Shown piece by piece: positions 1 to 64,000 of a stretch of DNA of 64,000 nucleotides. How positions within the stretch are numbered: position 1 is the first letter of the stretch; each line of letters starts with the position of its first letter. The notes beneath the pieces are model-generated. The model made no database searches. It worked only from the letters and a program-made list of their open reading frames with translations, and was not told the origin of the DNA. The DNA lies in the NCBI GenBank assembly GCA_919901855.1, contig CAKKQC010000042.1, positions 1 through 64,000 on the forward strand. Direction: 5' to 3'. Position numbers and translations under genes: made by a program. The DNA is from a bacterium. GTDB taxonomy: Bacteria > Oederibacteriota > CAKKQC01.

Positions 1-28
1 TCGTCACGATCAGTTTTCTCGTCGTCAT
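1..28 (-). CDS. Possible 5' end of a gene running off the window
   Basis: On the minus strand an ATG at 26-28 opens a frame that stays open to the window edge (nine codons, beginning MTTRKLIVT). It lies 22 bases downstream of the sugar isomerase stop, in the same direction. No good Shine-Dalgarno sequence is visible and the fragment is too short to identify. It is listed only because it could be the first codons of the next gene of the run. Confidence 0.3.
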
Positions 29-49
29 GACCGTTTTTTCAGCGACCTG

Positions 50-802
50 CTAGACCTTGCCCAGCTCCCTGAGACCCTCGAAACACTTCTGGATCGCGTT
101 CATGGGCGAGACCGGGTCCGACTCGTGCTCGACGATGTACCACTCGGTGCCGCCGCCGTGCTCGCACGCGTCGAAGACTTCCTTCCACTTCGTCTCGTCC
201 TCGCCGATCACAGCCGTCTTGTTGGTCTTCGAGAACGGCTTGAGATGGACGGTCACCGACCGGCCCAGGTGGCACTTGAGGTAGGCCAGCACGTCGCCGC
301 CGCCCTCGTAGGCGTTGCCCGTGTCCATCTGGAGGACGACGTCCGCGCTCGTGGTCTCGTAGAAGATGTCCCACAGGGTCTTCCCGCCCTCGGACTTAAA
401 CTCGATGTGGTGGTTGTGGTAGCCGACGCGGAAGCCCCGGGGCTTGACCTTCGCGGCCAGCTCGCTGAAGAGCTTGCCGGTATCCATCCACGCCTGCCCC
501 ACGTACCGCTCCTTCGGCAGCCCGGGGACGATCAGGTACTTGTTCCCGATCTCCTGGTTGAAATCCATCGTGGCGTTGATCTTGTCGGGCATCAACTGCT
601 CGAGCCCGATGTGCGTCCCGCAGGCCTTGAGCCCGTGGTCGTCCTGGAGCTTGCGCAGCTCCTTCGCGGTCTTCCCGTGGTACCCGGCCCACTCTACGCC
701 GGCGTACCCGATCTTGGCCACCTTGGCGAGCGATCCGGCCAGGTCCTTCTCGCAATCTTCACGGATGGAATAGAGCTGTACCCCGATCGGAATCTTGCTC
801 AT
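50..802 (-). CDS. Sugar phosphate isomerase/epimerase (xylose-isomerase-like TIM barrel)
   Basis: A 250-residue protein beginning MSKIPIGVQLYSIRED, the usual opening of the AP_endonuc_2/xylose-isomerase-like TIM-barrel family. Typical metal-site strings are visible: an Asn-His-His in the middle (GYHNHHIEF), a DTGN motif and a late VEHE motif. The frame is open further upstream, but the ATG at 802 follows a strong AGGGAGG Shine-Dalgarno, so that start is chosen. It follows the flavin oxidoreductase by 46 bases and may be the last complete gene of the long minus-strand run. Family members interconvert ketoses, inositols or hydroxypyruvate; the substrate here cannot be told. Confidence 0.85.
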   Translation of the reverse strand: MSKIPIGVQLYSIREDCEKDLAGSLAKVAKIGYAGVEWAGYHGKTAKELRKLQDDHGLKACGTHIGLEQLMPDKINATMDFNQEIGNKYLIVPGLPKERYVGQAWMDTGKLFSELAAKVKPRGFRVGYHNHHIEFKSEGGKTLWDIFYETTSADVVLQMDTGNAYEGGGDVLAYLKCHLGRSVTVHLKPFSKTNKTAVIGEDETKWKEVFDACEHGGGTEWYIVEHESDPVSPMNAIQKCFEGLRELGKV

Positions 803-848
803 GTCGCCTCCCTTAAGTTCCTGCAATTGAAGGCATTGTAGCAGGCCG

Positions 849-2045
849 TCAGGCGATTCCCTGCTCCGCCAGCGGGCGGCCGTAGTGGCAGCGCGTGTAC
901 GTGGAGCCGGTGAAGAAGAGGCAGTGATTGCAGTGCAGGCACTTGACCGGCTCACGGTCGCCGGCGGCGAGCCGGTTGGGCCAGTCCGGTCTCATGATCA
1001 GCGCGCGCGACATCGACACGAAGTCCGCGTCGCCAGCCCGGATCACGTCCTCCATCGTCGCGGGATTCACGTAGCCGCCGACGACCAGCACGGGCACGGT
1101 GACCCGCGCCTTCAAGGCGCGCGCGGCCTCGCGGTTGTAGGCTTCCGAAAACGTCACGGGCGGAACGGACATCCCCGAGACGACGCCGGGGGCCGGCCGG
1201 TCCTGTCCCGGCCCCCCGGCCTCGAGGGCGGCCCGGACCGGATGCCGCCCGCGGACGATCGAGAGCCGCTCGGCCGGGGTCCCGCAGCTCGCCTCGATCG
1301 CGTCGAATCCCATCCCGGCCGCGGCGACCGCCAGCTCGACGCCCTCCTCGAGGGACAGCCCCCGGTGCCCCCGGAGGTCGTAGAGGCTCATCTTGACGAG
1401 CACGGGGAAGTCCGGGCCGACCGCCCCGCGGACCTCGTCGTACACGCGGCGGAGGAACCGGAGCCGTCCCTCCCGGGATCCGCCCCAGCCGTCGTCGCGC
1501 CGGTTCGAGGCTTCGGTAAGGAACTGGCAAACGAGATAGGCGTGGGCGCCGTGGACCTGCACGGCGTCGAACCCGGCCTCGCGGGCGCGGCGGGCGGCGG
1601 ACCCGAAGTCGCGGGCGATCCGCCCGATCTCCTCCTCCGTCATCGCCCGGGACTTCAGCCCCGTCATCGTCGACCGGGTCGGCGAGGGACTGAGCGGCAC
1701 GAACCCGGACTCCCGGGTGTTGGCCTCGGCGCCGCCGTGGTTGATCTGCATCGCGATCCTGCCGCCGAGTCCGTGGACGAGGTCCGTCACCGTCCGGTAC
1801 CGCGGGACCAGGTCGTCCCGGTCGATTCCGCACATCTTCGGCATCTTGCCGTCCCGGGCGACGTACGTGTGGCCCGTGATGATGAGCCCCACGCCCCCGG
1901 CCGCGAGCTTACGGTAGAGCTCGTCGTAGTGCTCCGATGGCACCCCGGCCTCGTCGGCCATCGCCTCGTAGGTCGCGGACCGCACGAGCCGGTTCGGGAG
2001 TTCGAGCCGCCCGATCCGCCCGGGCTGGAACAGCGGCGAGGTCAG
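849..2045 (-). CDS. NADH:flavin oxidoreductase, old yellow enzyme family (apparent CTG start)
   Basis: About 398 residues matching the FMN-binding TIM barrel of the old yellow enzyme/2,4-dienoyl-CoA reductase N-terminal domain. The family opening (SPLFQPGRIGRLELPNRLV) and the active-site HGAHAYL motif are visible. The C-terminus carries C369, C372, C375 and C386, resembling the 4Fe-4S ligands of dienoyl-CoA reductase, but spaced C-x2-C-x2-C-x10-C where that family usually has x2-x3-x11. No flavodoxin-like NADH domain follows, so this is the short form. No ATG, GTG or TTG lies before the conserved N-terminus; a CTG at 2045 overlapping the upstream TGA as CTGA is the only sensible start. Substrate unknown. 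Confidence 0.82.
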   Translation of the reverse strand: MTSPLFQPGRIGRLELPNRLVRSATYEAMADEAGVPSEHYDELYRKLAAGGVGLIITGHTYVARDGKMPKMCGIDRDDLVPRYRTVTDLVHGLGGRIAMQINHGGAEANTRESGFVPLSPSPTRSTMTGLKSRAMTEEEIGRIARDFGSAARRAREAGFDAVQVHGAHAYLVCQFLTEASNRRDDGWGGSREGRLRFLRRVYDEVRGAVGPDFPVLVKMSLYDLRGHRGLSLEEGVELAVAAAGMGFDAIEASCGTPAERLSIVRGRHPVRAALEAGGPGQDRPAPGVVSGMSVPPVTFSEAYNREAARALKARVTVPVLVVGGYVNPATMEDVIRAGDADFVSMSRALIMRPDWPNRLAAGDREPVKCLHCNHCLFFTGSTYTRCHYGRPLAEQGIA

Positions 2046-3385
2046 TACGCCCCCCGGCCCGCCAGGACGCTGAAGGCCGTACGGGCGAGGATGACTAGGT
2101 CGAAGACGAAGGACCGGTGCTGGATGTAGTAGAGGTCGTACCGGAGCGATTCCTCGAGGGGCTCCTGCCGCGCGATCGCCTGCCAGAGGCCGGTCATCCC
2201 GGGCAGGACCATGAGCCGGCGCTGGTACACGGGCGTGTTGCGGCGAACCATGAACGGCATCTCGGGCCGGGGCCCCACGAGGCTCATCTCGCCCTTGAGG
2301 ACGTTCAGGAGCTGGGGCAGCTCGTCGAGGCTCGTGCGGCGCAGGAACCGGCCCACCGAAGTGACCCGGGGATCCCGGGCCGACCGGGCGGTGACCGCGT
2401 ACCGGGGCGCGTGCACGTACATGGTCCGAAACTTGAGCAGTCGGAAGAGCCGGCCGTGCCGTCCGACGCGATCCTGAACGAAGAAGACGGGGCCGGCCGA
2501 GTCGAGCCGGATCGCGATCGCGCACGCGAGCCACACGGGCACGCTTAGCGCAAGCAACGCGAGCGCGGCCACCTGGTCGAACATGCGCTTCGCCACGGAG
2601 TAGAAGGGCCGGGGATCGACGGGCGGGAGTTCGTCCGGGGCCCCCTCGCCGCCGTGGAAGGCGTCGAAGACCCCCGTTAGCCGGTGGTGCGGGATCCCGC
2701 GCTCCTCGCACCAGGCCAGGTACGGCACGACGCGGTGGTACCGGTGCGACGAGATTCCGACGAGGACCGCCTCCACCCGCCCCGCCCGCACCCAGCCGTC
2801 CAGCCGCTTCAACTGGCCGGCCATGCCGCCCCGGCCGATCTCGAGCGCCTCCGCGACCCGGTAACCGAGCTGGGGAAACCGGCGGATGAGCGCGCGCACG
2901 CGCGCAAGCTGTCCGCGCTCGCACACGACGGCGACGCCGAGGACATCGCGCCCCCGGCGGCGCACCCGCTTCGCCCACTGGTGCCACGCGGATCGCGTCA
3001 GCGCGAGGCAGGCGCACGAGAATGCCCAGAACAGGATCAGGACCGCGCGGGACAAGTCCTTCTCCTTGAGCACGAACGCGATCCCGAGCGCCACCAGGAT
3101 CGCGTAGGTCACCGCCCGGACAATCGACGCGTATTCCTCCAGCCGGGAGAGGTAGCGCCGGTCCTCGTAGAGGCGGGAGAGCGCGAGGGCCCCCAGGCCG
3201 AGCACGACCGCCACCAGGCCCGGGAGGACGTAGTCGTCCCAGGGTTGGATGCCGACGGCGAACTCGCCGGCGAGCAGCCGGGTCCGGACCGCGTAGGCCG
3301 CGACGAACGCGAGCGCCAGCGCCGCCGCGTCGGACAGGAGCAGGACGGCCACGCGGCCGTGCCAGCGGGAACCCGTCGTCGTCAT
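2042..3385 (-). CDS. Polyprenyl-phosphate sugar-1-phosphate transferase (WcaJ/EpsL type)
   Basis: 447 residues. The N-terminal half has about four hydrophobic segments followed by a nucleotide-binding-like middle region. The C-terminal third (from about residue 255) is the bacterial sugar transferase domain, with [28 protein letters not shown] and YDLYYI all present. Such enzymes place the first sugar-1-phosphate on undecaprenyl phosphate at the inner membrane and start each repeat unit. The ATG at 3385 follows a 63-base gap after the methyltransferase, the longest gap in this part of the run. A second enzyme of the same class is at 22720-24114, so the locus may start two different glycans. 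Confidence 0.93.
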
Positions 3386-3448
3386 CCCAGCTATTTCACC
3401 ACTTGTGCCCGCCCGAAGGGAATGGGCACGGCGCGCGGAACGAGGCCG

Positions 3449-4237
3449 TCAGGCCTTTCGGCCGAGACCGATCAGCCAGTACGCGTGGCGGTCGAGGAAC
3501 GCGCGCGGCATGACCCGCCACGGGAACGCCTGGAGAAGGCCATAGGCGGCCAGCCGAGCCGGCTTCATCAGCCCGCGCGACGGCTTGATCCGCAGGTATC
3601 CGAAGACGTTGTGGTGGAGCACCTCGACGTGCGCCGCGCCGCATTGTTCCATCTCGCGGGCCACCAGGCGGGAGCTGTAGTCGATCTCCGGCACGTTGTA
3701 CCCACCGAGGCCTTTTCGCCGTTGTTCGGCCCGCATCACGTGCAATCCGTTGGGGACCATGGACATGACCCAGCCCCCCGGACGGGCCATGAGGAACATC
3801 CGGCGCAGGAAGGCCAGCCGCCGGCGCCGGTCGAGGAAGTGCTCGAGCACGCCCACGTGGAACACAAGATCGAAACGGCGCGCCGGGGGCCGCCACGTCA
3901 TGAAGTCGCCGACGACGAATCGCATCGACCCCCGCGGCGCCAGCACCTGCTTCACGCGGCGCGCATAGAGGCGGGCGCGGCCGATCACCTCCGGGGACAG
4001 GTCAAGCCCCACGCAGTGCCAGCCGTTGGCGAACAGCCGGATGCACTGCTGGCCCCCCGCGCACCCGACCTCGAGCGCCCGCACCGCACCGGTCCGGCCC
4101 AGCCCCGTGTGGCGCAGGATCCGCCGCCAGGCCCGCGACAGGACCGCGAACCTCAGGCCCGTGAGGCGGGTCACCGGCGGCGCATCGTATCCGCCGGATT
4201 TCAGCGCCCGCCGCCACCGCGCGGCCGCCGAGCTCAC
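3449..4237 (-). CDS. Class I SAM-dependent methyltransferase
   Basis: 262 residues with GTG start at 4237, overlapping the stop of the upstream glycosyltransferase as GTGA. Motif I is LEVGCAGGQQ near residue 52, an acidic motif II follows (GLDLSPE), and HVGVLEHF marks the post-II/III region, so this is a Rossmann-type methyltransferase of the type-11/12 families. The start is placed by the overlap; the frame itself is open far upstream inside other genes, which is a GC artefact. In this setting it probably methylates a sugar or the glycan chain end. The target is unknown. Confidence 0.85.
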   Translation of the reverse strand: MSSAAARWRRALKSGGYDAPPVTRLTGLRFAVLSRAWRRILRHTGLGRTGAVRALEVGCAGGQQCIRLFANGWHCVGLDLSPEVIGRARLYARRVKQVLAPRGSMRFVVGDFMTWRPPARRFDLVFHVGVLEHFLDRRRRLAFLRRMFLMARPGGWVMSMVPNGLHVMRAEQRRKGLGGYNVPEIDYSSRLVAREMEQCGAAHVEVLHHNVFGYLRIKPSRGLMKPARLAAYGLLQAFPWRVMPRAFLDRHAYWLIGLGRKA

Positions 4238-5391
4238 GCCGCCCGCTCCCCCACGAGGTCGCGGTACGCCGCCACCATCCGGTCGCCGTAGGCTCCCCAC
4301 CCGAAGTCGCGCGCCCGGACGGCGGCGGAACGTCCCATCGCCGCGCACCTCTCCCGGTCCCGCCAGCAGAGCTCGATCTTCTCCTTGAGGGCGACCACGT
4401 CCCGGACCGGCAGGACCCACCCGTCCACGCCCTCGCGGACGATGTCCCCGCCGCCCGTGTTCGTCGTGCAGATCACGGGCAGGCCGCAGGCCATCGCCTC
4501 CGCCTGCACCATCGCCAGGCCCTCCTCGATCGAGGGCAGGCAGAAGACCGAGCCCTGCCCGTAGAGGGCGACCAACTCCGGTCCCGCTCTCGTGCCCAGG
4601 ACGCGCACCGCCGGGCCGCCCCACCGCGCCAGCGCCGGCCGGATCTCGCCCGCCACCGGACCGATCAACCAGAGTTCCGCGCCCGGAAGCGCCAGCTCGT
4701 GAAAGGCCTGGAGGAGGTAGTGCACGCCCTTCCGCACGCACAGCGTGCCGCAGAAGATGACGCGGAAGACCGGGGACGGGGTGGCGGGAGGCGCGAACCG
4801 GCCGAGGTCGACGCCGTACGGCACCTGGATCAGCTTCGCCTCGGACACGCCCTGGGCGAGGAAGGACCGCCGGACGAAGGCGGAGGGGATGGCGATCCGG
4901 TCCGCCGCCGCGTACTCGGCCAGCGCCCGTTCCACGGCGGCGGGTCCCGGCAGGTCCGGCGTGATCCCGGCGCGCTCGTACTCCTCGCGCAGGAGCGCGC
5001 ACTGGACGGTCACATGGGTGGACCCCCGCTCGAGCACGGTCTTCGCCCCCAGTTCGCGGGCCCGGTGGAACGAATGGAGGGCCACGTCGCCCCAGCCCGC
5101 GAAGACGGTCGTCCCGGCCGGGATTAACGCGGCGGCCGCACGGTCGTAGCGCTCGAGAATCCGGGCCGTGGGGTCCCAGCCCCGCCGCAGGAAGCCGGGA
5201 AGCCTCGACCAGAGTCGCTGGGCCGCCTGGAACCTGAGTATGGACACGACCCGCGAGCGGTCCACGCCGTCCTGCACCGCGCGGGATGCCGGATACCCGG
5301 TGATGAGCCGCGCCAGCAGGCCGCGGCGGTCGAGCTCCCGGGCGAGGTGGAATGCCCAGTGGCGTCCGATGTTCGACACCGTGACCTTCAT
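4234..5391 (-). CDS. Glycosyltransferase family 4
   Basis: 385 residues, GT-B fold. The C-terminal GT4 hallmarks are present: an FCGTLCVRKG donor-domain start near the middle, PSIEEGLAMVQAEAMACGLPVI (the E-x7-E retaining motif) and a final helix. The ATG at 5391 overlaps the preceding methyltransferase stop as ATGA. The N-terminal half (VSNIGRHWAFHLARELDRRG) resembles acceptor domains of glycan-assembly enzymes. It sits among methyltransferases and other GT4 genes, so it most likely adds one sugar of the repeat unit on the cytoplasmic side. Donor and acceptor cannot be predicted. Confidence 0.9.
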   Translation of the reverse strand: MKVTVSNIGRHWAFHLARELDRRGLLARLITGYPASRAVQDGVDRSRVVSILRFQAAQRLWSRLPGFLRRGWDPTARILERYDRAAAALIPAGTTVFAGWGDVALHSFHRARELGAKTVLERGSTHVTVQCALLREEYERAGITPDLPGPAAVERALAEYAAADRIAIPSAFVRRSFLAQGVSEAKLIQVPYGVDLGRFAPPATPSPVFRVIFCGTLCVRKGVHYLLQAFHELALPGAELWLIGPVAGEIRPALARWGGPAVRVLGTRAGPELVALYGQGSVFCLPSIEEGLAMVQAEAMACGLPVICTTNTGGGDIVREGVDGWVLPVRDVVALKEKIELCWRDRERCAAMGRSAAVRARDFGWGAYGDRMVAAYRDLVGERAA

Positions 5392-6161
5392 GCCCCACCC
5401 CCGCCCCGCACGGCTTCGAGGCCGAGGCAGTAGTAGGGCCAGGCCAGCATCCGGGTCACCAGCGGGTCCAGGAGGGGTGGGAACGGGCGCAAGGGCATGA
5501 CCGCGAGCGCGCCCAGCATGGGGAGGCGCCGGCCCGCGACGCGGTAACCCCAAGTCGCCTTCTGGCTCAGGACGCCGCTGCACCCGGAGAACCCGGTGAC
5601 CGCGAGGCCCGCCTGGACGCACAACCGCTCGAGGTCCGCCGGCTCGTACCCGCGGCGCACGTGCCCGCCGTCCTCCGTGACCGACGGCGGCGCATCGTCG
5701 TCCCGCGTGATGGCCCGAAAGCCCGCGAACGGCGTCGTCAGCAGCAGGCGGCCGCCCGGCTTGAGGCAGCCGGCCAGGGAGCGCATGAACAGGGAGTCGT
5801 CGAGGATGTGCTCGATGGTCTCGCAGCAGATCACGACGTCGAACGCGCCGCGGAGGTCCGCCCGGTCCCCCAGTCGCCGCGCGTCCGCCTGCTCGAACCG
5901 GACATGCGGGATGCCGAGCCACGCCGCGCGCCGTCCCGCCTTCGCGACGGAGAACGGATCGTGCTCGAGCCCGAGGACGTCGTACCCCCGCAGGGCCGCC
6001 CCCATCGAGAACGCCCCCGCGGCGCATCCGACATCCAGCAGCCGGGCCGGGCCCCGCGTCCTTGGAAGCCGCCGCGCCAGCCAGCGCCACCGGTCGAAGA
6101 CCAGCGTGTCCCGCAGGATCAGGAGTCCCGGAAAAAGCCAGCGCCTCCCCACTCCGGTCAC
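5388..6161 (-). CDS. Class I SAM-dependent methyltransferase
   Basis: 257 residues from a GTG at 6161 that overlaps the upstream stop as GTGA. Motif I (LLDVGCAAGAFS), motif II (GLEHDPFS) and the CCETIEHI/LKPGG region identify a methyltransferase of the UbiE/type-11 group. A hydrophobic C-terminal stretch rich in Pro and Leu could associate with membrane. It is one of four similar methyltransferases between 3449 and 13742. They probably modify sugars of the polysaccharide or cap its end; the exact substrate is not visible. Confidence 0.85.
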   Translation of the reverse strand: MTGVGRRWLFPGLLILRDTLVFDRWRWLARRLPRTRGPARLLDVGCAAGAFSMGAALRGYDVLGLEHDPFSVAKAGRRAAWLGIPHVRFEQADARRLGDRADLRGAFDVVICCETIEHILDDSLFMRSLAGCLKPGGRLLLTTPFAGFRAITRDDDAPPSVTEDGGHVRRGYEPADLERLCVQAGLAVTGFSGCSGVLSQKATWGYRVAGRRLPMLGALAVMPLRPFPPLLDPLVTRMLAWPYYCLGLEAVRGGGGA

Positions 6162-7183
6162 CTCGCCGCGGCGGCCAGCGCCATGAGCTCGTTGACCCGG
6201 TCCGCCCACGTGTGCCCCCCGGTCGTGATGCGCCGGTGGCCAGCCGCCGCGATCGCGCGTCGCTGGTCCTCGCGCGGCAGGTAGAACCGCACCTTGTCGA
6301 GAAGCTCATCCGCGCCCTCGAAGAACACGGCCTCGCGATCCTCCTCGAGGAACTCGAGGTGCTCCTCGGTGCGATCCGCGAGGACGAACCCGCCGCACGC
6401 GGCGATCTCGAACGTCCGCATCGCGTGGCGGTCCCGGTTCGCGTGGCGCACGAGCGAGAGCGCGATCGCCGCCCCGCCGATGGCGTGCCGGTAATCGGCG
6501 CCGTAGGCGAATCCCCGGGCGAGCGGGGCGAGCACGGGGTCGCGCTCCCAGAACCCGCCGTAAAGATGCAGGCGGATCCCCAGGTCCGCGACCTCCCGGA
6601 GCATCGGGAACCGGTCCGCGTCCGCGCCACCGGCGAACACGACGTCGCTCCCGAACCGCATCCGATCCTCCGCCGTGTCGGGCGGCTCGACGAAGTGCAG
6701 GGCCGGTTCGTAGGCGAACCGGACGAAGGCCGTCCGGCGCGCCCCGTGGCGCTCGAGATCGGGAATCAGGGGGCGTCGCGGCGACGCGTACACGTCGTAG
6801 AGCGGGATGCCGTCGACGAAGGAACGGGTCCGGTGCAGGGGGTTGAACGGATCGTCCGCCGCGTAGTTCACTAGGACGGCGCCGCCGAGCGCCTTGATCC
6901 GTCGCAGGGCGGACGGCAGCATGAATCCGCCGCCGGTCACGAGAACGACCTCGGGCCGGAACGAGCGGGCCAGCGCGACGGCGTCCCGGTTCAGACGCCA
7001 GTTCAGCCACCGGCGGTATCCCGACAACCTCGCGACCGCCCGGACCGGCAGGGGGCGTCCGGGCTTCATCTCGTAGTCCGCGACGTCCAGGAGGACGTGC
7101 TCGTCTCCCCGCGCCGCCAGGGCCCGGGAGAAGAACGCCCCCATATGAAAGAAGGTACCGTTCGCGATCAGCAGGGTCCGCAT
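6158..7183 (-). CDS. CgeB-like glycosyltransferase
   Basis: 341 residues. The N-terminal half contains a VVLVTGGGFMLPSALRRIK segment and a YAADDPFNP loop. The C-terminal half has the CgeB/Glyco_trans_1_2 signature: ALSLVRHANRDRHAMRTFEI, then AACGGFVLADRTEE. This family (named after spore maturation protein CgeB) is GT-B fold and frequent in polysaccharide clusters. Four bases separate it from the upstream GT4 gene and its stop overlaps the next gene, so it is cotranscribed. Sugar specificity is not predictable. Confidence 0.85.
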   Translation of the reverse strand: MRTLLIANGTFFHMGAFFSRALAARGDEHVLLDVADYEMKPGRPLPVRAVARLSGYRRWLNWRLNRDAVALARSFRPEVVLVTGGGFMLPSALRRIKALGGAVLVNYAADDPFNPLHRTRSFVDGIPLYDVYASPRRPLIPDLERHGARRTAFVRFAYEPALHFVEPPDTAEDRMRFGSDVVFAGGADADRFPMLREVADLGIRLHLYGGFWERDPVLAPLARGFAYGADYRHAIGGAAIALSLVRHANRDRHAMRTFEIAACGGFVLADRTEEHLEFLEEDREAVFFEGADELLDKVRFYLPREDQRRAIAAAGHRRITTGGHTWADRVNELMALAAAAR

Positions 7184-7187
7184 CGCC

Positions 7188-8375
7188 TCAGCCCCCGTAC
7201 GCCGCGGCCGCGCGGTCGTAGATCCCGATCAACGCCGCATAGTTCCGGTCCGCCGTGTACCGCGCCTCGTAGGCCGCCCGGGCCCCCCGACCCATCTCCG
7301 CCATCTCCTCCGGGTGGTCCCTCGCCCATTCGACCCGGGCCGCCAGGTCCGCGTCGTCGCCGGGCGCGAAGAGCAGGCCCGTGCGGCCGTCCTCGACGGC
7401 CTCCGCCATGGCCCCGAGCCGGGAGGCGATCACGGGCACGCCGCAGGCGAAGGCCTCCATCGTGACCCGGCCGAAGGTCTCGTACCACTCGGACGGGAAG
7501 ACAACGAATGCCGCCGCCTTGAGGAGCGCGGCCACCTCCGCGGGCGTCCGCCGTCCGAGCACCTCGACCCCGGGCCGTCCGGCCGCGAGAGCGCGCATCT
7601 CGTCCAGCATCGGGCCGTCCCCGACGATGCGGAGGGACACGTTCCGCACCCGGGCCCACGCGCGGAGCAGGGCCCTGAGGCCCTTCTCCTCGGACAGCCG
7701 CCCGACGTAGACCGCCCCCTCCCCCGCCCGCTCCCGCACGCCGGGGTCTTCGAGCAGGAAGTTGGGCTTGACCACGATCCGGTCCGCCGGGAACCCGCCC
7801 TCGATGAGCTTGCTCCGCGTGAACTCGCTCGGTGCCACGAAGAGGTCCACCTGCCGCGACCAGGTCCGGAGCAGCCGGTGGGCGACGATCATCGCCGCGA
7901 CGGCCGCGGACTTTGTCCGGGACGCGCGGTAGCAGGCGTGAACGACCCCCGGCCACGGGACCGCCTTGCCAAGGCAGTCCTCGCATACCTTTCCGGACCG
8001 GTAGAACGTCGCGACCGGACAGATCCAGCGGTAGTTCCGCATCGCCTGCACCACGGGTACCCCCGCCGCGCGGCACGCGGCGTACGCCGAGGGCGAGACC
8101 AGCGGGAACGTGTTCTGGAAGTGCGCGACGGCGGGCCGGTGCGCCCGGAGGAGGGCGGCGACCTCGCGGCGGGCGGCGGGGTTCCAGATCGTGCGCAAAG
8201 GCAGGGCCGCCCGGGCGGGCCAACCGTACCCGTCGATCTCGTCGTTGTGCCGCACGTAGGTCACGACTTCGTGGCCGCGCGCGCGCAAGAGCGCGACCTC
8301 GGATTCGAACGAGAGCGCCTCCCCGCTCGGATTCGCGGACGTGTAGTAGTCGTGGACCGCGAGGACCGCGCGCAT
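7188..8375 (-). CDS. Glycosyltransferase family 4
   Basis: 395 residues, ATG at 8375 overlapping the upstream stop by one base (TGATG). GT4 features: N-terminal VLAVHDYYTSANPSGEA, the donor domain beginning AVYVGRLSEEKG, and FPSEWYETFGRVTMEAFACG followed by PVIAS. A Cys-rich stretch (CEDCLGKA...HACYR) in the acceptor domain is shared with GT4 enzymes that carry the hexapeptide-like Cys insertion seen in capsule clusters. It is one of three GT4 genes in a row with 8375-9481 and 10253-11404. Donor unknown. Confidence 0.9.
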   Translation of the reverse strand: MRAVLAVHDYYTSANPSGEALSFESEVALLRARGHEVVTYVRHNDEIDGYGWPARAALPLRTIWNPAARREVAALLRAHRPAVAHFQNTFPLVSPSAYAACRAAGVPVVQAMRNYRWICPVATFYRSGKVCEDCLGKAVPWPGVVHACYRASRTKSAAVAAMIVAHRLLRTWSRQVDLFVAPSEFTRSKLIEGGFPADRIVVKPNFLLEDPGVRERAGEGAVYVGRLSEEKGLRALLRAWARVRNVSLRIVGDGPMLDEMRALAAGRPGVEVLGRRTPAEVAALLKAAAFVVFPSEWYETFGRVTMEAFACGVPVIASRLGAMAEAVEDGRTGLLFAPGDDADLAARVEWARDHPEEMAEMGRGARAAYEARYTADRNYAALIGIYDRAAAAYGG

Positions 8376-9481
8376 CAGGCCGGCCCCCGGTCGGCCAGCA
8401 CGTCCGCGAACCGGGCCCGGAACGCCTCGTGCGTGTAGAACTCCGAAAGGACGGCCCGCCCTCTCTCGCCCATCCGCCGGCGCGCGGCGGGGTCGCGCAG
8501 GAGCGAGATGATCGCCTCCGCGAGACGATCCACGGAGCCGGGCTCGACGGTCAGCCCGGTCTCGCCGTTCGTCACGACCTCGGCGCCCGCGTCCCGGTTG
8601 CCGGCGACGACGGGCAGGCCGTGCCGCCACGCCTCGAGGTACACGATCCCGAAGCCCTCCTGGCTCGAGGGCATGGCGAACACCGCGCTCTCCCGATACG
8701 CGCGGTCGAGCCCGGAGTCGGGCAGGTACCCGGAAAACGTCACGCGGTCCCGCAGGCCGAGCGAGGCGGCGAGCGCCTCGAGCTCGGGACGCATCGGCCC
8801 GTCGCCCACGACCCGGCAACGAGCCTCCGGCACCGCGGCGAGCACCGCGGGCATCGCACGCAGGAGCGTGTCGATCCCTTTCGTCCGCTCCTCGGGACGC
8901 AGACGGGACACGGCGAGGACCGTCGGCGGCGCGTCCGCGAACCCGGCCGCGCCCGGCCCCGCGTCGTCCACGGCCGGGGGCAGGAAGCGGAACGCGCCCG
9001 CCGAAAGCCCGTAGGCCGTGGCCATCCGCCCAGCCGTGAACCGGCTGATCGACACGACGCGGTCGAACCGGCGGCGCACGAGCCGCCGCTCCCAGCCGGA
9101 CACCCGGCGGAAGGCGGGATCCCCCCAGACCTCCATCCCGTAGGCGAAGAGCATATGGCGGGCGCGAGGCACCAGCCAGCGGCCGGGCACCACGAGCGGG
9201 GCCAGCAGGACGTGGCCGTAGAGCACGATGTCGGGACACGTGGCCCGGGCCTCGCGCAGGAACGCGGCCGCCGTGCGGAGCTTTCCGGAAGAGCCCGGCA
9301 AGTAGCGCACGCCCGGCGGCGCCTCGGGACACCGGTCCGCCCCGTCCCAGAGCGCCACGACGGTCGCCCGGCCGACGACGGTCCCGCTCAACTCGCCGAG
9401 GCACCGCATGATGCGGCGGCAGTACGCCTCGATCCCGCCCACGCGACCGTGGATGCCGAGCGCGACGAAGAGGACGTTCAC
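8375..9481 (-). CDS. Glycosyltransferase family 4
   Basis: 368 residues from a GTG start at 9481. The N-terminus (NVLFVALGIHGRVGGIEAY) carries the glycine-rich GG-I-E acceptor loop typical of GT4. The donor domain shows LAVSRLRPEERTKGIDTLL, VVGDGPMRPELE, and PSSQEGFGIVYLEAW with the E-x7-E catalytic pair. Fourteen bases separate it from the upstream methyltransferase. Probably a cytoplasmic retaining transferase adding one residue of the repeat unit. Confidence 0.9.
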   Translation of the reverse strand: MNVLFVALGIHGRVGGIEAYCRRIMRCLGELSGTVVGRATVVALWDGADRCPEAPPGVRYLPGSSGKLRTAAAFLREARATCPDIVLYGHVLLAPLVVPGRWLVPRARHMLFAYGMEVWGDPAFRRVSGWERRLVRRRFDRVVSISRFTAGRMATAYGLSAGAFRFLPPAVDDAGPGAAGFADAPPTVLAVSRLRPEERTKGIDTLLRAMPAVLAAVPEARCRVVGDGPMRPELEALAASLGLRDRVTFSGYLPDSGLDRAYRESAVFAMPSSQEGFGIVYLEAWRHGLPVVAGNRDAGAEVVTNGETGLTVEPGSVDRLAEAIISLLRDPAARRRMGERGRAVLSEFYTHEAFRARFADVLADRGPA

Positions 9482-9495
9482 GAGCTGGCCGTCCG

Positions 9496-10248
9496 TCAGC
9501 GGCGGGCGCGGACCAGCAGATTCTTCGTCGGAATCCTCGGCCGGTACGAACCCTCGATGAAGGTTATCGCGAGGTGCAGCGCCCGCAGGTACGCCTCCCG
9601 CAGGCGGCCGAGCAGCGTGGTGGCGTTCCAGGCCGGCCGGATCTCGATCCGGGCGTCATCGAAACCGGCGGCGCGCAGCAGGACGCGCACCGAGACCTCC
9701 GTCACTCCCCACTGGTGGGTCAGATCGCTGTACCGGTGGAACGCGGCCAGCAGGTAGCCCATGTTCGGCGTCTGCAGGATCAGGACGCCGCCGGGGGCCA
9801 GCTTCCCCCGTGCCGCGCCGAGGAACTCCGCTGCCCGCTCCTTCGGCAGGTGCTCGAGGAGGTCGAGGGAAAAGATCGCGTCGTACTCCCCGGACACCTC
9901 GGCCAGCTTCAGGGCATCCCCCTCCGTCACGAACCCGAACCCCTGGGCATGGCACAGGCCGACGTTCTCGGGCGACAGATCGAACCCCGCGAGCCGGTCG
10001 AAGCCGCGCTCCCGCAGGAACGCCAGGAGAGCCCCCTCGCCACAGCCCGCGTCGAGAACCCGCACCTCCCGGTCGGCGGGCAGCCACGGCCCCAGAGTCC
10101 GGGCGAACGCCTTGAAGATCACGCGGCGCGTGGCCGGTTCGCGGTGGTCCGGCCGGCCCGTGAGCGTGTGGTAGCGCCGGCTCAGGATCTCCCCGGTGGA
10201 ACCACCGCCCTCCGCAACCGCCCCCGTTTCCTTCATGCGAGAATCCAT
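9496..10248 (-). CDS. Class I SAM-dependent methyltransferase
   Basis: 250 residues. Motif I is VLDAGCGEGALLAFL, motif II AGFDLSPEN, and SLDLLEHLPKE plus LAPGGVLILQTPN complete a type-11/23 methyltransferase fold. The ATG at 10248 lies four bases after the upstream GT4 stop; an in-frame ATG at 10236 is an alternative start. Methyltransferases of this class in capsule loci often O-methylate sugars. Substrate unknown. Confidence 0.86.
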   Translation of the reverse strand: MDSRMKETGAVAEGGGSTGEILSRRYHTLTGRPDHREPATRRVIFKAFARTLGPWLPADREVRVLDAGCGEGALLAFLRERGFDRLAGFDLSPENVGLCHAQGFGFVTEGDALKLAEVSGEYDAIFSLDLLEHLPKERAAEFLGAARGKLAPGGVLILQTPNMGYLLAAFHRYSDLTHQWGVTEVSVRVLLRAAGFDDARIEIRPAWNATTLLGRLREAYLRALHLAITFIEGSYRPRIPTKNLLVRARR

Positions 10249-10252
10249 CTTC

Positions 10253-11404
10253 TCACACGGGCTCGGATGGCTGCTCCCGGCCCAGGACCCGTGTCCAGAG
10301 GCGCACCATGGCCCGGGCCACCTTCTCGTGCGTGTAGTTCTCCCGCACCCGCGACACGCCGGCCTGCGCGAGACCGGCCCTCCAGCCGTCGTCCCGGCAG
10401 GCGCGCTCGAGGAGCCGGGCCAGCGCCCCGGCGTCGCCCTCGGGGAAGACGGCGTCTTCGCGCCCGATCACGCGGGGAATCTCCCCGCACGTCGAGCCGA
10501 CGACGGGAATCCCCATCGCCATGGCCTCGATGAGCACGTGGCCGAACTGCTCCTTCCAGCCGGGCACACTGCGTGAGGGCAGGACGAGTACGTGGAGCGA
10601 AGCCAGGATGTCGGGCACGCGGCCGTGCGGCGCGGCGGCCCGCCACTCCACCGCGGCGCCGAGCCCCAGCCGGTCGGACCGCCCCCGCAGATCGCGCTCC
10701 GCCGGCCCGCCTCCCTGCACGATCAGCCTGGCGTCCACTCCGCGGCCGCGAAGAACGCCCAGGGCCTCGAGCAGGAGATCGATCCCCTTCTCCGGCACCA
10801 GCCGGCCCAGGTAGCCGATCACGAACGGGGGCGCCGGGGGCGCCGGCCGGGGCGAGAACACGGACACGTCCACGCCCATCTGCGGCAGCACATCTACCGG
10901 ACCGCGCAGGCCCCATTGGACGAGCAGGTCCGCGGCCTCCCGGTTCCCCGCGATCGCGCACGCGGCATCGCGCAGGACGGCCCCGCGCGCCATCCGGCGC
11001 GGCGGGGACAGCCGCCGGTCCGTGTTCTCCCAGCAGAAGAGGCCGTATGGAATGCCGGCGCGGCGGGCGAGCCAGCCGAGTTCGAGCGCGCCCAGCGCGA
11101 ACGACTCAAGTTCGACGTGGACGAAGTCGGGCCGGAATGCCCGCAGAGCCGCGACCACCGTCGCGGGGGGGTAGAGGTGTAGCCCCCCCCGGGTGCCCAA
11201 CCAGGTTCGGGTCGGGAAGTACTCGAGCTCCGGGTACGGACACTCGAGCTCGGCCATCATGCCGAAGGACGAATTGGGCCAGGCCTCCGGCACGAGCAGC
11301 CCGACGGACGTCCCGCCGAGGCGGGCCACCGCCGCCCACTTCGCCTGATTCGCGCCGATGACGTACGTCGGTCCGGCGACCAGGACGCGGAGGGGCGCCG
11401 TCAT
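10253..11404 (-). CDS. Glycosyltransferase family 4
   Basis: 383 residues, ATG at 11404 overlapping the flippase stop as ATGA. The donor domain starts at VIGYLGRLVPEKGIDLLLEA and includes VLPSRSVPGWKEQFGHVLIE, then AMAMGIPVVGS, which is the GT4 nucleotide-sugar site with the E-x7-E pair. The N-terminal half reads like enzymes that glycosylate lipid-linked acceptors (VEAFRPDFVH-type helix). It lies directly downstream of the Wzx-type flippase. Sugar not predictable. Confidence 0.9.
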   Translation of the reverse strand: MTAPLRVLVAGPTYVIGANQAKWAAVARLGGTSVGLLVPEAWPNSSFGMMAELECPYPELEYFPTRTWLGTRGGLHLYPPATVVAALRAFRPDFVHVELESFALGALELGWLARRAGIPYGLFCWENTDRRLSPPRRMARGAVLRDAACAIAGNREAADLLVQWGLRGPVDVLPQMGVDVSVFSPRPAPPAPPFVIGYLGRLVPEKGIDLLLEALGVLRGRGVDARLIVQGGGPAERDLRGRSDRLGLGAAVEWRAAAPHGRVPDILASLHVLVLPSRSVPGWKEQFGHVLIEAMAMGIPVVGSTCGEIPRVIGREDAVFPEGDAGALARLLERACRDDGWRAGLAQAGVSRVRENYTHEKVARAMVRLWTRVLGREQPSEPV

Positions 11405-12756
11405 GCGGGCCCGCCTTCGCGCCGCACTCCGGCCGGATGGGGCCGCGCCACCGACGCCGGGATCAGGACGGCCAATTGGGTCAGCCCCGCCAGCAGCATG
11501 CCCGCCGCGGCGCCTCCCGGGCCGTACGCCCTGATGAGCAGGATGCTGGCGCCGACCATGACGATGCTGCCGGCCACCGCCGCGTGGAAGAGCACTCTGA
11601 AGTTGCCCATCGCGCGAAGCCCGGTGTTGAGCCCGATGTCGCCCAGCGCCCGGACGACGTACACGCCGCCCAGAATCGGAATCAGGTACGCCGCCGCCAG
11701 GTAGGGCGTCGACGCCCCGTAGGCCAGCGAGATCACCCGGCTCCCGAACCACCAGAGGATCAGGGCGTAGGCGGACACCCCGGCGGCCACGGTCAGGCCC
11801 AGCGCCCACATCCGGCTCCTGACGAACGGCGCGCCGCGTTCCCGCATGCGCCGGGCCAGCCAGGGACTCGCGAGCATGGCCAGCCCGGTCATCCCCTGGC
11901 TCACCGGCTGGAACAGGTTGTCGATCGCCCGGATGGTCCCGGCCGCACTGAGCCCGGCCACCGCCGCGGCCAGGGGCACGTACGCGGCCCCGGCGAACCA
12001 TCCCACGACCATAATGCCCAGGAGCCACTTCCCGTACTCCCAGCACCCGGCGAAGTCCGACCACGCGAGGCGCCAGCGCGCCGAACGCCGGCAGAGGAGG
12101 GGCAACAGGCCCCGATCCGCCAGGATCGCGGCGCCGCCCGCCAGGGCCGCACCACCCATGACCGTGATGGCCGTCGCCACCGACAGCCCCGTGCCGATCC
12201 ACCCCAGGGCCACGAGCAGGACGACGGCATAGACGGCGCTCCCCTTGAGCGCCGACGCGGGAGCGGTCTCGAGGTAGCAGACCCGCCGGAGGAACTGGAA
12301 CCCCATCAGGCAGGGCGTGCTCAGGGCGAACCACACCGTCGCCGTCGCCACCGACGACCCCTTCGCGCCGTAGAAGAGACTGCTCGCCGCCAGCGCGAGG
12401 CCCAGGAGGCACGCGAGGGCCACCTGCATGCGGAAGAGCCGGACGGCGTAGCCGGCGAGATCGCGGGCGTGCCGGCGGGGCCCCAGCAGGGACATCGGCT
12501 CGATCAGGATGGACGTGCAGATGCCGAAGAGAAAGAGATAGAGGGCGTAGGCGACCGCGAAAGCCCCGTAGCCCTCGGGCAGGAGGCGGCGCGCCAGCAC
12601 GATCTGGAGCACGAAGTTGGCTCCGGCACTCGTCCCCTGGTCCAGGAAGGTGAGGACCGTGGGCGCGGTCCAGCCCCGCACGACACGGCTCGCGCGACCG
12701 AGCGCCGGCCCCGCCAACCGGGCGACCCGGGCGCGGGCGTCCTCCCCCTGCCTCAC
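11401..12756 (-). CDS. Wzx-type polysaccharide flippase (MOP superfamily)
   Basis: 451 residues, strongly hydrophobic with about 12 predicted membrane spans. The N-terminal helix pattern (TFLDQGTSAGANFVLQIVLARRL, then PEGYGAFAVAYALYLF) is typical of polysaccharide biosynthesis proteins of the MOP/MATE-like superfamily. It should translocate undecaprenyl-linked repeat units to the periplasm. GTG start at 12756 overlaps the upstream methyltransferase stop as GTGA. A Wzy/WaaL-like partner exists only in the plus-strand part of the window (42394-45348). No Wzz-type chain-length regulator was seen. Confidence 0.88.
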   Translation of the reverse strand: MRQGEDARARVARLAGPALGRASRVVRGWTAPTVLTFLDQGTSAGANFVLQIVLARRLLPEGYGAFAVAYALYLFLFGICTSILIEPMSLLGPRRHARDLAGYAVRLFRMQVALACLLGLALAASSLFYGAKGSSVATATVWFALSTPCLMGFQFLRRVCYLETAPASALKGSAVYAVVLLVALGWIGTGLSVATAITVMGGAALAGGAAILADRGLLPLLCRRSARWRLAWSDFAGCWEYGKWLLGIMVVGWFAGAAYVPLAAAVAGLSAAGTIRAIDNLFQPVSQGMTGLAMLASPWLARRMRERGAPFVRSRMWALGLTVAAGVSAYALILWWFGSRVISLAYGASTPYLAAAYLIPILGGVYVVRALGDIGLNTGLRAMGNFRVLFHAAVAGSIVMVGASILLIRAYGPGGAAAGMLLAGLTQLAVLIPASVARPHPAGVRREGGPA

Positions 12757-13742
12757 GAGGCCCCGCTCTTCCGCAGCCGCACGAAGTTCGTCTTGATGAG
12801 GAAGTCATCCTCGTGGCATCCCGCGCAGCGCCCACGCAGGTCCATCCATTCGGCGGGGAATCGGCGGCGGAATTGCAGGGCGGAGGTCGACAGCTCGAGG
12901 ATCAGGCCGTCGAGCTGGAACCCCGCCGCCCGAAAGGCCTCCAGGTACCCGTCGGTCCGCAGGCGCGAGAACAGGTCCAGCTCCGCGTAGCGCCGGCCCG
13001 ATTGGACATCCTCAACCGGGAGGGCGTTCGCTTCGAGATAGCGCCGGTAGGCCCCGGGATCGAGCAACAGGTGGTTGTACGCGTTCCGCAGGCCCCCGCG
13101 GGCGAAGTGATCCCCGCCCGCGCAATACCACATGGGTCCGTATGACGCGTAGAGCGATCCGCCGTCGCGCAGGACCCGCGCGGCTTCGCGCAGGACGGAA
13201 GGCATGTCCTTCACGTGCTCGAAGACCGCGTCGCTCACCGCCAGGTGCATCGAGCCCGTCTCGAGGAACGACATGGATTCCAGGGGCGAGGCGTGGAAGG
13301 AAACCTCGACTCCGTGACGGTCGCGGCAATGCCGGGCAACATCTCCCCACGACGCCCCGAAGTCGAAGAGGTCGACCCCGACGATCCGGCGGGGGCGGAG
13401 CCCCGCCCAGCCCGCGACGTCCCACCCATTGCCGGTCCCCTGGACCAGCACGGTCGCATCCCGGAGGGACCTCCCGCCGCACGCCCAGCGCCGCCGGGCC
13501 ACCTGCGGGAATCCGCGCTCGCCGAGCACGAGATCCGGCCCGAGTCGCGCGAGCGTCTCCGGCGCGAGACGGCGGCGCTCCCACCGGTCAATCCACGGCC
13601 GGAGCCGGGCGAACAACGGCTCCTTCCAGTCGGAACGCGACAGCAGGCGCAGCTGCGCACGCCAGTCCTGGACGGTGTAGCGCGGCGGGGCCCCTTCACT
13701 TCCGGGCCCGGGGCGGGCCGTCGGCGCGTCCGGGCCCGGCAC
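12753..13742 (-). CDS. SAM-dependent methyltransferase, type 11-like
   Basis: About 329 residues. A leading region of roughly 80 residues is followed by a methyltransferase core: TVLVQGTGNGWD in place of the usual DxGxGxG motif I, VGVDLFDFG as motif II, and SDAVFEHVKDMP. The C-terminal tail has GRCAGCHEDDFLI with two Cys. Start uncertain: GTG at 13742 (five bases past the upstream stop) is chosen, but a CTG at 13751 overlapping that stop as CTGA is possible. The long insert around YCAGGDHFARGG suggests a large acceptor. Function in glycan modification is inferred from position. Confidence 0.75.
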   Translation of the reverse strand: MPGPDAPTARPGPGSEGAPPRYTVQDWRAQLRLLSRSDWKEPLFARLRPWIDRWERRRLAPETLARLGPDLVLGERGFPQVARRRWACGGRSLRDATVLVQGTGNGWDVAGWAGLRPRRIVGVDLFDFGASWGDVARHCRDRHGVEVSFHASPLESMSFLETGSMHLAVSDAVFEHVKDMPSVLREAARVLRDGGSLYASYGPMWYCAGGDHFARGGLRNAYNHLLLDPGAYRRYLEANALPVEDVQSGRRYAELDLFSRLRTDGYLEAFRAAGFQLDGLILELSTSALQFRRRFPAEWMDLRGRCAGCHEDDFLIKTNFVRLRKSGAS

Positions 13743-13747
13743 GGCCC

Positions 13748-14533
13748 TCAGCGCCTCCGCGAGCGCCCGCGGGATGCGGGTTTCCCCAGGAGTTCGTAAG
13801 AGCCGGCGTGCACGGGCGACCCCGACACGTCGAGCACCAGGTATCCGTGACGGGCCAGCATGCGCACGCAGTCCCGTTTCGGCCCTTCGCCGTGGACGGC
13901 GACGAGCCAGACCGCCCGCCGCGCCGCGAGCACGCCGACCGCCCCGCGGAGGACGTCCGCCTCCGCGCCCTCGACGTCCACCTTGACCAGCGCCGGCGCG
14001 GGCAGACCCGAGGCCACGAGGAAGTCGAGCGCGAAGTGCGGAACCCGCAGGGGCGACGGACGCCGCGAGAGGGCGCCTTCCGCGTTGTGCGCCGCGAGCG
14101 TGAACGGCGCCGTCCCCGGGCCCGCCGCCACCGCCGCGGGCACCACGGTCACGTTGTGGAGGCCGTTCCAACGGACGTGGTCGAGGAGGTTCGCGGCATT
14201 CGAGGGCAGGGGCTCGACCGCGATCACCCGGCCGCGGGGTCCCACCCGGCGGCTGAAGTGCAGCGTGTGGTAGCCGGCGTTGGCGCCGATGTCCCAGACC
14301 ACGAGGCCCGCGCGCAGAAAGGGCGCGACAGCCGCGGCCAGCTCCGGCTCGTAGGTGCCCATCCAGCAGGCGGGTATCGAGGCGCCGACGCGCCAGCGCA
14401 GGCCGCGGTTCGGCCCGCTCGCGATCCGGACCACCGCGCGGGCGGGCAGGAGGCGCAAAGGGAGACGCAGGACCGACCCGGCGGCCGACCCAGCCGGGAA
14501 TCGCGCCGCCAGTCCCCCCAGCCGGCGCATCAT
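13748..14533 (-). CDS. FkbM family methyltransferase
   Basis: 261 residues. The FkbM signature is clear: VVWDIGANAGYHTLHFSRRV as motif I, VIAVEPLPSNAANLLDHV as motif II, and KVDVEGAEADVLRGA near residue 190. FkbM enzymes O-methylate sugars or polyketides and are common in surface-glycan loci. Start ATG at 14533 (a second ATG follows at once), 31 bases after the Fcl stop. An upstream extension in the same frame has no family similarity and overlaps fcl, so it is rejected. Confidence 0.87.
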   Translation of the reverse strand: MMRRLGGLAARFPAGSAAGSVLRLPLRLLPARAVVRIASGPNRGLRWRVGASIPACWMGTYEPELAAAVAPFLRAGLVVWDIGANAGYHTLHFSRRVGPRGRVIAVEPLPSNAANLLDHVRWNGLHNVTVVPAAVAAGPGTAPFTLAAHNAEGALSRRPSPLRVPHFALDFLVASGLPAPALVKVDVEGAEADVLRGAVGVLAARRAVWLVAVHGEGPKRDCVRMLARHGYLVLDVSGSPVHAGSYELLGKPASRGRSRRR

Positions 14534-14564
14534 CGGTCCGCCCCTCGCGCGCGGTCCCGGCGGA

Positions 14565-16558
<1,994 letters not shown>

Positions 16559-16608
16559 GATCACCCATTATCGCGGATTGGGCGGGCCGTCTGCACGGCC
16601 CGTCCCCC

Positions 16609-17583
16609 TCAGCGCGTGGGCGCCGCGGCCACCTGACGGCGCTGGTATTCCAGCACGTCGGCCATCGTCCGGCTGAGCGGGATCCGGGGAGCGAATCCGG
16701 TCAGCGCCCGGAGGCGCTCGATGCTGCCGTAGACGACCGCGTCCTGCGACACCGGCACCCGCGAGGCGTCCTCCTCCAGCGTGACGGGGACGCGGGCCAG
16801 GGCCTTCACCGCTTCGGCCATCGCCCGAAGGGAAACCGGCTGGCCGGAGCAGACGTTGACCGGCCGGCCCTCCGCCGCCGGCGTATCCGCGATCGCGGCG
16901 AACGCCCGCACCATGTCGCGGACGTCGAGGAAGTCCCGCTGGCCGTCGAGGCCCCCCAGCCGGATCGGGACGTCCCGGTCGAACCCGGCTTCCCGCCGCG
17001 CGACCTCGTGGCAGAGGCGAGCGAGGAAGAAGTCCGAATGCTGGCGCGGACCCGCCGCGTTGAAGGACCTGGTGATGAAGACGCGGAAGCCGTCGCTTTC
17101 GCGGTACTGCCAGCCGAACAGCTCTTGCGCGGCCTTGGTCGCCCCGTAGGAGGAGATAGGCCGGACCGCGTGGTCCTCGCGGATCGGCAGGTCGCCCTCG
17201 GCCAGCCGGCCGTAGACGGTCGCCGATCCCGTGATGAACAACGCCGGCCGGGGCTGGAGCGGCTTCATCGCCTCGCACAGCCTGACCGTCCCCCCGACCG
17301 TCTGTTCGACGGCGCGGACAGGATCCGCCGCGGAACGGGTCGGGGCCGCGACGGCCGCCAGATGGAAGACCACGTCGGGCGCGAACTCCCGCAGGGCGGG
17401 CCCGAGCGCATCCGGCTGGAGCAGGTCGCCCGTCCAGAGACGGACGTTCAGCGCCGGGGTCTCGGGCGGCCAGGTCGACCGGAGGTCGAACCCGCCGACC
17501 TCCCATCCGGCCGCAAGCAGGTGCTCGGCGAGATGACTCCCGACGAAACCCGTCGCCCCCGTGATAAGCGCGCGCCTGCTCAT
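16609..17583 (-). CDS. rmd: GDP-4-dehydro-6-deoxy-D-mannose reductase (GDP-D-rhamnose synthesis)
   Basis: 324 residues, extended SDR. ALITGATGFVGSHLAEHLL gives the Rossmann loop; FITGSATVYG and YGATKAAQE the catalytic triad. RSFNAAGPRQHSDFFLARL and QRDFLDVRDMVRAF are characteristic of Rmd rather than Fcl. It would reduce the Gmd product to GDP-D-rhamnose. ATG at 17583 overlaps the GT26 stop as ATGA. Other NDP-sugar epimerases are the main alternative, but gmd next door favours Rmd. Confidence 0.82.
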   Translation of the reverse strand: MSRRALITGATGFVGSHLAEHLLAAGWEVGGFDLRSTWPPETPALNVRLWTGDLLQPDALGPALREFAPDVVFHLAAVAAPTRSAADPVRAVEQTVGGTVRLCEAMKPLQPRPALFITGSATVYGRLAEGDLPIREDHAVRPISSYGATKAAQELFGWQYRESDGFRVFITRSFNAAGPRQHSDFFLARLCHEVARREAGFDRDVPIRLGGLDGQRDFLDVRDMVRAFAAIADTPAAEGRPVNVCSGQPVSLRAMAEAVKALARVPVTLEEDASRVPVSQDAVVYGSIERLRALTGFAPRIPLSRTMADVLEYQRRQVAAAPTR

Positions 17584-18386
17584 GAAACCCCATTATCGCG
17601 AATCACCCCGAGCTCCTGCAGGGCCAGGAGCGCGGCGAACCGCGGGTTGTTGACCAGGTACCGGCCAGCCAGCCTCCGGGGCTCCGTCGCCAGACGGAAC
17701 ACCCACTCGAGGCCGAGCCGCATCATCCACCGCGGCGCCTGCGGCGTGGTCCCCGCCAGGAAATCGAACGCGGCGCCGACGCCGGCGAGGACGGGCGCGC
17801 GGAGGCGCGGCCGGTTCCGGCACATCCAGAGCTCCTGTTTCGGGGCGCCGAGTCCGACGAAGACGAGATCCGGGCGGGCGGCGTTGATCCGGCGGACCGC
17901 GGCGCGCTCGGCGGCCGCGTCGATCCGCGCCCGGAACGGCGGCGCGAAAGTCCCCGCGAGCCGGATCCCAGGGAACCGCTTCGGCAGGAGTCCGCCGAGC
18001 CGCGCGAGCGTCTCCGGCCGGCCGCCGAAAAGGAAGACGCGGAGCCCGCTTCGGGCCGCTCGCGAGAGCATGGCCGCGGCGAAGTCCGGGCCGTAGACGC
18101 GGCCCTGGCCGTGATGGCCCCGCCACCGCAGGAACCATACGAGCGGCATCCCGTCAGGGCACACGGCCGTCGCGTCCCGCAGTGCGCCGCGGACGGCGAC
18201 GCTCCGTCGCGCTTCCATGACGACGTGGACGTTGGTGAAACAGAGATAGCCCCGGCGGCGCTCCCGGATCATCCGCTCGGCGAGGTCGAGCGCCGCGGCC
18301 AGCGAGACCGGCCGCACCGGCACCCCGAGCAGCCACTCCGGCGCGAGCCGTCGAGACCGGCGGGCCCCGGACCCGGCGCGGTTCAG
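17580..18386 (-). CDS. WecG/TagA/CpsF family glycosyltransferase (GT26), apparent CTG start
   Basis: About 268 residues. GT26 features: EWLLGVPVRPVSLAAALDL at the N-terminus, CFTNVHVVMEARR, CPDGMPLVW, FLFGGRPETLARL, and GLGAPKQELWM. These enzymes add ManNAc(A)-type sugars to lipid-linked GlcNAc early in repeat-unit assembly. No ATG, GTG or TTG lies between the upstream stop and the conserved N-terminus. A CTG at 18386 overlapping the asnB stop as CTGA is preceded by GGAGG with seven-base spacing, so it is taken as the start. Confidence 0.85.
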   Translation of the reverse strand: MNRAGSGARRSRRLAPEWLLGVPVRPVSLAAALDLAERMIRERRRGYLCFTNVHVVMEARRSVAVRGALRDATAVCPDGMPLVWFLRWRGHHGQGRVYGPDFAAAMLSRAARSGLRVFLFGGRPETLARLGGLLPKRFPGIRLAGTFAPPFRARIDAAAERAAVRRINAARPDLVFVGLGAPKQELWMCRNRPRLRAPVLAGVGAAFDFLAGTTPQAPRWMMRLGLEWVFRLATEPRRLAGRYLVNNPRFAALLALQELGVIRDNGVS

Positions 18387-20347
18387 CGCTGCGCCTCCAG
18401 CCAGGCCTGGAACATGAGCACGGGCCACAGCTCGGCCTGGCTGTCGCGCCGGCCCGCGAGGTGGTCCGCCCACCGGCGCCGGATCGGGGCGGGGTCGAGG
18501 AAGCCCTCGCGGCGCAGGCGCGACTCGTCGAGCTGGGCCTCGGCCCAGTCGCGCAGGGGCCCGCCCAGCCACGCGCCGAGCGGCACCGCGAACCCCATCT
18601 TCGGCCGGTCCACGAGCGCGCGCGGCACCCGCCGGTACAGAAGTTCGCGCAGCGGCCACTTCCCCACGCCGTCCCGGATCTTCCAGCCGACGGGCAACCC
18701 GAGCGCGAACTCCGCGACCCGGTGATCGAGCAGGGGCACGCGGTCCTCGAGCGGCGCCGCCATCGTCGCGCGGTCCACCTTCGCCAGGCAGTCGTCGGTC
18801 ATGTACGTGAGCATGTCGGTCGCCATCATCCACTCCGTGAACCCGGGCATCGCGGAGCGCCACGCGGGGTCGTCGATGAGCGTCGGGTGCGGAGAAGAGC
18901 CCAGCACGACCTCTTCGGGACGCGCCCAGCACGTGCCGAGGTCCCGGAACATTGCGTATGGGTCTGTCCCGGCGATCACGCGCGCGACCTTGTGCACCCG
19001 AAGCCCGAAGGCCCCGTACCCGAACCGCCGCGGCACCAGCGGGCCCAGCGCCCTGACGGCCGCGTCCCAGCCCCGGGGCGGGACCGCTCGGAGGGCCGCT
19101 GCCGCGGCCCTCCGCAGGCCCCCGGGCACCCGCCGCGCCGCGTTCCAGATCCGGCCGCCCCACGCGTACTTGTTGTAGCCCCCCCAGATCTCGTCGCCGC
19201 CGTCGCCGGACAGGCAGACGGTCACCTGCCGGCGCGCAAGCCGGGAGACGAGCACGGTCGGGATCTGGGAGGCATCCGCGAAGGGCTCGTCGTAGACCGT
19301 CGGCAGAGACGGGATGACCTCGAGCACCTCTCTAGGCTCCAGGATGACCTCGGTGTGGTCCGTGCCCAGGTGCGCGGCCACCGCGCGCGCGTGGTCCGCC
19401 TCGTCGTAGGCCTTCTCCGCGAACCCGATCGTGAAGGTCTTGATCCGCTGAACGCTTTGCGCCTGCATGAGCGCGACGACGAGAGAGGAGTCCACGCCGC
19501 CGGAGAGGAACGCGCCCACGGGCACATCCGCGACCTTCTGCAGCGAGATCACGTCCATCAGGAGCGCGTCGAGCCGGTCGAGCATCTCCCGACCATCCTT
19601 CGGCACGGCCGGGGTCGACGCCCCGCGCGCCGCGACTTCCCGGCCCGACCAGAACGTCTCGGGCACGGCGGAGGCCGCCCGCACCGCGTCTCCCCCGGCC
19701 GCCACCGTGAGCAGGGACCCGGAGGGAAGCTTATGGATGCCCTCGTGGATCGTCCACGGCGCCTCGATGTACGCGTACCGGAGGAGGAGCGACAGCGAAC
19801 CGCGGTCGACCGGCCGGTCGAAGGCGGGATGGGCCCGCAGCGCCCGGAGTTCGGAACCGAACAGGAGCACGCCGCCGCTCCAGCCGTAGTAGAGGGGTTT
19901 AACCCCCAGATGGTCCCGGACCAGCGTGAGCGTGCGCTCCCGCCGGTCCCAGAGCGCGAAGGCGAAGATGCCGACGAAACGCTCGACGGCGCGCCGGACC
20001 CCCCACTGGACGATCGCGGCCAGCATGACTTCCGTGTCCGAGTGGCCCCGGAACTTGTGTCCCAACGGCAGGAGCTCGGCCCGAAGTGCCGCATGGTTGT
20101 AGACCTCGCCGTTGAAGACGATCACGAACCGCCCGTCGGCGGAAAGCATGGGCTGGTGACCCAGCGGCGAGAGGTCGATGATCGAGAGCCGTCGGTGGCC
20201 GAGCCCGATGCCGGCGGCCGCGTCCGCCCATACGCCCCGGTCGTCGGGTCCGCGATGCGCGATGGCGTCCGCCATGCGTCCCGCAGCCGCCTCCAACCCG
20301 ACCGCGTCCGTCCCGCGGGGGTCCCAACAGCCCGCGATCCCGCACAC
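18383..20347 (-). CDS. asnB: Asparagine synthase (glutamine-hydrolysing)
   Basis: 654 residues. After removal of Met the N-terminal nucleophile Cys is in place (MCGIAGCWDP), followed by RGPDDRG, the GHRRLSIIDLS glutaminase motif, the VFNGEVYN loop, and the synthetase PP-loop LSGGVDSSLVVALM. The start is a GTG at 20347 with a GGAG Shine-Dalgarno nine bases upstream. AsnB-like amidotransferases are regular members of capsule/exosortase loci, where they may amidate uronic acids or other glycan precursors. True asparagine synthesis cannot be excluded. A 77-base gap separates it from the GT9 gene upstream. Confidence 0.93.
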   Translation of the reverse strand: MCGIAGCWDPRGTDAVGLEAAAGRMADAIAHRGPDDRGVWADAAAGIGLGHRRLSIIDLSPLGHQPMLSADGRFVIVFNGEVYNHAALRAELLPLGHKFRGHSDTEVMLAAIVQWGVRRAVERFVGIFAFALWDRRERTLTLVRDHLGVKPLYYGWSGGVLLFGSELRALRAHPAFDRPVDRGSLSLLLRYAYIEAPWTIHEGIHKLPSGSLLTVAAGGDAVRAASAVPETFWSGREVAARGASTPAVPKDGREMLDRLDALLMDVISLQKVADVPVGAFLSGGVDSSLVVALMQAQSVQRIKTFTIGFAEKAYDEADHARAVAAHLGTDHTEVILEPREVLEVIPSLPTVYDEPFADASQIPTVLVSRLARRQVTVCLSGDGGDEIWGGYNKYAWGGRIWNAARRVPGGLRRAAAAALRAVPPRGWDAAVRALGPLVPRRFGYGAFGLRVHKVARVIAGTDPYAMFRDLGTCWARPEEVVLGSSPHPTLIDDPAWRSAMPGFTEWMMATDMLTYMTDDCLAKVDRATMAAPLEDRVPLLDHRVAEFALGLPVGWKIRDGVGKWPLRELLYRRVPRALVDRPKMGFAVPLGAWLGGPLRDWAEAQLDESRLRREGFLDPAPIRRRWADHLAGRRDSQAELWPVLMFQAWLEAQR

Positions 20348-20424
20348 GGCTGCTAGCTCCGGCCCCGCGGGGTCGTCGCCAGGGCACTCCCGCGCGTGAT
20401 CATGCGCTCAGTATGGCAGATTGA

Positions 20425-21621
20425 TCAGAGGACCCGGCGGACGGCCGCGAGAACCTCGGGCACGCCCGTCTGGCGCGCGACGAGATTTCCGGGCACGACC
20501 GGCTGCTTGCCGGTGTAGACCGTGAACGCCGGCAGGCTGTAGAGCCGTTTGGCCACGACCGCTCCGCGCGTCGCGAGCGGCGCGTAGAGGACCGGCGTCT
20601 CGGCCAGGAACAGGCCGACGACGTGGGCCCCCGAGAGCGCGGCGAGGTGCATGGGCCCGCTGTCCACGGCCACGACCGCGCGGGCGGCCGCGAACAGCGC
20701 GGGCAGCTCCGTCAGCCGGGTCTCGCCCGCCCAGTTCGCGACGCGTCCCCGCCATCGCGCCGGCACCCGCCCCCGCACGGCCTCGGCCAGGCCGCGCTCC
20801 CCCGCCGACCCCGTGACAACGACACCGGCCCCATGCGCCGCGCACAGCCGCCCGATCAGCTCGCCCCATTTCGCCTCCGGCCAGCGCTTGAGCTCGGGAG
20901 CGGTGTCGGCGCTCGTGCCCGGGTGGACAACGAAGAGAGGCCCGCGGCCGAAGCCGGCCGCGCGGAGACGCCGGCGCATGGCGTTCCGTGTCCGGGTGTC
21001 CGGCCGCAGGGCCGGCGGCGGGAACCGGCGGATGAACGCATCGAACCGGACATAGAAGAGATCATTGGTCGCCAGCAGGTACGCGAGCGAGAGGAAGATA
21101 TCCTTCACGTGCCAGTAATGGTTGTAGTAGCCGCGCACGTCCAGCAGCGACCGGCGCCACGGCTCCAGCGTGAGGTGGTAACCCGCGAGCGTCCGCGCGC
21201 CCGAGCACGCCGCGAGCGCGAGCGAGTACTTGGAGAAGAACTCGAGATCGACCGCGAGATCCGGACTCGCGCGCCGGAGGCGCCGGACGGCCCGGAGGGT
21301 GTCGGCCACGAACGCGACCGCACGGTCCCGGCGGATCGTGACTGTCTCGTCGGCGAGCCCGAGCAATTCCACCACTTCGCGGTTCTCGGCGAACGTGACG
21401 ACCGTGATGCGCGCGCCGGGATGCGTCGCGCGGAGGGCCCGGATCGCTGGGGCCGCGAGCAGGAGACTGCCAGAGCCCAGGAGCTTGATGACCGCGATCC
21501 GGCGCACCCGGTCCGGCCGGCCGCCCCGCAGGAACGCCGTGAGACGGCGCAGGACCGCGAGGAGGTAGCAGAGCGGAACGCCCGCATACCAGTCGACGGC
21601 CCGCATCGTCCGGACGTTCAT
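20425..21621 (-). CDS. Glycosyltransferase family 9 (heptosyltransferase-like)
   Basis: 398 residues. GT9 marks: RRIAVIKLLGSGSLLLAAPA in the acceptor domain, then in the donor domain FVVHPGTSADTAPELKRWP, VVTGSAGERGLAEA, and VDSGPMHLAALSGAHVVGLF. The family includes LPS heptosyltransferases WaaC/WaaF. A preceding 30-residue segment may be membrane-associated. ATG at 21621 overlaps the upstream GT4 stop as ATGA. In this context a role in core or repeat-unit glycan assembly is likely; heptose itself is not supported by any nearby heptose-synthesis gene. Confidence 0.88.
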   Translation of the reverse strand: MNVRTMRAVDWYAGVPLCYLLAVLRRLTAFLRGGRPDRVRRIAVIKLLGSGSLLLAAPAIRALRATHPGARITVVTFAENREVVELLGLADETVTIRRDRAVAFVADTLRAVRRLRRASPDLAVDLEFFSKYSLALAACSGARTLAGYHLTLEPWRRSLLDVRGYYNHYWHVKDIFLSLAYLLATNDLFYVRFDAFIRRFPPPALRPDTRTRNAMRRRLRAAGFGRGPLFVVHPGTSADTAPELKRWPEAKWGELIGRLCAAHGAGVVVTGSAGERGLAEAVRGRVPARWRGRVANWAGETRLTELPALFAAARAVVAVDSGPMHLAALSGAHVVGLFLAETPVLYAPLATRGAVVAKRLYSLPAFTVYTGKQPVVPGNLVARQTGVPEVLAAVRRVL

Positions 21622-22712
21622 CGGCCTGCCGCCGCGCGCAATGCGTCCGCCGTCAGCGCCGCCGTCCGGTCCCACGAGAACCGGCGGACCCGGCGCAGCC
21701 CCGCGGCCACCAGCCGGCGGCGGAGGGCCGGATGCGCGATCACGGCGTCGAGGGCGCGGGCCATCCCGGCCGAGTCCCCCGGGGCGACCGTGAGCGCGGC
21801 GTTCCCGACGACCTCGGGGAGGGAAGCGGCGTTGGAGGCGACCACGGGCGCGCCACAGGCGAAGGCCTCGAGCGGCGGCAGGCCGAAGCCCTCGGAGAAG
21901 GACGGACACGCGAAGACCGCCGCCCCCGCGTACCAATACCGAAGGTCATCTCGCCGGATCTTCCCCGGGAACCGGACACGCGCCCCCACGCCGAGCCGCG
22001 TCGCCAGCTCACGGAGGGCGGCCGCGTAGCCCGGCGACCCCTGGCCGGCCAGCACCAGCGTCACTCGCCTGTCGCGCATGGCCGCGAAGGCCCGGATCAG
22101 TCCTTCGGGGTTCTTGTGCGGCTTGAGGTTGCTGACGAACAAGACATATGGGGCGCGCAGGCCATGCGACCGGCGGAACGCGTCGAGCCGCCTCCCGCTG
22201 CGCACCGGTCCGAGATCCTCGCCGACCGCCTCCGGAGTCACCCGGATCCTGGCGGTGGGCACCCCGAGCATGTGGACCAGGTCGCGGCGCGTGCTCTCCG
22301 AGGGCGTCAGCACGATCCGGGCCCGGGCGCAGGCCAGCCTGATCTGGGTGCGGGCATATAGATATGAGAGCCACCGCGGCCGCGGGAGCTGGCCCCGGAA
22401 CCGGAGATGGATGAGGTCGTGGACGGTGACGACGAGGCGAGCCGGCGACAACAGGGGCGCGTTGTAGTGGGGCGACCAGAAGACGTCGAGGTCCCGGCTC
22501 GCGGCCGCGAGCGGCAGGTCGATCTGCTCGGCGAGCGAGTACACGCGCGCGGCGACGGGGACGGTCTCGCAGCCCGGCACCCGGCCGCCGAACGCGACGA
22601 ACTCCGCGCCGGGCAGGTGGCGCGGGAGCCGGCGGAGCACCTCGGCCAGGTACACGCCGATCCCGGTCTTCCCGAGCATCCGCACATCCACCCCGACCCG
22701 GAGGGCGGACAT
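21618..22712 (-). CDS. Glycosyltransferase family 4
   Basis: 364 residues. Opening VGVDVRMLGKTGIGVYLAEV is the mannosyltransferase-like GT4 subgroup start. The donor domain has VLFVSNLKPHKNPEGLI, LVLAGQGSPGYAAAL, and CPSFSEGFGLPPLEAFACG with the E-x7-E pair. The VHDLIHLRF segment is also typical. Seven bases follow the sugar transferase stop upstream. Probably adds a mannose- or rhamnose-type residue early in the chain; this is inference from similarity only. Confidence 0.9.
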   Translation of the reverse strand: MSALRVGVDVRMLGKTGIGVYLAEVLRRLPRHLPGAEFVAFGGRVPGCETVPVAARVYSLAEQIDLPLAAASRDLDVFWSPHYNAPLLSPARLVVTVHDLIHLRFRGQLPRPRWLSYLYARTQIRLACARARIVLTPSESTRRDLVHMLGVPTARIRVTPEAVGEDLGPVRSGRRLDAFRRSHGLRAPYVLFVSNLKPHKNPEGLIRAFAAMRDRRVTLVLAGQGSPGYAAALRELATRLGVGARVRFPGKIRRDDLRYWYAGAAVFACPSFSEGFGLPPLEAFACGAPVVASNAASLPEVVGNAALTVAPGDSAGMARALDAVIAHPALRRRLVAAGLRRVRRFSWDRTAALTADALRAAAGR

Positions 22713-22719
22713 CGGGCGG

Positions 22720-24114
22720 CTAGTACGCTTCCTGATGATGGAAGACTTCCAGGCCGGTGCGGAAGATGATCCGGATGTCCAGCCAGAGCGACCAATTCTC
22801 GACGTAGTAGAGGTCGTACTTGGTCCGCTCCTCGACCGGCGTGTCGCCGCGCAGGCCGTTGGCCTGCGACCAGCCCGTGATCCCGGGGAACACGGCGTGC
22901 CGCTCCCCGTACCGGGGCACGCGTCTGGCGAATTCCTTCACGAAGTGCGGACGCTCGGGCCGCGGCCCCACGAGGCTCATCTCCCCGGTGACGACGTTAA
23001 GGAGCTGGGGCAGTTCGTCGAGACTCGTCCGCCGCAGGAACGCGCCCGTGCGGGTGCGGCGCGGATCGCCCGCCTTCGCCCACACGGGACCCGTGTGTCG
23101 CTCGGCGTCCGCGCGCATGGACCGGAACTTGAGCATCGGGAACGGCATCCCGCCCCGGCCGACGCGCTCCTGCCGGTAGAGGACGGGGCCGGGCGAGTCC
23201 AGCTTGACCGCCAGGGCGATCAGGCCCAGGAGCGGCGAGAGCACGACCAGCGCGGGAACCGTGATCGCGAGGTCGAGCGCGCGCTTGAGGAGCCGGTTCC
23301 CCCGGGACGCGAGGGGCGAGGGTGTCACGGACATGATCGGCATCCCGAACAGCTCCTCGAGCTGGAGCCGGGTCGTCAGGAACCCGAATACATCAGCGAG
23401 CATCCGGCACTCGACGCCGGCCCGCTGGCACCTCGCCGCCCACCCCATGACCGCCGCACGCGAAACCGAGGGCCGCGGCGCTAGCAGGACCTCGTCCACG
23501 CGCGTGCGCATGACGATCTCCTCGAGGCGATCCGCGGACCCGAGATGGGGCGACAGCCCGGCCCGCCGGGGTCCGATGAACCCGGCGAGCCGGAACCCGT
23601 AGCCCGGATGGCGCGCCAGGCTGGCGGCCACGGCCTTCGCCTCGTCGCCGTCGCCCAGGATCGCGAGCCGCACGACACCGACCCCTCTACGCCGCAGCGC
23701 CACCTGGGCGCGCGTGAGCAGGCCCCGAGCCACGCGGAGCAGGACGATGTTCTGGACGCCCATGAGCGCGAGGATCAGCCGGGAGTACGAGAACCCGCGG
23801 TACACGAACCCGAGCGCGAATACGAGGCCCGTGGCCACCACCGCCGAGGCGATGAGGGCGCCCGTCCCGCCGCGCCCGACGACGAACGACTGCCGGCGGT
23901 AGAGCCCCGCGTAGTTCATGACCAGGAGCCACGCGATCACGGCGTATGGCAACTTCGCGGCATAGGGCCCGATCGGCGGAGCGGGCGGCACGAAGGCCAG
24001 CCAGCCCGAATCGAACCGGATCCACCACGCGAGGGGCAGCGAACCGCCGAGCACGGCGAGGTCGGCCAGGAGCGTGAGCCCCAGGAAGATCCGGTGGAGC
24101 TGGTAGCTCCTCAT
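22720..24114 (-). CDS. Undecaprenyl-phosphate sugar phosphotransferase (WcaJ family)
   Basis: 464 residues. N-terminal membrane region of about four spans, a central CoA-binding-like domain (VVRLAILGDGDEAKAVAASLARHPGYG split across the fold), another span near residue 280, then the catalytic domain with [30 protein letters not shown] and YDLYYVENWSLW. This is the exopolysaccharide polyprenyl glycosylphosphotransferase type, likely using UDP-glucose or UDP-galactose. ATG at 24114 overlaps the GT4 stop as ATGA. Together with 2042-3385 it makes two initiating enzymes in one locus. Confidence 0.94.
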   Translation of the reverse strand: MRSYQLHRIFLGLTLLADLAVLGGSLPLAWWIRFDSGWLAFVPPAPPIGPYAAKLPYAVIAWLLVMNYAGLYRRQSFVVGRGGTGALIASAVVATGLVFALGFVYRGFSYSRLILALMGVQNIVLLRVARGLLTRAQVALRRRGVGVVRLAILGDGDEAKAVAASLARHPGYGFRLAGFIGPRRAGLSPHLGSADRLEEIVMRTRVDEVLLAPRPSVSRAAVMGWAARCQRAGVECRMLADVFGFLTTRLQLEELFGMPIMSVTPSPLASRGNRLLKRALDLAITVPALVVLSPLLGLIALAVKLDSPGPVLYRQERVGRGGMPFPMLKFRSMRADAERHTGPVWAKAGDPRRTRTGAFLRRTSLDELPQLLNVVTGEMSLVGPRPERPHFVKEFARRVPRYGERHAVFPGITGWSQANGLRGDTPVEERTKYDLYYVENWSLWLDIRIIFRTGLEVFHHQEAY

Positions 24115-25232
24115 GCCGCCGCCTTTCCCAGATCTGCCTGGTGGCGGGCGGCGAGCAGGGCCGCCACCTCGGCCTCAAACTCCCCCCGGAACCGCTCGTT
24201 CGAGAACCCCAGCGCGTGCTCGCGCATCGTGGCGGGGTCGAACCGGGCCGCCTCGCAGGCCTCGACCGCGTGCCGCAGGCACGCCACCGTCTGCTCGGGG
24301 AAGAGCACGCCGGTTATCCCCTCGCGGACGGTCTCGAGCGCCCCGCCCCCCATGTACGCGATCGTGGGCGTTCCGCACGCGGCGGCCTCGACCGGCGTGA
24401 TCCCGAAATCCTCCTCGCCCGGGAACACGAGCGACCGGGCCGCGCGGTAGTGGTCGCGCACCTCGGCGTCGCTCCGCCAGCCGAGGAACTTCACGGTCGG
24501 CCCCGCGAGCCGCTCCAAGCGGCCGCGTTCGGGTCCCTCCCCGATCACGACCAGCGGCTTGCCGCACTCGGTGAAGGCCGTCACCGCGAGGTCCACGCGC
24601 TTGTACGGCACGAGCGCGGAAACGACGAGGTGAAAGTCCCCCCTTGCCCCGCCCGGCGTGTAGTAGTCCGTGTCCGCCGGCGGGTAGATGACGCCGGCCT
24701 CGCGGCGGTAGTGCCGGTTGATGCGTTTCGCGACGAAGTGCGAGATGCCCACGAACCGCCCCACCCGCTGGGCCGCGCTCACGTCCCACGTCCGCAGGCG
24801 GGTCATCCACCAGCCGATCATGGACCTGACGGGCCACGAGTACCGCTCCGGGGGGAAGTAGCTGTGGAAATGGTCCCACGCGTACCGCATCGGGGTCAGG
24901 CAGTAGCACAGGTGCAGGGCGTTGGCCGGCGCCATCGCCCCGAGCGCGACGCAGTGGCTGCAACTGATCACGAGATCGTAGCCGGCGAGGTCGAATGACT
25001 CGATCGCGGCCGGGAACAGCGGCAGGTACCACCGGTACCAGCGCCGCGACCCCGGGAGCCGCTGGACGAACGAGACCTTGACCTGGTGCTTGCGGATCGT
25101 CCCCGAGATCTTCGCCGGCTCGCAGAGGAGCGTGTGGATGTCGGCCTGGGGGTAAAGGAGGCAGAGCTGTTCGAGGACCTTCTCCCCTCCCCGCATTCCG
25201 TTGAGCCAGTCGTGGACGAGCGCGACACGCAT
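24111..25232 (-). CDS. Glycosyltransferase family 4
   Basis: 373 residues. Opening RVALVHDWLNGMRGGEKVLE is diagnostic of a well-known GT4 subgroup in exopolysaccharide loci. It is followed by SCSHCVALGAM, CYCLTPMRYAWDH, a donor domain at LVVSALVPYKRVDLAV, and FPGEEDFGITPVEAAACG. The ATG at 25232 is used; an ATG 27 bases upstream is possible but adds a non-conserved extension. A 58-base gap separates it from the YfhO-like gene, so a separate promoter is possible though none was recognised. Confidence 0.92.
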   Translation of the reverse strand: MRVALVHDWLNGMRGGEKVLEQLCLLYPQADIHTLLCEPAKISGTIRKHQVKVSFVQRLPGSRRWYRWYLPLFPAAIESFDLAGYDLVISCSHCVALGAMAPANALHLCYCLTPMRYAWDHFHSYFPPERYSWPVRSMIGWWMTRLRTWDVSAAQRVGRFVGISHFVAKRINRHYRREAGVIYPPADTDYYTPGGARGDFHLVVSALVPYKRVDLAVTAFTECGKPLVVIGEGPERGRLERLAGPTVKFLGWRSDAEVRDHYRAARSLVFPGEEDFGITPVEAAACGTPTIAYMGGGALETVREGITGVLFPEQTVACLRHAVEACEAARFDPATMREHALGFSNERFRGEFEAEVAALLAARHQADLGKAAA

Positions 25233-25290
25233 TGGAGTTCCATCATACGATGGCGGCAAAGGCGGAAGCTTCTCGGGGCGGGACCGATTT

Positions 25291-27039
25291 CTAAAGCAGG
25301 AGCAGGCCCGCCAGCAGGAGCCCAGGCCCGAGGATGCCGCCCGCGAGGCACCCCGCCCGGAACCAGCGCCGGCCGCGCTCCGGGAAGCCCGCGAAGGACT
25401 TCGCGCCGCTCACGCGCCAGATCGCGATCTCGTCCCGGTAGACGCGCGAGAGCGCGGACGCGACGGATGCGGGGGGACGCCAGTCCCGGGCGCTGAGCAG
25501 GTACCTGACGCCGAGGCCCCGCAAGGTCGCGAGCCGCCGCGCGTCCATCGCGTCGAGCGTGATGAACATGGAGAGGCGCGGCGGCTTCGGCGCCGACAGC
25601 CCGTCGAAGAGGATCCGGTACTGGTCGCGGTCGATGAGCGTGTCCTCGAGCCGGACATCGGGCAGGCGAAACGCGGCGGCCATGTTGGGCATCAGAACAT
25701 TCCCGACGCCGCAGATCCGCCAGCCGGGCTCGCGGGCAAGCCGGGCCTGGAGCCAACCGATGTAGGGGGCCGGCCGCAGGGGATCGTGGGGCGCCGGGAA
25801 GGGGCCGGGCCGCAGGGCGACCAGCTCCGCGCACACGGCGAGCGCCAGCAGCCCGGCCATCCCAAGACGCCGCCCCGCGAGCCGACCCGCGCCGTAGCCG
25901 GCCAGGAGGGCGACACCCAGGAAGAGCGGCGCCGCGTACTTCGCCCACCAGACGAGGCCCAGCAGGGGCAGCCGGCCAACGAGCCCGGCCACCGGCGCCA
26001 CGAAGATCACGGCGAGCTCGGCCGCGGCAGCGACCCCGAGGAGCCGGAACGCGGGCGCCGCGCGGTCCGGCCGGGCCCAGGCGAGCCAGCCGCCGGCGAG
26101 CGCGAGTAGGCCGACAGCGCCACCCATGTAATAGAAAGGAGGCGCGCCCGCGACGGCCGCCCACGGACCCGGCAGGCACGAGAGCGAGGCGAGCGGCAGG
26201 ACCGCGGCTCCCGCCCGCAGGCTTCCCTCCCCGTGCAGGTGGTGCGCCCGGGACAGGAGTTCCGCGAACGGGAGCCAGTGCGGGAGTGCGCCCGCGGCTC
26301 CGCACGCGACCGCCCAGCCCGCGCGCAGTCGGGCCCCGCGGCCTCGTCCCCGCACGAGCACCCACGCCGCCGCGAGAATGAGGTCCGCGACCAGGGCCTG
26401 CTGGCTCCCGCCCAGGCACATGACCCAGCTCGCCAGCCCCGCGAGCGCGAAGGCGGCGTGCGACCGCCGTCGCAGGAGCATCTCGAGCGCGAGCAGTAGG
26501 CCGGGCAGGACGGCATCGACGTCGAGATGAAATAGGTTGAGCCCCAGCACGACGTACCCGCCCAGCATGTAGGCCGCGCCGGCCGTAACCGCGGGCAGCC
26601 AAGCCAGCCCGAGTGCGAGGGCGAGCGAGAACGTGAGGCCGCCCGCCAGGAGGAGCCGGCCGAGGTAGTACGCGTTCCAGACCGCGGGGGTCGGCGAGAC
26701 GTAGAGCGGGCCCCGAAGCGGGGCGCAGGCAAACGCCTCCCCGTTCGCCCAGAACGGGACGCCTCCCCCGTTGTACGGATTCCAGAAGGGCACTTCGCCC
26801 CGCCGCCAGCTCTCCGAGGCGAGCTTCATATAGGGAACGTACTTGATCGCCGAGGCCGCAGGGTCGAACACCGCCGGAGCCGGCCGCGGCCCCGTATATC
26901 CGTAGGGGCCGTCGGGCATCACGCCCGCGTCGAGGGCGAGCAGGGTCTGGCGTCCGGCCACGACCGGCGTGTAGGCGGCCGCGAGCAGGGCCCCCAACGC
27001 GAGCCAGCCCGCGACCAAGGGATGGCGGTGCAGGACCAT
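25291..27039 (-). CDS. YfhO-like polytopic membrane protein
   Basis: 582 residues with about 11-13 membrane spans. The large first extracytoplasmic loop has the YfhO-type DPAASAIKYVPYMKLASE and WNPYNGGGVPFWANGE motifs. YfhO-type proteins are GT-C-like and in Firmicutes decorate lipoteichoic acid with sugars; here they may transfer sugars from polyprenyl carriers in the periplasm. The protein ends with hydrophobic helices rather than the soluble domain common in the family. ATG at 27039 overlaps the upstream stop by one base; a GTG just before it would give a GTGA overlap. A related protein is at 29145-31253. Confidence 0.78.
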   Translation of the reverse strand: MVLHRHPLVAGWLALGALLAAAYTPVVAGRQTLLALDAGVMPDGPYGYTGPRPAPAVFDPAASAIKYVPYMKLASESWRRGEVPFWNPYNGGGVPFWANGEAFACAPLRGPLYVSPTPAVWNAYYLGRLLLAGGLTFSLALALGLAWLPAVTAGAAYMLGGYVVLGLNLFHLDVDAVLPGLLLALEMLLRRRSHAAFALAGLASWVMCLGGSQQALVADLILAAAWVLVRGRGRGARLRAGWAVACGAAGALPHWLPFAELLSRAHHLHGEGSLRAGAAVLPLASLSCLPGPWAAVAGAPPFYYMGGAVGLLALAGGWLAWARPDRAAPAFRLLGVAAAAELAVIFVAPVAGLVGRLPLLGLVWWAKYAAPLFLGVALLAGYGAGRLAGRRLGMAGLLALAVCAELVALRPGPFPAPHDPLRPAPYIGWLQARLAREPGWRICGVGNVLMPNMAAAFRLPDVRLEDTLIDRDQYRILFDGLSAPKPPRLSMFITLDAMDARRLATLRGLGVRYLLSARDWRPPASVASALSRVYRDEIAIWRVSGAKSFAGFPERGRRWFRAGCLAGGILGPGLLLAGLLLL

Positions 27040-28514
27040 CACCGAGCGCGCCCCCGCACGATGGTCGCCATCCACGCCCCGCCCTCGCACGCGAGCAGGA
27101 AGACGAGCGGCTGGTACGGCAGCCCGTACCGCGGCACCGGCATCTCCGCCGCGGCGTGTCCGAGCAGCCCGAGGACCAGCAACAGCACGACGCCGCGTCC
27201 CCACCCGGCCGGAAGCCCCCGCGACCGGTCCCGCCACAGGACGACGGCACCCGCCATCACGAGCAGGAGGAGCGGCCACCGGAGGATCCCCATCGCGCCG
27301 CGCCAGGCCTCCGTCCAGCCCGCCAGCGCCCGCCGCGGCCAGCCGTCGTCGAAGACGGGGTGGAGATCGGTCAGGATCCACTCCACCGCCTCCGCATCCG
27401 GGACGAACGGCCGGAGGTCCGCGACCGCTTCCGTGAGACTGCCGGGCACCCCGAGCGCGTGCTCGGCCTCGAGGTAGGGGCCCGCTCCCACAGACGCGCG
27501 TGGGGTCCAGACCGCGATCCCGGCCATGCCGGCCAGCGTCCCGACCGCGTACCGCCCCGGGTGGCGTGCGAGCGCGCCCAGCGCGACACGTCCCAGGCGC
27601 CGGTCCGCGTCCGCCTCGGACCACCCCTTCCGGCGCAGGGCCTCGGTGTAGTTCCAGAGATAGGTCGCCGGAGCCTCGACGGGGAATCCGGCCTCGCGGT
27701 TGAGGTCCGCGAGCGCGGGATCTCCGGGGGCGAGCGCGTGCCCCTCGGACACGACGCGGCTGAAGAGGTGCCGGCCGATCGAGTTCACGAGCGCGAACTC
27801 CCCCGTGCCGGCCCGGTTGAACGCGACCCAGGGCAGGAGGGCGGCCGCGAACCCGGCGAGGAGCGAGGCGCCGCGCCACCAGGATCCACGCCGAGGCGCG
27901 GCGCCCCCCCACCACAGCCCCGGCAGGAGCCAGAGCGCCCCCGCGGGACGAACGGCGGTCAGACAGCCGACGAGCAGCCCCACGACAGCGGCCCGGTCCG
28001 GCGCGGGACGCTCCCACAGCCTCCACAACGCGACGGCGGCGCCCGCGACCAGCGCGGCAGCCAGGACCTCGCTCATGACGTAATGCGCGAACACGGCGCT
28101 CTCGGGCGCGACCGCGACCAGCATCGCGGCCGCGGTGACGGCGGGGCGCATTCGCAGCCGCCACGCGAGCGCGAGCATCGCCGCCACCGGCACCAGGCGC
28201 AACATGTGCTGGACAAGCAGGAGAGCCGGACCGACCGGCAGGGGCACCGACCCCACGACGAGGGCGAGGAAACCCGCGTACCCGGGCGCCTGGACCAGCC
28301 CGGGGCTTGGCGCCTCGCCGAGCATCCAGCGCATCATGCGCCAGTACACGATCGAGTCGCCCTGCCGGGGCAGGGCCGGGAACGCGACCAGGGAGATCGC
28401 GGCCAGCGCGAGCGCCACGATCCCGATGCCCGCGAGCGCGGATCGCCCGACCGGCGCGACCGGGGAGCGGCCCAGCCGCCCGCGAGCAGCTAGATCCGGC
28501 CGGCGGAGGGGCAT
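27039..28514 (-). CDS. Polytopic membrane protein, GT-C glycosyltransferase-like
   Basis: 491 residues with about 10 hydrophobic segments. A charged loop after the first span contains QGDSIVYWRMMRWM, reminiscent of the acidic first loop of GT-C enzymes such as PMT/ArnT; Trp-rich and Tyr-rich loops follow later. No firm family can be named. The ATG at 28514 lies inside the end of nth (25-base overlap); no canonical start exists closer to the first membrane span. Its place between two YfhO-like genes suggests a periplasmic sugar transfer step. Confidence 0.65.
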   Translation of the reverse strand: MPLRRPDLAARGRLGRSPVAPVGRSALAGIGIVALALAAISLVAFPALPRQGDSIVYWRMMRWMLGEAPSPGLVQAPGYAGFLALVVGSVPLPVGPALLLVQHMLRLVPVAAMLALAWRLRMRPAVTAAAMLVAVAPESAVFAHYVMSEVLAAALVAGAAVALWRLWERPAPDRAAVVGLLVGCLTAVRPAGALWLLPGLWWGGAAPRRGSWWRGASLLAGFAAALLPWVAFNRAGTGEFALVNSIGRHLFSRVVSEGHALAPGDPALADLNREAGFPVEAPATYLWNYTEALRRKGWSEADADRRLGRVALGALARHPGRYAVGTLAGMAGIAVWTPRASVGAGPYLEAEHALGVPGSLTEAVADLRPFVPDAEAVEWILTDLHPVFDDGWPRRALAGWTEAWRGAMGILRWPLLLLVMAGAVVLWRDRSRGLPAGWGRGVVLLLVLGLLGHAAAEMPVPRYGLPYQPLVFLLACEGGAWMATIVRGRAR

Positions 28515-29137
28515 AGCGTCCGGACCGGACACGCGGCGCATTCGGGATTCCGGGCGAAACACGTCCGGCGGCCGTGGTGCGTGAGGAGGTGGGCGAAGAC
28601 GATCCAGTCCCGCTTCGGGACCAGCGCCATGAGGTCCTGCTCGATCTTCACGGGATCCGCCGCCTTCGTGAGCCCGAGCCGGTTCGCGATCCGGATGACA
28701 TGGGTATCCACGACCAGCCCAGCGGTGATCCCGAAAGCGGTCCCGAGCACGACGTTCGCGGTCTTGCGACCGACGCCGGGCAGGGCCACGAGATCTTCCA
28801 TATTGAAGGGCACCCGCCCCCCATGGCGGTCCACGAGCGTCCGCGCACAGCCCAGCAGGGACCGCGTCTTCGACCGGAAGAAGCCCGTGCTCCGGATCAG
28901 GCCCTCGAGCCGGGCGGGCGCCGCCCGTGCGAGGTCCCGAGCGGTCGGAAACGCGCGGAACAACGCGGGCGTCACGAGGTTCACCCGCTGGTCCGTGCAC
29001 TGGGCCGAGAGGATGGTCGCGACGAGGAGCTGATACGCGTTACGGTGGTCGAGCGCGCACCGGGCGTCGGGAATCGCCCGCTTCAGGGCGGCGGTGATGG
29101 CGGCGGTGCGGGCGCGCGTGGGGCTGGTGACGGCCAC
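28490..29137 (-). CDS. nth: Endonuclease III
   Basis: 215 residues, GTG start at 29137. Base-excision repair glycosylase/AP lyase for oxidised pyrimidines. All key parts are present: the helix-hairpin-helix LPGVGRKTANVVLG with catalytic Lys125, catalytic Asp144 in VVDTHVIR, and the 4Fe-4S ligands Cys193, Cys200, Cys203 and Cys209 in canonical C-x6-C-x2-C-x5-C spacing. It is a housekeeping gene placed between membrane glycan genes, seven bases from the upstream YfhO-like gene and overlapping the next gene, so it is probably cotranscribed with the polysaccharide locus. Confidence 0.96.
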   Translation of the reverse strand: MAVTSPTRARTAAITAALKRAIPDARCALDHRNAYQLLVATILSAQCTDQRVNLVTPALFRAFPTARDLARAAPARLEGLIRSTGFFRSKTRSLLGCARTLVDRHGGRVPFNMEDLVALPGVGRKTANVVLGTAFGITAGLVVDTHVIRIANRLGLTKAADPVKIEQDLMALVPKRDWIVFAHLLTHHGRRTCFARNPECAACPVRTLCPSAGRI

Positions 29138-29144
29138 GCGGCTA

Positions 29145-31253
29145 TTATCGCCGACGACGGGAGGCGCCGGGGCGGGGAGCCGCGATCCATCCCACCCCGA
29201 GCAGGATGCCGAGCCCCATCCCGAAGATGCGCACGCCGAGCTTGACCGGCAGCGGATCGTACCGGAAGTCCACGCGCGAGGCGCCGGGTGGCACCGCCAC
29301 CGCGCGGAAGGCGCAGTTGGCGGGCAGGACCCGGAGCCGCACCCCGCCCGCGAACGCCTTCCAGCCGGGCTCGTAGGTGTCCGCGACCACGAGGACCCGC
29401 GGGCCCCCGCCCGGCACCGCCACCGAAAGGCAATCGCCTCCCTCCCACAGGATCCGCGCGGTCCCTGCCACGGACCGGATCCGGAACCCGATCCAGTCCG
29501 GCGGCCCCTCCACGACCGCGACGCGGCGGTTTGCCGGGTCGCCCGAAACCTCCCAGAGCGCGGCCTCCGGCGACCGCGCCGGCACGGCGCGCGCCGCCGT
29601 CCAGGCCCGCGGGCCCGCCCGCGTGTTCTCGTAGACGGCGAGGTCGAGCCGCGCGCGGAGCACCCAGCCGGGCGGCGGATCGCGGAGGGGGCCGGGAGCG
29701 ACGATCCAGCGAACCGCGGCGGCCGAGAGCGCCGCCGGTCCCGTGCGCGCGAGCGGGCGGTCGGAACCGGTGAAGACCGCGTCATTCGAGGTCGGCGCGG
29801 GGCCCGTGACGAGCCCGCGCACCCACCAGTAGGCGCGGCGGGGGTAAAGGCCGTAGTACGTGCGGGCGTCGGCGACGCCGGCGGCGGCCAGCAACTGTGG
29901 CATCGGCGTGCGGCCGATCGCCCATGCGCGCTCCTCCCGCGGGTCCGCGTGCTTGAGCAGCCACGCGACCGCGGGACCGGGAGCCGCGGGATCGAACGGC
30001 ACCGGCCGCGCGCGCGGCATCAGCCAGACCAGCTCCAGCAGGACGCACGCGGGCGCGACGAGCCGCAGGGGCCCGCGGCCGCCGATCGCGGCGACGCCGA
30101 ATCCCGCGAGCGTCGCCGCGCACAGCGCCGTGACGCCCTGGTACTTCGACCACCAGATGAGGCTTAGCACCGGCAGGTGGCGGGCCCACGAAACCGGCGG
30201 GACACCGTAGGCCGCCGCGAGCAACCCCAGGGGCGCGAGCACGAGCACGACCCCGGCCGGGTGGCGCCACGCGGCGCGCGCGCCGAGGACGGCGAGGGCG
30301 AGGACCGCGATCCCGAGCCAGGCGAGAAAGTGCACGGGCATCTCCCCGAGCCAGGGCTCGCCGAACCGGCCGAGCACCCACGGCGCGACCAGGCTCACCG
30401 TCCCCGCCAGCGGCTCGGAGACGGTCCCCTGGCCCCCGTGGACCTGCTGCATCCGCGGCCAGGCGCTCACGAAGGGGACCAGGAACGGAGCCGCGAGCCA
30501 GCACGCGACGGCGCCGGCGAGACCCGCGAGCGCGACGCGGGACCACGAACGCGCCGGGCGTCCCGGTCGCAACGCTCGCCGGGCGCCTGCGATGACGAGC
30601 ACCGCCGCGAACCCGCCCGACAGGATCGCGGGCTGGGGGTTGCCGACGAGCAGGATCGCTCCGCCCGCCGCCGCGAGCCCTACCCAGGCGCCACGAGACG
30701 GGGCGCTAACGAACCGCCAGGCGGCCCAGCCAAAAGCCGGCAGCCAGATGTCGGCGTCGAGGAACGCCTGGTTCAGGTTGCGGATCACGTGACCCGAGAG
30801 CATCCAGGCCGCGGCCACCGTGAACGCGGCGAGCGGCGGCAGGCCGAGCGACGCCGCCCACCCCCACGCGAAAGCCGCCGTCAGCCACAGCCGCGCAAGG
30901 ATGAAGAGATCCCAGCGCCGCGCCGTCGGATCCACGACGGCCGTCCACCACCGCAGCGGCGACGTGGCCGCGCCGATCGTGGGCGCGACGAGGGCCTCGC
31001 CCATCCCCGTTCGCGGCGTCCAAAGCGGCGGCCCGCCCCGAGCCCAAGCCTCCCGGACGAGCCGCGCCCACGGGTAGCACTGCCAGACCGAGTCCTGGGG
31101 GTCGATCAGGAACGGCGCCGTCGCCGCCGGCGGCGGCGCCAGCGTCCCAGGCAGGACGGCGAAGAACGTCTGCCGCCCGGCGAGCACGGGCCAGAATACG
31201 GCGGTCAGCAGGATGGCGGGAACGATGACCGCCGCGAAGCGGAATCCCCTCAC
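29145..31253 (-). CDS. YfhO-like polytopic membrane protein with C-terminal soluble domain
   Basis: 702 residues, GTG start at 31253 overlapping the rhomboid stop as GTGA. About 12 membrane spans, then a soluble C-terminal region of about 200 residues with the NTRAGPRAW and ADTYEPGWKAF motifs typical of YfhO C-terminal beta domains, and a last membrane span. The first loop contains LIDPQDSVWQCYPW and the later GGPPLWTPRTGMGE, parallel to the smaller paralogue at 25291-27039. Likely a GT-C-type sugar transferase acting outside the cytoplasmic membrane. The donor lipid is unknown. Confidence 0.8.
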   Translation of the reverse strand: MRGFRFAAVIVPAILLTAVFWPVLAGRQTFFAVLPGTLAPPPAATAPFLIDPQDSVWQCYPWARLVREAWARGGPPLWTPRTGMGEALVAPTIGAATSPLRWWTAVVDPTARRWDLFILARLWLTAAFAWGWAASLGLPPLAAFTVAAAWMLSGHVIRNLNQAFLDADIWLPAFGWAAWRFVSAPSRGAWVGLAAAGGAILLVGNPQPAILSGGFAAVLVIAGARRALRPGRPARSWSRVALAGLAGAVACWLAAPFLVPFVSAWPRMQQVHGGQGTVSEPLAGTVSLVAPWVLGRFGEPWLGEMPVHFLAWLGIAVLALAVLGARAAWRHPAGVVLVLAPLGLLAAAYGVPPVSWARHLPVLSLIWWSKYQGVTALCAATLAGFGVAAIGGRGPLRLVAPACVLLELVWLMPRARPVPFDPAAPGPAVAWLLKHADPREERAWAIGRTPMPQLLAAAGVADARTYYGLYPRRAYWWVRGLVTGPAPTSNDAVFTGSDRPLARTGPAALSAAAVRWIVAPGPLRDPPPGWVLRARLDLAVYENTRAGPRAWTAARAVPARSPEAALWEVSGDPANRRVAVVEGPPDWIGFRIRSVAGTARILWEGGDCLSVAVPGGGPRVLVVADTYEPGWKAFAGGVRLRVLPANCAFRAVAVPPGASRVDFRYDPLPVKLGVRIFGMGLGILLGVGWIAAPRPGASRRRR

Positions 31254-32026
31254 AACCGCTTCAGCTCCTCCGACGCCTCGTAGAGGCGGCGGCGTTCCGC
31301 CTCGGTCAACCCCGCCATCCCGTGCTTCGAGATCTTGTCGAGGAGGCCGTCGACTTCCGCCTGCAGCGCGTCGTGCGCGGCGCGGCCCTCGTGCACGAAC
31401 CGGTACTGCTTCGCCAGCCGGCGGCGCCGCGATGCCTCACGCCAGCCCGCGACCCAGCCGGGCCCCCGGAGATAGACCCACCCGAACAGGAGCCCGGTCA
31501 GGTGCGCGACCTGGCCCAGTCCCCGGCCGGTCCCGCTCCCCATCAGCAACATCAATTCGATCCAGGCGAATATCGCCACGAGCCAGCGCGCCTGCAGGGT
31601 CACGGGCAGGACGAACATGACGAGAAGCGTGACGGGCCGGTACGGGAACAGCAGGGCGTAGGCCATGAGGACGCCGAAGATCCCCCCCGACGCCCCGATC
31701 AGGATCGTATGCTGCCCCCACGCGACCGCGAGCGAGCATAAGCCCGCCCCGATCGCGCTCGTCGCATAGAGGCCCGCGAACGCCTGGGCGCCGAGCGCCA
31801 TCTCGACGGATGTGCCGAACATGAAGAGCGCGAGGATGTTGAAGAGCAGGTGCCATATGCCGCCGTGCAGGAAGGCGTACGTGACCAGTTGCCAGACCGC
31901 GCCCTTAGCCACAAGCACGGGATCGAGGCCGAACCACGCCGTGAAGGGCACGAGCCGGTCCGCAAGCAGTTGCAGCGCATAGACCACCGCGTTCGTCACC
32001 AGCAACAGGCGGACGACCGGCGTCAT
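31250..32026 (-). CDS. Rhomboid family intramembrane serine protease
   Basis: 258 residues with six membrane spans. The catalytic Ser113 sits in GASGGIFG and the partner His175 in AHLTGLLFG; HGGIWHLLFN supplies the oxyanion-side His and Asn. The 60-residue C-terminal tail (ending LTEAERRRLYEASEELKRL) matches the small domain often appended to bacterial rhomboids. ATG at 32026 is the first start before the first span. It is the promoter-proximal gene of the leftward run and diverges from queE. Substrates unknown; single-span envelope proteins are expected. Confidence 0.92.
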   Translation of the reverse strand: MTPVVRLLLVTNAVVYALQLLADRLVPFTAWFGLDPVLVAKGAVWQLVTYAFLHGGIWHLLFNILALFMFGTSVEMALGAQAFAGLYATSAIGAGLCSLAVAWGQHTILIGASGGIFGVLMAYALLFPYRPVTLLVMFVLPVTLQARWLVAIFAWIELMLLMGSGTGRGLGQVAHLTGLLFGWVYLRGPGWVAGWREASRRRRLAKQYRFVHEGRAAHDALQAEVDGLLDKISKHGMAGLTEAERRRLYEASEELKRL

Positions 32027-32134
32027 CGGCGGCGGAATCCCGGGAACGTCACCTCCCCACGATGGCAAATCGGGCCACAGAGAACAACTCTGGCGGGACG
32101 GGCTTCCTTTCTGATAACGTAGGAACCGGAGCAC
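32027..32134. promoter_or_regulatory. Divergent intergenic region between rhomboid and queE
   Basis: This 108-base gap is the only place where the roughly 32-kb leftward run and the rightward queE-SMR run start back to back, so both promoters are expected here. No convincing -35/-10 pair could be picked by eye. The imperfect inverted repeat CCACAGAG-AACAA-CTCTGG lies at about 32075-32092. A Shine-Dalgarno AGGA and GGAG precede the queE ATG. Confidence 0.4.
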
Positions 32135-32944
32135 ATGCCGAAAGCGCCCGCGAAACCAGCGTCCGCCTCCTATCCCGCGAAGGTCGTCCCGCCGAGGGCC
32201 GGGGACCTCTCCGAGGTCTTCTCCGGTATTCAGGGCGAGGGGTCCTTCGTCGGCGAGCGCCAGCTCTTCATCCGGCTCGGGGGCTGCCCCTACCGTTGCC
32301 ACTACTGCGACACGCCGAACGCCCTGATCCCGGACGAGTTCTGCCTGGTCGAGGATCCCCCCGCCAGCCGGAAGTTCCGGAAGGTCCGGAACCCCGTGGC
32401 GCCGGACGCCCTGCGCTCGATCGCGGCGGGGTTCCTGGGGGCCAGCGGCCTGCACCGGGCCATCACGATCACGGGGGGCGAGCCCCTGTGGCAGGCCCCG
32501 TACCTCAAGGACGCGCTCCCCCTGCTCAAGGGGTTCGGCAAGAAGATCTATCTCGAGACCGCCGGCACGCTCGTCGAGGAACTGAAGTCCATCCTCGAGT
32601 TCGTGGACGTGGTCGCCATGGACGTGAAGCCGCCGTCGGCTACGGGCATGAAGCCCATGTGGTCCGCGCACCGCGAGTTCCTGCGCGTCGCGCTCGTGAA
32701 GGAAGTCATCGTCAAGATCGTCGTCACCCGCACGACGCGCCAGCACGAGCTCGAGCTCGTCCGCGACCTCGTTGCGGAAGTGGACCGTACCGTACCCGTC
32801 ATCATCCAGCCGGTTACGCCGGCGTGGAAGATCAAGGTGGCTCCCACGATCAGCCAACTCCTCGCTTGGCAGGAGATGTTCTCGGTGAAGCTCGAGCGGG
32901 TCCGTATCATCCCCCAGCTCCACCGCGTGCTCGGGGACTGGTGA
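32135..32944 (+). CDS. queE: 7-carboxy-7-deazaguanine synthase-like radical SAM protein
   Basis: 269 residues. FSGIQGEGSFVGERQLFIRL is the QueE opening, and Cys51, Cys55 and Cys58 form the C-x3-C-x2-C radical SAM cluster site (GCPYRCHYCDTP). TITGGEPLWQ and LETAGTLVEEL follow in QueE order. QueE makes the 7-deazaguanine base for queuosine and related DNA/tRNA modifications. No queC, queD or queF is in the window. The ATG at 32135 has AGGA about 10 bases upstream, and the stop overlaps the next ATG (TGATG). Confidence 0.88.
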   Translation: MPKAPAKPASASYPAKVVPPRAGDLSEVFSGIQGEGSFVGERQLFIRLGGCPYRCHYCDTPNALIPDEFCLVEDPPASRKFRKVRNPVAPDALRSIAAGFLGASGLHRAITITGGEPLWQAPYLKDALPLLKGFGKKIYLETAGTLVEELKSILEFVDVVAMDVKPPSATGMKPMWSAHREFLRVALVKEVIVKIVVTRTTRQHELELVRDLVAEVDRTVPVIIQPVTPAWKIKVAPTISQLLAWQEMFSVKLERVRIIPQLHRVLGDW

Positions 32945-33882
32945 TGCCCCGCCCCGTTCGGTCGCTCGCCGCGCTCGCCATTTTCGCCGTCGCGATCGTG
33001 GCCGCCGCACTCGCCCGCGCCGCCAATATCGCTCTCGCACCTCCCGCTCCAACGGTCAACCAGGCTCCCCCGCAGGCCGGATGCGCGGCCCGGCCCACGG
33101 GCCCGTACGCCGTCCCGAAAAGCTTCACGAAGGATACCGTGACGGTCGAATGCAGCGACGGCTACCGGATGACGGGCGACCTCATCAGGCGCGTACGCTC
33201 GCGGGGTGCCATGCCCGGCGTCATCTACCTCCACGAGGACGGCAAGGATCGTCACATCTGGCACGCGCAGTCGGTCTTCACCGCCGCCCGCCAGATGATC
33301 TCGCTCGCGGTGGACCTGCGGGGCTACGGGGAAAACCCCGGCACCGTCGGCAATCCCGCGAAGACGGCCTCGGCATTTACCGATACGGAATACCGGCTCA
33401 TGCTCGAGGATGTCCGGGACGCCGTGTCTTTCATGGCCATCAAGCCCGAGGTCGAAGGCGGCAAGCTGGGTATCGTCGGCGCCGACATGGGTGCGAACCT
33501 CGCCCTCCTCGCCGCGAGCGCGCCCTGGGGCGAGGCCATCCGGGTCGTCGTCGCGGTCTCGCCGTCCCTGGAATGGAAGGGCCTCTCCGTCCGGGACGCC
33601 ATCGCCCGGATCCCGAAGTCGACTCACGTCTACCTCGCCGCCGCGAAGGACGATCCGGCGAGCTGGGAAGCCTGCCAGGTGATCATGGGGCTGCTAAAGG
33701 GACCGAAGGACTTCTTCCAGGCGGACACCGGGGGCCACGGCTCCCGGGTGTTCCAGGGACACTCCTTCCACCAGATTCCGACGTGGCTCTCGTCCAACCT
33801 CGTCGAGTCCAGGGCCCCGGGCGGGCCCCCGGGCTCCCCGCCGGTCCGCCGCCTCCCGGCGCCGGCCCGGCCCGCGCGCTGA
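32944..33882 (+). CDS. Exported alpha/beta hydrolase, dienelactone-hydrolase-like, with Asp at the nucleophile position
   Basis: 312 residues. A hydrophobic N-terminal segment (residues 5-25) with AxA looks like a signal peptide, followed by a Pro/Ala linker. The hydrolase core has GVIYLHEDGKD, AVDLRGYGEN and the nucleophile elbow IVGADMGANLALLAA, where the expected Ser is Asp181. Later Asp236/Asp237 and His265 (GGHGS) occupy acid and base positions. The C-terminal 25 residues are Pro/Arg-rich. An Asp nucleophile occurs in dehalogenases and epoxide hydrolases, so the enzyme may be active with altered chemistry or be inactive. It is translationally coupled to queE; no functional link is obvious. 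Confidence 0.75.
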   Translation: MPRPVRSLAALAIFAVAIVAAALARAANIALAPPAPTVNQAPPQAGCAARPTGPYAVPKSFTKDTVTVECSDGYRMTGDLIRRVRSRGAMPGVIYLHEDGKDRHIWHAQSVFTAARQMISLAVDLRGYGENPGTVGNPAKTASAFTDTEYRLMLEDVRDAVSFMAIKPEVEGGKLGIVGADMGANLALLAASAPWGEAIRVVVAVSPSLEWKGLSVRDAIARIPKSTHVYLAAAKDDPASWEACQVIMGLLKGPKDFFQADTGGHGSRVFQGHSFHQIPTWLSSNLVESRAPGGPPGSPPVRRLPAPARPAR

Positions 33883-33895
33883 ACCGGCCCCCTCG

Positions 33896-35197
33896 ATGAA
33901 CCTCACCGTCGTCGGAGCGGGGTACGTCGGACTCGTGACCTCCGCGTGTTTCGCGGACCTGGGCCACCGGGTCACGTGCGTGGATATCGACCGGGCGAGG
34001 ATCCGGCTCCTGAACCGGGGCAAGGTGCCGATCTTCGAGCCGGGGCTCGAGGAGCTACTCGCGCGGAACCGGCGCCAGAAGCGGCTCGTGTTCACGACTT
34101 CCCTCGGGCCGGCGGTGCGGGCCAGCCAGATCATCTTCATCGCCGTGGGCACGCCGCCGAAGCCGAACGGCGAAGCCGACCTCTCCCAGGTCGAGTCGGT
34201 GGCGCGCGACATCGGCCGCCACCTGAACGGCGACAAGGTCATCGTCAACAAGAGCACGGTCCCGGTCGGCATGGGCGATGTCGTCGCCTCGATCATCCGG
34301 AACTGCCGCGGCGGCCGCCACCGGTTCGCGGTCGCCTCCAACCCGGAGTTCCTGCGCGAGGGAAGCGCCGTGTGGGACTTCATGAATCCCGACCGGATTG
34401 TCATCGGAGCCGGCGACGCGAAGACGGCCGACACGGTCGCCCAGCTCTTCCGGCCGATCAACGCCCCGCGGCTCGTCACGGACATCCGAAGCGCGGAGAT
34501 GATCAAGGTGGCCTCCAACGCCTTCCTCGCGACCAAGATCTCGTTCATCAACGAGATAGCCGCCCTCTGCGACCGGGTCGGCGCCGACGTCGGCGAGGTG
34601 TCGAAAGGCGTGGGTATGGACAAGCGCATCGGCGGCGCCTTCCTGAGCGCGGGTGCCGGATACGGCGGCTCGTGCTTCCCCAAGGATACGCTCGCGCTCA
34701 TCGCCGTCATGGAACGGGAAGGCCTGGCGCCGCGGATCCTGAAGGCCACCACCCAGGTCAACACCGACCAGCGCCGGCGCATCCTCGAAAAGCTCAAGGC
34801 CGCGGCCGGACCGCTCGAGGGCCGGACGGTCGCCGTCTGGGGCCTCGCCTTCAAGGCCAATACCGACGACATGCGGGAGGCGGTTTCCGTCGACATCATT
34901 CGGGCGCTCCGGGAGATGGGCGCGCGCGTGAAGGCCTACGACCCCGCGGCGATGCCGAAGGCCCGGGCCCTCCTCCCCGGGATCACGTTCGCCAAGGACC
35001 CCTACGACGCGGTCCGGGACGCGGACGCCCTCCTGATCCTGACCGAATGGAACCAGTTCAAGGAGGCGGATCTCAAGCGGGTCAAGGCCCTCCTGCGCCG
35101 GCCCGTCATCGTGGACGGCCGGAACCTCTGCGACCTCGAGGCGGTGCGCGCCCTCGGGTTCACCTACCGCGGGGTCGGCCGGGGGGCGCGCGCGTGA
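33896..35197 (+). CDS. ugd: UDP-glucose 6-dehydrogenase
   Basis: 433 residues. NLTVVGAGYVGLVTSACFAD is the NAD site; IAVGTPPKPNGEADLS, NKSTVPVG, SNPEFLREG, and the catalytic Cys260 in YGGSCFPKD are all canonical. It oxidises UDP-glucose twice to UDP-glucuronate, a precursor for acidic polysaccharides. ATG at 33896, 13 bases after the hydrolase stop; its stop overlaps the next GTG (GTGA). First gene of a nucleotide-sugar block. Confidence 0.97.
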   Translation: MNLTVVGAGYVGLVTSACFADLGHRVTCVDIDRARIRLLNRGKVPIFEPGLEELLARNRRQKRLVFTTSLGPAVRASQIIFIAVGTPPKPNGEADLSQVESVARDIGRHLNGDKVIVNKSTVPVGMGDVVASIIRNCRGGRHRFAVASNPEFLREGSAVWDFMNPDRIVIGAGDAKTADTVAQLFRPINAPRLVTDIRSAEMIKVASNAFLATKISFINEIAALCDRVGADVGEVSKGVGMDKRIGGAFLSAGAGYGGSCFPKDTLALIAVMEREGLAPRILKATTQVNTDQRRRILEKLKAAAGPLEGRTVAVWGLAFKANTDDMREAVSVDIIRALREMGARVKAYDPAAMPKARALLPGITFAKDPYDAVRDADALLILTEWNQFKEADLKRVKALLRRPVIVDGRNLCDLEAVRALGFTYRGVGRGARA

Positions 35198-35928
35198 AGG
35201 GCGTCATTCTGGCGGGCGGCCTGGGTACCCGGCTCCATCCGCTCACGCGAATCACGAACAAGCACCTGCTCCCCGTCTACGACAAGCCCATGATCTACTA
35301 CCCGCTCCAGACGCTCGTCAACGCCGGGATCCGCGACGTCATGATCGTGACGGGCGGACAGTACGCGGGGGAATTCCTCCGCCTCGTCCGGGACGGGCGC
35401 GAGTTCGGCCTGCGCGCGGTCGAGTACGCCTACCAGGAAGGCGAGGGCGGCATCGCGGACGCGCTGCGGCTGGCCGAGCGGTTCGTGGGGCGCGACCGGC
35501 TCGCGGTCGTCCTCGGGGACAACATCGTGGGTGGCACGATCCGCGCTTCGGTCGAGGCCTTCCAGACCCAGCGGCGGGGGGCCAGGATACTGCTGAAGGC
35601 CGTGGATGACCCCCAGCACTACGGCTGTCCCGACATCCGGAAGGGGAAGATCACGGCCATCCAGGAAAAGCCGAAGAAGCCCCGGAGCCCCTATGCCGTG
35701 ACCGGAATCTACCTGTACGATAGCAGTGTGTTCAGTGTGGTCCGCCACCTCCGCCCCTCGGCGCGCGGCGAGCTCGAGATCACGGACGTGAACAATCATT
35801 ACGTCCGCAAGGGATGGATGGCCTACGACGTCCTCGACGGCTGGTGGGGCGACGCGGGCGAGTCCATCGAGGCCTACCTCCGTGTGCAACGCATGGTCGC
35901 CGAGTACGGCGCCAACAAGGTGGCCTGA
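35194..35928 (+). CDS. rfbA: Glucose-1-phosphate thymidylyltransferase, short form
   Basis: 244 residues from a GTG at 35194 that overlaps the ugd stop. VILAGGLGTRLHPLTRITNKHL is the nucleotidyltransferase signature; YDKPMIYYPLQTL, VLGDNI and YAVTGIYLYD follow. RmlA enzymes are normally about 290 residues; the missing C-terminal helices make this a short variant, common among uncultured lineages. It should make dTDP-glucose (or another NDP-hexose) for the genes that follow. Its stop overlaps the next ATG. Confidence 0.85.
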   Translation: MKGVILAGGLGTRLHPLTRITNKHLLPVYDKPMIYYPLQTLVNAGIRDVMIVTGGQYAGEFLRLVRDGREFGLRAVEYAYQEGEGGIADALRLAERFVGRDRLAVVLGDNIVGGTIRASVEAFQTQRRGARILLKAVDDPQHYGCPDIRKGKITAIQEKPKKPRSPYAVTGIYLYDSSVFSVVRHLRPSARGELEITDVNNHYVRKGWMAYDVLDGWWGDAGESIEAYLRVQRMVAEYGANKVA

Positions 35929-36398
35929 TGTCGCCGAAGGGGCTGATCCAGGGCGTTGTGGTGAAACCCCTCCGCGTGATGGCCGACGAGCGCGGGCGCC
36001 TGATGGAGATTCTGCGCCGGGACGACCCATTCTTCCGCACGTTCGGGCAGGTGTACCTGACCTGCTGCTACCCCGGCGTCGTCAAGGCGTGGCACCTGCA
36101 CAGGAAGCAGACGGACCACTTCTGCGTCGTCAGAGGCATGGCCAAGGTCGTCCTATACGACGGGCGCAAGGGATCTCCCACGCGGAGGGCGATCAACGAG
36201 TTCTTCATCGGGGAGCTCAACCCCCAGCTCGTCGTCATCCCCCGGCTCGTCATGCACGGGTTCAAGGCGATCGGAACCGGGGAGGTCTACCTTCTCAACG
36301 TTCCGAGCGAGCTGTACAACCACCGCGAGCCCGACGAGCACCGCCTCCCGGCCCACACGAAGAAGATCCCGTACGACTGGACCCGCAGGGACGGATGA
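35928..36398 (+). CDS. rfbC: dTDP-4-dehydrorhamnose 3,5-epimerase family protein
   Basis: 156 residues, cupin fold. KAWHLHRKQTDHFCVVRG carries the His expected at the catalytic position, then VVLYDGRKGSPT and VIPRLVMHGFKAIG, and PSELYNHREPDEHRL with the active-site Tyr. It is shorter than classical RmlC (about 180) but has the same order of motifs. It would epimerise dTDP-4-keto-6-deoxy-glucose at C3 and C5. It lies between rfbA and rfbB with ATGA/TGATG overlaps. Confidence 0.85.
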   Translation: MSPKGLIQGVVVKPLRVMADERGRLMEILRRDDPFFRTFGQVYLTCCYPGVVKAWHLHRKQTDHFCVVRGMAKVVLYDGRKGSPTRRAINEFFIGELNPQLVVIPRLVMHGFKAIGTGEVYLLNVPSELYNHREPDEHRLPAHTKKIPYDWTRRDG

Positions 36399-37420
36399 GG
36401 ATCCTCGTCGGCGGGGGCGCCGGGTTCATCGGCTCCCACTTCGCCGAAGCCGCCGCCAAGGCATGGCCGCGGGCGCGCGTGACCGTGCTCGACAACCTCT
36501 CCTTCGCGGGCGTCCGCGCCAACCTCGACGGACTGAAGTCCAGTCCGCGGTTCCAGTTCGTCAAGGGCGACATCTGCGACCGGCGGCTCGTCGACCGGCT
36601 CATGCGGGATACTGATCTCGTCGTCAACTTCGCGGCCGAGACGCACGTGGACCGCTCCCTGCTGTCCGCCGGCGTCTTCCTGCGCACGGGCGTCCAGGGT
36701 ACTCACACGCTCGTGGACGCGGCCCGGGCCTCCGGACGGCCGAAGAAGCTGGTGCTGATGTCAACCGACGAAGTCTATGGTCCGGTGCTCGCGGGTGCGG
36801 CAGACGAGGACGCACCTATACGCCCCACCAGCCCGTACGCGGCGGCGAAAGCGGCCGGCGACCTCGTCGCCCTTTCCTACGCGCGCTCGTTCGGCTGCCC
36901 TATCGTGATCCCCCGCGCGTGCAACATCTACGGGCCCCGGCAGTTCCCGGAGAAGGCGATCCCGGTTTTCACCACCCAGGCGCTTCTCGACCGCCCCCTG
37001 CCGGTCTACGGCGACGGGGCACAGGAACGCGAATGGCTGCACGTGGAAGACGCCGTGCGCGCGCTCGTGCTTCTGTGCCGGCGCGGCGAGCCCGGGCGCG
37101 TCTACAACGTCGGCAGCGGCGTATGGCGCCGGAACCTCGCCGTCGTCCGGCGGATCCTCAGGCGGCTGGGCAAGCCCGAGAGTCTCATCCGCCACGTCGC
37201 GGACCGGCCCGGGCACGATCGCCGGTACGCGATCCGCGGGCGCGCGATCCGCTCTCTGGGCTGGCGCGCGCGAGTGCAGTTCGAGGACGGTCTCGACCGG
37301 ACCGTGGACTGGTACCGCGCGCACCCGGCCTGGTGGCGGCCCCTGCGGGCCCGTTCGTCCGGATACCTCCGGGCGCAGTACTCGGCCCGGCTGAAGGCAA
37401 GGGGGACGGCATGGCGGTGA
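36395..37420 (+). CDS. rfbB: dTDP-glucose 4,6-dehydratase
   Basis: 341 residues, extended SDR. ILVGGGAGFIGSHFAEAA begins the NAD fold; NFAAETHVDRS, LMSTDEVYG (catalytic Asp-Glu), SPYAAAKAAGD (Tyr-x3-Lys) and RACNIYGPRQFPEK are RmlB-specific. It forms dTDP-4-keto-6-deoxy-glucose. The C-terminal 30 residues are Arg/Ala-rich and extend beyond the usual end. ATG at 36395 overlaps the rfbC stop (ATGA), and the stop lies inside rfbD. Confidence 0.9.
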   Translation: MRILVGGGAGFIGSHFAEAAAKAWPRARVTVLDNLSFAGVRANLDGLKSSPRFQFVKGDICDRRLVDRLMRDTDLVVNFAAETHVDRSLLSAGVFLRTGVQGTHTLVDAARASGRPKKLVLMSTDEVYGPVLAGAADEDAPIRPTSPYAAAKAAGDLVALSYARSFGCPIVIPRACNIYGPRQFPEKAIPVFTTQALLDRPLPVYGDGAQEREWLHVEDAVRALVLLCRRGEPGRVYNVGSGVWRRNLAVVRRILRRLGKPESLIRHVADRPGHDRRYAIRGRAIRSLGWRARVQFEDGLDRTVDWYRAHPAWWRPLRARSSGYLRAQYSARLKARGTAWR

Positions 37421-38274
37421 CGCGGTCGATCCTCGTGCTCGGCGCCGGTGGCGCGCTGGGCCGGTCCCTGCTCCAGGTGGCGGACACGCATCCGGACCTG
37501 CGATGCGTCGGGGCGTCGCGCGCGGAGGCGGACGTCACCAACCGCAACGCGGTGGACAACGCGATCCGCAAGTACAGCGCCCAGATCGTGATCAACTGCG
37601 CCGCCATGACGGACGTGGACGGGTGCGAGCGGGACCCCATGCTCGCCTCGGCCGTGAACGCCGAGGGCGCCCGGACCGTGGCCGAAGCTTGCGCCCACGC
37701 CAACGTCCTCCTCGTCCATGCCTCGACGGACTTCGTCTTCGACGGCAACACCGACCGGCCGTACCGGGAGGGCGACGCGCCCCACCCGCTCGGAGTCTAC
37801 GGGGCCACCAAGCTCGAAGGCGAGCACGCGATCGAGCGGGTGCGGGGCAAGTCCCTGATCGTGCGGACGGCCTGGACCTTCGGCCCGGGCCGGGCCAACT
37901 TCGTGACTAAGGTGCTCGACCGGGCCCGCGCGGAGGGGAAGCTCGACATGATCCGCACCCAGACCGGCTCCCCGACGTGGACAAACGATCTGGCGGTCGG
38001 CATCCTCGCCCTGATCTTCTCCGGCGCCCACGGCCTCTACCATGTCGTGAACTCGGGGACCGCGACCCGGGTCGAACTGGCCGAGGCCGTGCTCGAGCTC
38101 TCGGGCCTCACGGGCGTGACCGTGAACCCCGTGGACGGCGCTCCATCCGCGTGGATCGCGAAGCGCCCCAGTTGGAGCGTGCTCGACGCCTCGCAGTTCA
38201 CGGCGAAGACGGGCCTCACCCTCGTCCCGTGGCGCGAAGCCCTTGCCGCGTACCTCAAGGGCCTGCCCGCCTGA
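37411..38274 (+). CDS. rfbD: dTDP-4-dehydrorhamnose reductase
   Basis: 287 residues. SILVLGAGGALGRSLLQVA, NCAAMTDVDGCE, VHASTDFVFDG, YGATKLEGE and RTAWTFGPG are the usual RmlD marks. It completes dTDP-L-rhamnose. The ATG at 37411 overlaps the end of rfbB by ten bases and is preceded by GGGGGA. With rfbA, rfbC and rfbB the pathway is complete within 3.1 kb. Confidence 0.92.
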   Translation: MAVTRSILVLGAGGALGRSLLQVADTHPDLRCVGASRAEADVTNRNAVDNAIRKYSAQIVINCAAMTDVDGCERDPMLASAVNAEGARTVAEACAHANVLLVHASTDFVFDGNTDRPYREGDAPHPLGVYGATKLEGEHAIERVRGKSLIVRTAWTFGPGRANFVTKVLDRARAEGKLDMIRTQTGSPTWTNDLAVGILALIFSGAHGLYHVVNSGTATRVELAEAVLELSGLTGVTVNPVDGAPSAWIAKRPSWSVLDASQFTAKTGLTLVPWREALAAYLKGLPA

Positions 38275-39392
38275 TGGCCCGCCCGGCCCCTGTGCTCACC
38301 GTGATCGTGCCCGCCTTCAACGAGGCGGCCCGGCTCGAGGCATGCGTGGCCGGGCTAACGCGGTATCTCCGGACCAATAGGGCAAGCTGGGAACTCCTCG
38401 TCGTGGACGACGGATCCACCGACGGGACGACGGCCCTCCTCGACCGGCTCGCCCGGACCACGTCCGGCCTGGTTGCGATCCATCGCCCCCGGAACGGGGG
38501 GAAAGGCGCCGCGATCCGGGACGGCCTGCGTCGCGCTCGCGGCCGGGCAGTGATCTTCACCGATGTCGACCTCTCGACGCCGCCCTCGCAGATCCCGGTG
38601 GCCCTTCGCCACCTCGCGGCGGGCCATGACCTCGTAATCGGATCGCGGGTCCTGCCGGGAGCCCGCCTCCCCGTGCCCCAGCCGCTCCTCCGGCGGCTCG
38701 CGGGCCGGCTCTTCAACTGGGCCGTCCAGGTCCTAGTCGGCCTGCCCTACGCGGACACGCAGTGCGGGTTCAAGGGAATGACCGCCGCGACCGCAAAGCG
38801 GCTGGCCCGGGAGAGCCACATCGACGGATTCGAGTTCGACGTCGAGTGGCTGCTTATCGCGAAACGCGCCGGGCTCAAGGTCCTGGAATTCCCTATAACG
38901 TGGTCCGACCGGGCCCACACGACCGTGCGGCTGGCGAAGCACTCGCTCGCCATGTTCGCCGCCCTGTTCCGTCTCCAACGCCGGTTCCACGGCTGCATCG
39001 CGTACCACCCCGTCCGTGCGATGCCCTGGATCATCGTCTCCGTCATCGGCGCCGTCGCCGTCCAGATGGTGCTGAAGACAGGCGCCCTTCAGCTCGGCCA
39101 CCTGGCGCTCACCCCCGAGACGCTCATCGCCATCGCGGGTAACCGGTACCTGTGGGCCTCGATCCTGCTCGGCGTGTTCAGCGGCGCGACCTGGCTGATC
39201 TCGCTCTCGAAGGTGGACCTCTCGTTCGCCTTCCCCATGCTCAGCCTCGGCTACGTCCTCGTCACGGGCCTCTCGTTCCTCCGGTTCGGCGAGGCGCTCT
39301 CGTGGAACCGGTCCCTCGGCGTCCTGCTCGTCGTGGCGGGAAACCTGCTCATCGCCTCGAGCGGCAAACCCGCCAAGGAGCGGAAGCCATGA
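38274..39392 (+). CDS. GT2 glycosyltransferase fused to a four-helix SMR/ArnE-like membrane domain
   Basis: 372 residues. Residues 1-245 are a GT2 domain close to polyprenyl/dolichyl-phosphate glucosyltransferases (ALG5-like): VTVIVPAFNEAARL, LLVVDDGSTDGTT, FTDVDLSTPPSQ, GSRVLPGA, ADTQCGFKGM and EFDVEWLL. Residues 250-365 hold four hydrophobic helices with the SMR-type ending SLGVLLVVAGNLLIASS and a SKVDLSFAFPMLSLGYV helix. The next gene is a stand-alone protein of the same four-helix type, so the fusion and its partner could form an ArnE/ArnF-like heterodimeric flippase with its own sugar-loading enzyme. Coupled to rfbD by TGATG. Confidence 0.85.
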   Translation: MARPAPVLTVIVPAFNEAARLEACVAGLTRYLRTNRASWELLVVDDGSTDGTTALLDRLARTTSGLVAIHRPRNGGKGAAIRDGLRRARGRAVIFTDVDLSTPPSQIPVALRHLAAGHDLVIGSRVLPGARLPVPQPLLRRLAGRLFNWAVQVLVGLPYADTQCGFKGMTAATAKRLARESHIDGFEFDVEWLLIAKRAGLKVLEFPITWSDRAHTTVRLAKHSLAMFAALFRLQRRFHGCIAYHPVRAMPWIIVSVIGAVAVQMVLKTGALQLGHLALTPETLIAIAGNRYLWASILLGVFSGATWLISLSKVDLSFAFPMLSLGYVLVTGLSFLRFGEALSWNRSLGVLLVVAGNLLIASSGKPAKERKP

Positions 39393-39781
39393 GCGGGGGC
39401 CCATCCATGGTCGGCACGATCATGCTGATCCTGCTGTGCCAGGTCATGTCCATCGTCGCCCAGCTCGCGCTCAAGCTCGGCATGCGCAACCCCGCCGAGT
39501 TCCGGACGTCCCGTTTCGCCCCCTTGAGGATCGTCCTGCGGCCGTGGCTCTGGACCGGGTGCGGGCTCTACCTCGTCGGGATGGTCCTCTGGTTCAAGGT
39601 CCTCTCGCAGGCGGATCTCTCGTTCGCCTATCCCTTCGGCGCGCTCGCCTTCGTCGGGGTCGTCCTCTCCTCGCAGGTGCTCCTGCACGAGCGGGTCTCG
39701 GCCCGCCGCTGGGCGGGTGTATTCGTCATCCTCCTCGGGCTCGCCTTCGTGATCTCGAGCGGCTCCTCCACCGCGCACTGA
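39389..39781 (+). CDS. SMR-like four-helix membrane protein (ArnF/EmrE-like)
   Basis: 130 residues with four hydrophobic helices. The SQADLSFAYPFGALAFVGVV helix and the closing RRWAGVFVILLGLAFVISS match the EamA/SMR superfamily, especially undecaprenyl-phosphate-aminoarabinose flippase subunits ArnE/ArnF. It resembles the membrane half of the preceding fusion protein (KVDLSFAFP versus QADLSFAYP). ATG at 39389 overlaps the upstream stop (ATGA). A role in flipping the lipid-linked sugar made by the GT2 domain is inferred from fusion and adjacency. Confidence 0.8.
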   Translation: MSGGPSMVGTIMLILLCQVMSIVAQLALKLGMRNPAEFRTSRFAPLRIVLRPWLWTGCGLYLVGMVLWFKVLSQADLSFAYPFGALAFVGVVLSSQVLLHERVSARRWAGVFVILLGLAFVISSGSSTAH

Positions 39782-39782
39782 G

Positions 39783-39864
39783 GGGGACGTACGTGAAATT
39801 GTGAAATTCCCCCCCTCGCGGCCGACCACCTGAGGGGGAATTTCACAATTTCACGTACGTCCCC
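39783..39864. repeat. Perfect 31-bp inverted repeat (REP-like palindrome)
   Basis: Arms 39783-39813 and 39834-39864 are perfectly complementary over 31 bases, with a 20-base GC-rich spacer. Each arm starts GGGGACGTACGTGAAATT and includes a GAAATT repeat, so the arms are far more AT-rich than the surroundings. The repeat begins two bases after the SMR stop codon. Such GGGGAC...GTCCCC palindromes resemble REP elements mobilised by Y1 (RAYT) transposases. As RNA it would form a very stable hairpin; there is no U-run directly after it, so simple intrinsic termination is doubtful. Confidence 0.9.
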
Positions 39865-39914
39865 TAGAGAACAAACCCACGATCTGATAGACTTTTTCAA
39901 GCAGGAGGAGCACC

Positions 39915-42362
39915 ATCTACGACCGATTCGCAGAACGCGCCCGGAAAGCCATCGCCTATGCCCGCGAGGAGGCGATCCGGCTTGACCACGACTACATCGG
40001 GACCGAGCACATCCTCCTGGGCATCATCCGGGAGGGCAACGGGGTAGCGGTCGCCGTGCTCGAGAACCTCAACGTCGACCTGGCCAAGCTCCGGCACGAG
40101 GTCGAGAAGCTCGTAGCCACGACCGGCGGAACCCTTACCCTGGGCAAGGTCGAGTTCTCGATGACGGCCAAGAAGGTGCTCGAGCTGGCGCAGGAAGAGG
40201 CCCAGAACTTCGGGCACAACTACATCGACACCGAGCACATCCTCCTGGGGCTGATCCGGGAGGGCGAGGGCATCGCCGCCCGGGTCCTGAACAGCTTCGG
40301 CGTGACCCTGACGCGCGCCCGCGAGGTCACGATCGGCCTGCTCGGCGGCACTGTCCAACACCTCGGCGCCGGCCAGGGCCCCAAGGCCAAGACGACGGCG
40401 CTCGACACGTTCGGGCGCGACCTCACCCACCTGGCGCGGGACGGGAAGCTCGACCCCGTCATCGGCCGGGAGGACGAGATCGAGCGCGTGATCCAGGTCC
40501 TGTCCCGCCGCACGAAGAACAACCCCGTCCTCATCGGGGAGGCCGGCGTGGGCAAGACCGCGATCGTCGAGGGGCTCGCCCAGAACATCGTGGCCGGGAG
40601 CGTCCCCGAGCCCCTGCTCAACAAGCGGGTGGTGACCCTGGACCTCGGCGCGATCGTGGCGGGCACCAAGTACCGGGGCGAGTTCGAGGAGCGGCTGAAG
40701 GCCATCATGAACGAGATCCGGCACGCCTCCAGCCAGATCATCCTCTTCATCGACGAGCTCCATACCCTCGTCGGCGCCGGAGCGGCCGAAGGCGCGATCG
40801 ACGCCTCGAACATGCTCAAGCCCGCGCTTTCGCGCGGCGAGCTCCAGTGCATCGGCGCGACGACCCTCGAGGAGTACCGGAAATACATCGAGAAGGACGG
40901 CGCGATCGAGCGGCGGTTCCAGCCCATCACCGTCGACCCGCCGAGCGTCGAGGAGACCGTGAGCATCCTCAAGGGGCTCCAGAGCCGGTACGAGAAGCAC
41001 CACAAGGTGAAGTACACGGACGAGGCGCTCAAGCAGGCCTCCGTGCTCTCGGACCGCTACATCTCGGGCCGGTTCCTTCCGGACAAGGCCATCGACCTCA
41101 TCGACGAGGCGGGCGCGCGGGCGCGGCTCCAGACCACGATCGTGCCGCAGGAGCTCAAGGACTTCGAGCGCCAGATCGAGGAAGTCACGCGGGAGAAGGA
41201 GCAGGCGATCCGGATGCAGGAGTTCGAGCGGGCAGCCAAGCTCCGGGACGTCATCCGCGAGCTGCGGGACACGGCCGACGCCCGGCGGAAGGCCTGGGAC
41301 GAGACCCGCCGCCGCACGGAGGTCACGGTCGACGAGGAGGCCATCGCCTACATCGTCTCCAAGTGGACCGGCATCCCGGCGTTCAAGCTCGAGGAGAAGG
41401 AATCCACGAAGCTCCTCCGCATGGAGGAGGACCTCCACCGGCGCCTCGTGGGGCAGGAAGAGGCCGTCTCCGCCGTCTCCCGCGCCATCCGGCGGTCCCG
41501 GGCCGGCGTGAGCAACGCCAAGAAGCCGATCGGGTCCTTCATCTTCCTTGGCCCGACCGGCGTGGGCAAGACCGAGCTCGCCCGCGCGCTCGCCGAGTTC
41601 CTCTTCGAGACCGAGGACGCCCTCATCCGCGTCGACATGTCCGAGTACATGGAGAAGTTCGCGATCAGCCGGCTCGTGGGCGCGCCCCCGGGGTACATCG
41701 GCCACGACGAGGGGGGCCAGCTCTCGGAGAAGGTCCGGCGCCGCCCCTACTCCGTCGTCCTCTTCGACGAGATCGAGAAGGCCCACCCGGACGTCTTCAA
41801 CCTCTTGCTCCAGATCCTCGAGGACGGGCGGCTGACGGACGCCCACGGGCGCACGATCGATTTCAAGAACACGGTCCTGATCATGACGTCGAACGTGGGG
41901 TCCAAGGAAGCCGAGAAGGGCGGACTGGGATTCCAGCGCGACACCACCCAGTCCCACTACGAGGTACTGCGGGACCGCCTCCTCAACGAGCTCAAGCACG
42001 CGTTCAACCCCGAGTTCCTGAACCGCGTCGACGAGGTCATCGTCTTCCGCCAGCTCGAGCGCGAACAGATCCGGGCCATCGTCGACATCATGATGCGGCA
42101 GGTTTCCTTGAGGCTCAAGGACAAGTCCATCACGCTCGAGCTCGACGACGCGTCGAAGGAGTTCCTGATGGAGAAGGGCTGGAGCCCGGCCTTCGGCGCC
42201 CGGCCCCTGCGCCGCGCCATCCAGAAATACATCGAGGATGCGATGGCCGACGAGCTCCTCCGCGGGAGGATCCCCGAGGGTGCGCGCGTCGGCGTGACCC
42301 GGGGCGAGGGCATCGATACCCTCGCCTTCACCCCACTGCCCCAGCCCGCGCTCGTTCCATGA
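39915..42362 (+). CDS. clpC: ATP-dependent Clp protease ATP-binding subunit ClpC, apparent ATC start
   Basis: 815 residues, cytoplasmic AAA+ unfoldase that feeds ClpP. Two Clp_N repeats (each with IGTEHILLG or IDTEHILLG), first Walker A GEAGVGKT near residue 210, a UVR coiled region near 415-450, and second Walker A GPTGVGKT near 546. The conserved N-terminus ([19 protein letters not shown]) begins directly after ATC at 39915, preceded by AGGAGGAG with ideal spacing. Upstream codons back to a TAG at 39888 contain no ATG, GTG or TTG. The first canonical in-frame start, GTG at 40056, would delete 47 conserved residues. Either AUC initiates here or a base error changed ATG. Preceded by the 31-bp palindrome. 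Confidence 0.95.
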
Positions 42363-42393
42363 ACCCGGGCGGCCCGTCGCCGCTCTTCCCCGC

Positions 42394-45348
42394 ATGAAAC
42401 CGGTCGGGTCCGCGCGGCCGGCACGGTCCGCAGGCCCATCTCAGCAGGTCGCGGGGCCCCCGGACCGCCCGAAGACCCCGCCGGTCATGTCGCCGGTCGG
42501 ATTCTGGGCGCTGCTCCTGTTCAGCGGCTACCTCTTCCTCGGCGCCATGGGCGGCACGTTCTTCCGGATGGCCCGGGACAACGACGACCTCGTGCGCATG
42601 TCGCTCGTTCTGGTCGCGGGGGCCTCGCTCTCCTTCGTCCTGGTCCGCCGGGGCCTGCGACTCCCGCTCTCACTCGTCCTGCCCGCGCTCGGCTTCTCCA
42701 TCGCGTGCTTCTATTCGTGTTTCGACACGCTGAACCCGGCGGAAAGCCTCAAGGACTTCCTCAAGCTCGGAACCTATCTCCTCATCTACCTCTCCCTGGC
42801 CGCCGTCGCGCCGGCGCCGCTGGACCCCGCGGGGCGGGAACGCCGCCGGTTCATCGCCTTCCTGTGCGTCCTCGCCGGGCTCGCGCTCGGGTACCTGCAC
42901 ACGCCTCCCCAGCCGTCCAAGGCCCAGATGTATCTCCTCGGAGCCCTCGTCACGGCGGGTGCCGCGTTCTGGCCCGGGGCCCTCTCCGGCAGACGGCGGC
43001 TCGGGTTCTCCTTCACCGGCGGCGTCCTGCTGATCGTCCTCGCGGTCATCAACCCCGAGGCCCGGGCCACGCTCATCACCTTCCGGCTCTGGGCCACGCC
43101 CCAGGTGCTCGCGAGCCTGGGGACGACGATCCTGTGGGGCATCGCGTTCGCGGTCTTCATCGAGGCCTTCACGGTCCGCCAATCCATGGTCCGGGGGCTG
43201 GCCGTCCTCGTGGGCATCGCGTGCGCCGTCGGCCTGATGCAGTTCTACGGGCTCGACCAGCTCCGGCCCTGGGACCCGCGCCAACCCTACAGCATCTGGG
43301 TCAGGGGCTTCATGGCCGACGCGGTCGCTCCCCTGACCCACGGCGTGTACCAGTGGGAGAACAACGAGCCCTACCTCGTGGTGCCGCGCATACTGGGGAT
43401 CTACGGCAACCCGAACTTCTTCATGCCGTTCCTCATGCAGTTCATCCCCCTCACGGTCGCCTTCGCGGTCCTGAACCCGGCGCGGCGGCGGCTCTCGATT
43501 GCGGCCACCGCCCTGCTCATGTTCAACATGGGGATCACGGAAACCGCGGGCGGCTGGTACGCGCTCCTCCTCCTCTCGCCCGTGCTGGGCACGCTCTTCG
43601 GCTGGGCGGCCGGTCCCCTGCCGGAGGCCGGGCGGCCCGCCCTCGTCAACCGCCTGTTCACCGTCTCCGGCATCACGGCCGTCCTCGGCGCGTGCCTGCT
43701 GGCCACCAAGGACATCGTCTTCCCCCTCTTCGTCATCTCCCTGGGCGGACTCCTCGGACTGATCGGCTGGAGCGCGGCGCGCCTCTACCGCGACCGGCTC
43801 CTCCGCGTCTCCCTCGGGGTCATCGTGGGCGGCGCCGTCCTCCTCAACATCCTCGGCGTGACCCTCTACCAGCACGGGTACAAGCGCGAGTCGATCGACC
43901 AGCGGGCGGTCAAGAGCCTGATGGCCCTCGAGATGTGGCGCGGCGCGCCGCTGACCAACGCCAACGCCCCGCTGACCGGGATCGGGATCAACGCATACAA
44001 GTCGTGGTACCCGGTCATCCAGCAGGCCGTCCGCCTGCCGCACGACATCCCGTTCGAGACGCTCGGGAGCAGTTTCACCCAGGAGAACCGGGCGCACAAC
44101 GACTGGCTGCAGATGCTCGCCGAGACCGGCGCGGTCGGGACCGGCATGTTCGTATGGCTCCTGCTCACGCTCTTCCTCGGGGCCCTGCGGCGCCTCCGGG
44201 ACGATCCGGACCTGGACGCCGGGGACCGCGCCACCATCTGCGGCCTGATCGGCAGCGTGGCCATCATCCTCATCTACATGGTCCCGAACTTCCCGTTCCA
44301 CATCGTGTCATCCGCCGCCACGTGGTGGGTGATGGCGGGCCTCCTCGCGTCCTACCAGGCCGAGTGGACCCTCAAGCGCCGCGGCGCCGGTCCCGCCGGG
44401 GTCATGGCCCCGTTCGGGGGAGCCTGGCGCCCCGCCCTCGAGGCCGCCGGCGTCGGCTCGATGGTCGTGATCACGATCTTCTCCGCCCAGCTCTTCGTCG
44501 GCACGCTCGCCTACAAGCGCGCCGAGAACCTCTGGAAGGACCCGGCGAATCCCGACTGGAAGCGGGCGGCGCTGACGTACCAGGAGGCGCTCAACCTCGA
44601 CCCGTTCAACGCCCAGTACACGTACGACTACGGCGCCCTGTGCTTCAACAACGCCGGGACCGACCCCGTCACCGGCGCCCGGGCGTCCGAACTCCTGACG
44701 CACGCCCGCACCCTCGGATTCGTGAACGAGGACCTCGAGTACGGGCTCGGACACCTCGCGGAAACGCACGGCGACTACGCGAAGGCGCTCGAGCAGTACA
44801 ACCGGGCCACGCGGCTCAACGAGCGGCACGAGGCATCCCGGCAGGGACGCATCCGGCTCATGCTCCGGCCCTACCCCGCGCTGGCGGCCGCGCTCGACCC
44901 CGGCCGGGCGCAATGGGCCAGGGCCAGGGCGCTGGCCAAGGATATCCTCAAGAAGGACCCGGACAACTACGCCGTCCTGTACCATCTCGGACGGATCTCG
45001 GTGACGCCATTCCACGACTACGGGCTCGCCGTGGACTGCCTCAAGCGGGCCTGCGAGCTCTGCCCCGTCGAGCCGGACTTCTGGCAGTGGTACGGGTACG
45101 CGTGCGCGGCCGGAGGCCGTCTGGAGGAGTCCCGGGTCGCACTCAAGCGGGCAACGGTACTGAACCAGGGCAACCGCGAGGCGCGGAAGGCGCTGGACCA
45201 GATCGAGGGACTGCTTCGCCAGAACGCGGCGGCGGCGGCGCCGATGACGGCGGCGACGCCCGCCTCCGGCACCGCATCCGCCCCATCCGGTCCGCCGCCC
45301 GCCCATTCCGGCGGGGCGCCCCGGTCCAACCCGCCACCCGCCCGGTAG
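42394..45348 (+). CDS. O-antigen ligase/Wzy-like polymerase with C-terminal TPR repeats
   Basis: 984 residues. After a Pro-rich start, residues 30-680 form about 12-14 membrane spans. The large loop includes GIYGNPNFFMPFL, LTGIGINAYKSWYPV and QENRAHNDWLQMLAETG, the signature of Wzy_C/WaaL-type ligases. Residues 700-950 hold tetratricopeptide repeats (NLDPFNAQYTYDYG, EQYNRATRLNERHEA, KKDPDNYAVLYHLGR), and the tail is Ala/Pro-rich. It would polymerise or ligate lipid-linked glycan in the periplasm, with TPRs for partner binding. It starts 31 bases after clpC and is followed at once by the TamB-like gene. Confidence 0.88.
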   Translation: MKPVGSARPARSAGPSQQVAGPPDRPKTPPVMSPVGFWALLLFSGYLFLGAMGGTFFRMARDNDDLVRMSLVLVAGASLSFVLVRRGLRLPLSLVLPALGFSIACFYSCFDTLNPAESLKDFLKLGTYLLIYLSLAAVAPAPLDPAGRERRRFIAFLCVLAGLALGYLHTPPQPSKAQMYLLGALVTAGAAFWPGALSGRRRLGFSFTGGVLLIVLAVINPEARATLITFRLWATPQVLASLGTTILWGIAFAVFIEAFTVRQSMVRGLAVLVGIACAVGLMQFYGLDQLRPWDPRQPYSIWVRGFMADAVAPLTHGVYQWENNEPYLVVPRILGIYGNPNFFMPFLMQFIPLTVAFAVLNPARRRLSIAATALLMFNMGITETAGGWYALLLLSPVLGTLFGWAAGPLPEAGRPALVNRLFTVSGITAVLGACLLATKDIVFPLFVISLGGLLGLIGWSAARLYRDRLLRVSLGVIVGGAVLLNILGVTLYQHGYKRESIDQRAVKSLMALEMWRGAPLTNANAPLTGIGINAYKSWYPVIQQAVRLPHDIPFETLGSSFTQENRAHNDWLQMLAETGAVGTGMFVWLLLTLFLGALRRLRDDPDLDAGDRATICGLIGSVAIILIYMVPNFPFHIVSSAATWWVMAGLLASYQAEWTLKRRGAGPAGVMAPFGGAWRPALEAAGVGSMVVITIFSAQLFVGTLAYKRAENLWKDPANPDWKRAALTYQEALNLDPFNAQYTYDYGALCFNNAGTDPVTGARASELLTHARTLGFVNEDLEYGLGHLAETHGDYAKALEQYNRATRLNERHEASRQGRIRLMLRPYPALAAALDPGRAQWARARALAKDILKKDPDNYAVLYHLGRISVTPFHDYGLAVDCLKRACELCPVEPDFWQWYGYACAAGGRLEESRVALKRATVLNQGNREARKALDQIEGLLRQNAAAAAPMTAATPASGTASAPSGPPPAHSGGAPRSNPPPAR

Positions 45349-48300
45349 ATGAAGGGCTGGCAGCGCTGGGCGGCGGTCGCGGCGCTCCTCGCCGCCGTCG
45401 GAGCCAGCGCCTACCTATGGTGGTGGAAGCCCCTCGTTCTCGCCTCCCTTCGCTACGGACTCGACCAGGCGCTGGCAGGCACGGAGCCGCGGATCACGTT
45501 CCGGTCCGTCGACCTCTCCGGGCTCTCGACCCTCGTCGTCCGCGACGTGCGGGTCGGCAGTCTGGACGACGCCAACTCCCTGCAGGCCCGGGAAGCGCGG
45601 CTGTCGTTCAACCTACGGGCGCTGATCCGGGGCCGGTTCGACTTCGCGGGAGCCCTGCGCAAGGTCGTTCTCGTCGGTCCGCAGGCGATCCTGGCGTGGC
45701 CCGACCTCGTGCTCCCGGCGCGGAAGAATGCTGTGAGCACGCCCGCCCTGCCGATCCCCCCGCAGGCTGTCGTCGAGATAACGGACGGGCGGGTTCTGCT
45801 CCGAGCCGGGGGAGCCGCCGGCCAGGTTCTCACGCTCCACGACGTCGATGCCGCGGTGGCGCGGACACCGGCAGGCGGGTGGACCTTCTCGGCGGACGTG
45901 ACCGCTCCCGGATCGCCGCGCCGGGGCCTCTCGGTTACGGGCACCTGGGGCGACGCCGACCTCAAGCTCGCCATCAAGGCCTCGCGGCTCAGGGTCGCGC
46001 CCCTCCGCCCCTGGCTCGAGCCATTCAAGCTCCCGCTCCGGCTCGACGACGGCGCGCTGTCGGCGTCGCTCGACCTCGACCTCACGAAGGAAGCCACGGG
46101 CGGGCGGCGCGCTGCTCGGGGCCAGTGGCGCCTCGCCCGCGCCGACGGCCGGCTCGATGCGGACGGCGTCTCCGTGGCCGCGCCGGGCCTCCCCCTGCCG
46201 GTGGCAAACCTCTCCGGCCGGGCGCGCGCCTCGGGCACCCGGGTGTCCCTCGAGCGGGTCATGTTCACGACCTCGGGGACGGCCTGGGTCCTCGCGGGCA
46301 TCGTCGAGGATTTCGACCGGCCGAAGGTCCATCTCGAGTTCGGCGCTCCCGCCTTCCAGCTCTCGCTGGTCTCGCCCGGCGCCGCCGGGGGCGGCCCCGT
46401 GCGCCTCCGCGCGGAAGGACCCGCCGAGTCTCCGGTCATCACCGCGATCTTCGACCTCCGGAACGTCGAGGCGGTCGGCCTGTCGGCGACCAGGACCACG
46501 GGCACCCTCACAATCGAAGACTGGGGACGGCACATCCAGCTCGAGGGGGGCCGGGCGCAGACGCCCGCGGGCGTTCTCACCCTCGCGGGAGCGGGGTCGC
46601 CGCGCGCGGGCACGGCTGACGCGACCTTCGCCATCGTTCCCCAGGATGCCCTGTTGCCGCAGCTATCGGGCACCCTCACGCTCCGGAACGGTGAAGTGAA
46701 GTCCGAGGTCAAGACCGGCGACGGCCTCTGGACGATCCGGGGCCGGGGCCGGAAGCGCGGCGTGCTCTGGACGGCTTCGGCCGACGCGGCGGCCGCGGGG
46801 GGCGCCCGGATTTCGCTGGCCGGCACCGCCGGCGTGGCGGCACCGCACCGGCTCGACGCGCAGATCGCCGTGAGCAATGCCTCGTTCGCCGTGCTCTACC
46901 TGGAACGGCGGAACGATATCTTCCGCCGGCTGCCGCTCACGATCGGCGCGGCCGCGTCGGTGCGCGGCACGACCGCCGACCCCGCGCTTTCGGCGAACCT
47001 CGCGGGCTCGCGCCTCGCGTTGGGCCGCACGTCCCTGCCCGTGACGGGCACGCTCAAGATCTCGCGACGCGGACTCGACCTGGTCCCCGTGAAGGCGGGC
47101 AGCGCGGCCAGCGTGACGCTTTCCCTGCCGTTCGGGGGGGCCAAGCCGGCGGGCGCGAAGGTTACCGGCGAGGGATTCCCGCTCCGCCTCGTCTGGGCGA
47201 TCGTGCCCGTCGCCGCGGCGGTCCGGGACCTCGAGGGCTCCTTCTTCGGCACGCTCGACATCGCCGACCTGACCGGCCGCCCCACCATCGAGGGCGGCGG
47301 CGAGATCCGGGAACTCGCCTGGGCGGGCACAAAGCTGGGCACCCTCGGATTCACGGTCGACGCCCAGGACCGGACGATGAAGCTGACCGCGCTCTCGCTG
47401 AAGGGACCCCTCGCGGCCGGCGGGGGGGACGGGTCCCTCACGATCATGGACGACGGCTGGAACGGAACCGGACGGCTCAATATCTCCTACTGCAAGATCG
47501 GCACGACCGATCTGGACGCGCACGCGGAAGTCTCCGCCTCCTCGGGCCCGAAGGGCCTCGCGACCGCCGTCAAGCTTACCGCCCTGCGCATGAACGCCGC
47601 CGCGTGGCCCGACGCCGAGGTCGAGATCGCCGTGCCCGACCCCGGCTCCCTCACCGTCAAGGCGTCGTGGGAGGACGTGCTCAGCGCGGTCTGGGAGTCC
47701 CGGGCCGGGCGGTCCGTTGCGCTCAGCGCCTCGTTCTCCGACCTCAGCCTCGCCCCCCTCCTCGGAATGGTCCATAGGTCCGCGCCCGTCGACCAGCTCA
47801 CAGGGTCCATAAGCCTCAAGGGGTCCCCGGACCGGGCCAGCCTCAAGGCCGACCTGCGCTGGGCCCGGGGGGAGGCCACCGTGCGCGGCTGGGTTGCTTC
47901 CCCGGCCCCCTCTTCGGGGTCGATCACCGTCCACGCCTCCGACCGCGCCGTCGCCCAGTGGTGCCCGTTCCTCCGCTCGCTCCCGCACCTCAAGGACCTG
48001 CCCGACTTCGACGGCTCGCTCGCCACGCGCGGGTTCACCGCCGAGTGGGCCCCCGAACGCCTGGGCGTGAACGGCTGGATCACAATCCGCGACGCGTCGG
48101 TCCGGGGGCGCGCCGTGGGAAGCGGCAGCGTCCGGATAAAGCGTTCGGGCGTCGAGACCGAGATCGAGGGCACGGTGGCCGGCGACGCCGGCGAGTTCGT
48201 ACTGTTCCCCACACGGATCACGGAGACGGCCAATGGGCGCGACGTGACCGGCGCCTTCGGCTGGCGCAGGTGTCCGGCGGGAATGACGTTCTGCACCTGC

Positions 48301-49647
48301 GCGCGGGGCACGCTCACGCTCCGAATCCGGGGCGACCACGGCGAGGGATCCCTCGTCCTGACCGGGCTCGCCCTCGGCGACCTCGTCTCCCCCGATCTCA
48401 CGTTCCGGTTCGACGGAGACGGCGGCGTCTGGTCGTTGTCCTCTCCCCGGGAGTCGCTCTGGCAGGCCATCGGCACCGTCTCGGCCGCGGGCGGCCGGAT
48501 CGCGGTCCTGCCCGACGACCGCGTGGGCGGCCGCTGGGTCGTCCTCAAGGGCCCCGACGGCGCCCAGGTGAAGCTTTCAGGCGTCTGGCCCCTGCCCAAT
48601 TCGCCCGAGAAGCTCGGGTTCGAGGGGCACAGGCTCCCGGCGGCCCCGATCATGGTCGCGATCGGCGCGCCGTCGCAAGAAGGCCTGGCCGAGGCGGACC
48701 TCGACTACGTCGCCGCCGCGACCCCGCCCCTCTCGGGCCGCCTCTCGCTGAACGACGGACGCTGGGGCGACTTCGCCTACGACCTCTTCGAGGTCCGGGG
48801 AACCGGCACGCCGGGCCACGACTTCACGTTCACGGCGATCCGGATCGAGCGGGCGGGCGACCTCAAGGCGAAGGGCACGGGCTCGCTCACCCTCGTCCCC
48901 GACCGCGCGATCGTGCTCGACCTCTCGATCGAGAAGCTCGCCCTGCGCTACCTCCGGCCCTTCGGTTTCGTCGAGGACTCGGACAGCAACGGGCTGGGAC
49001 GGATCCGGATCACGGGCGACTACGAGGACCCCGAGATCGCGGGGTCGCTCATCTGCACGCCTGGCGCATACACGCCGCCTACGGCGTTCGCGGAGCTCCG
49101 GCTCGCCGAGGGGCGGATCGACTTCAAGGGGCACGGGGCGACGCTGACGGCCACGCTCAACGACACCGGGGGCGCCTCGGTACTCGTCGCGGGCGAAGGA
49201 TCGTTCAGGAAGCTTCAACCTACGGATTACACGGTTTCGATGACGGCTCCGACCTGGATCGTCGTGGACGGCCTGCCGCGCCTCTACAAAGGACTGGCCA
49301 AGGGCCGCATCCGGATCGAGGGCTCCCTGGCCGCGCCCGCGTTCCGGGGCGAGATCCAGGTCCAGCAGGGGCGCATGCAGACGCCGCCAAAGACCAAGAA
49401 CCCCGACCCCGCCTCGTTCGCGGAGCGCGTGGACTGGGACCTCAAGGTGAAGTTCGGCGACGGGGTCACGTACGCCGTCGAGCCTCTCGCGGGCGCGGCG
49501 GTCGACCTCGCCCGGCTCTCGCCGAAGTCGTACCTGCACGTGAAGGGCAAGGGCGCGGGCTTCGAGGTCTTCGGCGAGATCCTCGCGGATTCCGGCCCCG
49601 TGACGATCATCATGGGCAAGCGGCTGTACCGCAAGGAAGCGCCCTGA
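45349..49647 (+). CDS. TamB/AsmA-like giant envelope protein
   Basis: 1432 residues. One N-terminal membrane anchor (residues 7-27), then long beta-rich sequence with AsmA-like repeats (PRITFRSVDLSGLSTLVVRDV). The C-terminal 350 residues have the DUF490/TamB pattern (RIRITGDYEDPEIAGSLI, RLYKGLAKGRIRIEGSLAAP). TamB-type proteins bridge inner and outer membranes and move phospholipids or assist outer-membrane protein assembly. Starts one base after the ligase stop. A TamA/BamA partner is not in the window. Length is slightly above E. coli TamB (1259). Confidence 0.85.
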   Translation: MKGWQRWAAVAALLAAVGASAYLWWWKPLVLASLRYGLDQALAGTEPRITFRSVDLSGLSTLVVRDVRVGSLDDANSLQAREARLSFNLRALIRGRFDFAGALRKVVLVGPQAILAWPDLVLPARKNAVSTPALPIPPQAVVEITDGRVLLRAGGAAGQVLTLHDVDAAVARTPAGGWTFSADVTAPGSPRRGLSVTGTWGDADLKLAIKASRLRVAPLRPWLEPFKLPLRLDDGALSASLDLDLTKEATGGRRAARGQWRLARADGRLDADGVSVAAPGLPLPVANLSGRARASGTRVSLERVMFTTSGTAWVLAGIVEDFDRPKVHLEFGAPAFQLSLVSPGAAGGGPVRLRAEGPAESPVITAIFDLRNVEAVGLSATRTTGTLTIEDWGRHIQLEGGRAQTPAGVLTLAGAGSPRAGTADATFAIVPQDALLPQLSGTLTLRNGEVKSEVKTGDGLWTIRGRGRKRGVLWTASADAAAAGGARISLAGTAGVAAPHRLDAQIAVSNASFAVLYLERRNDIFRRLPLTIGAAASVRGTTADPALSANLAGSRLALGRTSLPVTGTLKISRRGLDLVPVKAGSAASVTLSLPFGGAKPAGAKVTGEGFPLRLVWAIVPVAAAVRDLEGSFFGTLDIADLTGRPTIEGGGEIRELAWAGTKLGTLGFTVDAQDRTMKLTALSLKGPLAAGGGDGSLTIMDDGWNGTGRLNISYCKIGTTDLDAHAEVSASSGPKGLATAVKLTALRMNAAAWPDAEVEIAVPDPGSLTVKASWEDVLSAVWESRAGRSVALSASFSDLSLAPLLGMVHRSAPVDQLTGSISLKGSPDRASLKADLRWARGEATVRGWVASPAPSSGSITVHASDRAVAQWCPFLRSLPHLKDLPDFDGSLATRGFTAEWAPERLGVNGWITIRDASVRGRAVGSGSVRIKRSGVETEIEGTVAGDAGEFVLFPTRITETANGRDVTGAFGWRRCPAGMTFCTCARGTLTLRIRGDHGEGSLVLTGLALGDLVSPDLTFRFDGDGGVWSLSSPRESLWQAIGTVSAAGGRIAVLPDDRVGGRWVVLKGPDGAQVKLSGVWPLPNSPEKLGFEGHRLPAAPIMVAIGAPSQEGLAEADLDYVAAATPPLSGRLSLNDGRWGDFAYDLFEVRGTGTPGHDFTFTAIRIERAGDLKAKGTGSLTLVPDRAIVLDLSIEKLALRYLRPFGFVEDSDSNGLGRIRITGDYEDPEIAGSLICTPGAYTPPTAFAELRLAEGRIDFKGHGATLTATLNDTGGASVLVAGEGSFRKLQPTDYTVSMTAPTWIVVDGLPRLYKGLAKGRIRIEGSLAAPAFRGEIQVQQGRMQTPPKTKNPDPASFAERVDWDLKVKFGDGVTYAVEPLAGAAVDLARLSPKSYLHVKGKGAGFEVFGEILADSGPVTIIMGKRLYRKEAP

Positions 49648-49698
49648 GGGACCTTCCGGCCGCGCGGGTGGACCCGCCGGAGTAGAATAGCCGGTCAG

Positions 49699-51297
49699 AT
49701 GATCGCCCTCGCGCCCCTCCTCGTCTTGGCGGCGCCGCTCGTGCTGGCGGCCACTCAGTCCCCCCCGGCGGCGGCGCCGTCTCCGCTGGCCACGGTGACT
49801 ATCTTCGTCGACGCCTCCCAAGGTCGGCGCGAGATCTCGCCCTGGCTGTACGGCCGCAACGGCGACCTGACCCGGAAGGAGGAACGCACGCTCTCGCTGG
49901 AGGCGGGGGTGCGGATCGTGAGGTCCACGGGCGGGAACAACATGACCAAGTACAACTGGCGTAACGACCTCTCCACCCACCCGGACTGGTTCCAGAACGT
50001 CTACCGCCAGCACTGGCCCGAGCGAGCAAAGGCGATCCAGGCGACTCCCGGGATCGACGGCCTCTTCGGGCTTCCGGTCCTGGGCTGGGTGGCGAAAACC
50101 GACCGGTACAACTATCCCGACTGGACGCTCGACCGGGAGGGCAAGCGCGCGCACGAGAGCCTCGCGGGCGGTGGATGCGCGACCCTGTACCTCGAGCCCC
50201 AGACCCCCGAGGGATCGGCCGCGCTCCTCGACCACTGGCTCAGTCCCGGCGGCCTCGCGCTCAGCGCGACTCGTTTCACGCTCTGGCACCTGGATAACGA
50301 GCCCAACTGCTGGCGGGGCACCCACAAGGACGTCTCGGGAACGCTCATGACCGGCGGGGAGGCCGTCGCCAGGTTCGCGGCGGTCGCGCGCGAGGTGAAG
50401 GCCCGGCACCCGGAGATCCTGCTCATGGCCCCGGGCTTCGCGTCGGAGTGGTACTGGTGGGACTGGTCCGACAACAGCTTCGTCGAGGGGCTTCCCTGGA
50501 CGGAGTTCTTCATCAAGCGCATGGCGGAAGAGAGCCGGAAGTTCGGGCGGAACCTGATCGACCTCGTGGACGTCCACATCTACTCCAGCTACAGCCAGTC
50601 CACGGACGAAGACTGCCTGAACGAGCATCGGCTCTGGTACGACCCCGGGTACGAGTTCCCGGGCGCCAACGGTGTCCGCGGCTACCCCTCGGGCTGGGAC
50701 AACAACCGCAAGGTCGAGATGCTCTTCGCCCGGATCGAGGGTTGGATCGACAAGTACTTCGGTCCCGACTCGGGAGTCGGGATCGGCGTGACCGAGAGCG
50801 GGCTCGAGTCGAAGAAGCCCATGGTCTGGGCCCTCTGGTACGCGTCGACCCTCGGCGTCTTCGCCGACCACGGCGTCCGGGTCTTCACGCCCTGGTACTG
50901 GACCGACCCGATGTGGGAGGTCCTCCACCTCTGGAGCCGCCACGCGCAGCGGATCCGGGTGGCCGCCGGATGCTCCGGCGAGCCGAAGGTATCCTGCTAT
51001 GCATCCGTCAGCGTCAAGGGCGACCGGATGACGCTCATCCTCGTGAACCGCGACGGCACGGCCGCGCGGCAGGCGTCGATTGCGCTCACCGGGTTCCGGC
51101 CGAAGGCCGGCCCCGCGACCGTGCTCCGGCTCGCGAACCTGCCGGACCAGAAGCGCACGTTCGTCTCCAGGCAGAAGAACGCGCTGACGCGGGGCACCGC
51201 GAAGGTCTCCGGGGAGTCCGTCGGCGTGACCCTGCCGCCGTGGTCCATCACCGCCGTGATCCTGACGGGCAAGCCGGCCGCGGTCCCAGCCCGATGA
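49699..51297 (+). CDS. Secreted glycoside hydrolase family 44 (endoglucanase/xyloglucanase-like)
   Basis: 532 residues. Residues 1-18 are a signal peptide. GGNNMTKYNWRNDLS near residue 79 is a GH44 hallmark; the acid/base Glu201 is in WHLDNEPN, and Glu366 in GVTESGLES is the likely nucleophile. WYWTDPMWEV and a final beta-sandwich (SVSVKGDRMTLILVNRDG) complete the TIM barrel plus beta layout. GH44 enzymes hydrolyse beta-1,4-glucans, xyloglucan and mannans. No carbohydrate-binding or dockerin module is present. Starts 51 bases after tamB; its stop overlaps the kinase ATG. Confidence 0.88.
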   Translation: MIALAPLLVLAAPLVLAATQSPPAAAPSPLATVTIFVDASQGRREISPWLYGRNGDLTRKEERTLSLEAGVRIVRSTGGNNMTKYNWRNDLSTHPDWFQNVYRQHWPERAKAIQATPGIDGLFGLPVLGWVAKTDRYNYPDWTLDREGKRAHESLAGGGCATLYLEPQTPEGSAALLDHWLSPGGLALSATRFTLWHLDNEPNCWRGTHKDVSGTLMTGGEAVARFAAVAREVKARHPEILLMAPGFASEWYWWDWSDNSFVEGLPWTEFFIKRMAEESRKFGRNLIDLVDVHIYSSYSQSTDEDCLNEHRLWYDPGYEFPGANGVRGYPSGWDNNRKVEMLFARIEGWIDKYFGPDSGVGIGVTESGLESKKPMVWALWYASTLGVFADHGVRVFTPWYWTDPMWEVLHLWSRHAQRIRVAAGCSGEPKVSCYASVSVKGDRMTLILVNRDGTAARQASIALTGFRPKAGPATVLRLANLPDQKRTFVSRQKNALTRGTAKVSGESVGVTLPPWSITAVILTGKPAAVPAR

Positions 51298-52217
51298 CGC
51301 CGGTTCCCGCCCCGCTTTCGCGCTTCGAGGCCCGGCTCGTCCTCGGGCTCTGCCCGCAGGCCACGCGCATCGTCGGGGCCCGGTACTTCCGGCACCACCG
51401 GTACCCGTGCCCGATCCACGTGAGAGTCTCGCTTCCCACGGGCTCCCGCCACGACTTCGTCGTGCGAAGCATTCACCATCGCAAGGGCCAGCTCGCCCGC
51501 GAGGTCGCGCTCTACCCCCTCCTCCGCCGGCTCGGGCTGCCGGTCCCGGAGGTGCTCGCGGGTCCCCTCCGCGACCCGCAAGCACCACACTCGAAGCCGC
51601 GGATCGTCCTGAGCCTGATCCCGGGCACGGACCTCCAGCACCTCTCGCTCCACGGCGGCCGCTCCCTCGCGCGGGCGCGCGAGCTCCTGATCGAGGCCGT
51701 AGAACGGATGCACGCCCTGACCCGCGAGGTCGAGGCGGACCCCGTAGTCCGGGTCATCCCCCGGGGCGGGCTGGCGTATCACCTGAGAAGCCTCCTCGCC
51801 CGGAAGGGCCCGTGGCTCCGGGTCCCCTTCTACGCCGACACGGCGGCCCGGCTCCTGCCCGCTCTCGAGCGCATCCGGACGCCCCTCGTGTTCTCGAACG
51901 GCGACTATCAGCCCGCGAACTTCCTCGCGCACGACGGCCGGCTCTCGGGATGCCTGGATTTCGAGTACGCGTGGTTCGAGGACCCGCACTACGGGTTCTG
52001 CAAGTACCCGATCTACGACCTCTATCCGCTCAACGGGGCGGGAATGGTCGAGGCGTGGCTCCGGAAGCGGCGCCTCTCGAAGCGGGACTTCGCCCCCCGG
52101 CTCGCGCTCGCGTGCCTCGCGACGCTCAACCGCGAGATCACGGTCACGGCCGGGAACATCAGGTACCGCGACCACGTGATGGGCCTCCTGCACGAGAACC
52201 TTAAGCTGATCGGGTAG
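51294..52217 (+). CDS. Aminoglycoside phosphotransferase/choline kinase-like protein
   Basis: 307 residues of the APH kinase-like fold. The catalytic loop reads VFSNGDYQPANFL (Asn in place of the usual His of HGD), and the metal site is CLDFEYAWFEDP. IVLSLIPGTDLQHLSL in the N-lobe hinge is also typical. Such kinases phosphorylate small hydroxyl compounds, including sugars and choline. The ATGA overlap with GH44 suggests a common role, perhaps phosphorylating a product of glycan breakdown, but this is speculative. Confidence 0.8.
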   Translation: MTPVPAPLSRFEARLVLGLCPQATRIVGARYFRHHRYPCPIHVRVSLPTGSRHDFVVRSIHHRKGQLAREVALYPLLRRLGLPVPEVLAGPLRDPQAPHSKPRIVLSLIPGTDLQHLSLHGGRSLARARELLIEAVERMHALTREVEADPVVRVIPRGGLAYHLRSLLARKGPWLRVPFYADTAARLLPALERIRTPLVFSNGDYQPANFLAHDGRLSGCLDFEYAWFEDPHYGFCKYPIYDLYPLNGAGMVEAWLRKRRLSKRDFAPRLALACLATLNREITVTAGNIRYRDHVMGLLHENLKLIG

Positions 52218-52231
52218 CCCGGGCCGGGCCG

Positions 52232-52260
52232 TTGACATGCACAAAAACGGGCGTTATCCT
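52232..52260 (+). promoter_or_regulatory. Sigma70-type promoter for vapBC
   Basis: TTGACA at 52232-52237 and TATCCT at 52255-52260, separated by exactly 17 bases, 20 bases before the vapB ATG. It is the best promoter seen by eye in the window and lies in unusually AT-rich sequence. Good Shine-Dalgarno GGAAGG follows at 52267-52272. Confidence 0.8.
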
Positions 52261-52267
52261 ATGCATG
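52236..52267. promoter_or_regulatory. Candidate VapB operator (inverted repeat)
   Basis: CATGCA at 52236-52241 and TGCATG at 52262-52267 are inverted copies flanking the spacer and -10 of the vapBC promoter. Toxin-antitoxin operons are normally autorepressed by the antitoxin at palindromes overlapping the promoter, so this pair is a plausible operator. Confidence 0.5.
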
Positions 52268-52280
52268 GAAGGTACACCGA

Positions 52281-52484
52281 ATGCGCACCACGATAGACAT
52301 CAATGAGGATCTCCTCCGCGAAGCGGGGCGGCTGACCTCGATCAAGATGAAGCGCAAGCTCGTCGACACCGCGCTCCAGGAACTCGTCCGGCAGGCCCGG
52401 CTTCGCCGGCTCGCGGGCATGCTCGGCTCGACCCGCCTCAACCTCACCCAGCGGTCCTTGCGTCGCATGCGCTCGGATGGCTGA
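52281..52484 (+). CDS. vapB: VapB-type antitoxin
   Basis: 67 residues beginning MRTTIDINEDLLREAGRL, the ribbon-helix-helix DNA-binding motif of VapB antitoxins, followed by a basic C-terminal region that would bind the toxin. ATG at 52281 with GGAAGG upstream. It overlaps vapC by eight bases. It should repress the operon and neutralise VapC. Confidence 0.88.
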   Translation: MRTTIDINEDLLREAGRLTSIKMKRKLVDTALQELVRQARLRRLAGMLGSTRLNLTQRSLRRMRSDG

Positions 52485-52908
52485 TCCGCCACCCCACCTC
52501 GTCGATACGTCCGCCTGGATCGAGGGGTTCCGGCCGGGAGCAAGGGGTCCCTGGGTCGAGGAACTGCGGCGGCTGGTGACCGACCGGCAGGCCGGACTTC
52601 ATCCGATCATACGCGTGGAACTCCTGTCGGGGGCCATGTCGGAAGCGGAGTACGGCCGGCTGGCCGAGGTCCTCGACGCCCTGCCACCGGTCGAGTGCGC
52701 ACAGGAAGCCTGGCAGGAGGCGGCTCGACTCGGATTCCAATTGAGACGTAAGGGCGTCAGCGTGCCCGTCACCGACCTCCTGATCGCGGCCACCGCCGTC
52801 CACCACCGGTGCCTGCTGATCCACTGCGACCGGCACTTCGTCCTGGTCGCGAAGCATTCGCCCCTGCAGGAGAGGAGTCTGCCCACCCGGACCGCCCCAG
52901 CCCGCTGA
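52477..52908 (+). CDS. vapC: VapC-type toxin, PIN-domain ribonuclease
   Basis: 143 residues. LVDTSAWIEGF gives the first catalytic Asp, RVELLSGA the Glu, and VTDLLIAATAVHHRCLLIHC with HCDRHF the last acidic residues of a PIN domain. VapC toxins cleave tRNA or rRNA when freed from VapB. The C-terminal 20 residues are not conserved. Ends 16 bases from the convergent repeat-protein gene. Confidence 0.9.
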   Translation: MADPPPHLVDTSAWIEGFRPGARGPWVEELRRLVTDRQAGLHPIIRVELLSGAMSEAEYGRLAEVLDALPPVECAQEAWQEAARLGFQLRRKGVSVPVTDLLIAATAVHHRCLLIHCDRHFVLVAKHSPLQERSLPTRTAPAR

Positions 52909-52924
52909 GCCGCGGCTTTCGTCC

Positions 52925-55900
52925 CTACCTCACCACGACCTTCAGCGTCTCGCTGAGCCCGCCGCCGAGGATGCGGACGATGTAGACCCCGCGGGCGACC
53001 GGCTTCTCGTCCTCGGTCCGGCCGTCCCAGACCACCGAGATCTGCCCGCCCCCGATGGGTCGCGTGTCCCGCAGGGCCCTGACGAGCCGGCCCGACGCCG
53101 TGTAGATTCTCACGGCCACGGGATCGGTGTTGAGTACGAAGAGCCGGACGAGCACGGATTCGCCCGCCCAGGGCGAGAACGCGTTCGCCGACAGCGCCCC
53201 GCCGTTGGTCGCGAGCATGAGCGCCGACTTCCCCGCGACCACGACCGTCGTGGCCGAGAGTGCCGGGGAGGCGAGCGCGACCCCGACCCGGTACTCGCCG
53301 GGCTCGGGCCCGAGGGTGAGGGCGGAGTGGACCACTCCGTTCCCATCCGTTGACAACGTCAAAACGCTCAGGCTCGCGCCGTCGCCCGAGACCGAGAAGA
53401 TGAGGACCCGGCCCGGAACGGCCAGCCCGCACAGGTCGCGCAGGGTCGCGGTCAACCCGACGGTGGTGCCCGCCGGCGCGGTCGCGGGCGAGGCCGCCAG
53501 GACCAGCGAGGCCGGCGCGCCGTAGACGGCCGTCGCGGCGGAGGCCACCGTGGCCGGCCCGAGCGCGCGGCCGGTCAGGGCCTCGGTCCCCCCCGCGATC
53601 GCCGCCGCCCCGGAGATCCCGCAGGCGACGGCCGTCGTCGTCCACGTGAACACGGCGGAGAGGCCGGGGCCCAGCACGACGGGCGGGCCGGGCGGCACGG
53701 CCGTGAGCCCCCCGAGCACGAGGGGTAAGACAGCCGAGGCTCCGACCGCGGTAACGGTCAGGGCGACCCCGCCGTCGTTGCGGACGGTGAGCAGCGCGTT
53801 CAGGGCGTCGCCCGTCGCGACGGTCGTCTGGTCGAGCGCGAACGACACGATGGTCAGCCGGGCCGGCGCCAGCACGGTCAGCGTCTTGATGGCCCCGGGG
53901 GCAGCCACCGCTCGACCGCTCAGCGAGTCGGTCGTCGTTCCTCCGCCGGTGAAGGTCACGGTCCCCGCCCCCGACGCCGAAAACGTCCAGACGAACGAAG
54001 CGCCGGCCGCCGGCGCCAGTGACGGAACCGGGGCGGGCGGGCCGCCGATGAAGGCGCCGGCCGCGCCTGAGGGCACGAGCGACGGCGTGACCGTCTGGGA
54101 GCCGTACCCGCCTGTGTTCGTGAGCGTGACCGTGACGGTCACCCACTGCCCCGCCACGACGACCGAGGCCGAGAGCGAGATCGCGGAGGACAGCGCCGCC
54201 GGAGTCACCGCGCCCAGCGACGCCACCGCCTGCGGCGACCAGACGAGGCCCGTGCACGCCGCGCCCGCGGCGGACGACGTGAACGCGATCGTCCCGGCCC
54301 CCGATACCGAGAACGTCCAGGTGAAGGTCCGCGACCCGCCGGACGCCAGCGTCGCCGGCGCGGGAGCAGGTCCCGCGACGATCGCGCCGAGCCCCGCCGG
54401 CCAGGCCAGGGCGACAGGACCGACGCCCGTCACGGGGGTCCCGCCCGCGTGCGTGACCGTGAGCGTGAGCGTCACCCACTGCCCGACCGAGGCCGCGGGC
54501 GGCACGCTCAGCGCCGCGACGAGGGAACCGGGCGCCAGGATGGACGCCCCGGCGCCGGCCGGACCGGCCGCCACCACCCCGCCCGACCTCGCGTCCGTGC
54601 CGGCGACGGTCGCGGACCACGTGATCGCGCCCGTCGAGGTGCCCTGCACGGACCAGATGAAGGTCGCCGCGGTGCCGCCCGGGAGCGCGGCCGGCGGGGC
54701 GGGCAGGGGCCCCAGGACGACGGTGCCCGGCCCGGCCGCGGCCAGGGGGCCGGGCGTCACTCCGACGGCCGTCGTCTCGCCCGTGTTCGTCACCGTCAGC
54801 GCGACCACGGCCGTCTCCCCCACGCACGTCGTGGCCGGCGACACGGAGAGGGACGAGACGAGAGCCGCCGGACGGGCCAGGTGCACGGACAGGGAGGACG
54901 CGGGCCCGGCGCCGAGCGGCAGGCCCGTGTAGCCGTCCGTCGCCGCCACGGACGCAGCACATGTCACATCGCCCGCGAGGGTTCCCGTGAACGTCCACGT
55001 GAACGTGACCGAGGCCCCGGGTGCGATCGAGCCCGGGAGGGCCGGGTTCGGCCCGGCCGAAACCACGGCCGCGCCCGTGCCGGACGCCGCCGGCCCCCCC
55101 CCGACCGACGGAGCGGACGCGACCGCACAGCCCGTGTTCGTGACCGTGAGCGTCACGAGGAAGGGCTGGCCGACGTTCACGACGGACGGCCCCGCCGACA
55201 CCTCCGCCGACAGCGCCGCGCCGACCGCCGTCATCACCGTGTTGCTGTCCGCCCCGCCGTCGTCGAAGGCCTGCGTGGCCGAGGCCGCGTTCGCGATCAG
55301 CCCGCCGGGTGGGGGCCCGGGCGAGACCGCGGCCACGAACCGGACGAACCCCGAAGCTCCCGGCGCGACGCGGTCCACGACCCAGCGGAGCACGGCGGGC
55401 TCGGTCCCCGCCGGCGGTTCCCCTTCCGTCCACGGCGCCGCGCCGTCGGGCGACCATGCGGGACCCGAAACCGCGGGCACCCCGAGCCAATCGGCCTTCG
55501 CCCACGACGTGGCGGGACCCGCCCAGCGCGTGCCCGGGGGCAGGGTGTCCGTGAGCGTGAGGCCCCACAGCGTGCCCGCGCCCGCGTTGCGCCACCACAG
55601 CGTGTACGTCAGCCCGTCGCCCGCGCACAGGCGGCCGCCGGGCGTGGCGGACAAGGTGAGCTGGGTGAGGCCGCCCACGACCGGGACCGTCACGACGTTG
55701 CTCGCGACCCGGGGCTCCGGGTCGCCGTTGAACAGGTGGCTCCCCTCCGCGTAGTTCACCAGGGGCGCCAGGACGCTCACGAGGCGGACCGTGAAGGACA
55801 CCTGCTGGCCCGTGCCGGCGGACATTGAGCCCAGGTTCCAGGTGACGACGGACCCCGAGAGGCTCCCGCCCCCGGTCACCGAGACGAGAGTCGTCCCCGG

Positions 55901-56812
55901 GGGCAGGGAGTCCCAGACCCGGACGCCGTCCGCGAGGCCGGCGCCCGTGACCGAGACCGTGAGCGAGAACGTGCAGGTGCCCCCGGACACCGCCAGCGCC
56001 GGCCCGGTCTTCCGGATCACGACCTGGGGCCCCGGCGCGCGGAAGCTCGCGGCCCGGAGCAGGACGTTGGAGTCGTACGCGTCGTCGTTCGTGTCCGCGA
56101 TCGCGAGCTTGATGTGGTGCGACACGTGCGGAGCGACCGTTGCGGTCACCGTGAACACGATCGTAAACCCGTCCATCTCCGTGTCGTACGGACAGCTCCC
56201 GGCCCCGAACGAGGCGACGTCGTTGTTCCGGAAGTACCCGTTGTTGACTCCCAGGTTGACCGAGTTCACCGAGACCGGCTGGCTCGTGCCGGACACCACG
56301 GCCAGATTCACGCCGTCGAGGTAGAACGCGAACACGTCGTTGTACGAGTAGACGTATTCGTTGTACTCCTCCGATCCGAAGGCGTAGTCGAAGACGACCG
56401 TGTCGCCGCCCGGCACGAAGTCGAATTCGAGCACCGCGGCGTCCGCCGTCGCCGCCCCGGCCAGCCCCGCGAGCTGGACGTCCCCGGCCGTGCCGTTCGA
56501 GGCCGAGGTCCCGGGCGAGAGGTTGGGCCCGATGATGCCCTTGATGTTCCCGGTGCTCAGGATGATGCCGGAGTCGAACCCGATGGCGGTGCCGCCGCCG
56601 GAAAAGACGCCCGCAGCGACGAGCGCGCCCGCGTAGGTCACGTTCGTGACCGCGATCCCGCTCCCGAGAAACGTGTTCGCGAGGGTCGTGGGCGTCTGCG
56701 TGTATAGATCCTGCGTCGTGATTCCCGCGCGGCCGGGGGCCGCCAGCCAGAGCGCGACGAGGACCGGCCAGACGGGCCCCCTAGTCATCCTGGTCGTTCG
56801 GCTCCCCTTCAT
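52925..56812 (-). CDS. Secreted repeat protein: choice-of-anchor L, DUF11/CARDB-like repeats, FlgD-like C-terminus
   Basis: 1295 residues with an N-terminal signal peptide (WPVLVALWLAAPGRAG). Residues 35-265 are a choice-of-anchor L domain (FDYAFGSEEYNEYVYSYND is its core motif). Two DUF11-type domains follow (about 270-395 and 395-520), then five Ig/CARDB-like repeats of roughly 105-110 residues, each ending in a FTWTF-like strand. A Big_1-like domain follows near 1095-1195. The last 90 residues match the FlgD/T9SS-like Ig fold (RIYTASGRLVRAL, WDGRTEDEKPVARGVY), a common cell-surface anchoring end. Probably a surface adhesin. ATG at 56812 used; ATG at 56788 is an alternative. Confidence 0.85.
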   Translation of the reverse strand: MKGSRTTRMTRGPVWPVLVALWLAAPGRAGITTQDLYTQTPTTLANTFLGSGIAVTNVTYAGALVAAGVFSGGGTAIGFDSGIILSTGNIKGIIGPNLSPGTSASNGTAGDVQLAGLAGAATADAAVLEFDFVPGGDTVVFDYAFGSEEYNEYVYSYNDVFAFYLDGVNLAVVSGTSQPVSVNSVNLGVNNGYFRNNDVASFGAGSCPYDTEMDGFTIVFTVTATVAPHVSHHIKLAIADTNDDAYDSNVLLRAASFRAPGPQVVIRKTGPALAVSGGTCTFSLTVSVTGAGLADGVRVWDSLPPGTTLVSVTGGGSLSGSVVTWNLGSMSAGTGQQVSFTVRLVSVLAPLVNYAEGSHLFNGDPEPRVASNVVTVPVVGGLTQLTLSATPGGRLCAGDGLTYTLWWRNAGAGTLWGLTLTDTLPPGTRWAGPATSWAKADWLGVPAVSGPAWSPDGAAPWTEGEPPAGTEPAVLRWVVDRVAPGASGFVRFVAAVSPGPPPGGLIANAASATQAFDDGGADSNTVMTAVGAALSAEVSAGPSVVNVGQPFLVTLTVTNTGCAVASAPSVGGGPAASGTGAAVVSAGPNPALPGSIAPGASVTFTWTFTGTLAGDVTCAASVAATDGYTGLPLGAGPASSLSVHLARPAALVSSLSVSPATTCVGETAVVALTVTNTGETTAVGVTPGPLAAAGPGTVVLGPLPAPPAALPGGTAATFIWSVQGTSTGAITWSATVAGTDARSGGVVAAGPAGAGASILAPGSLVAALSVPPAASVGQWVTLTLTVTHAGGTPVTGVGPVALAWPAGLGAIVAGPAPAPATLASGGSRTFTWTFSVSGAGTIAFTSSAAGAACTGLVWSPQAVASLGAVTPAALSSAISLSASVVVAGQWVTVTVTLTNTGGYGSQTVTPSLVPSGAAGAFIGGPPAPVPSLAPAAGASFVWTFSASGAGTVTFTGGGTTTDSLSGRAVAAPGAIKTLTVLAPARLTIVSFALDQTTVATGDALNALLTVRNDGGVALTVTAVGASAVLPLVLGGLTAVPPGPPVVLGPGLSAVFTWTTTAVACGISGAAAIAGGTEALTGRALGPATVASAATAVYGAPASLVLAASPATAPAGTTVGLTATLRDLCGLAVPGRVLIFSVSGDGASLSVLTLSTDGNGVVHSALTLGPEPGEYRVGVALASPALSATTVVVAGKSALMLATNGGALSANAFSPWAGESVLVRLFVLNTDPVAVRIYTASGRLVRALRDTRPIGGGQISVVWDGRTEDEKPVARGVYIVRILGGGLSETLKVVVR

Positions 56813-56905
56813 CGTCCCGCCTTCCCACGTCCATCATAGAGGCCGCCGCCTCGCACGGCGACGGCCATGGAAGGAAGGGAAGGGAATTGATTCCTGCAAT
56901 GACTT

Positions 56906-57919
56906 CTATTCCTGCCCGGCGACCCGGATGACGGCCGCGCCCGTCAGGGACCCGGCGCGCAGGGTCGCCAGCGCCTCGTTCGCCCCCTCGAGCGGCCAGG
57001 CGGTCACCGTCGTCCGGATCGGAATCCGGGGAGCGAGGGCGAGGAACTCCTCCCCGTCCCGCCGGGTCAGGTTCGCGACGCTGCGCACGGCGCGTTCCCC
57101 CCAGAGCAGCCGGTACGGGAACGACGGGAGGTCGCTCATGTGAATGCCCGCGCAGACGACGGTGCCGCCCTTCCCGACCCGGCTCAGCGCCGCCGGTACC
57201 AGTTCGCCGGCCGGGGCGAAGATGATCGCAGCGTCCAGCTCCCCGGGCGGCGTATCGCCGGTCCCGCCCGCCCACGCCGCCCCTTGGCTCCGGGCGAAGA
57301 CCTGTGCCGCCGCGTCCCCGGGCCGCGTGAACGCCCAGACCTCGCGGCCCTCGTGCCGCGCGATCTGGGCCACGAGATGGGCCGACGCGCCGAATCCCCA
57401 CAGGCCGACCCTACGGACCTCGCCCGTCCCGCCGGGGACGACGGCCATCCGGTACGCGCGGTAACCGATGAGCCCGGCGCAGAGGAGCGGCGCCGCCTCG
57501 AGGTCCGGATACCCCGCGGGCACGGGGAAGCAGAACCGCTCGTCGGCGACGCAGGCCTCGGCGAACCCTCCGTCGAGGTGGTAGCCCGTGTAGCGGGCCT
57601 CGTCGCACAGGTTCTCGCGACCCGCGCGGCAGTGCCGGCACCGGCCGCAGGATCCGCCCAGCCACGGGATACCGACCCGGTCCCCGGGCCGGAACCGGGA
57701 CGCGCCGGGCCCGCCGGCGGCCACGACCCCGACGATCTGGTGGCCCGGGATGAGCGGAAGCTTCGGGTCCGATAGTTCTCCGTCCACGACGTGGATATCC
57801 GTGCGGCAGATGCCGCAGGCGGCGACCCGGACCAGGACCGCGCCGGGGCCCGGCACCGGATCGGGGACCTCCGCCAGCTTGAGCGGCATTCCGGGCGCCT
57901 CGAGCACCATCGCCCGCAT
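56906..57919 (-). CDS. Zinc-dependent alcohol dehydrogenase family protein
   Basis: 337 residues of the MDR superfamily. The catalytic zinc site is in [16 protein letters not shown] and [11 protein letters not shown]; structural zinc Cys ligands are in [34 protein letters not shown] is typical of the AdhP-like subgroup. The Rossmann loop reads [19 protein letters not shown] (GFGAS instead of GxGxxG). Likely oxidises or reduces a small alcohol or aldehyde with NAD. Lies 24 bases after yjbQ and 93 bases before the repeat-protein gene. Confidence 0.9.
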
Positions 57920-57943
57920 CAGCTTGTCCCCCGCCGGGAGGGT

Positions 57944-58342
57944 CTAGGCCTTGTGGACGACGACGTTCACGGACCGGGTGCGCGGACCGTCGAACTCGGC
58001 GAAGAAGACGCCCTGCCAGCGGCCGAGGGCGAGCCAGCCGCCCGCGACGGGGAGCGTGACCGAGGTGCCCGTGAGTACGGACTTGATATGGGAGTCCGAG
58101 TTCCCCTCGGCGTGGTTGTAGGGCCCCTGGTGGGGGGCGATGCGGTTCAGAGCCTCCATGATGTCGGTCGCGACGGCGGGATCCTCCTTCTCGTTCACGA
58201 ACAACCCCGCCGTCGTGTGCGGGATCGAGACCCGGCACAGCCCGTCCGTGATCCCGCTCTTCCGGACGATCTGCTCGATGTCGTGGGTGATATCGACCGC
58301 CACGATGCGCACTTTGGTAACCACGGTCAGCGTCTGCATCAT
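57944..58342 (-). CDS. yjbQ: YjbQ/UPF0047 family protein (secondary thiamine-phosphate synthase type)
   Basis: 132 residues. [16 protein letters not shown] and [18 protein letters not shown] are the conserved UPF0047 motifs, with [13 protein letters not shown] at the end. The fold is a small beta sandwich; some members have weak thiamine-phosphate synthase activity but the physiological role is uncertain. The start is the first of two adjacent ATGs (58342 and 58339); no strong Shine-Dalgarno is visible. Confidence 0.92.
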
Positions 58343-58374
58343 TCCATACTTACCATGGATGTCCCCACCCGGTG

Positions 58375-58449
58375 AGTGACACTTCGTCCATCGTCGCGGC
58401 GCCACGGCGGGAGGGGAACCCGCATCTGTCAGATGCGGTGTCAGACACC
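58375..58449. repeat. Cluster of short palindromes (REP-like)
   Basis: Within the 150-base gap between the BNR gene and yjbQ are AGTGACACT (58375-58383), an 8-bp perfect stem CCGCATCT-GTC-AGATGCGG (58420-58438) and GGTGTCAGACACC (58437-58449). The last motif resembles GGTGTCTGACACC palindromes seen in REP elements of other uncultured bacteria. Could be REP remnants, a regulator site, or an mRNA hairpin. Confidence 0.55.
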
Positions 58450-58463
58450 ACCCATTCCCGCCG

Positions 58464-58488
58464 CCGGGCATTCCCCGGGGATGCCGGG
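58464..58488 (-). terminator. Imperfect hairpin downstream of the BNR gene
   Basis: GGGCATTCC and GGATGCC can pair with one bulge around a short loop, five to 30 bases after the BNR stop codon on the minus strand. No U-tract follows, so it would be at most a weak or Rho-assisted terminator or an mRNA-stabilising structure. Confidence 0.35.
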
Positions 58489-58492
58489 CCGG

Positions 58493-60532
58493 TCAGGCGG
58501 CTCTCGCCTCCAGGGGCATCCAGAAGACCCCATTTCCGTGCGTCCCCGCGAGAAGGCGGCCGGAGGCGAACCCGGGGACGGGCCGGTGCCGGTTGGGGAA
58601 CGACTCGTCCACGTGCCGCCAGGTCGTGCCGTCGTCCTGGCTCACAACCAGGCCGTCCTCCATCCCGGCCGCCACGCGTACGGGCCGCTCGCAGTCCACG
58701 GCGACCGTCGCCGCATTCCCGGCACGCACGCGCGACCAGGCCCCGCCGCCGTCGGTGCTCCGCCAGATCCCGTCGCCGAAGACGGCGAGGAAGAAGGCGC
58801 CGGTCGCGCCCGCGGCCACGCTGACGGGAAACTTGCCTGCAGGCCATCCGCCACCGGCCGGCTCCCACGGCCGGCCGGCGCCCGGCCGCCGGAAGACGTG
58901 GCCGTACCGCAGGCTGACCGCCACCGCCAGCCCGCCTGGTCCGATCACGAGCTCGCTGCCCCCCATGTCGTACACGTGACGCCGGAAGCACTCCGCCCCC
59001 CCCGGCAGTCCCTCGGACGCCCAGACCCAGTGCCCGCCGCCGTCCGCGCTGTGGTACACGCCGCCGACCCCGGACTCGACCGGGCCCGACACCGCGAGCA
59101 GGAGATAGTCGGCCGCGTCCGGCGCCGCCGCGATCGAGCAGGCGCCCGCGTCCTCCATGCCGGGCAGACCGAACCCGTCGACGCGCGCCCAGGTCCGCCC
59201 CGCGTCGTCGCTCCGCCAGGGCTGGGAGGATTCCCACTCGTACCCGCGCGACCCGACCGCGTAGACGCGGCCCGGCTTCGCAGCCGATACCGCGAAGTTC
59301 CGGATGTGGCTTCCGCCGCCGGGAAATCCGACATGCCGGAACGAAGTCCCGTTGTCCTCACTCCGGAAGTACCCGCTGTCGGCCACGCCCAGGTGCACGA
59401 CGCCCGGCGTCCGGGCGAGGCAGTGCACCGAGAGCCCTTCCATCCCCTCGACCGCGATCCGCCAGTGCGCGCCCGCGTCGGTCGAGTGCCAGAGAGCGAA
59501 CCAGTCGGTGAAGATCCAGTGCCGCGGGTCCCCGGGATCCACGACGAGGCACGAGGTGCCGGCCCCGAACCGCCGCCACTCTCCCGGACGGCCGCGGAAC
59601 GCGCCCCACCACGGCCCCTCGTCCACGATCGCGCCCCGGACCCGTTCCCACTCCGCCGCCCGGTAGCCGCGCCGCCATACCGTGCCCCGGGTGGACGCCG
59701 TCAGCAGGAAGTCCGGACCGGCCGCGAGCGCCTGGAACCGTCCCTCGCTCGTGTAGTTGGTCAGCGCATCCCCGGTGTCCGGCAGCCCCTGCGAGAACTC
59801 CTCCCAGGTCTCCCCGCCGTCCCGGCTCCGCCGGAGACGCGACCAGCCGAAGACGCCGACGAGCGCGGAGTCGTCGACGGGGTCCTGGAGCACCTGGTCC
59901 GGCACGTCGCCCTCGAGCGGCCGCCACGACGCGCCGCCGTCCTCGCTCCGGTGAAACCCGCCCGCGAAAGCGCCGAGCTGGGTGCGCTCGGGATGCGCGC
60001 ACAACCACATCCGCTTCGGGTTGCGCCGGTCGATCTTGAGGTCGGAAGGGAACAGCCCCTCGAGCCCGAGCTGCCTCCAAGTGCGGCCCCCGTCCATGCT
60101 CCGCCGGAGCCCCGTGCCCACGCCGGCGGCGAACACCTCGTCCGGGGCGTGGGGATTGCGCGCCAGCACGACCCCGTCCGACCGCCGGGGTCCGTTCCCG
60201 CAGAACCGCATCGGGGCGACGAGCGCCCAACTGCCTCCGCCGTCCTCGCTGCGCAGGAGCCCGATCTCGGGCCCCCACTCGCTCCCCGCCGCGGCCAGGA
60301 GGACATCCGCGTTGCGCGGGTCCGCCAGCACCCCGCGCACCTCCCGCACCCCGGGGAGGGGCGGGAACCCGCCGTGGATCATGCGCCAGACGTGCCCGCC
60401 GTCGTCGCTCCGGTAGATGCCCCCGCCGTCGGAGTACGCGTAGACGCGGTTGGGGTTGGAGGGGCAGAAGACCACCCCGTGACAGCAACCGCCGCCGCCG
60501 ATCCGGGACGCCTGCCACGCGCCGTAGGTCAT
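58493..60532 (-). CDS. BNR/Asp-box repeat beta-propeller protein (sialidase/VPS10-like)
   Basis: 679 residues built from repeated Asp-boxes of the S-x-D-G-G-x-x-W type: IYRSDDGGHVW, LLRSEDGGGSW, LRRSMDGGRTW, FHRSEDGGASW, LRRSRDGGETW, YFRSEDNGTSF, VYHSADGGGHW, IWRSTDGGGAW and VVSQDDGTTW. These mark one or two multi-bladed beta-propellers, as in photosystem-assembly, xyloglucanase (GH74) and sortilin-like proteins. No signal peptide or membrane span is visible, unusual for the family. ATG at 60532 lies seven bases after the signal-peptidase-like gene. Enzyme activity cannot be assigned. Confidence 0.87.
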   Translation of the reverse strand: MTYGAWQASRIGGGGCCHGVVFCPSNPNRVYAYSDGGGIYRSDDGGHVWRMIHGGFPPLPGVREVRGVLADPRNADVLLAAAGSEWGPEIGLLRSEDGGGSWALVAPMRFCGNGPRRSDGVVLARNPHAPDEVFAAGVGTGLRRSMDGGRTWRQLGLEGLFPSDLKIDRRNPKRMWLCAHPERTQLGAFAGGFHRSEDGGASWRPLEGDVPDQVLQDPVDDSALVGVFGWSRLRRSRDGGETWEEFSQGLPDTGDALTNYTSEGRFQALAAGPDFLLTASTRGTVWRRGYRAAEWERVRGAIVDEGPWWGAFRGRPGEWRRFGAGTSCLVVDPGDPRHWIFTDWFALWHSTDAGAHWRIAVEGMEGLSVHCLARTPGVVHLGVADSGYFRSEDNGTSFRHVGFPGGGSHIRNFAVSAAKPGRVYAVGSRGYEWESSQPWRSDDAGRTWARVDGFGLPGMEDAGACSIAAAPDAADYLLLAVSGPVESGVGGVYHSADGGGHWVWASEGLPGGAECFRRHVYDMGGSELVIGPGGLAVAVSLRYGHVFRRPGAGRPWEPAGGGWPAGKFPVSVAAGATGAFFLAVFGDGIWRSTDGGGAWSRVRAGNAATVAVDCERPVRVAAGMEDGLVVSQDDGTTWRHVDESFPNRHRPVPGFASGRLLAGTHGNGVFWMPLEARAA

Positions 60533-60539
60533 CAGAGCG

Positions 60540-61052
60540 TTAGATCACTCTCCCGAAGATCGACCACGCGGTGCCCAGGATGCTGTCCTTCCTGATGGGC
60601 CCGAACGTGCGGCTGTCGTTGCCGGCCTTCCGGAAATCGCTGAGGACGTAGTAGCTGCCCTCCCCGAGCACGACCGGCGAGAAGTAGTCCGACAGGGGCG
60701 CGTCGAGCTTGGGCTCGTCCGCCCCCAGCGGCGCGAGCCACGGCTCGTCGATCTTGTTCCCGTTGATGAAGACGTGCCCCGCCTGCATATCGATGGTCTC
60801 GCCCGGAAGCCCGACGATCCGCCGTACGACCTGGAGTTCCTGGCCCGGGACCCGGACGAGCACGATCTCGCCGCGCCGGAGGTCGCGGACCTGGTACGAA
60901 GTCCGGTTCACGAAGACGACCATCCCGTCCTTGATCGACGGCAGCATGGCGGACGAGGTCATCGTGACCCCGACGGTCAGCCAGCCGCCGAAGGCGAAGC
61001 CGACCATGACGACGGCCAGGAGAAACAACCCGAGCTTGACGAAGAAGTTCAT
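60540..61052 (-). CDS. Signal peptidase I homologue lacking the catalytic Ser and Lys
   Basis: 170 residues. One N-terminal span (5-28), then the S26 fold. The usual S-M-x-P motif reads SSAMLPSI, with Ala35 where the nucleophile Ser should be. The general-base motif KRxxGLPGD reads RRIVGLPGE, with Arg77 for Lys. The final motif reads SDFRKAGNDSRTFG and lacks the second conserved Ser. The structural framework (INGNKIDEPW, NDSRTFGPI) is kept. A leader peptidase role is therefore unlikely unless chemistry differs; a pseudo-enzyme or scaffold role is possible. ATG overlaps the RNA methyltransferase stop (ATGA). Confidence 0.85.
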   Translation of the reverse strand: MNFFVKLGLFLLAVVMVGFAFGGWLTVGVTMTSSAMLPSIKDGMVVFVNRTSYQVRDLRRGEIVLVRVPGQELQVVRRIVGLPGETIDMQAGHVFINGNKIDEPWLAPLGADEPKLDAPLSDYFSPVVLGEGSYYVLSDFRKAGNDSRTFGPIRKDSILGTAWSIFGRVI

Positions 61053-62476
61053 TCATTCATTGTAAGGCGAGCGGCCAGCTCGATGTGCCACGTCTGGGGA
61101 AACATGTCGAGCGGCACCGCCGTCTCGAGGCGGTAGCCGGCCGCCAGCAGGCCCTTGAGATCGCGGGCGAACGTGGCGGGATCGCACGAAATGTACACGA
61201 AGAGGGGAGAGCGGAGCGCGATCACGGCCGCGAGCGCCTCCGGGGACAGTCCCTTGCGGGGCGGGTCCGCGATCACGCACCCGGGGGCTCCCAAGCGGGC
61301 CGCGAGCCCCGGCAGGATGGCCTCCACGCCCCCCGCGTGCCATTCGGACGGCACCCCCGGGACCGCCGCCGCTCGGACACCCTCAGCGGCTGCGACGGCG
61401 GGCTCTGAAACGACCGGGGTGGCGGCGGCATACAGAGCCGCCGCGTTCACGCGCGCGTCCTCGACCGCCGCCGCCGACTCCTCGATCCCGGCCAGCCAGG
61501 ACGCCCGGCACCCGGCCGCCGCCGTCAGCCCGAGCACGCCGACCCCGGTGTAGAGGTCGAGGAGGCCGCCGGTCACTCCCCCGGTCCACTCGCCGACGAG
61601 CCCGGCCATGATCTCCATGACCGCGTGGTTGGCCTGGAAGAACGCGGGCAGGGACGCCCGGAGCTCGAGGGCCCCAACGCGCTCGCGGAGCCAGCCGCGC
61701 CCCCCGAGGACGCGCGTCTCGGGCCCCAGGACGACGTTCGTCCGGCCGGGGTTCACGTTCTGGGCGACTCCCGCGATCCGCGGCTTGCGGCGCATGAGTT
61801 CGCGGGCCAGGGCCTCCCCGGCCGCGAAGGCAGGCGTTCCCGTAACGTAGACGACGCCGAGCTCTCCCGTGGCCGTCTCGCGCACGAGAAGATGGCGGAG
61901 GCACCCCTTGTCCAGCCGCTCGTTGTAGCCGGTCACCCCCGCCTGCATCGCGAGGCCGAGGGCCGTCACGGCGGCGTCCCAGAGCTGCGGCGACTGCACG
62001 AGGCAGGTCGGCACGTCCACGAGGTCGTGCGAGTCCGCGCGGAAGAAACCGGCCCGGAGCCCGTTCCGCCCCGCACGGACGGGGAGGATGAGCCGGTTGC
62101 GGTAGTGGTACCCGTTGCCCGTCCCACGCAGGGGGGCAACCGCGCCCGCGACACCCAGCGGCTCGAGGAGGTGGCGGAGGATGCGGACCTTGGCGTCCCG
62201 CTGGGCCCCGAGCGAGACGTGCTGCCACTGGCACCCGCCGCAGACGCCGAAGACCTCGCACGGAGGGCGGACGCGATCCGGGCCGGGACGGACCAGCTCG
62301 ACCGGATGCGCGCGCGCAAAAGTGGCCCGCACTTCCGTAATCCTCACTTTTGCGTGATCGCCGGGCGCCAGCAGCGGCGTGAAGACGACGCGGCCGTCGG
62401 GGGCGTGCCCCGTTGTGTCGCCGCCGCCGTACGCGAGCGCCTCCGCGTCGAGCTCGATCTCGTCGCCGGGGGTCAC
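61049..62476 (-). CDS. Class I SAM-dependent RNA (uracil-5-)methyltransferase, RlmD/TrmA family
   Basis: 475 residues, GTG start at 62476 overlapping the mltG stop. An N-terminal TRAM domain is followed by 4Fe-4S ligands Cys73, Cys79, Cys82 (CEVFGVCGGC) and Cys158, then FFQANHAVMEIM, DLYTGVGVLGL as the SAM site, IADPPRKGLSPE and the catalytic Cys431 in ISCDPATFARDL. These enzymes methylate C5 of uracil in 23S rRNA or tRNA. Which position is modified cannot be told from sequence. Confidence 0.92.
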   Translation of the reverse strand: MTPGDEIELDAEALAYGGGDTTGHAPDGRVVFTPLLAPGDHAKVRITEVRATFARAHPVELVRPGPDRVRPPCEVFGVCGGCQWQHVSLGAQRDAKVRILRHLLEPLGVAGAVAPLRGTGNGYHYRNRLILPVRAGRNGLRAGFFRADSHDLVDVPTCLVQSPQLWDAAVTALGLAMQAGVTGYNERLDKGCLRHLLVRETATGELGVVYVTGTPAFAAGEALARELMRRKPRIAGVAQNVNPGRTNVVLGPETRVLGGRGWLRERVGALELRASLPAFFQANHAVMEIMAGLVGEWTGGVTGGLLDLYTGVGVLGLTAAAGCRASWLAGIEESAAAVEDARVNAAALYAAATPVVSEPAVAAAEGVRAAAVPGVPSEWHAGGVEAILPGLAARLGAPGCVIADPPRKGLSPEALAAVIALRSPLFVYISCDPATFARDLKGLLAAGYRLETAVPLDMFPQTWHIELAARLTMNE

Positions 62477-63501
62477 GGCGACGCCGGGCGTCGGGGCGCC
62501 GCCGCCGCGCGGAGCTTCGACGCCTTGATCGCGCGCTCGTGCTCCGCGAGCGTCCGCGAGAACTGGTGGCGCCCCGTCCCGTCCTTGCGCGTCACGAAGT
62601 ACAGGAAGGGCACCTCGGCGGGCGAAGCCGCGGCCTCGAGGCACGCGAGCCCGGGCGAGCAGATCGGGCCGGGCGGCAGGCCCCGGCGCCGGTAGGTGTT
62701 GTAGGGATGATCCACCTGCAGGTCCTTGAGCGTGAGCCGCGCGTCCCAGCGGTTGAGCCCGTAGAGCACGGTGGGGTCCGCCTGAAGCGGCATGCCGCGC
62801 TTGAGCCGGTTCCGGAACACGCCGGCGATCACCGGCCGCTCCCCGGGGTCCCGCGCTTCCTTCTCCACGATCGACGCCAGCGTCACGAGCCGGAGCACGT
62901 CCAGCCCCCGGGCCTTCGCCTCCTCGAGGAGGGCCTTGGGCACGCGATCGGAGAACCGGCGCGCCATCATGGCCACGATCTGCTCCCCCGTGAACGACTT
63001 CGGGATCAGGTACGTGTCCGGAAAGAGGAAGCCTTCGGCGGACGGACCCGGAATACCGAGCTTCCGGAGCAGCGGACGGCTCATAGCCGCCGTCCGCATG
63101 GAATCCGCCGCGAGGCCCTCCCGGGCGAGCGCATCCGCGATCTGGGGCAGCGCGTCGCCCTCCCGGACGAGGACGCGGTGCAGGTAGACCCGCCCGGCCT
63201 GGAGGGCGTGCAGGACCCGGAGCAGGCTCGCGCGCCGGAACCCGTACTCGCCCGCCAGGAGCGGCCGGCCCGTAACCCGCGCGAGGACGCGGAACCAGAA
63301 CGCGCTCCGGATGAGCCCCGCGGACTCGAGATTACCGGCGATCACGGCCGCGGACGTCCCGGGTGCGAACTCGACGAGCGTGACCCTGGGGCTTCCCGCC
63401 GGGATCAGGAGCACCCAGACGAGGTAGAGGCCGGTCAACGCCCCCGCGGCCGCGGCCACCCACACCCCAGTCCGCCGCTTCGGCTTAGCGTGCCGGCTCA
63501 T
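62473..63501 (-). CDS. mltG: Endolytic transglycosylase MltG
   Basis: 342 residues. A basic N-terminus and one membrane span (15-34) anchor it in the inner membrane; a LysM-like region follows, then the YceG catalytic domain with EGFLFPDTYLIPKSF, the active Glu213 in ASIVEKEARDP, VFRNRLKRGMPLQADPTV and a PYNTYRRRGLPPGPI stretch. MltG cleaves nascent glycan strands and limits their length. ATG at 63501 overlaps the ruvX stop (ATGA). Confidence 0.96.
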   Translation of the reverse strand: MSRHAKPKRRTGVWVAAAAGALTGLYLVWVLLIPAGSPRVTLVEFAPGTSAAVIAGNLESAGLIRSAFWFRVLARVTGRPLLAGEYGFRRASLLRVLHALQAGRVYLHRVLVREGDALPQIADALAREGLAADSMRTAAMSRPLLRKLGIPGPSAEGFLFPDTYLIPKSFTGEQIVAMMARRFSDRVPKALLEEAKARGLDVLRLVTLASIVEKEARDPGERPVIAGVFRNRLKRGMPLQADPTVLYGLNRWDARLTLKDLQVDHPYNTYRRRGLPPGPICSPGLACLEAAASPAEVPFLYFVTRKDGTGRHQFSRTLAEHERAIKASKLRAAAAPRRPASP

Positions 63502-63914
63502 CGGGCCGCCTTCCGGTCGTCGAGCCACGCCTGGAGCAGGACGGCGGCGGCCGCGGCGTCGAGCGAGGCCCGCCGCTTGCGCCGGCGCGCGCCCGCCTCC
63601 AGGAGTTTCTCCTGCGCCACCGCCGTCGTCATTGATTCGTCTCGGAGATGGACGGGCACCCCGCAGGCCTCCCTGAGTTCCCCCGCGAACGCCTCGGCGG
63701 CCGCCTCCAGCGTTCCCGGCCCCCGGCTCCCCCGCGGCCGGCCGACCACGACCTCGCCGGCCGCGTGTTCGGTCACCAGCCGGGCGAGTTCGCGCAGCAG
63801 CCGGTCGCGCGGCACCGCGGGCAGGACGGCGAGCGGACGGGCGAGCGTCGCCGTCTCGTCCGACACCGCGACGCCGATCCGGCGCGTCCCGAAGTCGATC
63901 GCGAGCACCCTCAT
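63498..63914 (-). CDS. ruvX: Holliday junction resolvase-like protein RuvX/YqgF
   Basis: 138 residues, RNase H-like fold: RVLAIDFGTRRIGVAVSD with the first catalytic Asp7, VVVGRPRGSRGPG, and HLRDESMTTAVAQ, ending SLDAAAAAVLLQAWLDDR. YqgF/RuvX proteins act in 16S rRNA 5' end maturation and possibly recombination. It commonly precedes mltG, as here. ATG at 63914 overlaps the upstream gene's stop (ATGA). Confidence 0.95.
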   Translation of the reverse strand: MRVLAIDFGTRRIGVAVSDETATLARPLAVLPAVPRDRLLRELARLVTEHAAGEVVVGRPRGSRGPGTLEAAAEAFAGELREACGVPVHLRDESMTTAVAQEKLLEAGARRRKRRASLDAAAAAVLLQAWLDDRKAAR

Positions 63915-64000
63915 CCGATGTCCGCCACCGCGTAGAAGACCGGCCGGCGGGCTGGGTACCGCTCGCCCTGGGCCGCGTAGACCCGGAAGGAGGAACGCGT
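63911..64000 (-). CDS. C-terminal end of an unidentified gene
   Basis: Thirty codons including the stop (63911-63913), open to the window edge. The encoded end contains FRVYAAQGERYPARR and then VFYAVADIG. The stop overlaps the ruvX ATG, so it is upstream in the same transcription unit. The fragment is too short to name. Confidence 0.55.
   Translation of the reverse strand, partial: TRSSFRVYAAQGERYPARRPVFYAVADIG

Follow-up and report, generated by a model that had tools for sequence, protein, structure and literature searches.

The clpC gene of an Oederibacteriota genome opens at ATC: a probable near-cognate start, rare and confined to one lineage, or else an error in one base

Introduction

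From which codon is the clpC gene of this bacterium read? In the window analyzed here, a stretch of 64,000 nucleotides from a contig of an Oederibacteriota genome (GenBank assembly GCA_919901855.1, contig CAKKQC010000042.1), the conserved N-terminus of ClpC begins exactly at an ATC. Should this base be correct, AUC would serve as the start of a highly conserved chaperone gene and would join the few AUC starts outside infC. Standard gene callers would shorten the protein by 47 residues, since only ATG, GTG and TTG are allowed by them. A literature search for clpC genes with a non-canonical start gave no paper. Our analysis indicates that, rather than a conserved control device, the ATC is probably a near-cognate start, rare and specific to this lineage, or else an error in a single base.

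Results

The start region of clpC (Table 1) agrees to the base with what the initial annotation had described: the frame opens at ATC, six bases past AGGAGG, with a TAG 27 nt upstream. Reading of the sequence also confirmed its claim that there is no ATG, GTG or TTG in frame between this TAG and the GTG at 40056. The spacer between AGGAGG and ATC is AGCACC (39909-39914), and the codons directly 3' of the ATC are TAC GAC CGA TTC GCA GAA CGC. A start located 5' of the ATC was ruled out, as the TAG leaves eight intervening codons (ACT TTT TCA AGC AGG AGG AGC ACC), none of them canonical. The whole open frame that contains clpC spans 39891-42362. A codon-usage survey covered 1.97 Mb of the genome and called 1054 genes, of which 871 had a score above 40. 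AGGAGG was found 4-10 nt before 69 of the 871 genes (7.9%). The clpC site is strong and not unique, the enrichment being modest. RNA folding around the clpC start gave an unremarkable structure.

Table 1. Features of the clpC start region (positions in the window) and other genes of this genome (G000) with coding sequence 5' of the first canonical start (positions in contigs C1, C6 and C10). G001 is the relative from the same family.
Feature	Position	Strand	Basis
Palindrome of 84 nt, 32-bp stem, REP/MITE-like, just 5' of the clpC leader	39782..39865	.	Fold -64 kcal/mol, z -12
In-frame TAG, bars any upstream clpC start; would also open a putative extended -10 element, TGATAGACT	39888..39890	+	Direct reading; -10 part putative
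AGGAGG Shine-Dalgarno sequence	39903..39908	+	Direct reading; 6-nt spacer to ATC
ATC at the ClpC initiator codon position	39915..39917	+	Aligned with ATG in G001 and in all other ClpC loci of the phylum examined
clpC coding sequence from ATC, 815 codons plus stop	39915..42362	+	Open frame; Pfam; 90% identical to G001 ClpC
GTG, first canonical in-frame clpC start; starting there would remove 47 residues, with them the first Clp_N repeat	40056..40058	+	Sequence reading; Pfam
Gene coding 5' of its first canonical start	C1:169292-170315	-	Codon-usage survey
Gene coding 5' of its first canonical start	C10:10860-13173	-	Codon-usage survey
Gene coding 5' of its first canonical start	C6:181800-184311	+	Codon-usage survey
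Gene coding 5' of its first canonical start	C1:298104-300279	+	Codon-usage survey

The product has all the features of a ClpC, that is, two Clp_N repeats, two AAA modules, a UVR motif and a D2-small C-terminal domain; on the frame opened at ATC, Pfam found Clp_N twice, AAA, AAA_lid_9, UVR, AAA_2 and ClpB_D2-small. The NCBIfam equivalog cut-offs for ClpB, ClpA and ClpV were not reached by it. There is one clpC in the genome; the other match, on contig C59, is to a further Clp ATPase that is less closely related, with 49% identity. Of the two Clp_N stretches found by Pfam when the protein is started at ATC, one is left when it is started at the GTG.

We have compared this gene with that of G001, the only relative of the same family in the comparison, which belongs to a different genus and whose ClpC locus (L004) is truncated where the contig ends. 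Its ClpC aligns from codon 1 of the ATC-started frame, and codons 2-47 differ by 14 synonymous changes and a single replacement. Over 694 aligned codons, 405 were identical, 219 carried synonymous and 70 replacement differences, and the shared part has no frame break. Judged by this pattern, codons 2-47 are truly coding. The mostly synonymous differences, together with the absence of a frame break, indicate that for most of its history the gene has been translated with this N-terminus. That the ATC, rather than GTG 40056, has to be the start of the assembled gene is well supported by codon evolution, by the domain loss that the GTG would entail and by the position of the Shine-Dalgarno sequence. 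The GTG was tried as a start and rejected on codon evolution and the lost Clp_N repeat. Of a frameshift from an upstream ATG there was no sign either, as the clpC leader can be aligned with the sequence that immediately precedes the ATG in G001. No canonical start fits the conserved N-terminus and coding extends up to the ATC. An AUC start of clpC is likely. Beyond clpC, a wider comparison with G001 yielded 12 loosely matched pairs, too small a number for statistics.

The codon itself is different in the relatives. G001 has ATG at the matching position, and so do all the other ClpC loci of the phylum that we examined, the ATC aligning exactly with their Met1. When the ClpC start motif was searched in 45 genomes of the phylum, the ATH form appeared in this genome only and the ATG form in 31, while the remainder matched neither. 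A scan of a contig collection gave 80 ClpC loci at a greater distance, with identities of about 62% or less (the nearest named ones include Omnitrophota, at about 62%), and ATC stood at the aligned position in none of these; the two entries with ATC in the scan were loci of the present genome itself. Distant loci without a start at the aligned codon were usually explained by an upstream canonical start or by a difference at the N-terminus. The same junction was looked for in viral contigs and gave no match. By these alignments the ATC of clpC is not conserved in relatives.

The short leader that precedes the gene is homologous in the two genomes, reading ATCTGTTACGCTTTTTGCAGGGGAAACAGG ATG in G001 and ATCTGATAGACTTTTTCAAGCAGGAGGAGCACC ATC here, with the segment ATCTGNTANNCTTTTT common to both. 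As the genes located upstream differ between this genome and G001, the leader marks the border of the clpC unit. A scan of the clpC region for consensus promoters and terminators gave no match; the putative extended -10 element TGATAGACT might be part of a promoter. The palindrome located just before the leader has the ends GGGGACGT...ACGTCCCC. Palindromes with the same ends and different cores are found elsewhere in the genome (C21:55092-55150 and C7:113556-113615), and the inner arm occurs again at C10:104440, which suggests that they form a REP/MITE-like family.

Discussion

The explanation that we favor, with a probability of about 60%, is that the ATC is a real and recent replacement of an ancestral ATG, specific to this lineage, and that AUC would still serve to initiate full-length ClpC. 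Pairing of this codon with the initiator fMet-tRNA would be limited to the first two positions, with a mismatch at position three. Being optimally spaced, the AGGAGG would partly offset the weakness of the codon, and the output of ClpC would be lower than from AUG, as reporter experiments with near-cognate starts lead one to expect (PMC13068326). A systematic start-codon study, as it is reported in that paper, has ATC as a functional but weak start in Escherichia coli. Suboptimal starts have been linked to stronger Shine-Dalgarno sites (PMC5622118), and a very extensive ribosome binding site has been discussed for the non-canonical start of sigR (PMC5472188). In the case of clpC, the Shine-Dalgarno site is stronger than that of G001, whose leader reads GCAGGGGAAACAGG ATG.

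The main rival explanation, a base error or a minority variant carried into the metagenome consensus, over a true ATG and an otherwise ordinary clpC, is in our opinion rather unlikely. The call at 39917 comes from a single consensus assembly, a draft of 91 contigs with 93% completeness, and the presence of ATG in the sole family relative and in every ClpC start seen in the phylum speaks for an error. The initial annotation had proposed that an ATG at this codon in close relatives would make the ATC a base error or a strain-specific mutation. ATG was found indeed, in a relative that belongs to a different genus, so that the comparison, in this weaker form, points to a base error or a lineage-specific change. 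The strong palindrome 49 nt upstream of the ATC could lower the local coverage and raise the chance of an error at the clpC start. However, the 1.97 Mb surveyed yielded no more than about six genes, clpC among them, that are clearly coding 5' of their first canonical start, and most are explained by stop-start overlaps. Broken gene starts or frames are thus uncommon in the assembly, a mild argument against an error. Since clpC ranks second in the survey for such sequence, the coding found upstream of its canonical start does not appear to be due to chance. Errors would probably strike few of the start codons in the entire genome, whereas real non-canonical starts are found in at most a few of every thousand genes (PMC13068326). 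Near-cognate starts also seem to be tolerated in this genome, because other genes, notably lpxA, have no canonical start before their coding N-terminus, and this argues mildly for a real AUC.

The base could also be correct and the start truly lost, with clpC barely translated, or made only as an N-truncated form from GTG 40056, at an early stage of gene loss in this strain. The intact frame of 815 codons, under strong purifying selection and free of decay elsewhere in the gene, makes this distinctly unlikely, and the Shine-Dalgarno site that still precedes the ATC is strong and correctly spaced. On the other side, near-cognate starts are weaker than AUG, the changes of ATG to ATA or ATT in rsbW of Listeria lower the translation of RsbW (PMC13068326), and the palindrome inserted just upstream of the clpC leader may have altered the promoter region.

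It had also been proposed that clpC is kept low on purpose or depends on the fidelity of initiation factor 3 (IF3). We found no support for this: the codon lacks conservation, and an in-frame ATG is present at infC of this genome and of G001 (C21:159119-159680 and L123). A dedicated control of this kind, tying the synthesis of ClpC to IF3 as for infC or for sigR (GTC) in Streptomyces, has a precedent in the repression by IF3 of the non-canonical start of a stress gene (PMC5472188), and clpC shares with sigR the strong Shine-Dalgarno site. A start regulated by IF3 would be expected to keep its non-canonical codon within the lineage, and in clpC the ATC is not kept even within the family, G001 having ATG. 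With an in-frame ATG at infC in this family, the classic IF3 feedback is not evident either, and we regard the whole proposal as very improbable. The IF3 of this genome is intact by Pfam. In most of the other relatives of the phylum that were examined, the infC leaders offer ATT or ATC, and several have only these near the expected start.

The infC gene of E. coli starts with ATT. With the ATC of the Streptomyces gene, it resembles clpC in having an AUU or AUC start in a conserved gene; the infC codon, unlike that of clpC, is established and serves the autoregulation of IF3, whereas the clpC ATC is found in one genome only. The initial annotation had described AUC initiation as known for very few genes and named the IF3 gene of Myxococcus. 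The rarity stands, but this gene is not alone, since infC of Streptomyces starts with AUC (PMC5472188) and the ATC start of rnhC in Listeria is fixed and has been confirmed experimentally (PMC13068326). The sigR gene of Streptomyces, which is stress-related, has like clpC a non-canonical start behind an extended Shine-Dalgarno sequence (PMC5472188). Its GTC is conserved across Streptomyces, with repression by IF3 shown, in contrast to the clpC ATC, which is not conserved. The closest analog is rsbW of Listeria, in which ATG was lost to ATA or ATT with residual translation and the change was selected (PMC13068326): there too the loss of ATG is lineage-specific, although rsbW and rnhC are different genes and have experimental support. 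If real, the clpC case would be another example of the established rare AUC starts, and on present evidence it reveals no new control mechanism.

In lpxA (L165, C21:66793-67666) there is no ATG, GTG or TTG before the conserved N-terminus, and a CTG at the stop of fabZ fits as the start (CTGNCTGA). This CTG begins eight bases before the fabZ stop ends, an arrangement that is the same in G001 (L166), where an in-frame TTG is also found seven codons upstream of the CTG. It is a candidate for a conserved CUG start with translational coupling, and likelier as a conserved case than clpC. A relaxed start-codon regime for the family as a whole, with ATG at infC, a conserved CUG at lpxA, several AUA or CUG at stop-start overlaps and an isolated AUC behind a strong Shine-Dalgarno sequence at clpC, appears unlikely to us. 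As in lpxA, the starts of the four other genes in Table 1 were assigned by position. The likely ones are two ATA overlapping TAG (ATAG), one CTG overlapping TGA (CTGA) and one CTG located a few bases past the upstream stop. Two of these genes have homologues in G001 for which canonical starts are available.
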